NCBI RefSeq assembly: GCF_014843845.1
Contig: NZ_JHQS01000001.1
Coordinates: 1-36,900 of the forward strand
DNA length: 36,900 nucleotides
Direction: 5' to 3'
Source of the DNA: Mesorhizobium amorphae
GTDB lineage: Bacteria > Pseudomonadota > Alphaproteobacteria > Rhizobiales > Rhizobiaceae
Shown: positions 1 through 36,900 of the stretch, piece after piece
Layout: each line of letters starts with the position of its first letter
Position numbering within the stretch: position 1 is the first letter of the stretch
Notes under the pieces: generated by a model
The model's input: the letters and a program-made list of their open reading frames with translations, nothing else
Databases searched by the model: none
Told to the model about the DNA's origin: nothing
Position numbers and translations under genes: made by a program

Positions 1-2321
1 CCAGCACCGTGAGTGCCGATCTCGGCGGCAACATCGGCTTCGACGACCACATTCCGTCAGTGTCGGTGACAGCGGCTTCGGCGGTGAAGGCCGCGCTCGA
101 CGAGACGGCGAGCTCGAGCGGCGTTGCCACGATCAACACGGGCGCAATCGTGAAGGGCGACGATCCCGATGTATCGGGCTCGGGCTATATCTCGACAGCG
201 ACCAGCGTCGGAGCGCTGGTGACTGTAAGCGCGGTGTTCGGCGCGGATGGTCCCGCGGCTTCGGCGAGCACGGTCTACGCATTGACGGTGATGAACGCCA
301 GCTCCGGCCTGACGCTGACGGATGGCTCGGCGATCAACCTGCAACTGGTCAACGGCGTGGTTGTCGGCGTTGTGTCCGGTGGCACGTTCAATGGCCAGGC
401 GGCGTTTGCGATCTCGATCAATGCGGCGACAGGCGCCGTTACGGTCGAGCAGTATCTGTCGCTGGACCATCCGGCCGAAGCGACGGCCGGCAACGGCTTC
501 AACAGTTACGACGAGACGCTGGCGCTTGCCAGCGGCAGCCTCGGCGTGACGGTCGCGGTCAAGGATGGCGACAACGACACGGCGACCAGCAACACGGCCG
601 ATGTGTCGAACCAGATCACCTTCGACGACGACGGCCCGACGGTTCTCGACAAGACGGATCTCTATTTCGCCAACAGCGGGACTGTCAGCGGAACCGGTGT
701 GTTCGACTACTCCATCGGCACTGACGGACGTACGACGTACAGCAGCGTCAATTCTGACTTTGCCGCCATCACATTGGCCGGCACCGTGGCAGGAAACGCG
801 ATCACGTCGCCGACCGTAACCTGGGCTTCCGAGACGTCAACAGAGGCTGTCTTCAACGTCAGCTTCAGCTATCTCACCGGTGGAGTGTCGACGGCGGAAA
901 CGGGCACCATTACCTTCGACAAGGTCAACGGCACCTATACGGTCGACCTCGCTGATCCGATCAGCTCTGTAACTGTGCTGACGACGAGCGGGGCAAGCGC
1001 TTTTGACGGCTACAACTTAAACGGTACACCGGATACCAGCGGGCCGGCGGCCATCGTGGTAGCGGAATTGGACACCAACTTCTTCGTCCAGTTCACCGCC
1101 GACAAGCCGACCTCGGGTGCCAATGGTGTGCCACTGACGGCAACTGGAGCTCCCGGCAGCGCCACAACGTATAATGCGGGTGATCTCTTCCACGCCGACG
1201 ACACAGAGGTGTTTGCCAACAATGCCAATGTCGGCACCGGTAGCGGCACGATCCAGCGCGGCGAAGTCGTCGACATGAATTTCTACACTTATGATCCTGG
1301 AGCTAATACCAACAACGCCGCAGATGCCCAAGTGTCGTCAGTCTATTTCAAAGTTGAGCAGTTGGGAGCCGGCGAGGATTTTGTCGTCATCCTCAAGCTT
1401 GTGGATCCTGACACCAATCAGACTACAACGCGGGCCATTGTGGTCGACTACGCAGATATCTATCTGGCGGGCCAGAGCAATCCCTACAACATCGCTTATG
1501 GCAGTGCCGACGGCGCCGTCATCATCGAGAGCAATGACTACAACATCAACCCTGGTGAGAACTACGTCATTACGGGGATGCAGATGCTCACCTCGACCGA
1601 AAGCATCACTGGTTCCGGAATTAATCTGAACAAGGACACCGGCGCCACTGGCGGGTCGAGCGGCACTCAGGCCTTTACAAACGATAACGACGTTATCAAG
1701 TTCACCGACATCGGTTTCGTCACTGCAACCACTACTCCGCAGAATGCCGATCTGACCTTCAACGTCACCGTGAAAGACGCGGACGGCGATACGTCACCGG
1801 CACAGCAACTCGACGTTCACGTTGTCAACGGTGTTACCTATACCGGCACGGCGGATGCCGAGACCATGCAGGGCACGGCCAATGGCGACACGCTGACCGG
1901 CAACGGCGGCAACGATATCCTGCAAGGGTTTGCCGGAGCCGATATTCTGAATGGCGGCGACGGCAACGACCTGCTCATCGGAGGTCTCGGCCAGGACACC
2001 ATGACCGGCGGCACGGGAGCCGACACGTTCAAGCTCGACGGCCTGGACATCAAGGACCTCATTGTCGACTACAATGGAGGTGAGGGCGACAAGATCGACC
2101 TGTCGGCCTTGTTCGACACGGCACCCGGCGGCGCCAATGTCGGCGACTTCGTCAACTACAATGCGGGAACGGGCACGCTCAGCGTCGATGCCGACGGCAC
2201 GGCCAACGGCGCCAATTTCGTCGAAGTGGCGGAGCTCGTGAATCACCCCGCGGCCAACACGATCACGCTGCTTTACGACGACGGAACAACCACGCACACG
2301 ACCACGGCAAATCTGGTCTAA
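1..2321 (+). CDS. C-terminal part of a large RTX/VCBS-type, type I-secreted adhesin (5' end outside window)
   Basis: The reading frame is open at the left edge, so this is the 3' portion of a longer gene; about 770 residues are visible. They are Gly/Ala/Asp/Thr-rich, almost lack cysteine, and repeat the pattern of T1SS-143/DUF5801-like modules, with phrases such as VAVKDGDNDTA and VTVKDADGDTSPA followed by TFDDDGP. At about residues 615-675 (nt 1850-2035) lie GGxGxDxxx calcium-binding nonapeptides (GGNDILQG, GGDGNDLLIGG, GGTGADTF). A short acidic C-terminal segment of the kind recognised by type I secretion follows (DLIVDYNGGEGDKIDL). The family is exported in one step through an ABC/MFP/TolC channel and acts at the cell surface in adhesion or biofilm formation. 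No type I exporter genes are in the window. The class is clear; the ligand is unknown. Confidence 0.9.
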   Translation, partial: STVSADLGGNIGFDDHIPSVSVTAASAVKAALDETASSSGVATINTGAIVKGDDPDVSGSGYISTATSVGALVTVSAVFGADGPAASASTVYALTVMNASSGLTLTDGSAINLQLVNGVVVGVVSGGTFNGQAAFAISINAATGAVTVEQYLSLDHPAEATAGNGFNSYDETLALASGSLGVTVAVKDGDNDTATSNTADVSNQITFDDDGPTVLDKTDLYFANSGTVSGTGVFDYSIGTDGRTTYSSVNSDFAAITLAGTVAGNAITSPTVTWASETSTEAVFNVSFSYLTGGVSTAETGTITFDKVNGTYTVDLADPISSVTVLTTSGASAFDGYNLNGTPDTSGPAAIVVAELDTNFFVQFTADKPTSGANGVPLTATGAPGSATTYNAGDLFHADDTEVFANNANVGTGSGTIQRGEVVDMNFYTYDPGANTNNAADAQVSSVYFKVEQLGAGEDFVVILKLVDPDTNQTTTRAIVVDYADIYLAGQSNPYNIAYGSADGAVIIESNDYNINPGENYVITGMQMLTSTESITGSGINLNKDTGATGGSSGTQAFTNDNDVIKFTDIGFVTATTTPQNADLTFNVTVKDADGDTSPAQQLDVHVVNGVTYTGTADAETMQGTANGDTLTGNGGNDILQGFAGADILNGGDGNDLLIGGLGQDTMTGGTGADTFKLDGLDIKDLIVDYNGGEGDKIDLSALFDTAPGGANVGDFVNYNAGTGTLSVDADGTANGANFVEVAELVNHPAANTITLLYDDGTTTHTTTANLV

Positions 2322-2394
2322 CGGCGTGGCGCTAAGCCATTGGACCGTGCTATGTATTAGCAGGGTCATATATTGGGGATATGGAGGGGCATTC

Positions 2395-2766
2395 ATGATG
2401 AAGCGTTCTGCAAGACTACTGGTTTCCACCGCGGCGCTGTTGCTGGCCGGATCGGCGGGCTTTGCCGCCGACATCATCGACGGACCGACGGGCGACTATT
2501 GCCGCGTCGTGGGCACCTCCAATCTGGTGCTGACCGAAAACATCGTCGACCTCAAGGCCGAGGTGGTCAAGCTGATGGACGAATCGGTCGCCGTCGCCAA
2601 CAGCTCGGAGTGGATCCATTCGGCCCGCCCGGCCTTCGTCTGGGCATCGGAAGCCAAGGTCGCCTGCGGCAAGGCCTATGGCTATCTGAAGACGAACTAT
2701 CGCGACGAAGACTATCTCAACAAATGCGAGTGCTTCCACGATCGCATGGTCGAATACATGAACTGA
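2395..2766 (+). CDS. small secreted protein with four cysteines, unknown function
   Basis: This 123-residue protein starts at the first of two adjacent ATGs, which sit 5-6 bases after GGAGGGG. An upstream in-frame ATG at 2326 lacks such a site and would bury the signal peptide. Residues 1-25 form a Sec signal (MMKRS, hydrophobic core, AGFAAD), so the mature protein is periplasmic. Four cysteines (in YCRVV, VACGK, KCECF) could form two disulfides. The mature part looks helical and charged. It follows the adhesin stop by about 70 bp and precedes the LpoA-like lipoprotein gene by about 30 bp, so co-transcription with either is possible. I recognise no family. The signal peptide and ribosome-binding site make the gene itself secure. 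Confidence 0.75.
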   Translation: MMKRSARLLVSTAALLLAGSAGFAADIIDGPTGDYCRVVGTSNLVLTENIVDLKAEVVKLMDESVAVANSSEWIHSARPAFVWASEAKVACGKAYGYLKTNYRDEDYLNKCECFHDRMVEYMN

Positions 2767-2797
2767 CCGGGAAGGTCAGGACACCGGCCTGCAGTCG

Positions 2798-3985
2798 ATG
2801 AGAGCCAAGAAAAAGCTGTTTGGGGCGAGCGCGCTGGCGCTCGCGGCGACCCTGTCCGGCTGCCAGTCGAAAAGCAGCGTGACCGAGGTGCTCGACCCGG
2901 CCCAGATCGCCGCGCCCAATGCGCCGGCCGGCGTCGCTGCTGCCACCGCGCCGCAGGCGACGCAATCGCTCGGCACGGGCTCGACGAAGATCACCATGCT
3001 CCTGCCGCTGTCGGCCCCGGGGACCACCGGACAGGACGGCCGCAAGATGTTCGACGCCGCCAGGCTGGCGATGACCGACCTCGGCAACAACCTCATCACG
3101 TTGACCGTCGAGGACACGCGCGGCGACTCGGGCTACGCCAAGGACCTGGCGGTCAAGGCGATCACGACAGGATCGAAGGTCGTCATCGGCCCGAGCGAAC
3201 TGCCGGCCGCACAGAATATCGCCAAGCTGTCGGGCTCGAACCGGCCGCCGGTGCTGGCGCTGGCCGACAATTTCGCCGGCGGCCCCGGCGTCTACGCGGT
3301 GCGGCTGAGCGAAGCAGACAGCGCGGCGGCGGGTGCCGCGGCTATCGCCACCAAGGGCGCCAAGAAATTTGTGCTGCTGGTCGCCGCGGGCGCCAATGCC
3401 GGCGCCGTTGAAAAACGGGTCGCCAACGGCCTCAGCATCTATGGCGCTTCGCTCGCCGTCACCCTGCCCTATTCGCCGACCGAAGGCGGCGCCAAGGCGA
3501 TTGCCGATATGGGCTCGCTGGTGGAAGCCCCGGATGCCGTCATCGTCGCCAGCGGAGACGCCAGCCCGTCACAGCTGCTTGCGGCGCTGAAATCGAAAGG
3601 CATTCCAAGCAAGACGACGAAGCTCATCGGGACCGACCGGTGGCTGGAGCACCCGATGGATCCGCTGTTCGAAGGCGCCTATATCGCGACCCTCGACCAG
3701 GGCGAGACCGGGCCGATCGCCGACCGCTTCAAGACGACGTACAACTACCAGCCCGACGTCAACGTCGCCTATGCCTATGACATGGTCGCGCTGACCGCCG
3801 GCATCGCCAGCGCCGTCGGGCCCGACGGCTTCAGCAAGCAGGTGCTGGAAAACCCGAGCGGGTTTCGCGGGTCGACAGGCCTGTTCCGGTTCAGGGCGGA
3901 CGGATCCAGCCAGCGCTCGATGCCGTTCTATCGGGTTGAAAAGGGCGCGCTGAAGCTGGTGGAGAAGTCGACGTCGGGGTTTTGA
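2798..3985 (+). CDS. LpoA-like / periplasmic-binding-protein-fold lipoprotein (penicillin-binding protein activator family)
   Basis: The protein has 395 residues. The N-terminus (MRAKKKLFGASALALAATLSGC) is a lipoprotein signal with the lipidated Cys in LSGC at residue 22. After a Pro/Ala linker comes a type I periplasmic-binding fold: ITMLLPLSAPG, then a stretch reading GQDGRKMFDAARLAM, then VVIGPSELPAAQNIA and a second lobe with VAYAYDMVALTAG near the C-terminus. This matches the family annotated as penicillin-binding protein activator or as ABC branched-chain amino acid substrate-binding. No permease or ATPase is adjacent, so a structural or peptidoglycan-related role is at least as likely as transport. 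The ribosome-binding site is weak. Fold confidence is high and role confidence low. Confidence 0.85.
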   Translation: MRAKKKLFGASALALAATLSGCQSKSSVTEVLDPAQIAAPNAPAGVAAATAPQATQSLGTGSTKITMLLPLSAPGTTGQDGRKMFDAARLAMTDLGNNLITLTVEDTRGDSGYAKDLAVKAITTGSKVVIGPSELPAAQNIAKLSGSNRPPVLALADNFAGGPGVYAVRLSEADSAAAGAAAIATKGAKKFVLLVAAGANAGAVEKRVANGLSIYGASLAVTLPYSPTEGGAKAIADMGSLVEAPDAVIVASGDASPSQLLAALKSKGIPSKTTKLIGTDRWLEHPMDPLFEGAYIATLDQGETGPIADRFKTTYNYQPDVNVAYAYDMVALTAGIASAVGPDGFSKQVLENPSGFRGSTGLFRFRADGSSQRSMPFYRVEKGALKLVEKSTSGF

Positions 3986-4045
3986 GGGCTCCGGCCAGGT
4001 GAAGGAAGTTGGTTGCGTTTTGGTTCAGCCGGTCGCATTCTCCGG

Positions 4046-4243
4046 GTGGGAGCGGGGTCTGATTTGGACTTTCTCAGGCGGCTTTTCATTGTGGCGCTTG
4101 CTGGCGCGCTCAGCGCAGGTGCTGTTGCGCTCATCGAACGCCTGGTGCTTGAGCCCCCAAGGCCGACGGTCTCCGGCGAACCACCGCCTCTCCCCATCGT
4201 CAAGAAGAAGCCGGTGCGGCAATGGAAATGGCGCCTGACCTAG
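4046..4243 (+). CDS. possible small membrane protein, GTG start, overlapping the next gene
   Basis: A 65-residue reading frame starts at a GTG (VGAGSDLDFLRR) and contains one hydrophobic segment (FIVALAGALSAGAVALIERL), then a Pro-rich basic tail (PPLPIVKKKPVRQWKWRLT). It would overlap the PAP2 gene start by 22 bp, which would suit translational coupling. A TTG at 4013 is an alternative start. The membrane segment plus basic tail look protein-like, but no family is recognised, no good ribosome-binding site is seen, and the frame is short. It may be spurious. Confidence 0.35.
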   Translation: MGAGSDLDFLRRLFIVALAGALSAGAVALIERLVLEPPRPTVSGEPPPLPIVKKKPVRQWKWRLT

Positions 4244-5319
4244 CCCTAGAACGATCGCGCTTCTCTGCTTCCGCAAAGCTCGCAATCTTCTGCCTATGCT
4301 ATGCCGGACTAGCGGCCTACCTTTTTCCCGACACTTATTTTGCGGCGCTGGGCACCTACAGGCTGAGACTTCTCTACCTCATGCTGCCCTTCCTGATACT
4401 GCTCGGGCTTGCCATTGCCGCCATCATCAACCGGCCGCGCTCCCCGCTCAGCTGGTTGCGGGACAAGCTGAAGTCACGAGGCATCGGAGCGACGTGCACG
4501 CTGGGAATCTTCATCCTTTGTCTGGCTGCATTCACCACCTTCAAGCACGAATTCTCGCAGATGGTGCCCTTCTTCGCCGATCAAATCCTGGCGAGGATCG
4601 ACGCCGCCTTGCATTTCGGCGATCCCTGGCAATGGGCGCGCGCTCTGCCAATTCCGGCCTTTGCCGATCGGGCGCTCTATGTCCTTTATTCGCATCTGTG
4701 GTTTGTTCTGCTTGCCGGCATCGTCGTCGTCGCAGCCTGGCTTGACGATGCTTCGAAGCGTCAGCGCTACTTCCTGTCGCTCACTGTCGTGGTGATTGTT
4801 CTGGGCGTGATCGTGAGGTTGGCCGCGTCCTCGGCTGGACCGATCTTCTACGACCGGATGTTTGAGTCTGACAGGTTCGAAGACCTGATGACATCGCTAA
4901 AGGCGAGCAATGCCGGCCCCGACATCCTCCTGATCGCCGACTATCTTTATTCGTCTTACACGACCCATAAAGCGTCGATCGGTACTGGAATTTCGGCAAT
5001 GCCGAGTTTCCACGTCGCCATCGCTGTCCTGAACGCCCTTTTCCTCTGGAGCCTCAACCGATGGGCCGGCTTGATCGCCTGGATCTATGCAGGCCTTATC
5101 CTGTTCGGCTCGATCTACTTCGGATGGCACTACGCCACCGACGGCTATCTGGCGATCGTTGCAACTGTGATGATCTGGCGATATAGCGGGCGATGGGTAG
5201 GACAAAGCTGGCCAAATGGAGCGCGGGGCGCGCTCATCCCAGATCGACCCCGCGATCTTTCATGCGTGTCCAAAAGACAGGCCGGGCATTCGACAGCCGT
5301 CCGGCAAGAGCCCAGATGA
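4222..5319 (+). CDS. PAP2-superfamily (Aur1-type) integral membrane phosphatase/phosphotransferase
   Basis: The protein has 365 residues with about six membrane segments. The conserved PAP2 C-terminal motifs are present: SAMPSFHVA with His264 and GWHYATDGY with His303 and Asp307. The family cleaves or transfers lipid-linked phosphate groups at the membrane (lipid phosphatases, inositol-phosphorylceramide-synthase-like enzymes). The substrate cannot be read from sequence. About 40 residues after the last membrane segment (from ~NGARGALIP) are low-complexity and encoded opposite the end of the convergent paralogue, so the natural C-terminus may originally have been shorter. The first of two nearby ATGs (4222, 4228) is used; ribosome binding could be coupled to the small frame upstream. 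Confidence 0.85.
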   Translation: MEMAPDLALERSRFSASAKLAIFCLCYAGLAAYLFPDTYFAALGTYRLRLLYLMLPFLILLGLAIAAIINRPRSPLSWLRDKLKSRGIGATCTLGIFILCLAAFTTFKHEFSQMVPFFADQILARIDAALHFGDPWQWARALPIPAFADRALYVLYSHLWFVLLAGIVVVAAWLDDASKRQRYFLSLTVVVIVLGVIVRLAASSAGPIFYDRMFESDRFEDLMTSLKASNAGPDILLIADYLYSSYTTHKASIGTGISAMPSFHVAIAVLNALFLWSLNRWAGLIAWIYAGLILFGSIYFGWHYATDGYLAIVATVMIWRYSGRWVGQSWPNGARGALIPDRPRDLSCVSKRQAGHSTAVRQEPR

Positions 5320-6268
5320 TTGGCGTCGCCAACATGGAAGCGTATCCGTCGATCGCATAGTGCCAGGCAAGGTGCACAGCACCCAGCTGAATTGCGACCA
5401 GAAACGCTATGCCGGCCCAGCGCAACAGTCTGCCAAAACGCCAGAGATAGATGGCGTTCAGCGTAACGACGGCAACATGCAGCGAAGGAAAAGCCGATAT
5501 GCCGCTGCCTAGACGCGGACCATCCAGACCGGCATTGGCAAGAAGCATGCCCTGGGCATCGAGTGCCCATACCGGATAGGTTGAATCTGTCGCTTGCAGA
5601 TAGTTCATCAGCGGGACGAACGTCTCGTCGCCAAAAAAGGGCATGAGGAAGGCTGGTCCCACCGAAGCAAACAGCGTTGCGGCAAGATTGCCCAGGAGGG
5701 CCCAGGTGAGGACGAACGCAACAAGATACTGCGAACGAAGGCGTTGATTGCCCACCGAGAAAGTGACGCAAAACAGCACGATAAGCATCACTATGAACCA
5801 GAGATTGTAGAGAAAATTCAAGGCAAAGGTCAGTGGTCCGGCGCCAAGCAGAGGATGCAATATCTGCCATACATCATGGCCGCCATGGAGCGCTCTGTCG
5901 ATGTTCATCACGGTCGTGTCTGCGTAGTACGGCACAATGCGGCTGATGCCAGCCTTCATACTGGTGAACAGTGAAAAGAAGACCGGCAGGATCAGCGCAA
6001 CGGGAAGGCCAACGATGAGCCGGTCAGGCAGCTTGTTGACCAACAGGCGATCGCGCAGTGCGGGAAACAGCCGCTGTGGTCGCTCGAGCATGACGCGAAT
6101 CGAGATGACCGCAAAGAGGATAACGGTGACGCCGAGTCCAAACAGCAGGAATGCATCGCTGTAGATCTGGAAGTTGATCGAGATGTTCCAATATGCGGAG
6201 GCCGCGAGCACCGCCAGAGCGTAAACGACGACCACTACGAAGAACGGCCAATTGGCGCGCCAGACCAT
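5234..6268 (-). CDS. PAP2-superfamily (Aur1-type) membrane protein, paralogue of the convergent gene
   Basis: From the ATG at 6268 this encodes 344 residues (MVWRANWPFF); a TTG at 6349 would add 27 residues that do not look like a signal or membrane segment. PAP2 motifs are GISAFPSLHVA (His264) and LAWHYAIDGY (His303, Asp307). These are at exactly the same residue numbers as in the + strand paralogue, which argues for an ancient duplication. Both share a stretch before the catalytic core of the form PYYAD/PFFAD, then a short gap, then IDRAL/IDAAL. It lies about 90 bp after cpaA on the same strand and could be read through from the Tad operon. The substrate is unknown. Confidence 0.85.
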   Translation of the reverse strand: MVWRANWPFFVVVVVYALAVLAASAYWNISINFQIYSDAFLLFGLGVTVILFAVISIRVMLERPQRLFPALRDRLLVNKLPDRLIVGLPVALILPVFFSLFTSMKAGISRIVPYYADTTVMNIDRALHGGHDVWQILHPLLGAGPLTFALNFLYNLWFIVMLIVLFCVTFSVGNQRLRSQYLVAFVLTWALLGNLAATLFASVGPAFLMPFFGDETFVPLMNYLQATDSTYPVWALDAQGMLLANAGLDGPRLGSGISAFPSLHVAVVTLNAIYLWRFGRLLRWAGIAFLVAIQLGAVHLAWHYAIDGYASMLATPIIWALAGRLSNARPVFWTRMKDRGVDLG

Positions 6269-6360
6269 CAAACTGCCCCGAAATTCAAGCCCACCCACCC
6301 ATGGCAATGATGCCGTCTCCAAAGCGAAAATGCGCTGAGCTGGCCGCAAACAGCCAAGAG

Positions 6361-6900
6361 TTAGTTAAGCTGCTGCAGAACTCCGGAACTGCTGGCCAGC
6401 ACCCAACTCCCGTATATCTGGAAGGCGATAGCGCCAATCGCAGCTGCCGATATCGGCACGCCGAAAGGCACGACGCCTTTCCGGTCCATATGCTGGACAT
6501 AGACGCGAAACGCGCCCGCCGGCAGCAGAAACGGGTTTTTCACCACGACGGCCATGGCCACGGCGAACACCATCAGCAGCAGAGAAAACACGACGAGGCC
6601 GGTGCCGCCGACCAGGAACGGTATGACCGCCATCAGCTTGACATCGCCGGCGCCGACCTTGCGCAAGGTCCAGAAGGGGAAGAACACGACAAACAGCAGG
6701 AGGCCGGCAAGTGCGCTCAGCCCCATGTCCCACCAGGATCCGGATTGAACGGCCAACAACAGCAGTGAGCCCACGCCCAGGCAAAGCAGCAGCAGCACGT
6801 TGCTGTTGGATATCTTCTGGGTGGTGAAGTCGAACCACGCGACCCTCGCAAGCAGAGGGATCGCCAACGCCTTCAGCAGCAGCGATGCGGCAAGCAGCAT
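6361..6900 (-). CDS. cpaA: Prepilin peptidase CpaA/TadV
   Basis: This 179-residue, multi-pass A24-type aspartic peptidase would cleave and methylate Flp prepilin and TadE-type pseudopilins at the cytoplasmic membrane face. The two catalytic aspartates are Asp24 in WFDFTTQKISN and Asp86 in GAGDVKLM (the GxGD motif). A third conserved piece, VPFGVPISAA, is near the C-terminus. The length fits the short CpaA form that lacks the zinc-binding methylase domain of PilD. It is the last Tad gene of the leftward operon, with 9 bp between it and tadD. Its clients are the pilin at 11355 and the pseudopilins at 16044 and 16592. Confidence 0.93.
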   Translation of the reverse strand: MLLAASLLLKALAIPLLARVAWFDFTTQKISNSNVLLLLCLGVGSLLLLAVQSGSWWDMGLSALAGLLLFVVFFPFWTLRKVGAGDVKLMAVIPFLVGGTGLVVFSLLLMVFAVAMAVVVKNPFLLPAGAFRVYVQHMDRKGVVPFGVPISAAAIGAIAFQIYGSWVLASSSGVLQQLN

Positions 6901-6909
6901 AGAGGCGCT

Positions 6910-7449
6910 CTACCGCTCGACGTTCTGCACGCTGGAGGCGAGGAGCTTCAGATTGTTGGCGACGGTCGGATCTTTGGGCGCCAGCTCATAGGCCTTGAGG
7001 AAGTTGGTGCGCGCATCCTGCAGCTTGCCGCGCAGCAGATAGGAATAGCCGACATTGTTGTAATATTCGGGTGTCCCGCCAATCAGCTTGAACGCCCGGC
7101 CATAGGCCCGGTCGGCAAGGTCGAAGCGATGGATGCGGTCGCTGCAGGCGGCGAGACCCAGCCAGGCAACACCGTCATTGGGTGCGAGTTGCGTCGCCTT
7201 GTAGAACAGCGCGCCGGCATTGCCGTAATTTTCCGCGCGGAACTGGTTCTTGGCTTCGGCGACAGCCAGGTCGGAGGCATAGTATTCGACATCGCTGACC
7301 GTCTTCAGCCCGTCGAACGCATCGCCGAAAGCCGTAACGTCGCCCTTGGAGGGTTCATTGGTGCGAACGACACCGTCGGTGGCGTCTGTCTGGCAGCCGG
7401 CAATCGCAAGGATCAACAGGCCGGCTGCGGCCGCATTTTGCCATCTCAT
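6910..7449 (-). CDS. tadD: TadD-like TPR lipoprotein of the Tad pilus
   Basis: The start is the ATG at 7449 (MRWQNAAAAG), preceded by CGGGGA; an in-frame start at 7482 would displace the signal. Residues 1-19 are a lipoprotein signal ending ILAIAGC (Cys19). The rest is built of TPR helices, such as GNAGALFYKATQLAPNDGVA and RTNFLKAYELAPKDPTVANN. TadD is thought to act as the pilotin/assembly factor for the CpaC/RcpA secretin in the outer membrane. The length (179 residues) is short for the family. It sits between tadC and cpaA in the leftward operon. Family call strong; exact role by analogy. Confidence 0.88.
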   Translation of the reverse strand: MRWQNAAAAGLLILAIAGCQTDATDGVVRTNEPSKGDVTAFGDAFDGLKTVSDVEYYASDLAVAEAKNQFRAENYGNAGALFYKATQLAPNDGVAWLGLAACSDRIHRFDLADRAYGRAFKLIGGTPEYYNNVGYSYLLRGKLQDARTNFLKAYELAPKDPTVANNLKLLASSVQNVER

Positions 7450-7506
7450 ATATATGTCCCCGAGGGTTGACCCCAACATCACATTAGAATCAAAGCGTAA
7501 CCATAA

Positions 7507-8463
7507 CTACCAGAAAATACCCTTCATGCGGATGATGATCGGCAGCAGGACAATCATCAGAACCACCGGAAAGACGCAGACCCCCAGTGGGATCATCATC
7601 TTGACCGGAAGCGCATTGCCGCGTTCCTCTGCCCTGAGAATTCTCTTGCCGCGCATCTCATCGCTATAGACTCGCAGAGCATCCGTCAGGCTGGTGCCGA
7701 GTTCCTCCGATTGGCGGAACAATATCGAAAGTGCCCGCGCCTCGTCGAGGCCGAGCCGGTCGGAAAGGTCCCGAAGACCCTCGCGCAACGGCTTGCCGGC
7801 GCGCAACTGCAGAACCATGATCGCAAGTTGTATCCCCAGCCATTTGTGTGTGCCGGCCAATTCCTGGCTCACCCGCTCCACGGCGGCCTCCAGGCTCATG
7901 CCGGCATCGGCACAGGTGATCATCATGTCCATGAAGTCGGGAAAACCCCGGCGATAGGTCTCCTTCTTGGCATTCTCGAAACGATCCAGCGCGACGCTCG
8001 GAATAACCAGACAAGCGAGGCCAAACAGTGCGGCAGCCGCGAATATCAGAATCCCCGGAATTTGCGGCGGGACCACCGCAAGCAAGCCGGTGTACACTCC
8101 CAGAAAGCCGACGGCGACAGCGCCGATCCGGGACAGGGTATAGAATAGCGGAGCGCTGGCCTGGTAGAACCCGGCACGAAAGAGCTTTGCTTCAAGGGCG
8201 TTAGGCTCGCCTCGCTCTTTTTCGACCGATCGGAAGTAGGCATCGACAGGTCGTTGCGCTGCAATCTTGGCGAGCTGCTCCTGGCCGACCAACGACCGCC
8301 GGCTGGCAATGCCCTCGGACTTCAAGCTTTCCGTCACCAGTTTCCGCGTCTGCAAGGCAGGCCGAAAAATCAGCGCGCCGAACAGGAACAGCGCCATCGC
8401 CGCCAGGAAGACAGCGATGGAAACCAGAAAGCCCAGATCCTGGGTATCCGAAAACAGGTTTAT
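7507..8463 (-). CDS. tadC: TadC, type II secretion F-like inner-membrane platform protein (apparent AUA start)
   Basis: The T2SSF domain is clear (GFPDFMDMMITCADAGMSLE, then LRAGKPLREGLRDLSDRLG) with membrane segments at both ends, including the C-terminal PLGVCVFPVVLMIVLLPII. The first ATG is at 8397, giving 296 residues and cutting through the first membrane helix. The same frame is open back to a TGA at 8478. It contains no ATG, GTG or TTG there, but an ATA at 8463 lies six bases after a GGGAG Shine-Dalgarno sequence. Starting at ATA gives 318 residues beginning (M)NLFSDTQDLGFLVSIAVFL, a normal TadC N-terminus. CTG at 8457 is the other candidate. TadB ends only 12 bp upstream. With TadB it forms the membrane platform for the CpaF ATPase. 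Confidence 0.88.
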   Translation of the reverse strand: MNLFSDTQDLGFLVSIAVFLAAMALFLFGALIFRPALQTRKLVTESLKSEGIASRRSLVGQEQLAKIAAQRPVDAYFRSVEKERGEPNALEAKLFRAGFYQASAPLFYTLSRIGAVAVGFLGVYTGLLAVVPPQIPGILIFAAAALFGLACLVIPSVALDRFENAKKETYRRGFPDFMDMMITCADAGMSLEAAVERVSQELAGTHKWLGIQLAIMVLQLRAGKPLREGLRDLSDRLGLDEARALSILFRQSEELGTSLTDALRVYSDEMRGKRILRAEERGNALPVKMMIPLGVCVFPVVLMIVLLPIIIRMKGIFW

Positions 8464-8467
8464 GACT

Positions 8468-8475
8468 CGCTCCCG
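8468..8475 (-). promoter_or_regulatory. Shine-Dalgarno GGGAG that positions tadC at a non-standard AUA (or CUG) codon
   Basis: Read on the - strand, the tadB stop TGA is followed by CGGGAGCG, then AGTC, then ATAAACCTG. GGGAG is the only good ribosome-binding sequence between tadB and the tadC coding region, and the only candidate start codons at suitable spacing are ATA (6 nt) and CTG (12 nt). Confidence 0.55.
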
Positions 8476-9446
8476 TCAGAAATCGAAATTGACCATTCGG
8501 TACATGATGAAGTCGCCAATCAACGCCCAGATTCCGAAGATCAGGAACGCCGGCATGAGGAGTGGACTGTTCCACACAGCCCCGTAGAAGCTCGGCGCGA
8601 TAACCATCAGCAGGCCGAACATGACGAGCGGAAACAGCGAGATGATCCAGGCCGACATCCTGCCCTCCGCCGACAATGCCCGGATCTTCAGGCGCAGCTT
8701 CTGCCGCTCGCGCAGCACGGATGAGAGATTGGCCAGGATTTCCGTGAGGTTGCCGCCGGTCTTGGCCTGAATGGACAGCGATACCGACAGTAGATGAAGT
8801 CCCTCGAACCCAACCCGCTGCGAAAGTTTTCGCACCGCCTGCTCCAGGCTGAGGCCGAATGTGATCTCGTCGGAAACGATGCCGAATTCGGTGCCGAGCG
8901 GGTCAGGCATTTCGCGGGCCACGAGTGCGATCGCCACGGTGGTCGGGTGCCCGGCCCGCAATGAACGGACGATCATGTCCAATGCGTCTGGAAGCTGGCC
9001 GGCGAATTGGGCGATACGCTTGTTGCGTGCCCGCCGAAGCATCAGAAGCGGCAGGGCGAATCCAACAAGCAAAAAAGCGAGGAGGCCTGCTACAGACGAA
9101 AATCCGAAAATCAAAGGCAAGACCAGCGCCAGCACCAATCCTGCCAACAGGAACATTGCGGCGAAAGCCAGCGGATTGCCGGTGATGCCCGACTGCGTGT
9201 AGAGCCGGTTCAAGGCGACCATTCCGAAGATGTAGTCGCCTGATTCCGTCAATCCGCGTTCGCGCAACAGGCCTTGCAAGGTCTTCTCGGCCGGTGCTTC
9301 TTCCGCAAGGCGCGCAAGACGCCGGTTTATGACGCCGGCCCGGACGCGCCGCGATGCATAAGCCATGTAAAAGGATTCGGCGGCGAGGATCACCGACGCA
9401 GCGGCGAGCACGTAGATGAAGTAAAGCAGGGTCTGACCGGTCGGCA

Positions 9447-9447
<1 letters not shown>
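8476..9447 (-). CDS. tadB: TadB, type II secretion F-like inner-membrane platform protein
   Basis: The protein has 323 residues. It has N-terminal and central membrane segments (FIYVLAAASVILAA, then two helices around LAFAAMFLLAGLVLALVLPL), a T2SSF domain (GQLPDALDMIVRSLRAGHPT, later LSVSLSIQAKTGGNLTEILA) and two C-terminal helices. The central PDALD...LRAG pattern is typical of TadB. The gene starts at ATG 9447 with a TGATG overlap with the cpaF stop, so the two are translationally coupled. With TadC it should anchor the CpaF motor at the cytoplasmic membrane. Confidence 0.94.
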
Positions 9448-10823
<1,376 letters not shown>

Positions 10824-11200
10824 GTCGCTCGAGCCCCCCGAGAATCCCCAAGGTTGGAAACTAAGCGTTAACCACGCATGGCACAAGCGCCGAGCGCGGC
10901 CGAAAGGATCGAATACTTACAACATAGTTAAGACGAGACCCCAAAAAAATCGTTTTATTTCTAGGGTGTGTATCCAGGGGCACACCTCATCTCCAACCTC
11001 ACGAAACGTTTCGCCCTGCAACGTGCGAATGTGTCGTTGCGGACCCTCGGTAAACCCTTACATATAAAGGACTATGCACATACCCTAATATGATGGTGCT
11101 TCCGCCAAGAGTGCGGCAAATTTGTGAACGAATGGTTAAGGGCACTTAAAAAGCAAATCGAATCAATCCCTTGTCAGAATTGAACTGGCTTCCGATCAGG

Positions 11201-11221
11201 TATTCGAAGGGTATTCGAAGG
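11201..11221 (+). repeat. tandem direct repeat of TATTCGAAGG with one-helical-turn spacing
   Basis: TATTCGAAGG occurs at 11201-11210 and again at 11212-11221, an 11-bp period. Each copy contains the palindrome TTCGAA, and the pair abuts the CtrA-type box. This layout suits a dimeric or tandem regulator binding one face of the helix; no protein is assigned. Confidence 0.6.
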
Positions 11222-11236
11222 TTAAGGAACTGTTAA
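11222..11236 (+). promoter_or_regulatory. CtrA-type box TTAA-N7-TTAA upstream of flp
   Basis: TTAA at 11222-11225 and TTAA at 11233-11236 are separated by exactly seven bases (GGAACTG), matching the alphaproteobacterial CtrA consensus TTAA-N7-TTAA(C). It lies about 20 bp from the first base of the candidate -35 TTGACT and 120 bp before the flp start. Pilin (pilA) transcription in Caulobacter depends on CtrA. A related TTAA-N6-TTAA lies at 11136-11149. Confidence 0.6.
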
Positions 11237-11354
11237 TCCCATTTGACTCTGCTTTTTGTCGGGACTTAGATCAAGTCGACGGGGGATGCTTGGGTATGGG
11301 GTTCATCCTTAGGCTCGTCTCGTCGGGTTCAAACCTCCAAAGGGAGATATTGGC

Positions 11355-11567
11355 ATGAAGAAGCTCATGACGATGGCCCGGCAGTTCCGCGACGACGATA
11401 ACGGCGCTGCTATGGTCGAATATTCTATTCTGGTCGGCATCATCGCCGGCGCCGCGATCCTTATCATCGTCGGCATCGGCCTGTGGGTGGGCGGTCGGTT
11501 TACCGGGCTGTGCTCGGACTTGAACTCCAGCGGCATCGGCAGTTGCGGCAGCGGCACCGGAAGCTGA
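11355..11567 (+). CDS. flp: Flp-type pilin (major subunit of the Tad pilus)
   Basis: This 70-residue type IVb prepilin has a short basic leader ending in DDDNG (Gly17). CpaA would cleave there to give mature AAMVEYSILVG with Glu at +5 and Tyr at +6, the Flp signature. A 20-residue hydrophobic helix (to about residue 46) follows, then a short C-terminus rich in Gly, Ser and Cys with cysteines at CSDL and SCGS. The ribosome-binding site AGGGAG is 8 bases upstream. It is the first gene of the rightward Tad operon and the only Flp pilin in the window. Regulation is probably through the CtrA-type box, and expression relative to downstream genes may be shaped by the hairpins at 11582-11628. Confidence 0.95.
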   Translation: MKKLMTMARQFRDDDNGAAMVEYSILVGIIAGAAILIIVGIGLWVGGRFTGLCSDLNSSGIGSCGSGTGS

Positions 11568-11581
11568 CAATAGAACTATCT

Positions 11582-11609
11582 CAGGTCCGGGCAGCGATGC
11601 CCGGGCCTG
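11582..11609 (+). terminator. strong GNRA-capped hairpin just after flp (attenuator or mRNA stabiliser)
   Basis: CAGGTCCGGGCA (11582-11593) pairs with TGCCCGGGCCTG (11598-11609) over 12 base pairs, one of them G-U, around the tetraloop GCGA. No T-run follows, so it is not a standard intrinsic terminator. It more likely protects or partly terminates a pilin-only transcript. Confidence 0.6.
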
Positions 11610-11628
11610 ATCGCCCAGGGCGGGCGAT
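11610..11628 (+). terminator. second hairpin, directly abutting the first
   Basis: ATCGCCC (11610-11616) pairs with GGGCGAT (11622-11628) over 7 base pairs around AGGGC. It starts at the base after the first hairpin, so the two could stack. There is no T-run. Together they fill most of the flp-cpaB gap. Confidence 0.5.
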
Positions 11629-11660
11629 GCTAATGCACAATGGGGTTGGGGCTTGGGTCG

Positions 11661-12698
11661 ATGCGCGCTAACACAATCATCATGATCGTCCTCGCCGGCG
11701 TGTTCGGCGTGCTGGCGGTGGTACTTGCCAATATCTGGCTGGCGAACCAGCGCAATGCGCTGGCGCAAGCGGACGGTGTGCAGCACGACACGGTCGTGGT
11801 GGCGGCAGTGGCGCTGAAGTTCGGCGACACGCTGACCGCGGAAAAGTTACATGAAATTGCGTGGCCGGCGGGCGCGGTCCCGGCTGGCGCCTTCAAGAGC
11901 ACCAAGGAGCTCCTGACCGGCGATGCCAAGCAGGCGCTGCAGGCGATCGGCGCCAATGAGCCGATAATTGCTACAAAGATCACCGGCCCCGGCCAGCGCG
12001 CCACGCTTTCGGCTGTGCTCACCGAAGGCATGAAGGCCGTTTCCATCAGGGTCAATGACGTGCTCGGCGTTGCCGGATTCGTGTTCCCAGGTGACCGGGT
12101 CGATGTGCTGTTGACTCGCACCCAGCGCAATCCCGACGGGGCGGATCAGAGTTTTGTCGACGTGCTGTTGCAGAGCATGAAGGTGCTCGCCGTCGACCAG
12201 GTGGCGGATGAAAGCAAGGACAGCCCGACAGTGGTGAAGTCGGTGACGCTGGAAGTCAGCACCAAGGATGCGCAGAAGCTGACATTGGCAGCAGGTGCCG
12301 GCCAGTTGTCGCTGGCGCTGCGCCAGGCTGCGGCCAGCAAGGGCGAATCGACCGACCGCGTGACGTTGGCGGACCTGACTGGCGATACGCCGGCGGACGT
12401 CGCCAAAAGGCAGGCTGAACTTGACAGGCAGGCAGCAGCCGAAGCCGAGGCGGCAGCCGAGCGCAAACGCGCCGACGACAAGTTGGCCGGGCTGACCCAG
12501 GCCGTCGAACGGGTCGGAAGCAGGCTCGACGATCTGAGCAAGGTCAAGCCGGCCCCGACTGTGGCATCTGCGCCGCAGGTAAAGGAAGTTGTAAAGGAAG
12601 TGGTCAAATATGTGCAGCCGGAACAGCCGGCACGGGCGACAGTCGGCGTCTTTCGAGGTATAAAACTCGAAACATACGATGTGCCGCGACAAAAGTAA
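11661..12698 (+). CDS. cpaB: CpaB/RcpC, periplasmic Tad pilus assembly protein
   Basis: From ATG 11661 (MRANTIIMIVLAGVFG) this is 345 residues; an ATG at 11640 would add seven Gly/Leu residues before the anchor. It has an N-terminal membrane helix, a SAF domain (~45-105) and an RcpC domain (~120-231; ISIRVNDVLGVAGFV-like phrase, FPGDRVDVLLTR). An Ala/Glu/Arg-rich coiled coil (~246-293) follows, and the conserved C-terminal strand ends near VFRGIKLETYDV. CpaB is thought to sit in the periplasm and stabilise or gate the CpaC secretin. It lies second in the operon. Confidence 0.93.
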   Translation: MRANTIIMIVLAGVFGVLAVVLANIWLANQRNALAQADGVQHDTVVVAAVALKFGDTLTAEKLHEIAWPAGAVPAGAFKSTKELLTGDAKQALQAIGANEPIIATKITGPGQRATLSAVLTEGMKAVSIRVNDVLGVAGFVFPGDRVDVLLTRTQRNPDGADQSFVDVLLQSMKVLAVDQVADESKDSPTVVKSVTLEVSTKDAQKLTLAAGAGQLSLALRQAAASKGESTDRVTLADLTGDTPADVAKRQAELDRQAAAEAEAAAERKRADDKLAGLTQAVERVGSRLDDLSKVKPAPTVASAPQVKEVVKEVVKYVQPEQPARATVGVFRGIKLETYDVPRQK

Positions 12699-12752
12699 TA
12701 CCGGCATATTAGGATAGGTGGAGTCCGAATCAGCCGGCAAGGGGGGTAGCGT

Positions 12753-14198
12753 ATGCGTGCGTTCTGGGGACGACTGGCGGCGGCCGCTCTCGCTTGTTCT
12801 GCAGCGCTATGGCCGCTGGGCATGGCGGCTCATGCTGCCGACCGCAACATCGACGTGTCGAACCCCACCGTCCACCGTGTCTTCATACCCACATCGCAAT
12901 CGGTAACGATCCAGGTGAACGCGACGCTGGGCGACATCGTCGTCGGTGACGAAAAGATCGCCGACGCCCAGCCGATGACCGACAAGACGCTCTATGTCAT
13001 CGGCAAGAGCGCTGGCACCACCACCGTCAACCTGTTTTCCGAGGACAAGCGTTCGCTTGGCGTTATCCAGGTCGAGGTCGGCGTCGACGTCAGCGACATG
13101 GCGCAGGCGATCCGCCAGGTGGCGCCCAAATCGCGAATCGAGATCGGTTCGATCAACGGCAAGGTCAGGCTTGCTGGCCACGTCAAGGACGGCGCCACGC
13201 TGGCAGCCATCGTGGAGGTGGCGCAGCAGTATGGCCCCGACGCCGTCATCAACTCCGTCATCGTCGACGACAGTCAGCAGGTCAATCTGGAAGTACGCAT
13301 ATTGGAGGCCAAGCGCAACGCCGGCCGCGACCTCGGCGTGTCGATCAGGAGCACGAATGGCAGCGGCACATCCCGCACCGGAACTGGCATCGCCACTGTC
13401 GACGAAGACAATATAGTGCTGGGACCTGGGAACTTGCTCACCGGCCTGCTGTCGAACACCAATCCGTTCGCAGCGTTGATCACCCGCGTTATCGACAGCA
13501 ACATCAAGGTCGATCTGATCATCGAGGCACTTGAGGCCAAGGGCGTGGTGCGCACGCTGGCCGAACCCAATTTGACCACGCTTTCAGGAGAGACGGCCAG
13601 TTTCAACGCCGGCGGCGAAGTGCCTATTCGCACTCTCGATAGCGATGGCGAGGTAAGTATCGTGTACAAGCAATTCGGCGTCAATCTGCTGTTCACGCCG
13701 GTCGTGCTCGACGATGGTAAGATCCATATGAAGCTGGCGCCCGAAGTGAGCGATCTGACCAGCTTCACCACCGCCGGCGACCCGATCTTCACCAATCGCA
13801 AACTGTCGACCACCGTCGAACTGCGCGACGGCCAGAGTTTCGCCGTCGGCGGGCTTCTATCCAGCAGGACCACCAAGCTCCAGAGACAGGTGCCATGGCT
13901 CGGTCAGGTGCCGGTCATCGGCACACTGTTCCGGAATTCGAGCAACCAGAAAGAAGAAACCGAGCTGGTCGTCGTCGTCACGCCGCATATCGTGCGGCCG
14001 GTCAAGCCCGGCGAGCAGCTGGCGACGCCGTTCGACAAGACGCGTCCGGCCAACGACCCGGAGTTCTTCATCCTCGGCCAGTTGGAAGTGACCAAGGACA
14101 TGGTTCGCAAATATGAACTCGGCGAAGGCGTGACCGGCCCTTACGGCCACATGCTGGACCTCAAATCGAAGGACAAGATGCTCTATGTCAAGAAATAG
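12753..14198 (+). CDS. cpaC: CpaC/RcpA outer-membrane secretin of the Tad pilus
   Basis: The protein has 481 residues. GGGGG lies a few bases before the ATG. The signal peptide ends near MAAHAAD (~29). It has an N-terminal CpaC domain (~34-105, VTIQVNATLGDIVVGD), a BON-like domain (~110-170) and a secretin core (~215-405) ending in the signature VPWLGQVPVIGTLFR, then ETELVVVVTPHIVRP. The oligomer would form the outer-membrane channel through which the Flp pilus emerges. It sits between cpaB and a small lipoprotein gene that overlaps its 3' end by 14 bp. Confidence 0.95.
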   Translation: MRAFWGRLAAAALACSAALWPLGMAAHAADRNIDVSNPTVHRVFIPTSQSVTIQVNATLGDIVVGDEKIADAQPMTDKTLYVIGKSAGTTTVNLFSEDKRSLGVIQVEVGVDVSDMAQAIRQVAPKSRIEIGSINGKVRLAGHVKDGATLAAIVEVAQQYGPDAVINSVIVDDSQQVNLEVRILEAKRNAGRDLGVSIRSTNGSGTSRTGTGIATVDEDNIVLGPGNLLTGLLSNTNPFAALITRVIDSNIKVDLIIEALEAKGVVRTLAEPNLTTLSGETASFNAGGEVPIRTLDSDGEVSIVYKQFGVNLLFTPVVLDDGKIHMKLAPEVSDLTSFTTAGDPIFTNRKLSTTVELRDGQSFAVGGLLSSRTTKLQRQVPWLGQVPVIGTLFRNSSNQKEETELVVVVTPHIVRPVKPGEQLATPFDKTRPANDPEFFILGQLEVTKDMVRKYELGEGVTGPYGHMLDLKSKDKMLYVKK

Positions 14199-14466
14199 CG
14201 TCCTGATCCTCCTCTTGAGCGCCGGCGCGCTGACGGGCTGCGCCGCCGACTATCTGAACAATTACGACACGGTGACGCTGGCAGCCGGCGATACGCAGAA
14301 ATTCAATTCGCTTCTGCAGACGGTCGATCCGCTGAATCCGAACTCGAAGAACACCACCATCGAGGGCGACGGTGTGCGCGCCGCCGGTGCTGCGCAGAGG
14401 TACAAGATTCCGCCACCGCCACCGCCGGCGCCGAACATCACGGTGAACGTCGGCAATACGAATTGA
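14185..14466 (+). CDS. small Pro-tailed lipoprotein in the CpaD position
   Basis: This 93-residue protein has a lipoprotein signal ending GALTGC (Cys19). A short body contains a phrase (AAGDTQKFNSLLQT) and the C-terminus is a run of prolines followed by NITVNVGN. It begins inside the last codons of cpaC (14-bp overlap) and precedes tadG, the place where many Tad loci encode the ~200-residue CpaD/RcpB lipoprotein. The size is too small for CpaD as I know it. It could be a reduced functional substitute or an unrelated accessory. The gene is convincing from position, overlap and signal; the role is inference. Confidence 0.75.
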   Translation: MSRNSVLILLLSAGALTGCAADYLNNYDTVTLAAGDTQKFNSLLQTVDPLNPNSKNTTIEGDGVRAAGAAQRYKIPPPPPPAPNITVNVGNTN

Positions 14467-14538
14467 ACAGAAGGATGCGGTTTTATACGCGCCAGGCGAA
14501 CGAGGGTTTCTGGCGCCAGGGGAGCTAAGAGTAACGCC

Positions 14539-16044
14539 ATGTTGCGAACCATTCGCGCGTTCTGGCACGATCAAAGGGGTGTAGCGCTCGTTCTAGTGGC
14601 CATCATGCTGCCGGCGATCATCGGCTTTTCGCTGCTGGTGATCGATATGAGCCGGGCCAACAATCTGCAAAACGACCTGCAAAAGGGCGCCGACGCATTT
14701 GCGCTTGCGGGTGCCGCCGAGCTTGACGGGACGACCGGGGCCTGGGCGCGGGCCGAGCGCGCCATGGCGACGCTGGTCGACAATGAGAGCAATTTTTCGA
14801 CTTCGGGTCGCTTCACTTTGACCTCCGGGCAACCGGGTGGCGCGGTGCGATGCAACAGTGCCGGAAACATTTCCTGGTGCTTCCTCAAGGCAATCCCCCC
14901 TGCGGACGGCACCCAGATAACGACTGCCAATCAGGCAAGCTATCTTGCCAATTCCGACCCAGTCGCAGGCGAACTGGAGAGCCGGTTCGTACAGGTCAGG
15001 GTCACGCCAACAGGCTACGACACAATATTCCCGGTCTCGTTCCTGCCCGGCGGCACCAGCAATACGTGGACCATCGGGTCGGTGGCGGTCGCCGGTTTCA
15101 GGTCGAGCGTCTGTGACTACACGCCGGTGTTCATGTGCAATCCCTATGAGGCGGCAGCAGGCAACGATACGGGCGGCGTAACGCTGGAAATGGCCGCCAA
15201 CCAGCAACAGTACCGGCGTCGCCAAATCCTTTTGCGCAACAACGGCTCCTATCAACCCGGCAACTTTGCATTTCTTGACTCACCGTTAGGAAACGGCGCG
15301 AACGCCTTGGAGGCTTCGATCGCGGCTGTGAAACCCGTCGGTTGCTACGCACAGGATGGCGTCGACACCAAGCCAGGACAGAACGCAGGGCCAGTGAAAG
15401 ACGGACTGAATGCCCGCTTCGGTATCAGCAAGAATTACATCGGAACTGCCATCGGCCCGGCAGCCAATGTCCGGATGGGGCTGACAAGCATCAACTGCAA
15501 CAACGGCCACACCACATTCGAAACCGATGTCAACAAGGGCGTCGGGCTTGAACGCGACTCGTGCCAGACCGCCGGCAACTGCACCATGATGGGCGGCCGC
15601 ATGGGCGCCGGCGATTGGAACGCCAGCCGCTATTGGACCGTCAATCATCCGACACGCGGCGCTTTGCCTTCATCGCTTGTAGGGGCCACCCGCTACGAAA
15701 TGTACCGTTATGAGCTTAACCCCGACGGGAACCCGAACACCAGCGACAGCATCGTTGGTGATGCGGCAGTGAGCGGCGAAACGGGCACGCCGTCATGCAG
15801 CCAGACACCCGTCACAACCGTGGACCGGCGCATTCTTTATGGCGCCATCATCGATTGCACCGCCATCGGCGGATTCAATGGTGCCGCGAACAATGTCCCC
15901 GTGAAGGCCTTTGGCAGCTTCTTCATCACTGAGCCGATTAGCGACGGCAAGGATATCTATGTCGAGCTGGTCGACATCACCGGCAAAGGCGGTCGTGGCA
16001 CGCTCGACAATTTCCTGCGCGACGAAGCCCAGCTTTACCGGTGA
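14539..16044 (+). CDS. tadG: TadG-like pilus assembly protein (TadE/G N-terminal segment, large exoplasmic domain)
   Basis: The protein has 501 residues. The N-terminus carries the TadE/TadG-type helix (DQRGVALVLVAIMLPAIIGF) followed by VIDMSRANNLQNDLQKGADA, typical of the TadG/DUF2134 group. The remaining ~460 residues are a Cys-containing exoplasmic region (e.g. CDYTPVFMCNP, SINCNNGHTT, RDSCQTAGNCTMM) that may be disulfide-stabilised. It precedes two TadE-like genes, coupled by TGATG. TadG is thought to be a membrane-anchored periplasmic part of the assembly machine. I see no von Willebrand domain with an obvious MIDAS. Confidence 0.88.
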   Translation: MLRTIRAFWHDQRGVALVLVAIMLPAIIGFSLLVIDMSRANNLQNDLQKGADAFALAGAAELDGTTGAWARAERAMATLVDNESNFSTSGRFTLTSGQPGGAVRCNSAGNISWCFLKAIPPADGTQITTANQASYLANSDPVAGELESRFVQVRVTPTGYDTIFPVSFLPGGTSNTWTIGSVAVAGFRSSVCDYTPVFMCNPYEAAAGNDTGGVTLEMAANQQQYRRRQILLRNNGSYQPGNFAFLDSPLGNGANALEASIAAVKPVGCYAQDGVDTKPGQNAGPVKDGLNARFGISKNYIGTAIGPAANVRMGLTSINCNNGHTTFETDVNKGVGLERDSCQTAGNCTMMGGRMGAGDWNASRYWTVNHPTRGALPSSLVGATRYEMYRYELNPDGNPNTSDSIVGDAAVSGETGTPSCSQTPVTTVDRRILYGAIIDCTAIGGFNGAANNVPVKAFGSFFITEPISDGKDIYVELVDITGKGGRGTLDNFLRDEAQLYR

Positions 16045-16592
16045 TGGCGATGATCAGAACCCTGTTCCGTCACCTCCAGAGATTTCGACGCGACCATCGC
16101 GGCACCACGCTTGTCGAGACGGCGCTGATACTACCGCTGATGGTGCCCCTGTCGGCGGGCGTGTTCGAATTCGGCAATCTGATCCACGACAAGCTGCTGA
16201 TGGAGGCCGGACTTTCGGATGGCGCCCGTTTTGCCGCGCGCTGCAACAGCAAGATGTATACCGATTCCGGGCTGGCTGCGATCGACTGCGCCGACATCGC
16301 CACCAACATAGCGGTGTTCGGCAATGTGGGAGGCACAGGCAACCCGCGCATCAAAGGCTGGCTGAAAGCGGGGGGGACATCCAACAATGCGACGGTGACC
16401 ATCGCCGCCAGCGCCTCCTGCCACGACGCGGTGGTTGCCGGCGTCACGGAATACCGCTCCACCACCGCACAGGTCTGCATCGTCAGGGCGACGGGAGCCT
16501 ATCCCTATAGCGGCATCGGCATGCTGTCGTTGCTCAACATCGGTCCGATCACGCTCAACGGCTTCCACGAGGAGCGGTTGATCCGATTCTGA
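16044..16592 (+). CDS. tadE: TadE-like pseudopilin (first of two)
   Basis: From ATG 16044 (overlapping the tadG stop as TGATG; a GTG sits just before) this is 182 residues. A basic leader (RTLFRHLQRFRRDHRG) precedes TTLVETALILPLMVPL, the pseudopilin cleavage pattern with Glu at +5 after Gly. A single helix and a small periplasmic domain with several Cys follow (RCNSKM, DCADI, SCHDAV, QVCIVRA). It should be processed by CpaA. Translational coupling to both neighbours suggests stoichiometric production. Confidence 0.92.
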   Translation: MAMIRTLFRHLQRFRRDHRGTTLVETALILPLMVPLSAGVFEFGNLIHDKLLMEAGLSDGARFAARCNSKMYTDSGLAAIDCADIATNIAVFGNVGGTGNPRIKGWLKAGGTSNNATVTIAASASCHDAVVAGVTEYRSTTAQVCIVRATGAYPYSGIGMLSLLNIGPITLNGFHEERLIRF

Positions 16593-17242
16593 TGATGATC
16601 AGGCGCTTCGCAAAATCGGAAGATGGGTCAGCGATGGTGGAAATGGCCATCGTTTCGACGCTGCTGTTTGCCCTGACGCTGGGCTTCGTTGATTTCGGCT
16701 ACGCGCTCTACCAATGGAATGCCGCGACCAAGGCCGTCCAGATTGGTGCGCGGCTGGCATCCATCTCCGACCCGGCCGCAACCAATCTGACGGCTTCCGC
16801 ACCGACGACGAGCCCGGGCGCGCCGGTTGTCGCCGGCGCGTATGGACCTTTCGTCTGCACTTACAGCGGCAACACCGGATCTTGCAGCAATGGCGGCACG
16901 TTCAATGCCACCAATTTCAGCCGCATTTTCCGGGGGGACACGGCTGTCACCAACGACAACACCTGTCCGACAATCACCGCAGCCCAGCGGCTCACCATGC
17001 GGCCTGGCATGTGCCACTTCTTCCCGGGCCTGCAGCGCGACAATATTGTCATCACCTATTCCGCCACCGGCCTCGGCTACCAGACGCGGGTGGGCGGCCC
17101 GGTGCCGACAATAACCGTCAACCTGCAGAACATGACCTACCAGTTCTTCTTCCTGGGCGGACTGTACGGTTTCGGAAACATGACAATGCCCTCCATGTTG
17201 AGCACAGTCACGGGCGAAGATTTGAAGAGTACCGCGTCATGA
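16592..17242 (+). CDS. TadE-like pseudopilin (second of two; TadF-like position)
   Basis: The protein has 216 residues. The leader (MMIRRFAKSEDG) is cleaved before SAMVEMAIVSTLLFALTLGF (Glu at +5), again the TadE-type pattern. The exoplasmic domain has Ser/Thr/Asn-rich stretches and several cysteines (VCTYSGNTGSCSN, NTCPT, GMCHFF). It starts in the stop of the previous gene (TGATG) and its own stop overlaps the cpaE start (ATGA). It is probably a CpaA substrate acting at the base or tip of the pilus. TadE or TadF cannot be decided from sequence alone. Confidence 0.9.
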   Translation: MMIRRFAKSEDGSAMVEMAIVSTLLFALTLGFVDFGYALYQWNAATKAVQIGARLASISDPAATNLTASAPTTSPGAPVVAGAYGPFVCTYSGNTGSCSNGGTFNATNFSRIFRGDTAVTNDNTCPTITAAQRLTMRPGMCHFFPGLQRDNIVITYSATGLGYQTRVGGPVPTITVNLQNMTYQFFFLGGLYGFGNMTMPSMLSTVTGEDLKSTAS

Positions 17243-18402
17243 ATGCCATCAACACCAAGGTCCTTCCGACAAAACGCAAGCAGGTCGCCCTGTTCTCGTC
17301 CGATCCACAGTTCAAGCGCGAGGTGGCGACACGGCTCGATGCGCTGGCGATCTACGACGTCAGGGTTTCCGATACGGGCGACTTCCTCAAGGGGCCGCCC
17401 GCCGACACGCGGCCCGGCATCGTCATCCTCGACTTTGGCCATGGCGAGCTGCTCGGCCAGCCGGGCATCGTCGAGGCGCGCGCCAAATGGGCATCGGTGC
17501 CGCTGATCGCCGTCTCCGACGAACTGACGTCGGAGCAGACGCGGGCGCTGGTGCGCATGAACGCTTCGGACTGGCTGCACAAGCCGCTCGACGCCAAAGA
17601 GTTGCTCAACGCCGTCACCTTCCACGACACCGGCAACCAGGGAACCAAGAGCCGCATCATCACCTTCATCGGCGCCAGCGGCGGCGCCGGCGCCACGACG
17701 CTGGCGCTGTCGGCGGCGGAATTCCTGGCGTCGAAATCATCTGAGCGCGCAGCGTCGACCTGCCTGGTCGATCTCGATTTCCAGAGCGCCAATTGCGGCG
17801 CCTATCTCAATCAGTTCAATCAGTTCGACCTTGCCGGCATCATCGGCATGCCGGAAAGGCTCGATGTCGAGCTGATGGACGTCATCAAGCTGTCGCGTCC
17901 GTCAGGCCTGACGCTCTATTCCTTCGAGCGGCCGCAACTGCCGTTCGAGCCGCAGGGTGCGGATTTCGTGTTCCGGCTGCTCGACCTCGTCGCCTACCGG
18001 TTCGACGACATCGTCATCGACCTGCCGAACATCGAGACGCCCTGGCACAATTCGGTGCTGTCGACGAGCGACGAGATCTTCATCGTCTTCGAGCTCAACG
18101 TCGCCTCGCTGCGCCAGGGCAAGCGGCTCTACAAGAAGATCCGCGAATTGCGCGGCAACAAGGTCAGCATCACGCTGGTCGCCAACAAGCACAAGCGCAA
18201 ATGGTTCGGAAACCACTTCTCGCGCAGCGAGCTGGAAAAGATCTTCAAGGCGCCGCACATCAAGTCGGTCGCGCTCGACAACGCGCTTTTGACCGATGCC
18301 TTGAACCGTGCCATCCTGCCTCTGGAGGTGGACGGGCGGGCACGCTTCAACAAGGATTTGAAGCGGATGTTCAAGGAACGGCTGGACGATGCCGCTCGCT
18401 AG
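17239..18402 (+). CDS. cpaE: CpaE/TadZ, receiver-like plus MinD/ParA-like localisation ATPase homologue
   Basis: The start is the ATG in the ATGA overlap with the preceding gene. The protein is 387 residues; a longer open frame upstream is antisense-like composition, not protein. Residues ~14-125 resemble a response-regulator receiver (VILDFGHG with Asp65, later Lys115). Residues ~140-380 form a MinD/ParA-like domain with a P-loop-like GASGGAGATT (145-154) and LVDLDFQSANCG (177-188). Both lysines of the deviant Walker A motif (KGGxGKT) are replaced (Ser147, Ala152), so ATP hydrolysis may be lost, as described for some TadZ proteins. Its role is to place the Tad machine in the cell. An L,D-transpeptidase gene overlaps its 3' end by 14 bp. 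Confidence 0.92.
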   Translation: MNAINTKVLPTKRKQVALFSSDPQFKREVATRLDALAIYDVRVSDTGDFLKGPPADTRPGIVILDFGHGELLGQPGIVEARAKWASVPLIAVSDELTSEQTRALVRMNASDWLHKPLDAKELLNAVTFHDTGNQGTKSRIITFIGASGGAGATTLALSAAEFLASKSSERAASTCLVDLDFQSANCGAYLNQFNQFDLAGIIGMPERLDVELMDVIKLSRPSGLTLYSFERPQLPFEPQGADFVFRLLDLVAYRFDDIVIDLPNIETPWHNSVLSTSDEIFIVFELNVASLRQGKRLYKKIRELRGNKVSITLVANKHKRKWFGNHFSRSELEKIFKAPHIKSVALDNALLTDALNRAILPLEVDGRARFNKDLKRMFKERLDDAAR

Positions 18403-18973
18403 CCACCGCTTCGCCCACGGCTTCACCGGCGCCTGCATGATGGGCCTGGCACTGGCGTCGGCCTGCGATATCGCCGAGGCCCGGTCGGCGCTTCTGGACC
18501 GCCCGCCGCTGCCGGCCATGGGTCCCAGCCTGCGCAAGACGGTCGCCTTCGCAACCAGCGAACAGGCCGGCACGATCATCATCCGCAAGGACGAGAAGGC
18601 GCTCTACCTGGTGACCAGCCAGGGGCAGGCATTGCGCTACCAGATCAGCGTCGGCCGCGACGGCTTCGGCTGGACCGGAACCGTCAAGGTCGGCGCCAAG
18701 ACGGAATGGCCCGAATGGCGGCCGCCCAAGGAAATGCGCGCCCGCCAGCCGGAGCTGCCGGCCATGGTGCCGGCCGGTCCCTACAACCCGCTTGGCGCAC
18801 GCGCCCTTTACCTCTCCCGGGACGGGCGCGACACGCTCTACCGCATCCATGGCACCAACGATCCCAAAGGGGTCGGCTTCGACGGAACATCGGGCTGTTT
18901 TCGCCTTACCAACACCGATGTGATCGATCTCTTCAAGCGCGTCGCGGTGGGCGCAAAGGTGGTGGTGGAATGA
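18389..18973 (+). CDS. L,D-transpeptidase (YkuD) encoded at the end of the Tad operon
   Basis: The protein has 194 residues: an N-terminal hydrophobic signal (GACMMGLALASACDIAEA, possibly a lipobox-like Cys), then a YkuD domain from ~60. The catalytic region reads YRIHGTNDPK (His154) and then GTSGCFRLTN (Cys170, Arg172), that is HxG..(S)GCxR with Ser in place of the usual His before Gly-Cys. The enzyme class makes 3-3 crosslinks in peptidoglycan or attaches proteins to it. It begins inside the cpaE stop region (14-bp overlap) and its stop overlaps the next start (ATGA), so it is translationally coupled to the pilus operon. The larger transpeptidase at 22228 is a separate paralogue. Confidence 0.9.
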   Translation: MPLASHRFAHGFTGACMMGLALASACDIAEARSALLDRPPLPAMGPSLRKTVAFATSEQAGTIIIRKDEKALYLVTSQGQALRYQISVGRDGFGWTGTVKVGAKTEWPEWRPPKEMRARQPELPAMVPAGPYNPLGARALYLSRDGRDTLYRIHGTNDPKGVGFDGTSGCFRLTNTDVIDLFKRVAVGAKVVVE

Positions 18974-19542
18974 CTATGATCAGCGACCCGGACATGCCGG
19001 CCATCGAACTCGGCGCGCAGGAAGTCGTCGCCGGCAAGCCCAGCCGCAAAGGCACCATCGGTGTCGTTGTCGCGGGGGCTGCGCTGGTCACCATCGTGAA
19101 CCTGACGGCCGCCGTCTATCTCTACCGCGGCATGAACGATTTGCGCGTCGTGGAAGCCCGGCTGGAGCAGCTCGGCCAGTTCGAGCAGCGCATCGGCGCC
19201 CGCCTCGATACGATTAACAACGGCTTCCAGAGCCGGTTCGAAAAACTGGACAGCCAGCTGCAAGCGGATTTCAACGAAATCGACCGCAACGTTGCCCGGC
19301 TTGAGCAGAACCCGCCCGTTGCCGCTAGCGACGAAGGCATGAGCGCCGCCGAACCCACGGTGGTCACGACAAGCACGGCGGAGGAAGCCCCTGCCGTTGC
19401 CGAAAACATGGCGGAGCCGGATGCGATCGAGATGCCGCGCCCGCCGAGAAAGCGGACCCCGGCTGTTGCACCCCCACCAAACCCCGCCTACCAGCGTATC
19501 CAGCAGGCAGACGGCAAGGTCTACTACAAGAAGATCAACTAG
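18970..19542 (+). CDS. single-pass membrane protein with periplasmic coiled coil, Tad-linked, unknown family
   Basis: From the ATG in the ATGA overlap with the L,D-transpeptidase this is 190 residues. Residues ~29-52 are one membrane helix (GTIGVVVAGAALVTIVNLTA) after a 28-residue cytoplasmic lead. Residues ~55-112 are a regular coiled coil (RVVEARLEQLGQFEQRIGAR, then FEKLDSQLQADFNEID). After that comes an Ala/Glu/Pro-rich linker and a basic C-terminus (PRPPRKRTPAV, then YQRIQQADGKVYYKKIN). I recognise no family. Coupling to the transpeptidase suggests it tethers or regulates that enzyme, or spans the periplasm beside the pilus; this is inference. Confidence 0.85.
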   Translation: MTMISDPDMPAIELGAQEVVAGKPSRKGTIGVVVAGAALVTIVNLTAAVYLYRGMNDLRVVEARLEQLGQFEQRIGARLDTINNGFQSRFEKLDSQLQADFNEIDRNVARLEQNPPVAASDEGMSAAEPTVVTTSTAEEAPAVAENMAEPDAIEMPRPPRKRTPAVAPPPNPAYQRIQQADGKVYYKKIN

Positions 19543-19569
19543 ATCACTCGGCCCAGTTGGCGCAGAGCG

Positions 19570-20106
19570 CTAAAGATCTCGCTGCAGAGCCAGGATGCGG
19601 ATCGCGCGTGCTTCGGTGCGCTGCCTGGCTTCGCTGAGGAAGGCAATATGGCAATAGGCGCATGCGGCGGCGCCGAGGGCCAGCACCAGGCTGTTCTTCA
19701 AGGTGAAGTCGACCATCAGCGAGAACTGAAGGCCTCTCGGCGCCGTGAATGAGGCAATGGTGCTCGCCGTTTCCGAATGACTGCTGACGGCGATCATCAG
19801 GCCGGCAAAAAGCAGGGCGACATGGTTGGCCAGAAAGAAGGCGGCCGATGCCCTCGCCCGGCAGGCCATCCAGCAAAGAATGGACGCACTGGCCAGTATT
19901 GCGGCGTCAAGCGCGAACGAGCCACCCAGATAGAGGCCGACCTGCTGCCAGAACATCGTCGCCAATGGGCGCAGTTCAAGCCAGATCCACCACATTGCGG
20001 GGCTGGACGGATAGGCGCCGAGCAGGAACGTCGCCGTTCGCTCCGCCGCCAGAATGAGCAGCATGAGGGCTGGGAAGGCAAAGAGCAGTACTGGTTTGCG
20101 CTTCAT
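19570..20106 (-). CDS. multi-pass membrane protein of unknown function
   Basis: The protein has 178 residues and about four hydrophobic segments (LLFAFPALMLLILAA, LAS-rich helix near 70-88, FFLANHVALLFAGLMIAV, LVLALGAAACAYCHIAFL), with a charged Arg-rich C-terminus (RQRTEARAIRILALQRDL). No catalytic motif is seen. It converges on the Tad operon with a 27-bp gap and diverges from the nuclease-fold gene to the right. The composition is a normal bacterial inner-membrane protein; nothing ties it firmly to the pilus. Confidence 0.75.
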   Translation of the reverse strand: MKRKPVLLFAFPALMLLILAAERTATFLLGAYPSSPAMWWIWLELRPLATMFWQQVGLYLGGSFALDAAILASASILCWMACRARASAAFFLANHVALLFAGLMIAVSSHSETASTIASFTAPRGLQFSLMVDFTLKNSLVLALGAAACAYCHIAFLSEARQRTEARAIRILALQRDL

Positions 20107-20297
20107 GTCATCCTCGACGATCCGAGGCGCAGATTAGGCGGCATTGATTGCACAAGGCTTAACGGCGGCAGTTCCCCGAAGCCTGTGATATGGTTGTGCC
20201 GACGGCGAGGATCGCCGGCGCGGACGGGTTCAGCGAACGATCGATGCCGTTTTCCCAGGCGATATCGGCTTCGGCGGGAAGCCAAGCGAGCAGGCCG

Positions 20298-21011
20298 ATG
20301 AGCGGCGCGGGTCTGGCGCAAAGGCCCAGCCTGGCGATCGCGCTCGGGGCCGTCGGGCTGCTGGCCGGGGCCTTACTGATCATCTGGGCGGGTGCCTTGC
20401 TCGCGGTCGACCGGCCCAATCTTGCGCCGGCACAGGCTGTCGACGGCGAGCAGCCGATCCCAGCAGTTGCATCTCCTCTGGAGACAGGACCACAACAGCC
20501 GGCACGCAAGATCGCCCAGGACCTCATTGCACCGCCGCCGCTCGAAGTATCGGCAATCGAGCGGATCGAGCCGCGCCTGCCGCTTGGCGAACTCGGTCTG
20601 GCGTCATGGCCGGAAACGCCGATGCCGGACGACTGGCGGGAGACCCTGCTCTACCGTCCGATCGCCACCTCATCGGCCGCTTTCGAGGCGATGGGCAGGA
20701 CGGTGGCCATCAGCGGCACGCTCGGCGTCGATCCGGACCAAAGCTGTTCGTTTGGCGAGGCGGCCTGGCCTTGCGGTCAGCGGGCCCGCGCGGCCTTCAA
20801 TGCCTGGCTGCGCGGGCGGGCGCTGAAATGCTTCGTGCCGCCGGAGACCGACCGTTTCGCCATTGCCGCGCCCTGCAAGCTCGGCAAGCAGGATGTCGGC
20901 GCCTGGCTGGTGGCCAATGGCTGGGCCATGGCGGCACCCGGCGGCATCTACAGCAAGGCAGAGGCGACGGCCAGGACTGCCGGCATGGGCATATTCGGAC
21001 CGCCGCAATAG
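20298..21011 (+). CDS. membrane-anchored thermonuclease-like (SNase-fold) protein
   Basis: ATG 20298 follows AGCAGGCCG and gives 237 residues with one N-terminal membrane helix (LAIALGAVGLLAGALLIIWAG); an ATG at 20190 is an alternative that adds 36 residues. A Pro/Ala linker is followed by an SNc-like domain: a beta-strand VAISGTLGVDPDQSC, then CGQRARAAFNAWLRGRALKC and CKLGKQDVGAWLVANGWAMA, the last being the conserved helix of thermonuclease-family proteins. The Arg/Glu catalytic set of micrococcal nuclease is not evident, so activity is doubtful. Cysteine pairs may form periplasmic disulfides. Similar proteins are common in rhizobia as thermonuclease-family hypotheticals. Confidence 0.8.
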   Translation: MSGAGLAQRPSLAIALGAVGLLAGALLIIWAGALLAVDRPNLAPAQAVDGEQPIPAVASPLETGPQQPARKIAQDLIAPPPLEVSAIERIEPRLPLGELGLASWPETPMPDDWRETLLYRPIATSSAAFEAMGRTVAISGTLGVDPDQSCSFGEAAWPCGQRARAAFNAWLRGRALKCFVPPETDRFAIAAPCKLGKQDVGAWLVANGWAMAAPGGIYSKAEATARTAGMGIFGPPQ

Positions 21012-21205
21012 TCGGCCGGCCGCGAAGCCCCGGATATTTCTTTTGTTAACCGTTGCGGCGCAGCTTTCCTCCCGAGTAACCGCGGTTTGATGTTTTGGCT
21101 CGAGCAGGGACGTCATTTGGCCCATTCATCAAATTGTACGGTTCCTCGAAACCGAAATTGCAACACACAGGCCTTATGCAAGCGCATCCGACAGGAGATT
21201 GGCCG

Positions 21206-21961
21206 GTGACGAGAACAATGACGACCAGCGCTGCCCATGCTTGGCAAGAAGTCGCTTGGTTGACCCTTCTGGGGACCGCCGGCTGTCTTGGCCTTTCGCT
21301 GGGCCTCAACTATCTGCTTCTGTTCAGCGAGGGGCTGACGCCGTTCGCGCGCAGCATGATCACGGCAGCGATTCTGCCGCTGGCGATCGGCCTGCCGCTT
21401 TTCCTGGTGATCGGCTGGAAGCAGATCGAGCTTCGCCGCTACCGGCAGGAGCTCAACCGTTCGGCGACCTATGACAGGCTGACCGGCTGCCTGAACGGGC
21501 CTGTCTTCACGTCGCTGGTCGAAAGACGGGCATCGAGGCCAGCGCAGACCGGCCCGCGTTCCGGCGCCTTCCTGGTGATCCATCCGGAGCATCTCAGGTC
21601 GCTTAATCTGCGCTTCGGCCTGGAATGGGGCGACGAAGCCCTGCGGCTCATCGCCTCGACCATACAATCGTCGGTGCGCAGGGAAGATCTGGTAGGCCGC
21701 ATCGGCACGTCGATGTTCGGCGTCTTTCTGCCCGGCGCGACCGAACAGGATGCGAAGGAAATCGGCGAACGCATCCGGGCGCGAGTCGCACAGGTCTATT
21801 TCGCGCCGAAGGGCGCGGAGGCTGTGCTGGCCATCAGCGTCGGCGGTGTCGTGTTCGAGCACGAACTCGCCTTCGAGGACATGTTCCGGTCGGCGGAAGA
21901 GCGTTTGTCGCAATCCAGGGACGGACTGGAATTGTCGCATATAGGCGACGACCACAGCTGA
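21206..21961 (+). CDS. membrane GGDEF-fold protein with degenerate active site
   Basis: The GTG at 21206 is preceded by AGGAGA at 7-base spacing, the best ribosome-binding site in the frame (longer starts at 21095 or 21176 lack one); the protein is 251 residues. Two membrane helices (WLTLLGTAGCLGLSLGLNYL and MITAAILPLAIGLPLFLVIG) precede a GGDEF domain (ATYDRLTGCLNGPVF onward). Where a diguanylate cyclase has RxGGDEF the sequence reads GRIGTSMFGVFLPG, so GGDEF is replaced by GTSMF. Cyclic-di-GMP synthesis is therefore very unlikely; it may bind GTP or act structurally. Confidence 0.85.
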   Translation: MTRTMTTSAAHAWQEVAWLTLLGTAGCLGLSLGLNYLLLFSEGLTPFARSMITAAILPLAIGLPLFLVIGWKQIELRRYRQELNRSATYDRLTGCLNGPVFTSLVERRASRPAQTGPRSGAFLVIHPEHLRSLNLRFGLEWGDEALRLIASTIQSSVRREDLVGRIGTSMFGVFLPGATEQDAKEIGERIRARVAQVYFAPKGAEAVLAISVGGVVFEHELAFEDMFRSAEERLSQSRDGLELSHIGDDHS

Positions 21962-21994
21962 AGCGGCAGATCTGGTCGGAACGATCGATGAGAC

Positions 21995-22021
21995 TGGTGC
22001 TGCGAGAGAGGATTGAACTCT
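21995..22021 (-). other. fragment matching the 3' end of a tRNA (possible attachment site)
   Basis: Read on the - strand, the sequence has AGAG, a T-loop TTCAATC, then CTCTC, a 7-nt acceptor strand TCGCAGC, discriminator A and CCA, in exactly the spacing of a tRNA 3' end. Four of five T-stem pairs form. Upstream of it on that strand (22022-22090) the DNA is AT-rich and has no anticodon or D arm, so this is a fragment, not a tRNA gene. Such 3' ends are the usual footprints of tyrosine-integrase attachment. The tRNA type is not determined. Confidence 0.5.
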
Positions 22022-22227
22022 AGTCGAATTCAATAATTTCAATATTTTATGTGATGTTTTGTAACATTGTGACGTTCATAAAAATGAACTGATAGACAAC
22101 CCTCGTATTTCAGTCAGCCCTGGGATCGGGAATGCCACCCTGGTCGGTTCTGTCCTGCAGCTGCCAGGGACGGAACCAGATAGGACCCTGCCGCGTCATA
22201 GAAGCAGGTTCCCGTGGAGTCACATCG

Positions 22228-23232
22228 ATGCTTAGGCTCGTTCTGTTCATCGCCGCGGCGCTCGTCCTCGCCTCCGCCGGGACCGAGGCGGCCAAGCTGG
22301 ACCTAGCCACCGTCAATCAGGCCCAATTCGCCGCCGGAGAACCGAAAGGCTTCAGCCCGGCCCTCCTGAAGGCAGAGATTCTTTTGGATCGCGCCCGCTT
22401 CTCGCCGGGCCTGATCGACGGGCGCGTTTCAGAGAACTTCACCAAAGCGGTCCGGGCCTTTCAGGCGGCGAACGGTTTCCCATCCGATGGCAAGCTTACT
22501 CTGGAGACCTGGGACAAGCTGATGGCAACGTCCGGCAGCCCGGTCCTGGTCACCTATGAGCTGACGCGCAAAGATGTGCGCGGACCTTTTACCAAGCGTA
22601 TTCCGGCGCGCCTGGAGAGGATGGCCCGCCTGCCGCGGCTCGGCTATCACAACGCGATGGAGAAGCTGGCGGAACGCTTCCATGTCAGCGAACAATTGCT
22701 CAGACGGCTCAATCCGGGCACCCGCTTTAAGAAGGTCGGCACGAAGTTGCTTGTGCCGGATGTTGGTCGGGGCGATCCTCCTACTGCCGTTGCCGGCGTC
22801 GAGGTCGACACGGGCGCACGCCTTGTGCGCGTGCTTGATCCCTCGGGAAAATGGCTCGCAGTCTTCCCGGCTTCCATCGGCAGCGACGAGAAGCCGGCGC
22901 CGAATGGCGAGGCGGAGATCAGACGCGTGGTGCGCAATCCCACCTATCACTACGATCCCGACTTCGCTTTCAAGGGGGTCAAGGCCAAGCGGCCGTTCAC
23001 CATTGCGGCCGGACCGAACAATCCGGTGGGATCGGTCTGGGTCGATCTCTCCATCGAAAGTTACGGCATTCACGGCACGCCCGAACCCGGCAAGATCGGC
23101 GCGACCTTCTCGCATGGCTGCATCAGGCTGACCAACTGGGATGCCGAGGACCTCGCTTCCATGGTGCAGAAAAACACGAAAGTTAGCTTCAAGGACGAAA
23201 TGGCGAACGCAGGCGACGAGCGGCCTCAGTAG
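22228..23232 (+). CDS. L,D-transpeptidase with peptidoglycan-binding and LysM-like domains
   Basis: The start is ATG 22228, nine bases after GGAG; an ATG at 22132 would add a non-signal leader. The protein is 334 residues: a Sec signal (MLRLVLFIAAALVLASAG), a PG_binding_1 domain (~44-98), a LysM-like segment (~138-180, HNAMEKLAERFHVSEQLLRR), and a YkuD domain (~192-321) with YGIHGTPEPG (His282) and FSHGCIRLTN (Cys298, Arg300). This is the canonical periplasmic 3-3 crosslinking enzyme. All catalytic residues are present. It stands alone, about 200 bp right of the tRNA-end fragment. Confidence 0.93.
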   Translation: MLRLVLFIAAALVLASAGTEAAKLDLATVNQAQFAAGEPKGFSPALLKAEILLDRARFSPGLIDGRVSENFTKAVRAFQAANGFPSDGKLTLETWDKLMATSGSPVLVTYELTRKDVRGPFTKRIPARLERMARLPRLGYHNAMEKLAERFHVSEQLLRRLNPGTRFKKVGTKLLVPDVGRGDPPTAVAGVEVDTGARLVRVLDPSGKWLAVFPASIGSDEKPAPNGEAEIRRVVRNPTYHYDPDFAFKGVKAKRPFTIAAGPNNPVGSVWVDLSIESYGIHGTPEPGKIGATFSHGCIRLTNWDAEDLASMVQKNTKVSFKDEMANAGDERPQ

Positions 23233-23336
23233 CCCAATACGCGGAATGCCTGGCAAGTTGTCGCTCGCGTGTTTGCAGCGCGCATTCCGGCAGCCGACAA
23301 GGTCATTTGGCGGTGACCGTCCAAGATCTGATCTCA

Positions 23337-23609
23337 TTAACACGCGAGCAGGGCCTTTCCGTATTTGGCCCACAGCTGCTCGCAATCTCTGGCTCGAAGA
23401 GTTGGAGTCCCCAGGTTGCCATATACGACCATTGCGGCACGGACATCGTAGCCCAAGATCGGAGCGTTGGCGACAAACTGGACGGCCTCGCCCAGACGGC
23501 GGACGTCAAGAGCGGCATCGGTTTTGTTGGTGCTATCGAACACACCCAGGATCTGGGCTTCCTTGTTCCTCACTGCCAAAACAGCCGCCAGCGCTTCTTC
23601 GGTCATCAT
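23337..23609 (-). CDS. small hypothetical protein, translationally coupled to the gene before it
   Basis: This 90-residue soluble protein (MMTEEALAAVLAVRNKEAQI, ending YGKALLAC) has no motif I recognise. Its start overlaps the stop of the 23606-23842 gene as ATGA, which supports both being real and co-translated. Composition and codon use look normal for the genome. Its function is unknown; a two-gene small-protein operon such as this is common in rhizobial accessory DNA. Confidence 0.5.
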   Translation of the reverse strand: MMTEEALAAVLAVRNKEAQILGVFDSTNKTDAALDVRRLGEAVQFVANAPILGYDVRAAMVVYGNLGTPTLRARDCEQLWAKYGKALLAC

Positions 23610-23842
23610 GTGGCCTGTCGACGAACCGTTTCAGGAATATCCATAGAGACAACGCGCCGCGGCGTGTCCTGATTGCGCAGAACGCTTCGCGACATTTGTT
23701 GATTGCACCTTGCCGCGAACCATTCAGCGCCATCGCGCGTCAAACCGATGAGGCATTGGTTAGCGAAATCCGCCGGCACGTCCACGATGGTGTCAATTAC
23801 GGCCCAAGTGTCGGTCGGCTCCTGCACGACCACGAATCTCAT
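23606..23842 (-). CDS. small hypothetical protein; intact copy of an inverted duplicated pair
   Basis: ATG 23842 follows AGGAG at about 10 bases; a GTG at 23851 is too close to it. The 78-residue protein (MRFVVVQEPTDTWAVIDTIV, then PADFANQCLIGLTRDGAEWF) has no recognised fold. A decayed copy of the same gene lies in the opposite orientation at 25800-25950. Being small, soluble and duplicated, with its stop coupled to the next gene, it may be one partner of a two-protein unit. No toxin or antitoxin motif is evident. Confidence 0.6.
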   Translation of the reverse strand: MRFVVVQEPTDTWAVIDTIVDVPADFANQCLIGLTRDGAEWFAARCNQQMSRSVLRNQDTPRRVVSMDIPETVRRQAT

Positions 23843-23858
23843 ATTAGACACTCCTAAT
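23695..23858. repeat. left copy of a 150-160 bp inverted repeat pair
   Basis: This segment, covering most of the small gene and its ribosome-binding region, is repeated in inverse orientation at 25800-25950. Two stretches are identical, one of 37 bases within the ADFANQCLIG coding part and one of about 26 bases at FVVVQEPTD. The pair encloses about 1.95 kb. Confidence 0.75.
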
Positions 23859-24023
23859 GCAATAACGCGCGAGGGGGGCAGCTGTTCCGCCGAGCGGGCT
23901 CGGATCGCCGGGGTGAAGTGTTAGCGTATCTGAATGAGCCTGGAATCTGCTTGGCCGGTTGGGGTTGGAAACTCCCATCGAGTTGCTGGGAGCTTGTTCT
24001 TTCTCGTCGCAATCCCCCGACTA

Positions 24024-24410
24024 TCAGGAGCCACCCTCGTAAAGCTCAATGGGGAGTCCGTCAGGGTCCGCAATGAAAGTAAACGAACGTCCTGTGTGGG
24101 GGTCCATCCGGATAGGCTCAACTTCAACCCCTCGCGCCCGAAGTAACCGGGCGGTCGCCTCAACCGAGTCGACCGAGAATGCTAGGTGTCGCAATCCGCA
24201 TGCCTCAGGCCTGGTAGGCCGGCTCGGTGGTGCTGGAAAACTGAACAACTCGATCTGCACAGGTCCATGGCGCAGGTCGCACTTCCAAGATTGCCTTTCG
24301 GCGCGCCAATTTTCGTCGACAACCACGAAATCGAGCTTGTTCGTGTAGAACTGCTTCGAGACCTGGTAGTCACTGCAGATGATTGCGACGTGATGGATTC
24401 CCAGAAACAT
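24024..24410 (-). CDS. VOC-superfamily protein, YaeR/SMU1112c-like
   Basis: From ATG 24410 the protein is 128 residues (MFLGIHHVAIICSDYQVSKQ). The phrases ELFSFPAPPSRPTRPEACGL, RHLAFSVDSVEAT and FIADPDGLPIELYE follow E. coli YaeR almost word for word, so subfamily assignment is firm. Metal ligands expected for VOC enzymes (His in HHVAI, a mid-chain His in RHLAF, C-terminal Glu in ELYE) are present. The substrate is not established for the family. A weak hairpin CTCCCA/TGGGAG followed by TTT (23972-23992 on this strand) may end the transcript. It is the only intact gene inside the 2-kb inverted-repeat interval apart from the small secreted protein at 24959. Confidence 0.88.
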   Translation of the reverse strand: MFLGIHHVAIICSDYQVSKQFYTNKLDFVVVDENWRAERQSWKCDLRHGPVQIELFSFPAPPSRPTRPEACGLRHLAFSVDSVEATARLLRARGVEVEPIRMDPHTGRSFTFIADPDGLPIELYEGGS

Positions 24411-24452
24411 CGAATTGGCCTTTTGTGAGCGCGGACAAAGCAAACAGAGCGA

Positions 24453-24581
24453 TCACAAGTCATGCTTTAGACCCGCGAGGATCCGCTTCGGTGTGAACGG
24501 GATGCGGCGGAACCTCACCCAGGTTGCATCGAATAGCGCATTACCAAGAGCAGCTGCGGTCGGTCCTTGCGCCGCGCAGCG
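24453..24581 (-). pseudogene. C-terminal remnant of a xanthine dehydrogenase/aldehyde oxidase large subunit
   Basis: On the - strand the frame reads GPTAAALGNALFDATWVRFR and then RIPFTPKRILAGL before a TGA. This is the characteristic C-terminal end of molybdopterin-binding large subunits (...ANALFDATGVRLRELPLTPERVLAAL). Only 42 codons remain, bounded upstream by an in-frame TGA. The rest of the gene is gone, so this is a gene stump. Confidence 0.7.
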
Positions 24582-24649
24582 TCACCAACGCGTTGTGGTG
24601 TCGAACGCTTGGGATCACTGCCACGACAAGCAGGAGAACTGACAGGCGT

Positions 24650-24850
24650 TTACGGCGATCCGTAGGCGGCGTCATGATAGATCAGCGCAGGACCGGGCTC
24701 TCCGCTCATCACATGGCGGACGCTGCCGAGGATCAACGCATGGGCTGTGGCGAATGATAGTATCCTCGACCGTGCAATCGACTGCGGCAAGCGCGCCTTC
24801 AAGTGCCAGTGCGCCGGTCGCAAGAGCCGACCAGGCCGCTACGGCAGGCA
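24650..24850 (-). pseudogene. frameshifted C-terminal remnant of a flavin-reductase-like protein
   Basis: One frame reads LEGALAAVDCTVEDTI and, after a one-base slip, another reads AHALILGSVRHVMSGEPGPA and then LIYHDAAYGSP before TAA. Together they match the last third of flavin reductase (FMN-binding) domain proteins. No N-terminal half is visible upstream. It lies next to the molybdenum-enzyme stump on the same strand, so the two may derive from one lost catabolic operon. Confidence 0.6.
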
Positions 24851-24958
24851 AGCCAGAACCGCTGCGACACCAACCGCAACGAGCAAACCAGGATCTGTCT
24901 ACATCACCACGATGTCTTCCACGGTGACGCAGTGCCACGTGAAGGCGCGTCGTCGTGA

Positions 24959-25198
24959 CTAAATGCCGAGCATCTTCTTGGCTTCGTTGAGCGCAGCCTC
25001 TGATCCTGCATGATCGCCGGCGGCATGCAATTTTTCGCCTTGGGCACGCAGTTCTTTGACCTTGGTCATGTCGGCCTCCGCAAGGGTCGCGGTCGGCAAC
25101 GCCGCATCAATCGCGGCCATGATGGTCGGGCATGAATTCGCAAAGGCGGCTGCTGGGATGACCGACAAGAAAAGCGCAAGCGAAATTGAACGTAACAT
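24959..25198 (-). CDS. small secreted hypothetical protein
   Basis: GGGAGG lies just before ATG 25198, giving 79 residues. Residues 1-20 are a Sec signal (MLRSISLALFLSVIPAAAFA). The mature part (NSCPTIMAAIDAALPTATLA, then a Lys/Glu-rich helix ending KMLGI) is a short helical protein with a TPR-like rhythm (AQGEKLHAAGDHAGSEAALN). It is intact amid remnants. Function unknown; a periplasmic location is likely. The frame continues upstream to 25288 through a hydrophobic stretch, but the strong ribosome-binding site and signal peptide favour 25198. Confidence 0.7.
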   Translation of the reverse strand: MLRSISLALFLSVIPAAAFANSCPTIMAAIDAALPTATLAEADMTKVKELRAQGEKLHAAGDHAGSEAALNEAKKMLGI

Positions 25199-25303
25199 GG
25201 CTGTTCCTCCCTGCCGGCCCCGGAAGGCATAGCATCGACGACCGGCACGCCAATAATATAGGGCAGCACCCGCTACGGCAATCACCATGCCGGAACGCAG
25301 GCC

Positions 25304-25525
25304 TCATTTCTGAAGGACTCGCGCCTGCTCGATCAATTTCTTCATGATTGCAAGGTCGGTTGCGCCCGGGAAAATCTGGTCGTCGACGACGAAGCCCGGC
25401 GTTCCGCTGATTTTCAGCGCCTGATCAGTTTCGCATTCTTGTCTATCGCCGCCTGGATATCCGGGTGCTGCATATCGGTCCCGGCTGCAAACACGGAACA
25501 CCGCAGCCGCCTCGCGTCATCAAAC
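25304..25525 (-). pseudogene. C-terminal remnant of a DsbA-family thioredoxin
   Basis: One frame ends ALKISGTPGFVVDDQIFPGA then MKKLIEQARVLQK before TGA. SGTPGFVV is the cis-Pro motif of DsbA/thioredoxin proteins. Upstream, AAGTDMQHPDIQAAIDKN is in a different frame, and AAAVFR in a third, so at least two frameshifts separate pieces that belong together. The CxxC active site is absent. It cannot make a working oxidoreductase. Confidence 0.65.
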
Positions 25526-25799
25526 ACCTATTTTACCAGCCTATGTCGTCTCACCGGTTGGTCGGCATTGGAGCACAATAGACCGGTATATTGTTTGGTA
25601 GTGATGTGGCTTCGTTAGGCTCGCACTTTTATCAATACACGATCGGCGCCCGCTGAAGCCGCCTGTGCCGCGACACCGACCGCGAAAGCCGCCCCGAACA
25701 ACGTATCATGCCGGGGTCCGCAGGCTGAGAATCAGCAAGTCTGGCGACGGCGGCACAAAGCACCATCCGACGGGACGGCTACTCCTTGCGAATTGCTCC
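25526..25799. other. non-coding stretch between remnants
   Basis: No reading frame with protein-like composition or ribosome-binding site was found on either strand. The GC content looks lower near 25560-25640. It may contain unrecognisable decayed coding sequence. Confidence 0.4.
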
Positions 25800-25950
25800 A
25801 TTAGTATTATCTAATATGATAATTCGTGGTCGTGCAGGAGCCGACCGAAGCCTGGGCCGTAGTTGATGCTGATCGTGAACGTGCCGGCGGATTTCGCTAA
25901 CCAATGCCTCATCGGCCGAATGGGTCTCGGCAAGGTGCAATCAACAAACG
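25800..25950 (+). pseudogene. decayed inverted copy of the small gene at 23606-23842
   Basis: From the CTAATATGAT region the sequence follows the intact gene (GTGGTCGTGCAGGAGCCGAC, later a 37-base identical block over ADFANQCLIG). It carries single-base insertions near the start codon and near the VIDTIV codons, and loses about 17 bases after the LIG codons, so the frame is broken repeatedly. Upstream bases are also related (CATTAG...TCTAATATG). It is on the opposite strand from the intact copy. Confidence 0.75.
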
Positions 25951-26019
25951 AGTCCTGAATCTTGATAGGCGGACAAGCGAGAATGCCCTGTCGCGCTCTA
26001 GGGAAGGAGACCGCAAGCC

Positions 26020-26388
26020 ATGCACACTATCAGGATGCTCACCGCCGCCATGCTTTTTCTCCCCGGTCTGGCCTCCGCGGCCGACTTACCGCAATTGGAT
26101 GAACGGCAACTGGTGATGCCGGTCAGCCACGGTATTTCGCCGGCCGACCGGTCGACCGTCAACCGCTGCAATTCGGCAATCGCAGAATGGGCCGCGCAAT
26201 ACAATCCGGTTGCCGTCGAGACCAGCCTGACCGAGCCGGTGCTTCAACGCGCTGGCGGTGTGCGGATTGCAACGCTGTTCGTCGAGATCGACTACCTGCG
26301 CAAAGGTGGCGTCGAGCCACGCTCGGCGACCATCGCCTGCACGGTGGCGGCGGACGGCCAGGTCAGTGTTGAACTTAAGGAAGGATAG
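26020..26388 (+). CDS. small secreted hypothetical protein
   Basis: AAGGAGA lies about ten bases before ATG 26020. The protein is 122 residues with a Sec signal (MLTAAMLFLPGLASAADLPQ) and a mature domain with two cysteines (VNRCNSAIAEW, ATIACTVAAD) likely to form a disulfide. Beta-like strands follow (GGVRIATLFVEIDYLRKGGV, then GQVSVELKEG). I recognise no family. It sits alone between remnants on the right side of the inverted repeat. Confidence 0.75.
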   Translation: MHTIRMLTAAMLFLPGLASAADLPQLDERQLVMPVSHGISPADRSTVNRCNSAIAEWAAQYNPVAVETSLTEPVLQRAGGVRIATLFVEIDYLRKGGVEPRSATIACTVAADGQVSVELKEG

Positions 26389-26763
26389 AACCGGCGCAGA
26401 TTGTCGTCCTGCGCCCGTGAACGCGCCATAAGCCACCCGCCGGTGGAGGCGCAGCGCGTGGCGCGGCGCACCTCCGCTGATCATCGGCGCAAGGTTGAAA
26501 AGCCGTCGGTTAGCCGTGGTTGCGGGATTGCGAGGCCAATGCCCGCGTCAGGCACCTGTGCGAAGCTTCTTATTCACAGGTGGCCTTGGCGCTTTGGGTT
26601 TCGCATCCGGCTCTCCCGCAGGTTGCGGATTTGCGGCTTCCTGAGCTATCCGCGCCTCGCGCAAACGGGCCGTCTTAGCTTCGCGCGCCTTGCGCTCCAA
26701 GTCTATTATCTCTTGGGCTATTTGGCTCTAGCGTCTCGATCTGTGTCGATCCTTGTCGCCACG
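26389..26763. other. stretch without a supported gene; possible broken Lys/Ala-rich frame on - strand
   Basis: On the - strand, after the small gene at 26764-26928, a GTG frame (VATRIDTDRDARAK) stops at once. A second frame then reads ERKAREAKTARLREARIAQE and ends PRPPVNKKLRTGA near 26552. The pieces look like one short basic protein split by a frameshift, but no ATG or ribosome-binding site supports the second part. The remainder shows nothing recognisable. Confidence 0.35.
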
Positions 26764-26928
26764 TCAGCCCTCCGCCTTGAAGTTCTTGGCTTCCTTCTCG
26801 GCTTTGGCCTTGCCGTGCTTTTCAGCAAGATCCTTAGCCTGCTGAGGCGAAACGTCTGTGATTTCCGCTAAATGCATTGCCTCCTTGTCAGAGAGGCGGT
26901 TGTCCTTCTTGCCTTGTTTGGTAGCCAT
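26764..26928 (-). CDS. very small Lys-rich protein, DUF3606-like in style
   Basis: This 54-residue frame starts at ATG 26928 with GAGGAG about ten bases upstream. It reads MATKQGKKDNRLSDKEAMHL, then SPQQAKDLAEKHGKAKAEKE, then NFKAEG. The basic lead followed by a predicted helix pair (DVSPQQAKDLAEKHG) resembles DUF3606 proteins, of which a clear member lies at 32985. The assignment is by resemblance only. Such proteins are often stress- or plant-association-linked in rhizobia, but the role is unknown. Confidence 0.5.
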   Translation of the reverse strand: MATKQGKKDNRLSDKEAMHLAEITDVSPQQAKDLAEKHGKAKAEKEAKNFKAEG

Positions 26929-27027
26929 GTATGAATCTCCTCGTTGTTGGAGACCTAACGGGCTGGAGGTCAGAGCGTTCCTAAGGAACGCTCTGCCTGG
27001 ACATCGCTTGGAAGCAGGAGGTGCCCC

Positions 27028-27135
27028 ATGCCCAACTTCCGCTTCGAGATCGTCGGCTTCGGCAAGACCACGACATTGGAGGAAGAGCTTCCCAGCGCCG
27101 ACCTGGGAATTCTAACGCTCGCTCGACCACTCTGA
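27028..27135 (+). CDS. possible truncated DUF6894-like small protein
   Basis: AGGAGG sits five bases before ATG 27028, a very good ribosome-binding site. The frame reads MPNFRFEIVGFGKTTTLEEE and then LPSADLGILTLARPL before TGA, 35 residues in all. The start resembles DUF6894 proteins (MPRFYFD...LPD...A), which are normally twice as long, so this is probably a truncated or frameshifted copy. Confidence 0.35.
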   Translation: MPNFRFEIVGFGKTTTLEEELPSADLGILTLARPL

Positions 27136-27180
27136 AGCAATTTCAGGATGGTGGCACTCAACGTCACCTCGTCTCCAATA

Positions 27181-27472
27181 TTAAGGTTTCAGCCGGGACC
27201 ATAGCTCGTCAAGCATTTCCAACGCAGCGCTTGGCTTTGCCGGTTTGAGCAGCCCTTGTTCCGTTGCGGCCTTTTTGAAGGTGGCAAAAGCTACCGCAGG
27301 GCGGCAAATCCCATTCATTGCGTCGTTCACCAACCGCACGGCCGCGCGATAACCTGCCGCTTCCTTATTCTTCCACCGACCGCCAAGCGCTTTTTTTGGC
27401 ATCGGAGATGGATGAAACCACCATCGTGCCGCCGTCTGCAAATTTGATCGCTATAGGGAGAACCTGGGTCAT
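27181..27472 (-). pseudogene. DUF982-like gene split by a frameshift at an A7 run
   Basis: ATG 27472 begins a frame reading MTQVLPIAIKFADGGTMVVS and SISDAKKSA, ending soon after at a TAA. The second frame continues the same protein: LGGRWKNKEAAGYRAAVRLV, then NDAMNGICRPAVAFATFKKA, ending DELWSRLKP. The switch falls at seven consecutive A on the coding strand (T7 at 27391-27397). Removing one A restores a ~96-residue DUF982-like protein (RWxxKxxxxYRxAVRxxxDAxxG pattern). It follows a small membrane-protein gene by 6 bp. It is a pseudogene, a sequencing error in a homopolymer, or a +1 shift site. Confidence 0.6.
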
Positions 27473-27478
27473 GGGGTT

Positions 27479-27622
27479 TCACCACCCAAACCATTCTCTT
27501 GTTCGCCACAGCAATCCGACGAACGGCGCCAGCAAGAGAAGAGCGGCGACCAAAACCACGATGGGATTCCTTGTCGGAAGCGGCTTGAATTTGGGCATTG
27601 CAGAGGATTTGGCTATGGACAT
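27479..27622 (-). CDS. 47-residue single-pass membrane protein
   Basis: The frame starts at ATG 27622 with AAGGAA about 12 bases upstream. It has a basic N-terminus (MSIAKSSAMPKFKPLPTRNP), one membrane helix (IVVLVAALLLLAPFVGLLW) and a short tail (RTREWFGW). It ends 6 bp before the DUF982-like start and is likely in the same transcript. Too small for family assignment; the helix with positive N-terminal flank is typical of bacterial small membrane proteins. Confidence 0.5.
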   Translation of the reverse strand: MSIAKSSAMPKFKPLPTRNPIVVLVAALLLLAPFVGLLWRTREWFGW

Positions 27623-28243
27623 GTCTGGTTCATTTCCTTGTTGGAAGCCTGCCCGATAGCTCCGAGCGAGATTTGCTTGCGAGCTACATATTGCTAGCCG
27701 GTCGGCTCGGGGGCCGTGGTCTGTGCGCGGACAGTTGGCGAGGCCTTAGCGGGATGTCGACGAGGGAAGTGCGTATCGGCCTGAGGGGCGGCGCTGGTGA
27801 AGTAGCCGCACGCCGGCGCAGCAGCGCAGCTGACAATTTGCCAAGCAGGTCTCGTATTTCCATGGGCGTTCTGCTCCTTGGAGCGCCCCCCGCCGAGCGT
27901 TGTCTAGCACCAAGCGCCGACCATCTGCATTTAACTTTGACATATACCTACCGGAGGCCTGCAGTGTTCGCAGCAACGGCTGGAGGTTGGTTTTGGCGAG
28001 ATGTGTGAGCTAGATCCAGTCCCGCACCGGGCACAATGGGCGTGTTGGGGCCTCAGAAGCGCAGAAATAGACGCGAGATTCAACGAGCGCCCATCGCTGC
28101 ACTCATCCCGACCCCCAACCGTTAGAAATCGCTAATGTTCTACTTGACGATTTCGCCGTCCACTCCAGACTCTTGAAAGGCTCGAGGCATCGGCCACCGT
28201 CGATCAGGATCCGACAGGGAATGCAAGCGCATCCGGCTTAGAG
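27623..28243. other. 620 bp without a supported gene
   Basis: Both strands were read. Open frames here have shadow-like composition (Arg/Ser/Leu biased, no ribosome-binding site, no motif). One - strand frame near 27746-27976 (MSKLNADGRRLVLDNARRGA) could be a remnant but matches nothing I know. The glycan-cassette promoter for the gene at 28244 is probably near the right end. Confidence 0.4.
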
Positions 28244-29479
28244 ATGGGCAAAGGTAGGACGAACAATCTCGCCACCGTCATCAAAGGCACCGGCCATGCG
28301 TCTTCGGTGACGGACCAAGCGAAGCATTTCGAGATTTCCCACGACAGGCGGTCGATCCTAGAGGCGCCAGCCGTGGTGGCTGTGCCGCTCCTGTTCGCGA
28401 TCAGTGGGATTGCCATTCGCTATGCCGCTTTTGCTTCGGTGACGGCAGAACCAGGCTTCGAGTCTTATGCTCGCGCGCTCTGTCGATGGGATTGCCACTG
28501 GTATGTGGATATTTCCGAACGCGGATATGAGAGCTTTCCCATTCCAAATCAGAGCAATGTCGGACGATGGGGCTTCTTCCCATTGTATCCCATGCTGGTA
28601 GCGGGGATCCGGACGGTTTTCCCTTTTCCTACAATACTGGTGGCAACGATTACCTCGATTGCCTGCAGTTACGCCGCGTGTCTGATAGCATGGCCGCTGC
28701 TCGAGAAGAATATGCGGGCCTATGTGCTTTATTGCGCCTTTCTGCTTAGCGGCCCATTCTCCTTCCATTTCACTACGTTCCTTACTGAACCCCTTTTTGT
28801 TCTCCTGACTTCGTGCGTTTTTCTGGCCCTCAAACGCACCAACTACTTGGTCGCGGGCATCTTATCCGCGCTCCTGTCGGCAACGAGGCTCGTTGGGGTC
28901 CTTGTCGTTTTTGCGACCGCCATTCAAATGTTCCAGCAGCATCGCGCACAGGATGGCACGACGCTTTCCTTCCCACTCTGGCTGCTCGGCCGACCCGATT
29001 TGCTCGTGGCCATCTTGATCTCGCCTGCCGGTTTGTTCGCCTACATCCTGTTTTTGTATCTCACTGTCGGGGATGGCTTTGCATTCTTGCATGTCCAACG
29101 CGCGTTTGGACGTGTGGCGGGCAATCCGCTCCTCTTTCTCTGGGATGGCCTCTCTGCTGTTCCGACTACCGGATGGCTGCCTACCGCGCCGCAATGGAGC
29201 GCACTCGCGGCGCTCACCGGACTGGCGCTGTCAGTCGTTCTGGCGGTTCGCGGGCAATATGGCGCCGGGCTCTTCTGTGCGGTCTGCATCATCCTGCCAC
29301 TGATCACCAACCTGGCCTCCATGGTCAGATACGTCGTTGGGCTTGCGCCTCTGATTGTCTTGACGGCCATCCTGTTGTCGGCGTCGAAACTGACTTGGCT
29401 CGCCGCTTTGGTTCTGTTCCTGAGCGCTTGCTATTTCATGACGGTGGCATGGATTGGAGGCTACCTTGCCCTGGTCTGA
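28244..29479 (+). CDS. GT-C membrane glycosyltransferase, PIG-V/mannosyltransferase-like
   Basis: The protein has 411 residues and about ten membrane segments. The first loop carries CRWDCHWYVDISERGYESF and then GRWGFFPLYPMLV, the WD.xWY..IA..GY...FFPLYP signature of the bacterial PIG-V-like family. FLTEPLFVLLTSCVFLAL follows further on, the second conserved piece. Asp in RWDCHWY is the likely catalytic residue. Such enzymes use polyprenyl-phosphate-linked sugars at the outer face of the membrane. It is followed by a membrane-anchored periplasmic protein (overlapping) and faces the GT2/methyltransferase/GtrA operon. The ribosome-binding site is weak, so the start is approximate. Confidence 0.85.
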   Translation: MGKGRTNNLATVIKGTGHASSVTDQAKHFEISHDRRSILEAPAVVAVPLLFAISGIAIRYAAFASVTAEPGFESYARALCRWDCHWYVDISERGYESFPIPNQSNVGRWGFFPLYPMLVAGIRTVFPFPTILVATITSIACSYAACLIAWPLLEKNMRAYVLYCAFLLSGPFSFHFTTFLTEPLFVLLTSCVFLALKRTNYLVAGILSALLSATRLVGVLVVFATAIQMFQQHRAQDGTTLSFPLWLLGRPDLLVAILISPAGLFAYILFLYLTVGDGFAFLHVQRAFGRVAGNPLLFLWDGLSAVPTTGWLPTAPQWSALAALTGLALSVVLAVRGQYGAGLFCAVCIILPLITNLASMVRYVVGLAPLIVLTAILLSASKLTWLAALVLFLSACYFMTVAWIGGYLALV

Positions 29480-30089
29480 CACCCTGGCCCCCTATCGACG
29501 TGCTGGCTCGTTTGGCGGCTACATGGTCGCGGCGGTTCTGGCCGTGTCCGAAATCGTGATCCTCGCGCTGGCTCTCCATCCGGACGTCAACGCCGACTAT
29601 CGTGCCTATTACATCGACCGGACGACGACATGCCTCAACAGAGATGCCCTCGGCAGCTACACAGTTGGCCAGAGAGTATCCTTCCGGTCCGACGGCGCCA
29701 AACTGGCAGCCGGAATGATAGTCTGTGGCTGGTCGGGGCCGGTCGCCGACGGCACCCATTCGCTGGGCGAGACCTCGCGGCTTCGCTTGGAGATACCGCC
29801 GCTACGCGACGGCCTTACAGCAACACTACAAATGGCCGCCGTCATTCGTCCGCCGCAGATGTCACAAAGGGTTCTGATCTCGGTGAACGGCATTCCGATA
29901 CATAAGGTGACATTGTCTGGCAAAGAACCGACGACGGTCTCGTTCGTCATTCCGCACGCGGCCTTTGCGAACGCGAAGGCGCTCGACATGGCCTTCGACT
30001 ATCTCGATGGGATTCCGCCAAGCGCGGCCGCCAGCAACATCTACAAGCGGTCCATCAAGTTGGTATCGTTCCGGCTCGACGCCGCCTAG
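29466..30089 (+). CDS. membrane-anchored periplasmic protein of the glycan cassette, unknown family
   Basis: The best start is TTG 29466, five bases after GGAGG and overlapping the stop of the preceding gene; ATG 29523 is the alternative. It gives 207 residues. One helix (GGYMVAAVLAVSEIVILALA) is followed by a ~165-residue exoplasmic domain predicted to be beta-rich (RLRLEIPPLRDGLTATLQMA, then RVLISVNGIPIHKVTLSG, and SFVIPHAAF). This jelly-roll-like pattern is seen in carbohydrate-associated domains, but no family is assigned. Overlap with the PIG-V-like gene indicates co-function in glycan transfer. Confidence 0.75.
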   Translation: MPWSDTLAPYRRAGSFGGYMVAAVLAVSEIVILALALHPDVNADYRAYYIDRTTTCLNRDALGSYTVGQRVSFRSDGAKLAAGMIVCGWSGPVADGTHSLGETSRLRLEIPPLRDGLTATLQMAAVIRPPQMSQRVLISVNGIPIHKVTLSGKEPTTVSFVIPHAAFANAKALDMAFDYLDGIPPSAAASNIYKRSIKLVSFRLDAA

Positions 30090-30096
30090 ATAATAA

Positions 30097-30552
30097 TCAA
30101 GCGGAGCGATTGCCGTGCCGACCAAGCCTGCTCTCGGCAAAGACCCACCGGTCGAGCACGAAGAAATTGACCGCCGGGACGAGCAAGCAGGTAACCACCA
30201 CAGGGACGATGAGGGGCAGGCCCAGCTTCACCGTCAACAGCGCTGGCGCCCCGTAGGCGATGGCCAAGCCTGTCGCCGCCAACACAAGAAAACGCGGAGC
30301 CTCAGATTGATGCGGTCCGCCCGACACGAACGTTACGGATTTGTGAGCCAAATACGAGAACAGAGTGGCCGCGGCGTATGCAGCAAGCGAGGCCTGGATG
30401 GGCGTGAAGCCGATCCGTTCCGATTTGGTGAGAATGGCAACCAATGCAGCATACAGGATTGTGGCGGCGATGCCGACCAAGCCGAAGCGCGCCAAAAGCC
30501 TCAGGGCGCCGCCACGAACAGGCCGATGCTCAGACAAGCGCACTACACGCAT
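30097..30552 (-). CDS. GtrA-family membrane protein (putative lipid-linked sugar flippase)
   Basis: The protein has 151 residues with four membrane segments. Typical GtrA phrases are RFGLVGIAATILYAALVAIL, ASLAAYAAATLFSYLAHKSV with TF following, and a C-terminal NFFVLDRWVF. GtrA proteins are proposed to move polyprenyl-phosphate-linked sugar across the membrane. It is the last gene of a three-gene - strand operon; its start overlaps the methyltransferase by 23 bp. With GT2 upstream and the GT-C enzyme opposite, a GtrA/B-type pathway is complete in outline. Confidence 0.88.
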   Translation of the reverse strand: MRVVRLSEHRPVRGGALRLLARFGLVGIAATILYAALVAILTKSERIGFTPIQASLAAYAAATLFSYLAHKSVTFVSGGPHQSEAPRFLVLAATGLAIAYGAPALLTVKLGLPLIVPVVVTCLLVPAVNFFVLDRWVFAESRLGRHGNRSA

Positions 30553-31222
30553 ATTGTGCTCCCAGCGGCAGGGACGCGAGCGCGCGCTCGACTTTTCTGG
30601 CGAACGGCCTGGCTGACGGCAACAGCAGGAAGTGCTCGGATCGGATGTTCCTGAAGCCTGCTTCTTGAAAGAGGGATGCTGTTTGGGCTGCGCTGAGCAG
30701 GACCGCGTCCTGGTCGAATGGACACCGAAACACCGCGAGACGCGTCAGCGGATTATAGGGATTGTGCTCAATGATGCAGGCGACGCCGCCCGGCCGCACG
30801 ACGCGCCGCATCTCCCGAAGGAATTCGAGCCATGAGGCGGGTGGAACATGATGGACGACGCAACTGGCGAAAGCCATATCGAACGCGCCATGGTCATATG
30901 GCAAGTTCGGCGTGTTGCAGGCCCTGTAGGAGACGTGTGGATTGTCCTGGCTGGCACGCAGGATCGATTCTTGCGAGATATCGCAGCCATCCAGGCAGTC
31001 GAAAGCGCCTTCGAGATAGGGATGGAGCGAACCGACGCCGCAGCCGACGTCTAGCGCCCGCACACCCGAGCCGCCGTGACGAAGCTCTCGCTCGACAACA
31101 ACGCGTCGCAGCAGGTCGGCCTTCGCCATTAGAAAGAAGTCGTGCTTGAGGCCGGAAAACCCGATTGAACCTTGGACCGCCTCGCCATAATTCAATCTAT
31201 AACTGTCGAAGAGTTCGGACAT
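30530..31222 (-). CDS. SAM-dependent methyltransferase of the glycan operon
   Basis: From ATG 31222 (MSELFDSYRLNYGEAVQGSI) this is 230 residues; upstream in-frame residues belong to the overlapping GT2 region. Motif I is VRALDVGCGVGSLHPYLEG, followed by DGCDISQESI and the motif IV/post region FDMAFASCVVHHVPP, the Methyltransf_11-type class I fold. The target (sugar, lipid or protein) is unknown; position between GT2 and GtrA suggests the sugar or its lipid carrier. It overlaps GT2 by 26 bp and GtrA by 23 bp, so translation is tightly coupled. Confidence 0.88.
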   Translation of the reverse strand: MSELFDSYRLNYGEAVQGSIGFSGLKHDFFLMAKADLLRRVVVERELRHGGSGVRALDVGCGVGSLHPYLEGAFDCLDGCDISQESILRASQDNPHVSYRACNTPNLPYDHGAFDMAFASCVVHHVPPASWLEFLREMRRVVRPGGVACIIEHNPYNPLTRLAVFRCPFDQDAVLLSAAQTASLFQEAGFRNIRSEHFLLLPSARPFARKVERALASLPLGAQYACSALV

Positions 31223-32240
31223 TGGCCGAGATCCCATTCCGGGGTTTGCGAAATGATCGGCGGCCCTCACCAGGGGCGGCACGCATCGCTTCGTCGAAGC
31301 CGGTGAGGCGATCAATCACGTAAAGGGGGCGGCGTTTGACCTCGGCGTGAATGCTGCCGACATAGAGTCCGACCACGCCGGTCATGAAAAGATTGATACC
31401 GCACAGGAGCGACACGATCACCACGGTGGAAGTCCAGCCGGCAATAATGCCGGTTTCGAAGATCCAGGCGAAAATGGCATAAGCGCCAAAGACTACGGCA
31501 AGCGTCGAAATGGACAAGCCGCCCCAGAGCGCCAGACGAAGCGGTTGCTCCGAGAAGCTGACGATGCCGTGCACGGCAAGGTGCACCATCTTCCAGAACG
31601 GGTATTTGGTCTGGCCAAGGGTCCGCGCTGGGCGTTCGAAAGGCACCGCGGTTTGCTTGAAGCCCATCCAGCCGAACATGCCCCTCACGAAGCGATCTTG
31701 TTCGGGCATCTGCCTAAAAGTTTCCAGCGCTTTGCGTCCGACCAGGCGGAAATCACCGACGTCGCGCGGGATGTCGACTGACGTCATCTTCTCGAGCAGG
31801 CGATAGAACAGACTTGCCGTGAAGCGCTTGAACCAGGTTTCGCCCTCGCGCTTGACGCGGCGGGCATAGACAATCTCGAAACCTTCCTTCCACTTCGCTA
31901 CCAAATCGAGAACCACCTCGGGTGGGTCTTGAAGGTCGGCATCCATGACGATAACGGCATCCCCCTCCGCGGCGTCCATGCCGGCTGTGATCGCGATCTG
32001 GTGCCCGAAATTGCGGGAAAGCTCGATCAGCCGGAAACGAGGCTCGCCGGCGACAACACGCCGAAGGTAACTGACGCTGCCATCCCGGCTTCCGTCATCA
32101 ACGAAAATCGCCTCGGTCTCTCCGTCTAACTGGTAAATCAGCGACCTGATCCGCTCGACCAGTCGAGGCAGCACCTGTTCTTCATTGTATATCGGCAGGA
32201 CCAGCGAGTAGCGCGGCATCGACGGAGCATTCACCCCCAT
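31197..32240 (-). CDS. GT2 glycosyltransferase, polyprenyl-phosphate sugar synthase (GtrB/Dpm-like)
   Basis: ATG 32240 follows AAGG at 7 bases and gives 347 residues; the frame is open upstream (to 32441) but those residues are not GT2-like. The core has YSLVLPIYNEEQVLPRLVER, then IFVDDGSRDGS and VMDADLQDPPEV, which are the nucleotide-sugar and metal-binding motifs. Two C-terminal membrane helices (LRLALWGGLSISTLAVVFGA and VIVSLLCGINLFMTGVVGLY) are the hallmark of bactoprenol glucosyltransferases. It should make a polyprenyl-phosphate-linked hexose at the cytoplasmic face for GtrA to flip. It is the first gene of the operon; AT-rich DNA upstream (32290-32345) probably carries the promoter. 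Confidence 0.9.
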   Translation of the reverse strand: MGVNAPSMPRYSLVLPIYNEEQVLPRLVERIRSLIYQLDGETEAIFVDDGSRDGSVSYLRRVVAGEPRFRLIELSRNFGHQIAITAGMDAAEGDAVIVMDADLQDPPEVVLDLVAKWKEGFEIVYARRVKREGETWFKRFTASLFYRLLEKMTSVDIPRDVGDFRLVGRKALETFRQMPEQDRFVRGMFGWMGFKQTAVPFERPARTLGQTKYPFWKMVHLAVHGIVSFSEQPLRLALWGGLSISTLAVVFGAYAIFAWIFETGIIAGWTSTVVIVSLLCGINLFMTGVVGLYVGSIHAEVKRRPLYVIDRLTGFDEAMRAAPGEGRRSFRKPRNGISANVRTLRQL

Positions 32241-32437
32241 TCTGATGCCTTGGACCACAGAATCTCGCATGCGTTTGAAATGAAACGAGCGCCTCAAAGT
32301 TCCATAAGTCATTCCTAAATTAGAGAAATTTTGTAAATGCGGCTCGTCGGTGCGGAGAGGCCGCGTTGCTCGCACAATCAAGTGGTCGACGATCTGGTGC
32401 CCGCAGTCGCGCCCGAGGCATCCGTCGGTTGGCGGTT

Positions 32438-32662
32438 TCACCCCGCGAGACCGCCTTCACGATGTTCGACTGCGTGGATGATCGCTTCATAGACGCTGCC
32501 AATCTCTTCATCGATCTCCTGAATTGCGATGCCTTCGGCATCGGCAGCCCGCATGACCTGGTCAGCCATATCGATCACCAGCAAGCCAGGGTCATCAATC
32601 GGTCCGTCCGGCATATGCTCGGAAATCCATTTGTATATGAACTCGAGGCCTCGGGTGCTCAT
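32438..32662 (-). CDS. DUF768-family small protein (first of two)
   Basis: From ATG 32662 it is 74 residues: MSTRGLEFIYKWISEHMPDG, later MADQVMRAADAEGIAIQEID and EIGSVYEAIIHAVEHREGG. The opening (STRGxEFxxKW) and the E.GSVYEAI.HAV motif define DUF768, which I know mainly from Mesorhizobium. Upstream in-frame codons (GTG at 32680) lack a ribosome-binding site. Function is unknown. A second member lies at 36605. Confidence 0.8.
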   Translation of the reverse strand: MSTRGLEFIYKWISEHMPDGPIDDPGLLVIDMADQVMRAADAEGIAIQEIDEEIGSVYEAIIHAVEHREGGLAG

Positions 32663-32756
32663 GAGGTTGCAAGATTGCACCTGGCTATTCCGTTGTGCTT
32701 GACGGGCTCGCTATGTCGCCTGCCGCCGATCGGCGGCCCGAGGTCTGAAAGCTTGG

Positions 32757-32978
32757 TCATTTTGCGAAGTCGACGATCTGAAGATTTTCGTCCAGACTGA
32801 ATTCGTGAATGCTTCCGGCTTCGTCGATCACCCGGAACCAGTGCCGCTGCTGCACTGCCCTTGGATAGACCACCTTTCCGGTTACCGCTTCGACAGCGGC
32901 GAGAGCATCATACGCATCCGTATCCAGCGAACTGACGACCTCTTCGCCATAAAGCTCGTCGACATGATAACGCACCAT
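32757..32978 (-). CDS. small hypothetical protein downstream of DUF3606
   Basis: This 73-residue protein (MVRYHVDELYGEEVVSSLDT, ending LDENLQIVDFAK) begins 6 bp after the DUF3606 stop, with AGGTAGG before the ATG, so the two form a small operon. The sequence is acidic, with a pattern (HWFRVIDEAGSIHEFSLDEN) suggesting a beta-hairpin. No family is recognised. The gene looks genuine from composition and coupling. Confidence 0.65.
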   Translation of the reverse strand: MVRYHVDELYGEEVVSSLDTDAYDALAAVEAVTGKVVYPRAVQQRHWFRVIDEAGSIHEFSLDENLQIVDFAK

Positions 32979-32984
32979 GGCCGC

Positions 32985-33173
32985 CTACCTCTTGCCTAGC
33001 TGTTCAGCTTCACGCTCCAGCGTCTCACGATTGTTGCCGTGCTTCTTGATGAGTTCGCGAACCTCGGGGACCGTGAGGCCGAATTTGCTGGCGAAATAGC
33101 CGACCTCATATTCTTCGTCTCCGGCCACGCGATCTCGGTCACGGAAGTCGCGCTTGCGTTTGTCGTCAGCCAT
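32985..33173 (-). CDS. DUF3606-family small protein
   Basis: AAGGAGG lies about nine bases before ATG 33173. The protein is 62 residues, MADDKRKRDFRDRDRVAGDE, then EYEVGYFASKFGLTVPEVRE and LIKKHGNNRETLEREAEQL. The pattern D(R/K)xRDRxRV..xxxYEVxYxxxKFG is the DUF3606 signature. Function is unknown; the family is widespread in rhizobia and some members are stress-induced. It is first in a two-gene operon with 32757-32978. Confidence 0.85.
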   Translation of the reverse strand: MADDKRKRDFRDRDRVAGDEEYEVGYFASKFGLTVPEVRELIKKHGNNRETLEREAEQLGKR

Positions 33174-33355
33174 TTCGCATCCTCCTTTTTGAATCTTGTT
33201 ATGTTCACGCTAGCTAATATAAGCCGGTGACCCAGACTCGGTTCCATGCGAAGGCGGGCAGGCGAGGCGCCGGCTTCCGCCTTATTGATGATGCTGTGTT
33301 TCTTCGTTTCAGTGCGACAATTCGGGAGCAAGTTCGGGTGCCGCGGGAGGGTGCC

Positions 33356-33577
33356 ATGCGAGAATTGCCATTCGACGTCGATGCAGATGCCGTGATTGAA
33401 GTCGGCCGATATCTGGATGGTCACGCGAAGACCACCGCAGTTTCGATATCTGAAGCGCTCCGTGTAATCAGGCGTCACGTCAACAAATCGCGCGTCGGCG
33501 ACAATGGTTTGGAGGAACTGATTGTACAAAGCGCCGCAGCCAGAAAGCTTGCCCTTTTGTTGGACAACCACAATTAG
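33356..33577 (+). CDS. small hypothetical protein
   Basis: GGGAGGGTGCC precedes ATG 33356, a strong ribosome-binding site; the same frame is open back to a GTG at 33227. The 73 residues (MRELPFDVDADAVIEVGRYL, then AVSISEALRVIRRHVNKSRV and LEELIVQSAAARKLALLLDN) look like a helical, soluble protein. I recognise no family. A possible promoter lies in the AT-rich gap shared with the divergent DUF3606 gene. Confidence 0.6.
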   Translation: MRELPFDVDADAVIEVGRYLDGHAKTTAVSISEALRVIRRHVNKSRVGDNGLEELIVQSAAARKLALLLDNHN

Positions 33578-33819
33578 GGGCGCGGGCTTGCCGGCGCATT
33601 TTATAGCCTAAGAACAGCCACAGGACGCGCCAGGACGCGCGGGCGCTTCCCTGCTGAAGGACAGCGGCCGGCCGAAGCGCGCGCTGGTGAGGCTCGTCAC
33701 GGAACGACAACAACCAACGCGCGGTGACCCGACCCACAATGGATCATTTGCCGCTGGCACCAGAATTGCAGTGTCAGAAGCGCCGGGTGTTGGGGCCCGG
33801 CAATTGGGGCGGTTGGGGG

Positions 33820-33854
33820 CCTCGCCGCTTCGCGAATGGAGCGGCGAGGTTTTT
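33820..33854 (+). terminator. intrinsic-terminator-like hairpin with T5, after a G-rich tract
   Basis: CCTCGCCGCT (33820-33829) pairs perfectly with AGCGGCGAGG (33840-33849) around a 10-base loop and is followed by five T. The preceding 40 bases contain four G-runs of three to five. No protein gene ends just upstream on this strand (the nearest stops at 33577). Confidence 0.65.
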
Positions 33855-34038
33855 CATTCAGCTTACTGCCTTCAGGCGGCCCGGCAACCGAGCTACGGCA
33901 CCAAGCGGCAATAGACGGTCGCCACACAGCGTTTGCCCAGTATCCACAGGCGACGGGCCGATCGGTAAAATTGTCCGGGTTCCGTTAAGGTCTTCCGCAT
34001 TAGCGCCGGCTCATGGTCTCGATGTTGCCTAGCAACGA

Positions 34039-34088
34039 AGCCCGCTGCCGCCCCAACAGCCCACCCCCCCCAAGGCAGCGGGCTTTTT
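34039..34088 (+). terminator. intrinsic-terminator-like hairpin with T5 and a C-rich loop
   Basis: AGCCCGCTGCC (34039-34049) pairs perfectly with GGCAGCGGGCT (34074-34084) and is followed by T5. The 24-base loop includes a run of eight C then AA. A C-rich single-stranded loop at a transcript's 3' end is a feature of some anti-Shine-Dalgarno-type small RNAs. Confidence 0.65.
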
Positions 34089-34230
34089 CCCTTCGCATTT
34101 TCAAGCGGCTTATGTTTTCGGGGTTTGCAACAAGCGAACACGCGACCAGCAGAAACAGGGCAAGGCCCTCCGCGAAGAGGCCGCCAAATGGCTTGTGCGC
34201 ATCGCAGCTGCCGCCAAGACGCGGGCCTTC

Positions 34231-34416
34231 CTAATTCTCCGCGTGGCTGAAGACGACAGCGCCGTCGTCCTTGCGAACTTCAACGGACACAATCCCATCG
34301 TCGCCCTTTCGAGTCTGGAACATGGAGATTGCATAGTCTTTTGCGACCTTCTCGGCGTCGAAAGTCATCTTGTCGACGATGCCCTGTCTTCCATACCAGA
34401 TGACAGTGTAGGCCAT
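34231..34416 (-). CDS. small hypothetical protein
   Basis: GGGGAG sits about six bases before ATG 34416, giving 61 residues: MAYTVIWYGRQGIVDKMTFD, AEKVAKDYAISMFQTRKGDD and GIVSVEVRKDDGAVVFSHAE. The pattern (short beta strands around a helix, MFQTR..G...V.V) resembles small single-domain rhizobial hypotheticals. No function is recognised. Composition and the ribosome-binding site support a real gene. Confidence 0.65.
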   Translation of the reverse strand: MAYTVIWYGRQGIVDKMTFDAEKVAKDYAISMFQTRKGDDGIVSVEVRKDDGAVVFSHAEN

Positions 34417-34667
34417 TGTGGCTCCCCTACATTCCGCCGAAGCATATAGGCGTCCGGCTTGTCACGCCACTTTGGCACCAGCCGCCGCCAGGCGGGCAGC
34501 TTGCGCCCACAGGAACGTGCCAGGAGGCGCAAGGCGCGTCTCGATCAGAACGCGCGCTGGCGGGGCTTCCTTGTGGCGGTTCCATCAAAGTTGAACGATC
34601 GGCACAGCGCACTGGAAAGCACGTGTGGTAACCGTTGATTCAACCATTGCTGGTATATTGGCAGAGT
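34417..34667. other. 250 bp without a recognised feature
   Basis: No convincing frame, repeat or hairpin was seen on either strand apart from the promoter and ribosome-binding site of the - strand gene to the left. Confidence 0.35.
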
Positions 34668-34712
34668 GGCGGCTCCGACCGGCTTGGGGGCTGGATTTTA
34701 GCCGGAGCCGCC
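34668..34712. repeat. hairpin 1 of a three-hairpin block
   Basis: GGCGGCTCCG (34668-34677) and CGGAGCCGCC (34703-34712) are perfect 10-base inverted repeats around a 25-base loop. Confidence 0.65.
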
Positions 34713-34734
34713 TGCGCAGCCAGGGGTAGTATTT

Positions 34735-34767
34735 GACCGCGCTGTCTCAGAATAGGACAGCGCGGTC
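34735..34767. repeat. hairpin 2 of a three-hairpin block
   Basis: GACCGCGCTGTC (34735-34746) and GACAGCGCGGTC (34756-34767) are perfect 12-base inverted repeats around a 9-base loop. No T-run is adjacent on either strand. Confidence 0.7.
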
Positions 34768-34796
34768 TACGATTGGTTAATTCAGCCACAGCTAAC

Positions 34797-34843
34797 GGAA
34801 CGACCCTGCGATATTGAATCAAATTCAATCTTGCGGGCGTTCC
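34797..34843. repeat. hairpin 3 of a three-hairpin block, immediately before the ligase remnant
   Basis: GGAACG (34797-34802) pairs with CGTTCC (34838-34843), CCC with GGG inside it, and ATTGAAT (34813-34819) with ATTCAAT (34823-34829) at the centre. The stem is imperfect but nearly 47 bases long and ends one base before the broken ligase gene's ATG at 34845. Confidence 0.6.
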
Positions 34844-34844
34844 T

Positions 34845-35209
34845 ATGCCTAAGCGTGCCGGCGGGGTCCGGTTGTCGTTCATTCCTCCGCTGATGCCAAC
34901 CTTGGTCGAGAAACCTCCCGAGAATACGAATTGCTCGGCGTCGAGCGCGAAGCCGGCAAGCCCGCCTTTGCCCTGATGGCCGAGCGCGGCACCGGCCGCT
35001 GTGTCGGCTCCGCGTTCATCACCTTGAACCGGGAAATGCGCGAGCGTCTCTGGGAGCGCGTGCAGGAGCACGCTGGCACGGCGCCGAAGGGCATGAAGAG
35101 GTCGGTGACGCAATGGGTCAAGCCGGGGCTGATCGGCCGTGTGAAGCACCTACGGGGCGAGGAAGTCCTTCGCCATGCCTCGCTGCAGGATTTCCGCGAG
35201 GCGGATTGA
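34845..35209 (+). pseudogene. ATP-dependent DNA ligase (LigD-type ligase domain) with large internal deletion
   Basis: ATG 34845 opens MPKRAGGVRLSFIPPLMPTL and VEKPPE, the familiar lead into the LigD-type ligase catalytic domain. At about 34922 the sequence jumps to the C-terminal OB-fold part in another frame: EYELLGVEREAGKPAFALMA, then VGSAFITLNREMRERLWERV, and QWVKPGLIGRVKHLRGEEVL with RHASLQDFRE. The whole nucleotidyl-transferase core, including the KxDG lysine, is missing, and the joint is out of frame. No Ku gene is visible. This is a non-functional deletion product. Confidence 0.8.
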
Positions 35210-35262
35210 AATGGCCGACGCAAACGGTCGACCACTGCGGCAACAATTTGGGATGCCGCCCG

Positions 35263-35667
35263 TTACGGCCGGTGTTTGTTTCGAGTGGCGACGGCATCCA
35301 GAAACGCGCGTGCAGCGGCGTCGCATGCCCGTCTGGAAGGTCCGTTGGCATCAACGATAATCTCCGCCGACTTTAGCGGCAGGCCGTGCTTCTCGGCGAA
35401 CAAGGCAGGATCGTAGGGTTCATTTTGAGACTCAGGCTCCGCGATTGCGAAGCCGTTTTTGCATTGCCCATTTACTTGTCTCATCATCAGGTCAAGTACG
35501 TCTGGGTCAACATCGTCAAGGCCAGTCAACTCGCGCACCAGGGTCATGGCGTGACCACGCCAACGATCTTCGGGGATTCTCTCTTCGCTGACGGATTTTT
35601 TGAAGGCGCTACGAAGAATATCGAAATCGAACGCCGATACCCTGCACTCTGGATGGTGTTCTGCCAT
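35263..35667 (-). CDS. hypothetical soluble protein
   Basis: ATG 35667 follows GGAG at about 7 bases; the frame continues upstream to 35724 without a better start. The protein is 134 residues (MAEHHPECRVSAFDFDILRS, then AFKKSVSEERIPEDRWRGHA and LVRELTGLDDVDPDVLDLMM; end VATRNKHRP). It is helical and charged, with a conserved-looking DRWRxHA segment. I recognise no family. It is convergent to the ligase remnant, with a 53-bp gap. Confidence 0.7.
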   Translation of the reverse strand: MAEHHPECRVSAFDFDILRSAFKKSVSEERIPEDRWRGHAMTLVRELTGLDDVDPDVLDLMMRQVNGQCKNGFAIAEPESQNEPYDPALFAEKHGLPLKSAEIIVDANGPSRRACDAAARAFLDAVATRNKHRP

Positions 35668-35825
35668 TTCGGTCTCCACGTCAAAAGGCGGGAGCACCTG
35701 AGCCCACCACCTTCTACGGCACACGGTGGCATCCGGAGTTCAGCAACCCAGGTCGCAACGCTCCCCGGAGGCCATTATGAGCGATAGCAGGATCCAGCCG
35801 ACGTGGCTGTTCCGTATTGAACAGG

Positions 35826-36497
35826 TCAGTCGTCCTGCCTCCTGAGATGTGGGTTGTCATGCAGGACCACATTCAGCAAGGAGTTATGGACCACCAAGTC
35901 TCCATTGTAGTGGATGAATCCTAGCCTGCGGAATTTGTTCATGAAAGTGCTCACGCGCGACCTGGTAGTGCCGACCATCTCCGCGAGAGTCTCCTGGCTT
36001 ACCTTCGCGAGGACGGGCTGCGGCTTTCCCTCGGCGCCGAAGTTCGCCATCAGCAGGAGCACTCTCGCCAAACGTTTTTCACTCGAATTGAAAAGCTGGT
36101 CGACCAGGTCTTCTTCGACGCGCGCGTTCCTCGCTAGGAGGAATGCCATGAACATCGCTGAGAACTTCGGCTCGACTTGGAGCACGCGCATGATCGAAGC
36201 CTTGTCAAGCCGCATGACGACGCTGTCTGTGATTGCCGCCACCGTTGCCAACCGCAGCGGCTGCCCGGTCAGGCAGCCTTCTCCAAAGAAGTCTCCATTC
36301 CCAAGGAGCGCGATGACCGCCTCCTTGCCCTGCTCGGACACGACGGAGATTTTGACCTTGCCCTCTTGGATATAGAAAACCGAGTCAGCTGGATCGCCTT
36401 GTGAAAAGACCTTCTCATTTTCGCGATACGTCGCCACGGTCCTGCCACTGTCCACGGTGTGCAGGAAGACGTCTACATCGAAAGGAGGCTTAGCCAT
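35826..36497 (-). CDS. Crp/Fnr-family transcriptional regulator
   Basis: From ATG 36497 (MAKPPFDVDVFLHTVDSGRT) this is 223 residues. The cyclic-nucleotide-binding fold is seen in VFSQGDPADSVFYIQEGKVK, then GKEAVIALLGNGDFFGEGCL. The HTH_Crp wing reads KVSQETLAEMVGTTRSRVST with FMNKFRRLGFI. The RSRVS recognition helix is typical of the Crp_HTH_2 group. No Fnr-type cysteine cluster is present at the N-terminus, so oxygen sensing through Fe-S is unlikely. It diverges from the second DUF768 gene with a 107-bp gap. Confidence 0.9.
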   Translation of the reverse strand: MAKPPFDVDVFLHTVDSGRTVATYRENEKVFSQGDPADSVFYIQEGKVKISVVSEQGKEAVIALLGNGDFFGEGCLTGQPLRLATVAAITDSVVMRLDKASIMRVLQVEPKFSAMFMAFLLARNARVEEDLVDQLFNSSEKRLARVLLLMANFGAEGKPQPVLAKVSQETLAEMVGTTRSRVSTFMNKFRRLGFIHYNGDLVVHNSLLNVVLHDNPHLRRQDD

Positions 36498-36604
36498 CGC
36501 CGTTTGTCCAAAGGTAACAAATAAACACCAACCCCGAATTCCTTCAAGCGGCTGCAATCTCGCGTTTCGGCGGGAACCTGGCGGTCGATTCCAAATTAAC
36601 GGTT

Positions 36605-36850
36605 ATGACCACTCGCGGAAGAGAGTTCTTGGAACGGTGGCTTGCCGACAACCTGCCCGACCTCGCCGGCGCCGACGACGTCATCTCGGCGGGCAAGGCG
36701 ACCGACAAGCTGTTTGCTGATGCTCACCGGCAGGGAATTGAGGGCGCAGAAATCGTGGAAGAGACGGGCACGGGTAGCGTCTATGAAACGATCCTCGACG
36801 CCGTAGTTCATTACCATGGCCCACGGTTGGCGGGGGAAGAACCGGGCTAG
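36605..36850 (+). CDS. DUF768-family small protein (second of two)
   Basis: The protein is 81 residues: MTTRGREFLERWLADNLPDL, then GKATDKLFADAHRQGIEGAE and GTGSVYETILDAVVHYHGPR. The TTRGxEFLxxW start and GSVYETILDAVVH end match the paralogue at 32438. It is divergent from the Crp/Fnr gene and 6 bp ahead of the next + strand gene. Function is unknown. Confidence 0.8.
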   Translation: MTTRGREFLERWLADNLPDLAGADDVISAGKATDKLFADAHRQGIEGAEIVEETGTGSVYETILDAVVHYHGPRLAGEEPG

Positions 36851-36856
36851 CATCAT

Positions 36857-36900
36857 ATGAAAGCCTACCGGGTCGAACAGGTGGGAACCTTTGCGAGCAA
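36857..36900 (+). CDS. 5' end of a gene running off the window, possibly zinc-type alcohol dehydrogenase
   Basis: An ATG 6 bp after the DUF768 stop opens a frame (MKAYRVEQVGTFAS) that stays open to the window edge. MKAYxxEKxG is a common start for medium-chain zinc alcohol dehydrogenases/quinone reductases. Fourteen residues cannot prove it. Confidence 0.4.
   Translation, partial: MKAYRVEQVGTFAS

What the first reader, a model, noticed from the sequence alone, without database searches (positions are those of the whole stretch)
18389..19542. L,D-transpeptidase and coiled-coil membrane protein translationally locked to the Tad pilus operon
Seen: the YkuD gene starts inside the last codons of cpaE (14-bp overlap). 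Its stop overlaps the start of a single-pass membrane protein with a long periplasmic coiled coil (ATGA). Established: Tad operons usually end at cpaE or structural genes, and YkuD enzymes crosslink peptidoglycan or attach proteins to it. Inference: the pair may remodel or brace the cell wall where the Flp pilus passes, with the coiled coil as tether or ruler. I know of no described Tad component of this kind. The active-site motif differs slightly (TSGCFR instead of SHGCxR).
Basis: partly seen in the sequence, partly recalled or inferred. Interest (0 to 1): 0.7.

Follow-up and report, generated by a model that had tools for sequence, protein, structure and literature searches.

The report
Pilus operon's own cell-wall stapler
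One kind of bacterial grappling-hook (Tad) pilus carries its own cell-wall cross-linking enzyme gene and, in the rhizobial relatives, a gene for a predicted membrane coiled-coil protein as inherited parts of its gene cluster, and the enzyme likely staples the pilus's outer pore to the cell wall, which would be a new way to anchor such a machine.

Summary
In detail: a YkuD L,D-transpeptidase (Ldt, 18389-18973) starts 14 bp inside cpaE, and a coiled-coil membrane protein (CC, 18970-19542) starts in its stop. The link to Tad pili is conserved. In the genus sample this cpaE, the Ldt and (one cut contig aside) CC are present in the same 28 of 37 genomes and absent from the other 9. A family search put 22 of 22 best Ldt hits in Tad loci. 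Of the 80 named genome loci kept, the 41 best are Tad-linked, in Hyphomicrobiales and Rhodobacterales; with other Tad-linked Ldts they form one clade at 100/99. The more widespread order is cpaE-Ldt-cpaF; Mesorhizobium shows another. New clue: the secretin CpaC of Ldt-type loci has a C-terminal extension ending in two basic residues (…YVKK), in 57 of 58 loci against 0 of 45 Tad secretins without Ldt. That resembles the C-terminal lysine by which transpeptidases fix Lpp and OutB to peptidoglycan. I propose that Ldt attaches the secretin to the wall and CC ties that assembly to the inner membrane. The association is shown; the reaction is inferred. Pilotin binding and a gene overlap are serious alternatives for the tail.

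The parts
18389..18973 (+). Ldt: Tad-linked L,D-transpeptidase, 194 aa, catalytic stretch IHGTN...GTSGCFRLTN
   Evidence: PF03734 2e-21; lies in a clade of 47 Tad-linked Ldts at 100/99
18970..19542 (+). CC: predicted inner-membrane coiled-coil protein, 190 aa, with a conserved C-terminal hairpin motif YxR...DGKVYYKK
   Evidence: tail motif in 40 of 42 CCs, and 40 hits among 5499 distinct ORFs, 39 of them CC and one a further CC homologue
17239..18402 (+). CpaE, gene directly upstream; 14 bp overlap with Ldt
   Evidence: PF13614 above cut-off, response-regulator match below it; orthologue in 28 of 37 genus genomes
12753..14198 (+). CpaC secretin, proposed substrate of Ldt
   Evidence: PF00263 1.7e-46; best solved relative RcpA 8odn
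14163..14195 (+). C-terminal extension of CpaC after GHMLDL, ending Lys-Lys (KSKDKMLYVKK); proposed Ldt acceptor tail
   Evidence: Window sequence; 57 of 58 Ldt-linked Tad secretins end in two basic residues, 0 of 45 without Ldt
14185..14466 (+). 93-aa lipoprotein in the place of cpaD; its start overlaps the Lys-Lys codons in the +1 frame
   Evidence: No PF09476 match, whereas the Caulobacter-like Tad locus of the same genome has one at 3.4e-52; overlap
6910..7482 (-). TadD-like TPR protein (pilotin candidate)
   Evidence: TPR matches
9447..10886 (-). CpaF motor ATPase
   Evidence: PF00437 2.5e-63
8476..9447 (-). TadB platform protein
   Evidence: PF00482
7507..8397 (-). TadC platform protein
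   Evidence: PF00482
6361..6900 (-). prepilin peptidase
   Evidence: PF01478
11355..11567 (+). Flp pilin candidate, 70 aa
   Evidence: PF04964 9.9e-05, below its cut-off
11640..12698 (+). CpaB/RcpC
   Evidence: TIGR03177 2e-63
14539..16044 (+). TadG-like
   Evidence: PF13400
16041..17242 (+). two TadE/TadF-like pseudopilins (16041-16592, 16592-17242)
   Evidence: PF07811

Best explanation
The transpeptidase gene and, in the rhizobial families, the coiled-coil gene are inherited parts of one kind of Tad pilus gene cluster, and the enzyme likely attaches the C-terminal lysine of the pilus secretin CpaC covalently to peptidoglycan, while the predicted coiled-coil membrane protein would tie that wall-fixed pore to the inner membrane. 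Shown here: linkage, shared presence and absence, a single clade, and the lysine-ended secretin tail that goes with the enzyme. Inferred: export of Ldt to the periplasm; TadD binding the conserved GH-x-x-D-L stretch just before the tail; Ldt forming an amide between the tail lysine and the diaminopimelate of a stem peptide, as for Lpp and OutB; CC, anchored by one helix, spanning part of the periplasm with its coiled coil and flexible linker and docking its hairpin on the secretin, TadD or CpaB side. Such an anchor would hold the pore against retraction force in a Tad type that lacks the CpaD domain proposed to do this in Caulobacter.
For: Linkage: 28 of 37 genus genomes hold this CpaE and the Ldt, 27 also CC (in the 28th, G006, the contig ends inside the Ldt gene), and 9 of 37 hold none. 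22 of 22 best family hits are in Tad loci. Of the 80 named loci kept, 41 of 41 at E<=5e-56 are Tad-linked, 0 of 39 at E>=5e-53. Tree: 43 Tad-linked Ldts one clade at 100/97 against 22 paralogues; 47 at 100/99. Secretin tail: 57 of 58 dibasic with Ldt, 0 of 45 without, 0 of 3 more without; background 33 of 1443 long ORFs. G097 and G112 lie inside the Ldt-type secretin clade of a quick tree and end VVKP and QQP; their best Ldt matches, at 2.6e-47 and 2.7e-43, are on other contigs and weaker than any Tad-linked family hit. S. meliloti LMB1 keeps secretin-lipoprotein-Ldt-TadD-CC together; S. meliloti 1021 has secretin-lipoprotein-TadD with no Ldt or CC found in the 13 kb read, and its secretin ends GHFLELQ. 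Codons: where the lipoprotein codon spanning the last two secretin codons is Arg it is AGA in 39 of 40 cases, though AGA is 1.8% of 2004 Arg codons in CpaF ORFs, as expected if the lysine frame is selected. CC tail: 22 of 23 long Ldt-type loci, 0 of 52 stretches fetched around Tad-type secretins or cpaE without Ldt. Precedent: OutB, a secretin scaffold, is attached through its C-terminal lysine (PMC12274547, abstract, section 9 and passages).
Against: I saw no biochemistry for any of these proteins. The last residues of P. aeruginosa RcpA bind the pilotin TadD (PMC10499894, section 11), so the tail may serve TadD. The tail overlaps the lipoprotein start in 57 of 58 loci, which constrains both frames. 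The sister Ldts in type III secretion loci go with secretins ending GFYVE, 0 of 3 dibasic. Nine of 58 tails end K-R, so the lysine is not last, and one ends K-E. On the tree only 2 independent concordant changes exist, 0 discordant, 1 without change; the sign test cannot reach significance. CC was not found in the 9 Rhodobacterales loci within the 6 kb or less held on each side, so it may not be needed everywhere. A second Tad class in the same genome lacks both CpaD domain and a linked Ldt (L041), so missing CpaD does not force an Ldt. The genus genomes hold several further Ldt matches each that could do the same work.
Confidence: 0.48

Rival explanations
1. The Ldt acts on the wall itself: it makes or edits 3-3 cross-links around the machine to reinforce or shape the passage, and the dibasic secretin tail is simply the TadD (pilotin) recognition tip of this Tad type.
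For: 3-3 cross-linking is a standard Ldt reaction (PMC11527210, passages). RcpA's last residues bind TadD (PMC10499894). The sister Ldts of type III loci have no lysine-tailed secretin. Agrobacterium Ldts have distinct, partly pole-linked roles (PMC11527210, passages).
Against: A GHxx stretch like the one at the end of ordinary Tad secretins is still present upstream of the tail in 58 of 58, and none of the 45 Tad secretins without Ldt, most of them with a TadD hit in the same stretch, has a dibasic tail.
Confidence: 0.31
2. CC is the direct partner or substrate of Ldt: it recruits or activates the enzyme at the inner membrane, or is itself joined to the wall.
For: The ATGA junction is conserved in 20 of 20 genus loci and 7 of 7 loci of other genera. 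CC has a conserved C-terminal hairpin with basic residues.
Against: CC does not end in lysine in the genus: P0001-P0120 all end in Asn, with Lys third from the end in 111 of 120. In the cpaE-Ldt-cpaF loci CC lies several genes away from Ldt. No CC was recognised near the Rhodobacterales Ldts.
Confidence: 0.14
3. The Ldt is an ordinary wall enzyme that happens to ride in the pilus operon.
For: The genus genomes hold 5-12 Ldt matches each, so function could overlap.
Against: One exclusive clade, shared presence and absence with this cpaE, and two orders of bacteria.
Confidence: 0.03

Closest known systems
OutB/GspB of the Dickeya type II secretion system (PMC12274547)
   Same: A secretin-associated protein fixed covalently to peptidoglycan by L,D-transpeptidases through a C-terminal lysine; links inner membrane, wall and secretin.
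   Different: There the attached protein is an inner-membrane scaffold and the two enzymes also attach Lpp. Here the lysine tail is on the secretin itself and the enzyme gene lies in the pilus operon. CC lacks the terminal lysine and has no Pfam match to the OutB region at E<=1.
CpaD and CpaI of the Caulobacter Tad machine (PMC13170226, passages)
   Same: Proposed to anchor the Tad secretin to peptidoglycan and bridge to the inner-membrane part.
   Different: CpaD is predicted to bind peptidoglycan through an OmpA-like fold. The four Ldt-type lipoproteins tested (93-117 aa) have no PF09476 match, and an Ldt is present.
Braun lipoprotein Lpp and its L,D-transpeptidases
   Same: C-terminal lysine as acceptor of an L,D-transpeptidase (PMC12274547).
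   Different: Lpp is an abundant lipoprotein with general enzymes (recalled); here a machine-specific pair is proposed.
CpaM polysaccharide deacetylase (PMC10934763, section 5 part 1)
   Same: A cell-wall-type enzyme already tied to Tad pilus portals.
   Different: Different chemistry; its S. meliloti homologue is an orphan gene away from the cluster.
Hyphomicrobiales outer-membrane barrels linked by Ldts (PMC12729407 and PMC11527210, passages)
   Different: Those use the N-terminus with an Ala-Asp motif, not a C-terminal lysine.

Membership tests
YkuD L,D-transpeptidase (PF03734) | profile match above the curated cut-off | tested here: met
   77.5 bits against 23.4
YkuD L,D-transpeptidase (PF03734) | catalytic Cys with the His-Gly upstream and Gly-Cys-x-Arg | tested here: met
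   IHGTN and GTSGCFR in 20 of 20 genus loci; His-Gly and Gly-Cys-Phe-Arg invariant in 13 aligned Tad-linked Ldts
YkuD L,D-transpeptidase (PF03734) | histidine of the SHGC motif (motif recalled) | tested here: not met
   TSGC in the window; SSGC in 22 of 23 other relatives by the pattern, so not taken as a bar to membership
YkuD L,D-transpeptidase (PF03734) | transpeptidase activity | not testable with these tools
   needs protein and muropeptide assays
Tad pilus system | CpaF, TadB, TadC, CpaB, CpaC, TadE/G, CpaE, prepilin peptidase in one locus | tested here: met
   Pfam and NCBIfam hits
Tad pilus system | Flp pilin gene | tested here: inconclusive
   PF04964 at 22.5 bits, below its cut-off 32.2, at 11355-11567
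Tad pilus system | CpaD lipoprotein domain PF09476 (a Caulobacter-type feature, not universal) | tested here: not met
   no match in the 93-aa lipoprotein; 3.4e-52 in the other Tad locus L042 of the same genome
Lpp/OutB-type wall-attached protein: CpaC | C-terminal lysine | tested here: met
   the window's CpaC ends Lys-Lys; last residue Lys in 48 of 58 Ldt-linked secretins, 9 end Lys-Arg, 1 Lys-Glu
Lpp/OutB-type wall-attached protein: CpaC | covalent bond to peptidoglycan | not testable with these tools
   needs sacculus mass spectrometry
Lpp/OutB-type wall-attached protein: CC | C-terminal lysine | tested here: not met
   120 of 120 listed homologues end in Asn; in other genera the last residue varies (R, Q, K)

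The most novel reading that the evidence does not exclude
A secretin welded to the cell wall: one lineage of Tad pili, spread over two orders of Alphaproteobacteria, carries its own L,D-transpeptidase that joins a lysine tail of the outer-membrane pore to peptidoglycan, with a coiled-coil strut to the inner membrane in the rhizobial branch; and the enzyme belongs to a portable secretin module that a type III secretion system also uses.
Probability: 0.4. Interest if true: 0.88.

Novelty: new variant of a known kind. Interest (0 to 1): 0.73.

Why it matters
How retractable pili are held in a thin wall while pulling on the cell is open; for Tad, the secretin-wall link I found described rests on maps and predictions in Caulobacter (PMC13170226, passages). 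A pilus-specific transpeptidase with a lysine-tailed secretin would give a covalent answer that one sacculus experiment can test. It would also add machine-specific work to a family of enzymes seen mostly as general cross-linkers, and it points to two genes, named only 'L,D-transpeptidase' and 'hypothetical protein' in most of the named records seen here, as likely pilus components in Mesorhizobium, Rhizobium and Sinorhizobium.

Tried and rejected
CC as an Lpp- or OutB-like substrate: rejected, no conserved terminal lysine. Deviant catalytic motif as a sign of new chemistry: rejected, family-wide. Lipoprotein or TadD as lysine-tailed substrates: tails vary, no shared lysine. Secretin N-terminus as an Ala-Asp acceptor: the window's CpaC reads AAHAADRN near a likely cleavage site, but R. 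etli and S. meliloti read AQEK (read by eye), so not conserved. PDB search by sequence and fold search for CC: nothing. Profile comparison of the two CC groups aligned only the last 19 columns, P 0.0077, probability 5%, so their homology rests mainly on the tail motif, topology and position. A test of TadD groove residues through solved TadD was not possible: the matches listed were other TPR proteins.

Rows dropped before counts: secretins L043 and L049 (reading of the end doubtful), L223 and L224 (no CpaE, CpaF or TadD hit in the stretch; ends IIE), 6 exact duplicates, and loci without a usable secretin (such as L062, L127, L131). L206 was kept as 'no Ldt' although its contig ends early and no other Tad gene was hit; L050 was counted as Ldt-linked because its Ldt lies in the adjoining stretch L051. 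L051 and L052 were left out of the first Ldt tree as copies of L005 and L008. In some searches L153 and L159 count among the 39 non-Tad loci; one search shows both are type III loci.
Full report
What is there. The window is one whole contig of the genome called G000; the named relatives of its proteins are almost all Mesorhizobium. It holds a Tad locus in two divergent halves: cpaF, tadB, tadC, a tadD-like TPR gene and a prepilin peptidase on the minus strand, and a pilin candidate, cpaB, cpaC, a 93-aa lipoprotein, tadG, two tadE-like genes, cpaE, ldt and CC on the plus strand.

Is the link to Tad real? Of 61 genomes searched, 37 are of the genus. CpaE orthologues at 87% identity or more occur in 28 of 37, Ldt at 82% or more in the same 28, CC in 27 of these, single and directly after Ldt; the remaining 9 have none of the three. 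In the one exception for CC, G006, the contig ends two bases after the Ldt match, inside the gene. Twenty loci were read in full: CpaE directly upstream in 20 of 20, both overlaps in 20 of 20. In a search of 297 family genomes, 22 had an Ldt hit at E<=1e-55. In 21 it lies next to cpaE; in the 22nd (L079) it lies in a block of secretin, lipoprotein, Ldt and TadD beside another Tad cluster. In seven loci of other genera the order cpaE-ldt-CC is kept. In ten more distant loci the Ldt sits between cpaE and cpaF. A CC or CC-like gene is in 10 of these 10, one of them (G118) only by a weak profile hit and the tail motif. In 7 it lies beside tadD; in the other 3 (L063-L065) tadD is not in the stretch read. 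Named plasmids of R. etli, R. ruizarguesonis and S. fredii show the same order with CC beside tadD. One family genome, G337, keeps this CpaE but gives no hit for cpaC, the lipoprotein, Ldt or CC at the locus.

How wide and how old? A scan of the named genome collection kept the best 80 of 588 loci. All 41 loci at E<=5e-56 are Tad-linked and 0 of 39 at E>=5e-53 are. Nine of the 41 are Rhodobacterales by their titles (lineage of one looked up, families printed). In the tree 47 Tad-linked Ldts form one clade at 100/99. Its sister, three Ldts, lies in type III secretion loci with an export gate protein, SctU and a secretin, and in two of them a TPR protein. So the enzyme goes with secretins of two kinds of machine.

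CC. Within the genus it varies more than Ldt (mean identity 0.65 against 0.86) but looks under purifying selection. AlphaFold2 gives one long helix, a low-confidence linker and a C-terminal hairpin. A model of the R. etli CC-like protein has the same layout with the hairpin at about 81 pLDDT, the rest poor. The tail motif is in 40 of 42 CCs; of 40 hits among 5499 distinct ORFs 39 are CC and one is a further CC homologue. It is in 26 of 41 named Tad loci and 0 of 39 others, with 6 kb or less held on each side, and in 0 of 52 stretches fetched around Tad-type secretins or cpaE without Ldt. An order-wide sample gave 7 convincing CC hits in 297 genomes, all in this family, and two marginal ones that I take for chance.

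The secretin tail. Looking for a substrate I compared C-termini of the envelope parts. Secretins of Ldt-type loci end in two basic residues. After removing duplicates and four doubtful rows: 57 of 58 with Ldt, 0 of 45 without; three type III secretins 0 of 3. Three more loci without Ldt, among them S. meliloti 1021 pSymA, also lack it. Of the 45 secretins without Ldt 34 stop within four residues of a GH-x-x-x-x stretch, five run on for 9-17 and six have no such stretch; all 58 of the Ldt type run on for 10 or 11. G097 and G112 lie inside the Ldt-type secretin clade, lack the dibasic end and hold no Ldt close to the Tad type: best matches 2.6e-47 and 2.7e-43, on other contigs. Only two independent concordant changes are available, so the tree gives no significance (quick tree, SH-aLRT support only).

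The main confound. In 57 of 58 loci the lipoprotein gene starts inside the secretin tail in the +1 frame. Two observations suggest that the lysines are selected themselves. Where the lipoprotein codon that spans the last two secretin codons is Arg, it is AGA in 39 of 40 cases, although AGA is 1.8% of 2004 Arg codons in CpaF ORFs of such loci. And in 9 of 57 loci the overlapped lipoprotein residues are QNA, QND or SEN, not basic, while the secretin keeps K-R or R-K. The second confound is TadD: in P. aeruginosa the last residues of RcpA bind it (PMC10499894, section 11 read).

Mechanism. Lpp and OutB show that L,D-transpeptidases join a C-terminal lysine to the wall, with tolerance for the residues before it (PMC12274547, abstract, section 9 and passages). 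In Caulobacter, maps show density from secretin to wall, and the authors assign the parts to CpaD and CpaI (PMC13170226, passages). The four Ldt-type lipoproteins tested lack the CpaD domain. A covalent secretin anchor fits these facts. The type III sister clade without lysine-tailed secretin, the K-R endings and the L041 class (no CpaD domain and no linked Ldt) count against it.

What is known. Paper searches joining Tad or Flp pili with transpeptidase terms found no such link in their listings. The three papers that hold both terms mention them apart, by the passages seen. A search on secretins and covalent wall attachment brought OutB, seen in more than the listing, and other listings not opened; one on type III secretion found no paper. 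A term search for transpeptidase gave 0 in PMC10934763, PMC13170226, PMC8383342 and PMC12918737. The library holds open-licence papers only. The S. meliloti study lists the secretin, lipoprotein and TadD of its third locus (PMC10934763, section 5 part 1); in strain 1021 I found no Ldt there.

Verdict. The finding is real and broader than stated; the pair is part of a Tad subtype. The covalent secretin anchor is my preferred and directly testable reading, at somewhat under even odds.

Noticed in passing
window 22132-23232 (+): A second Ldt with a peptidoglycan-binding domain and the SHGC motif.
   Followed up: partly
window 19570-20106 (-): A 178-aa protein without Pfam match, probably a membrane protein by eye, that faces CC and recurs beside several Ldt-type Tad loci of other genera (33-35% identity); possibly another accessory gene.
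   Followed up: partly
L076, L153, L159: Type III secretion loci of Hyphomicrobiales with a secretin bearing the pilus N-terminal domain (tested in L153 and L159) and the sister Ldt: the secretin block may have been borrowed between the two machines.
   Followed up: partly
L074 14824-16125 and relatives: An AAA ATPase gene between tadC and the CC-like gene in Rhizobium and Sinorhizobium Tad loci, mostly 75-95% identical to the R. etli one, unexplained.
   Followed up: no
L062 (G337): A Tad locus in which cpaC, the lipoprotein, Ldt and CC give no hit and tadD only a short one, while the motor half remains.
   Followed up: no
window 14185-14198: Start of the lipoprotein gene nested in the last codons of cpaC; a dual-coding overlap kept in 57 of 58 Ldt-type loci.
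   Followed up: yes
G000 contigs C92 and C79 (L041, L042): Two further Tad loci in the same genome, neither with an Ldt in the stretch read; one has a full CpaD.
   Followed up: partly
window 4222-5319 (+) and 5234-6349 (-): Two PAP2-type phosphatase genes facing each other beside the Tad locus.
   Followed up: no
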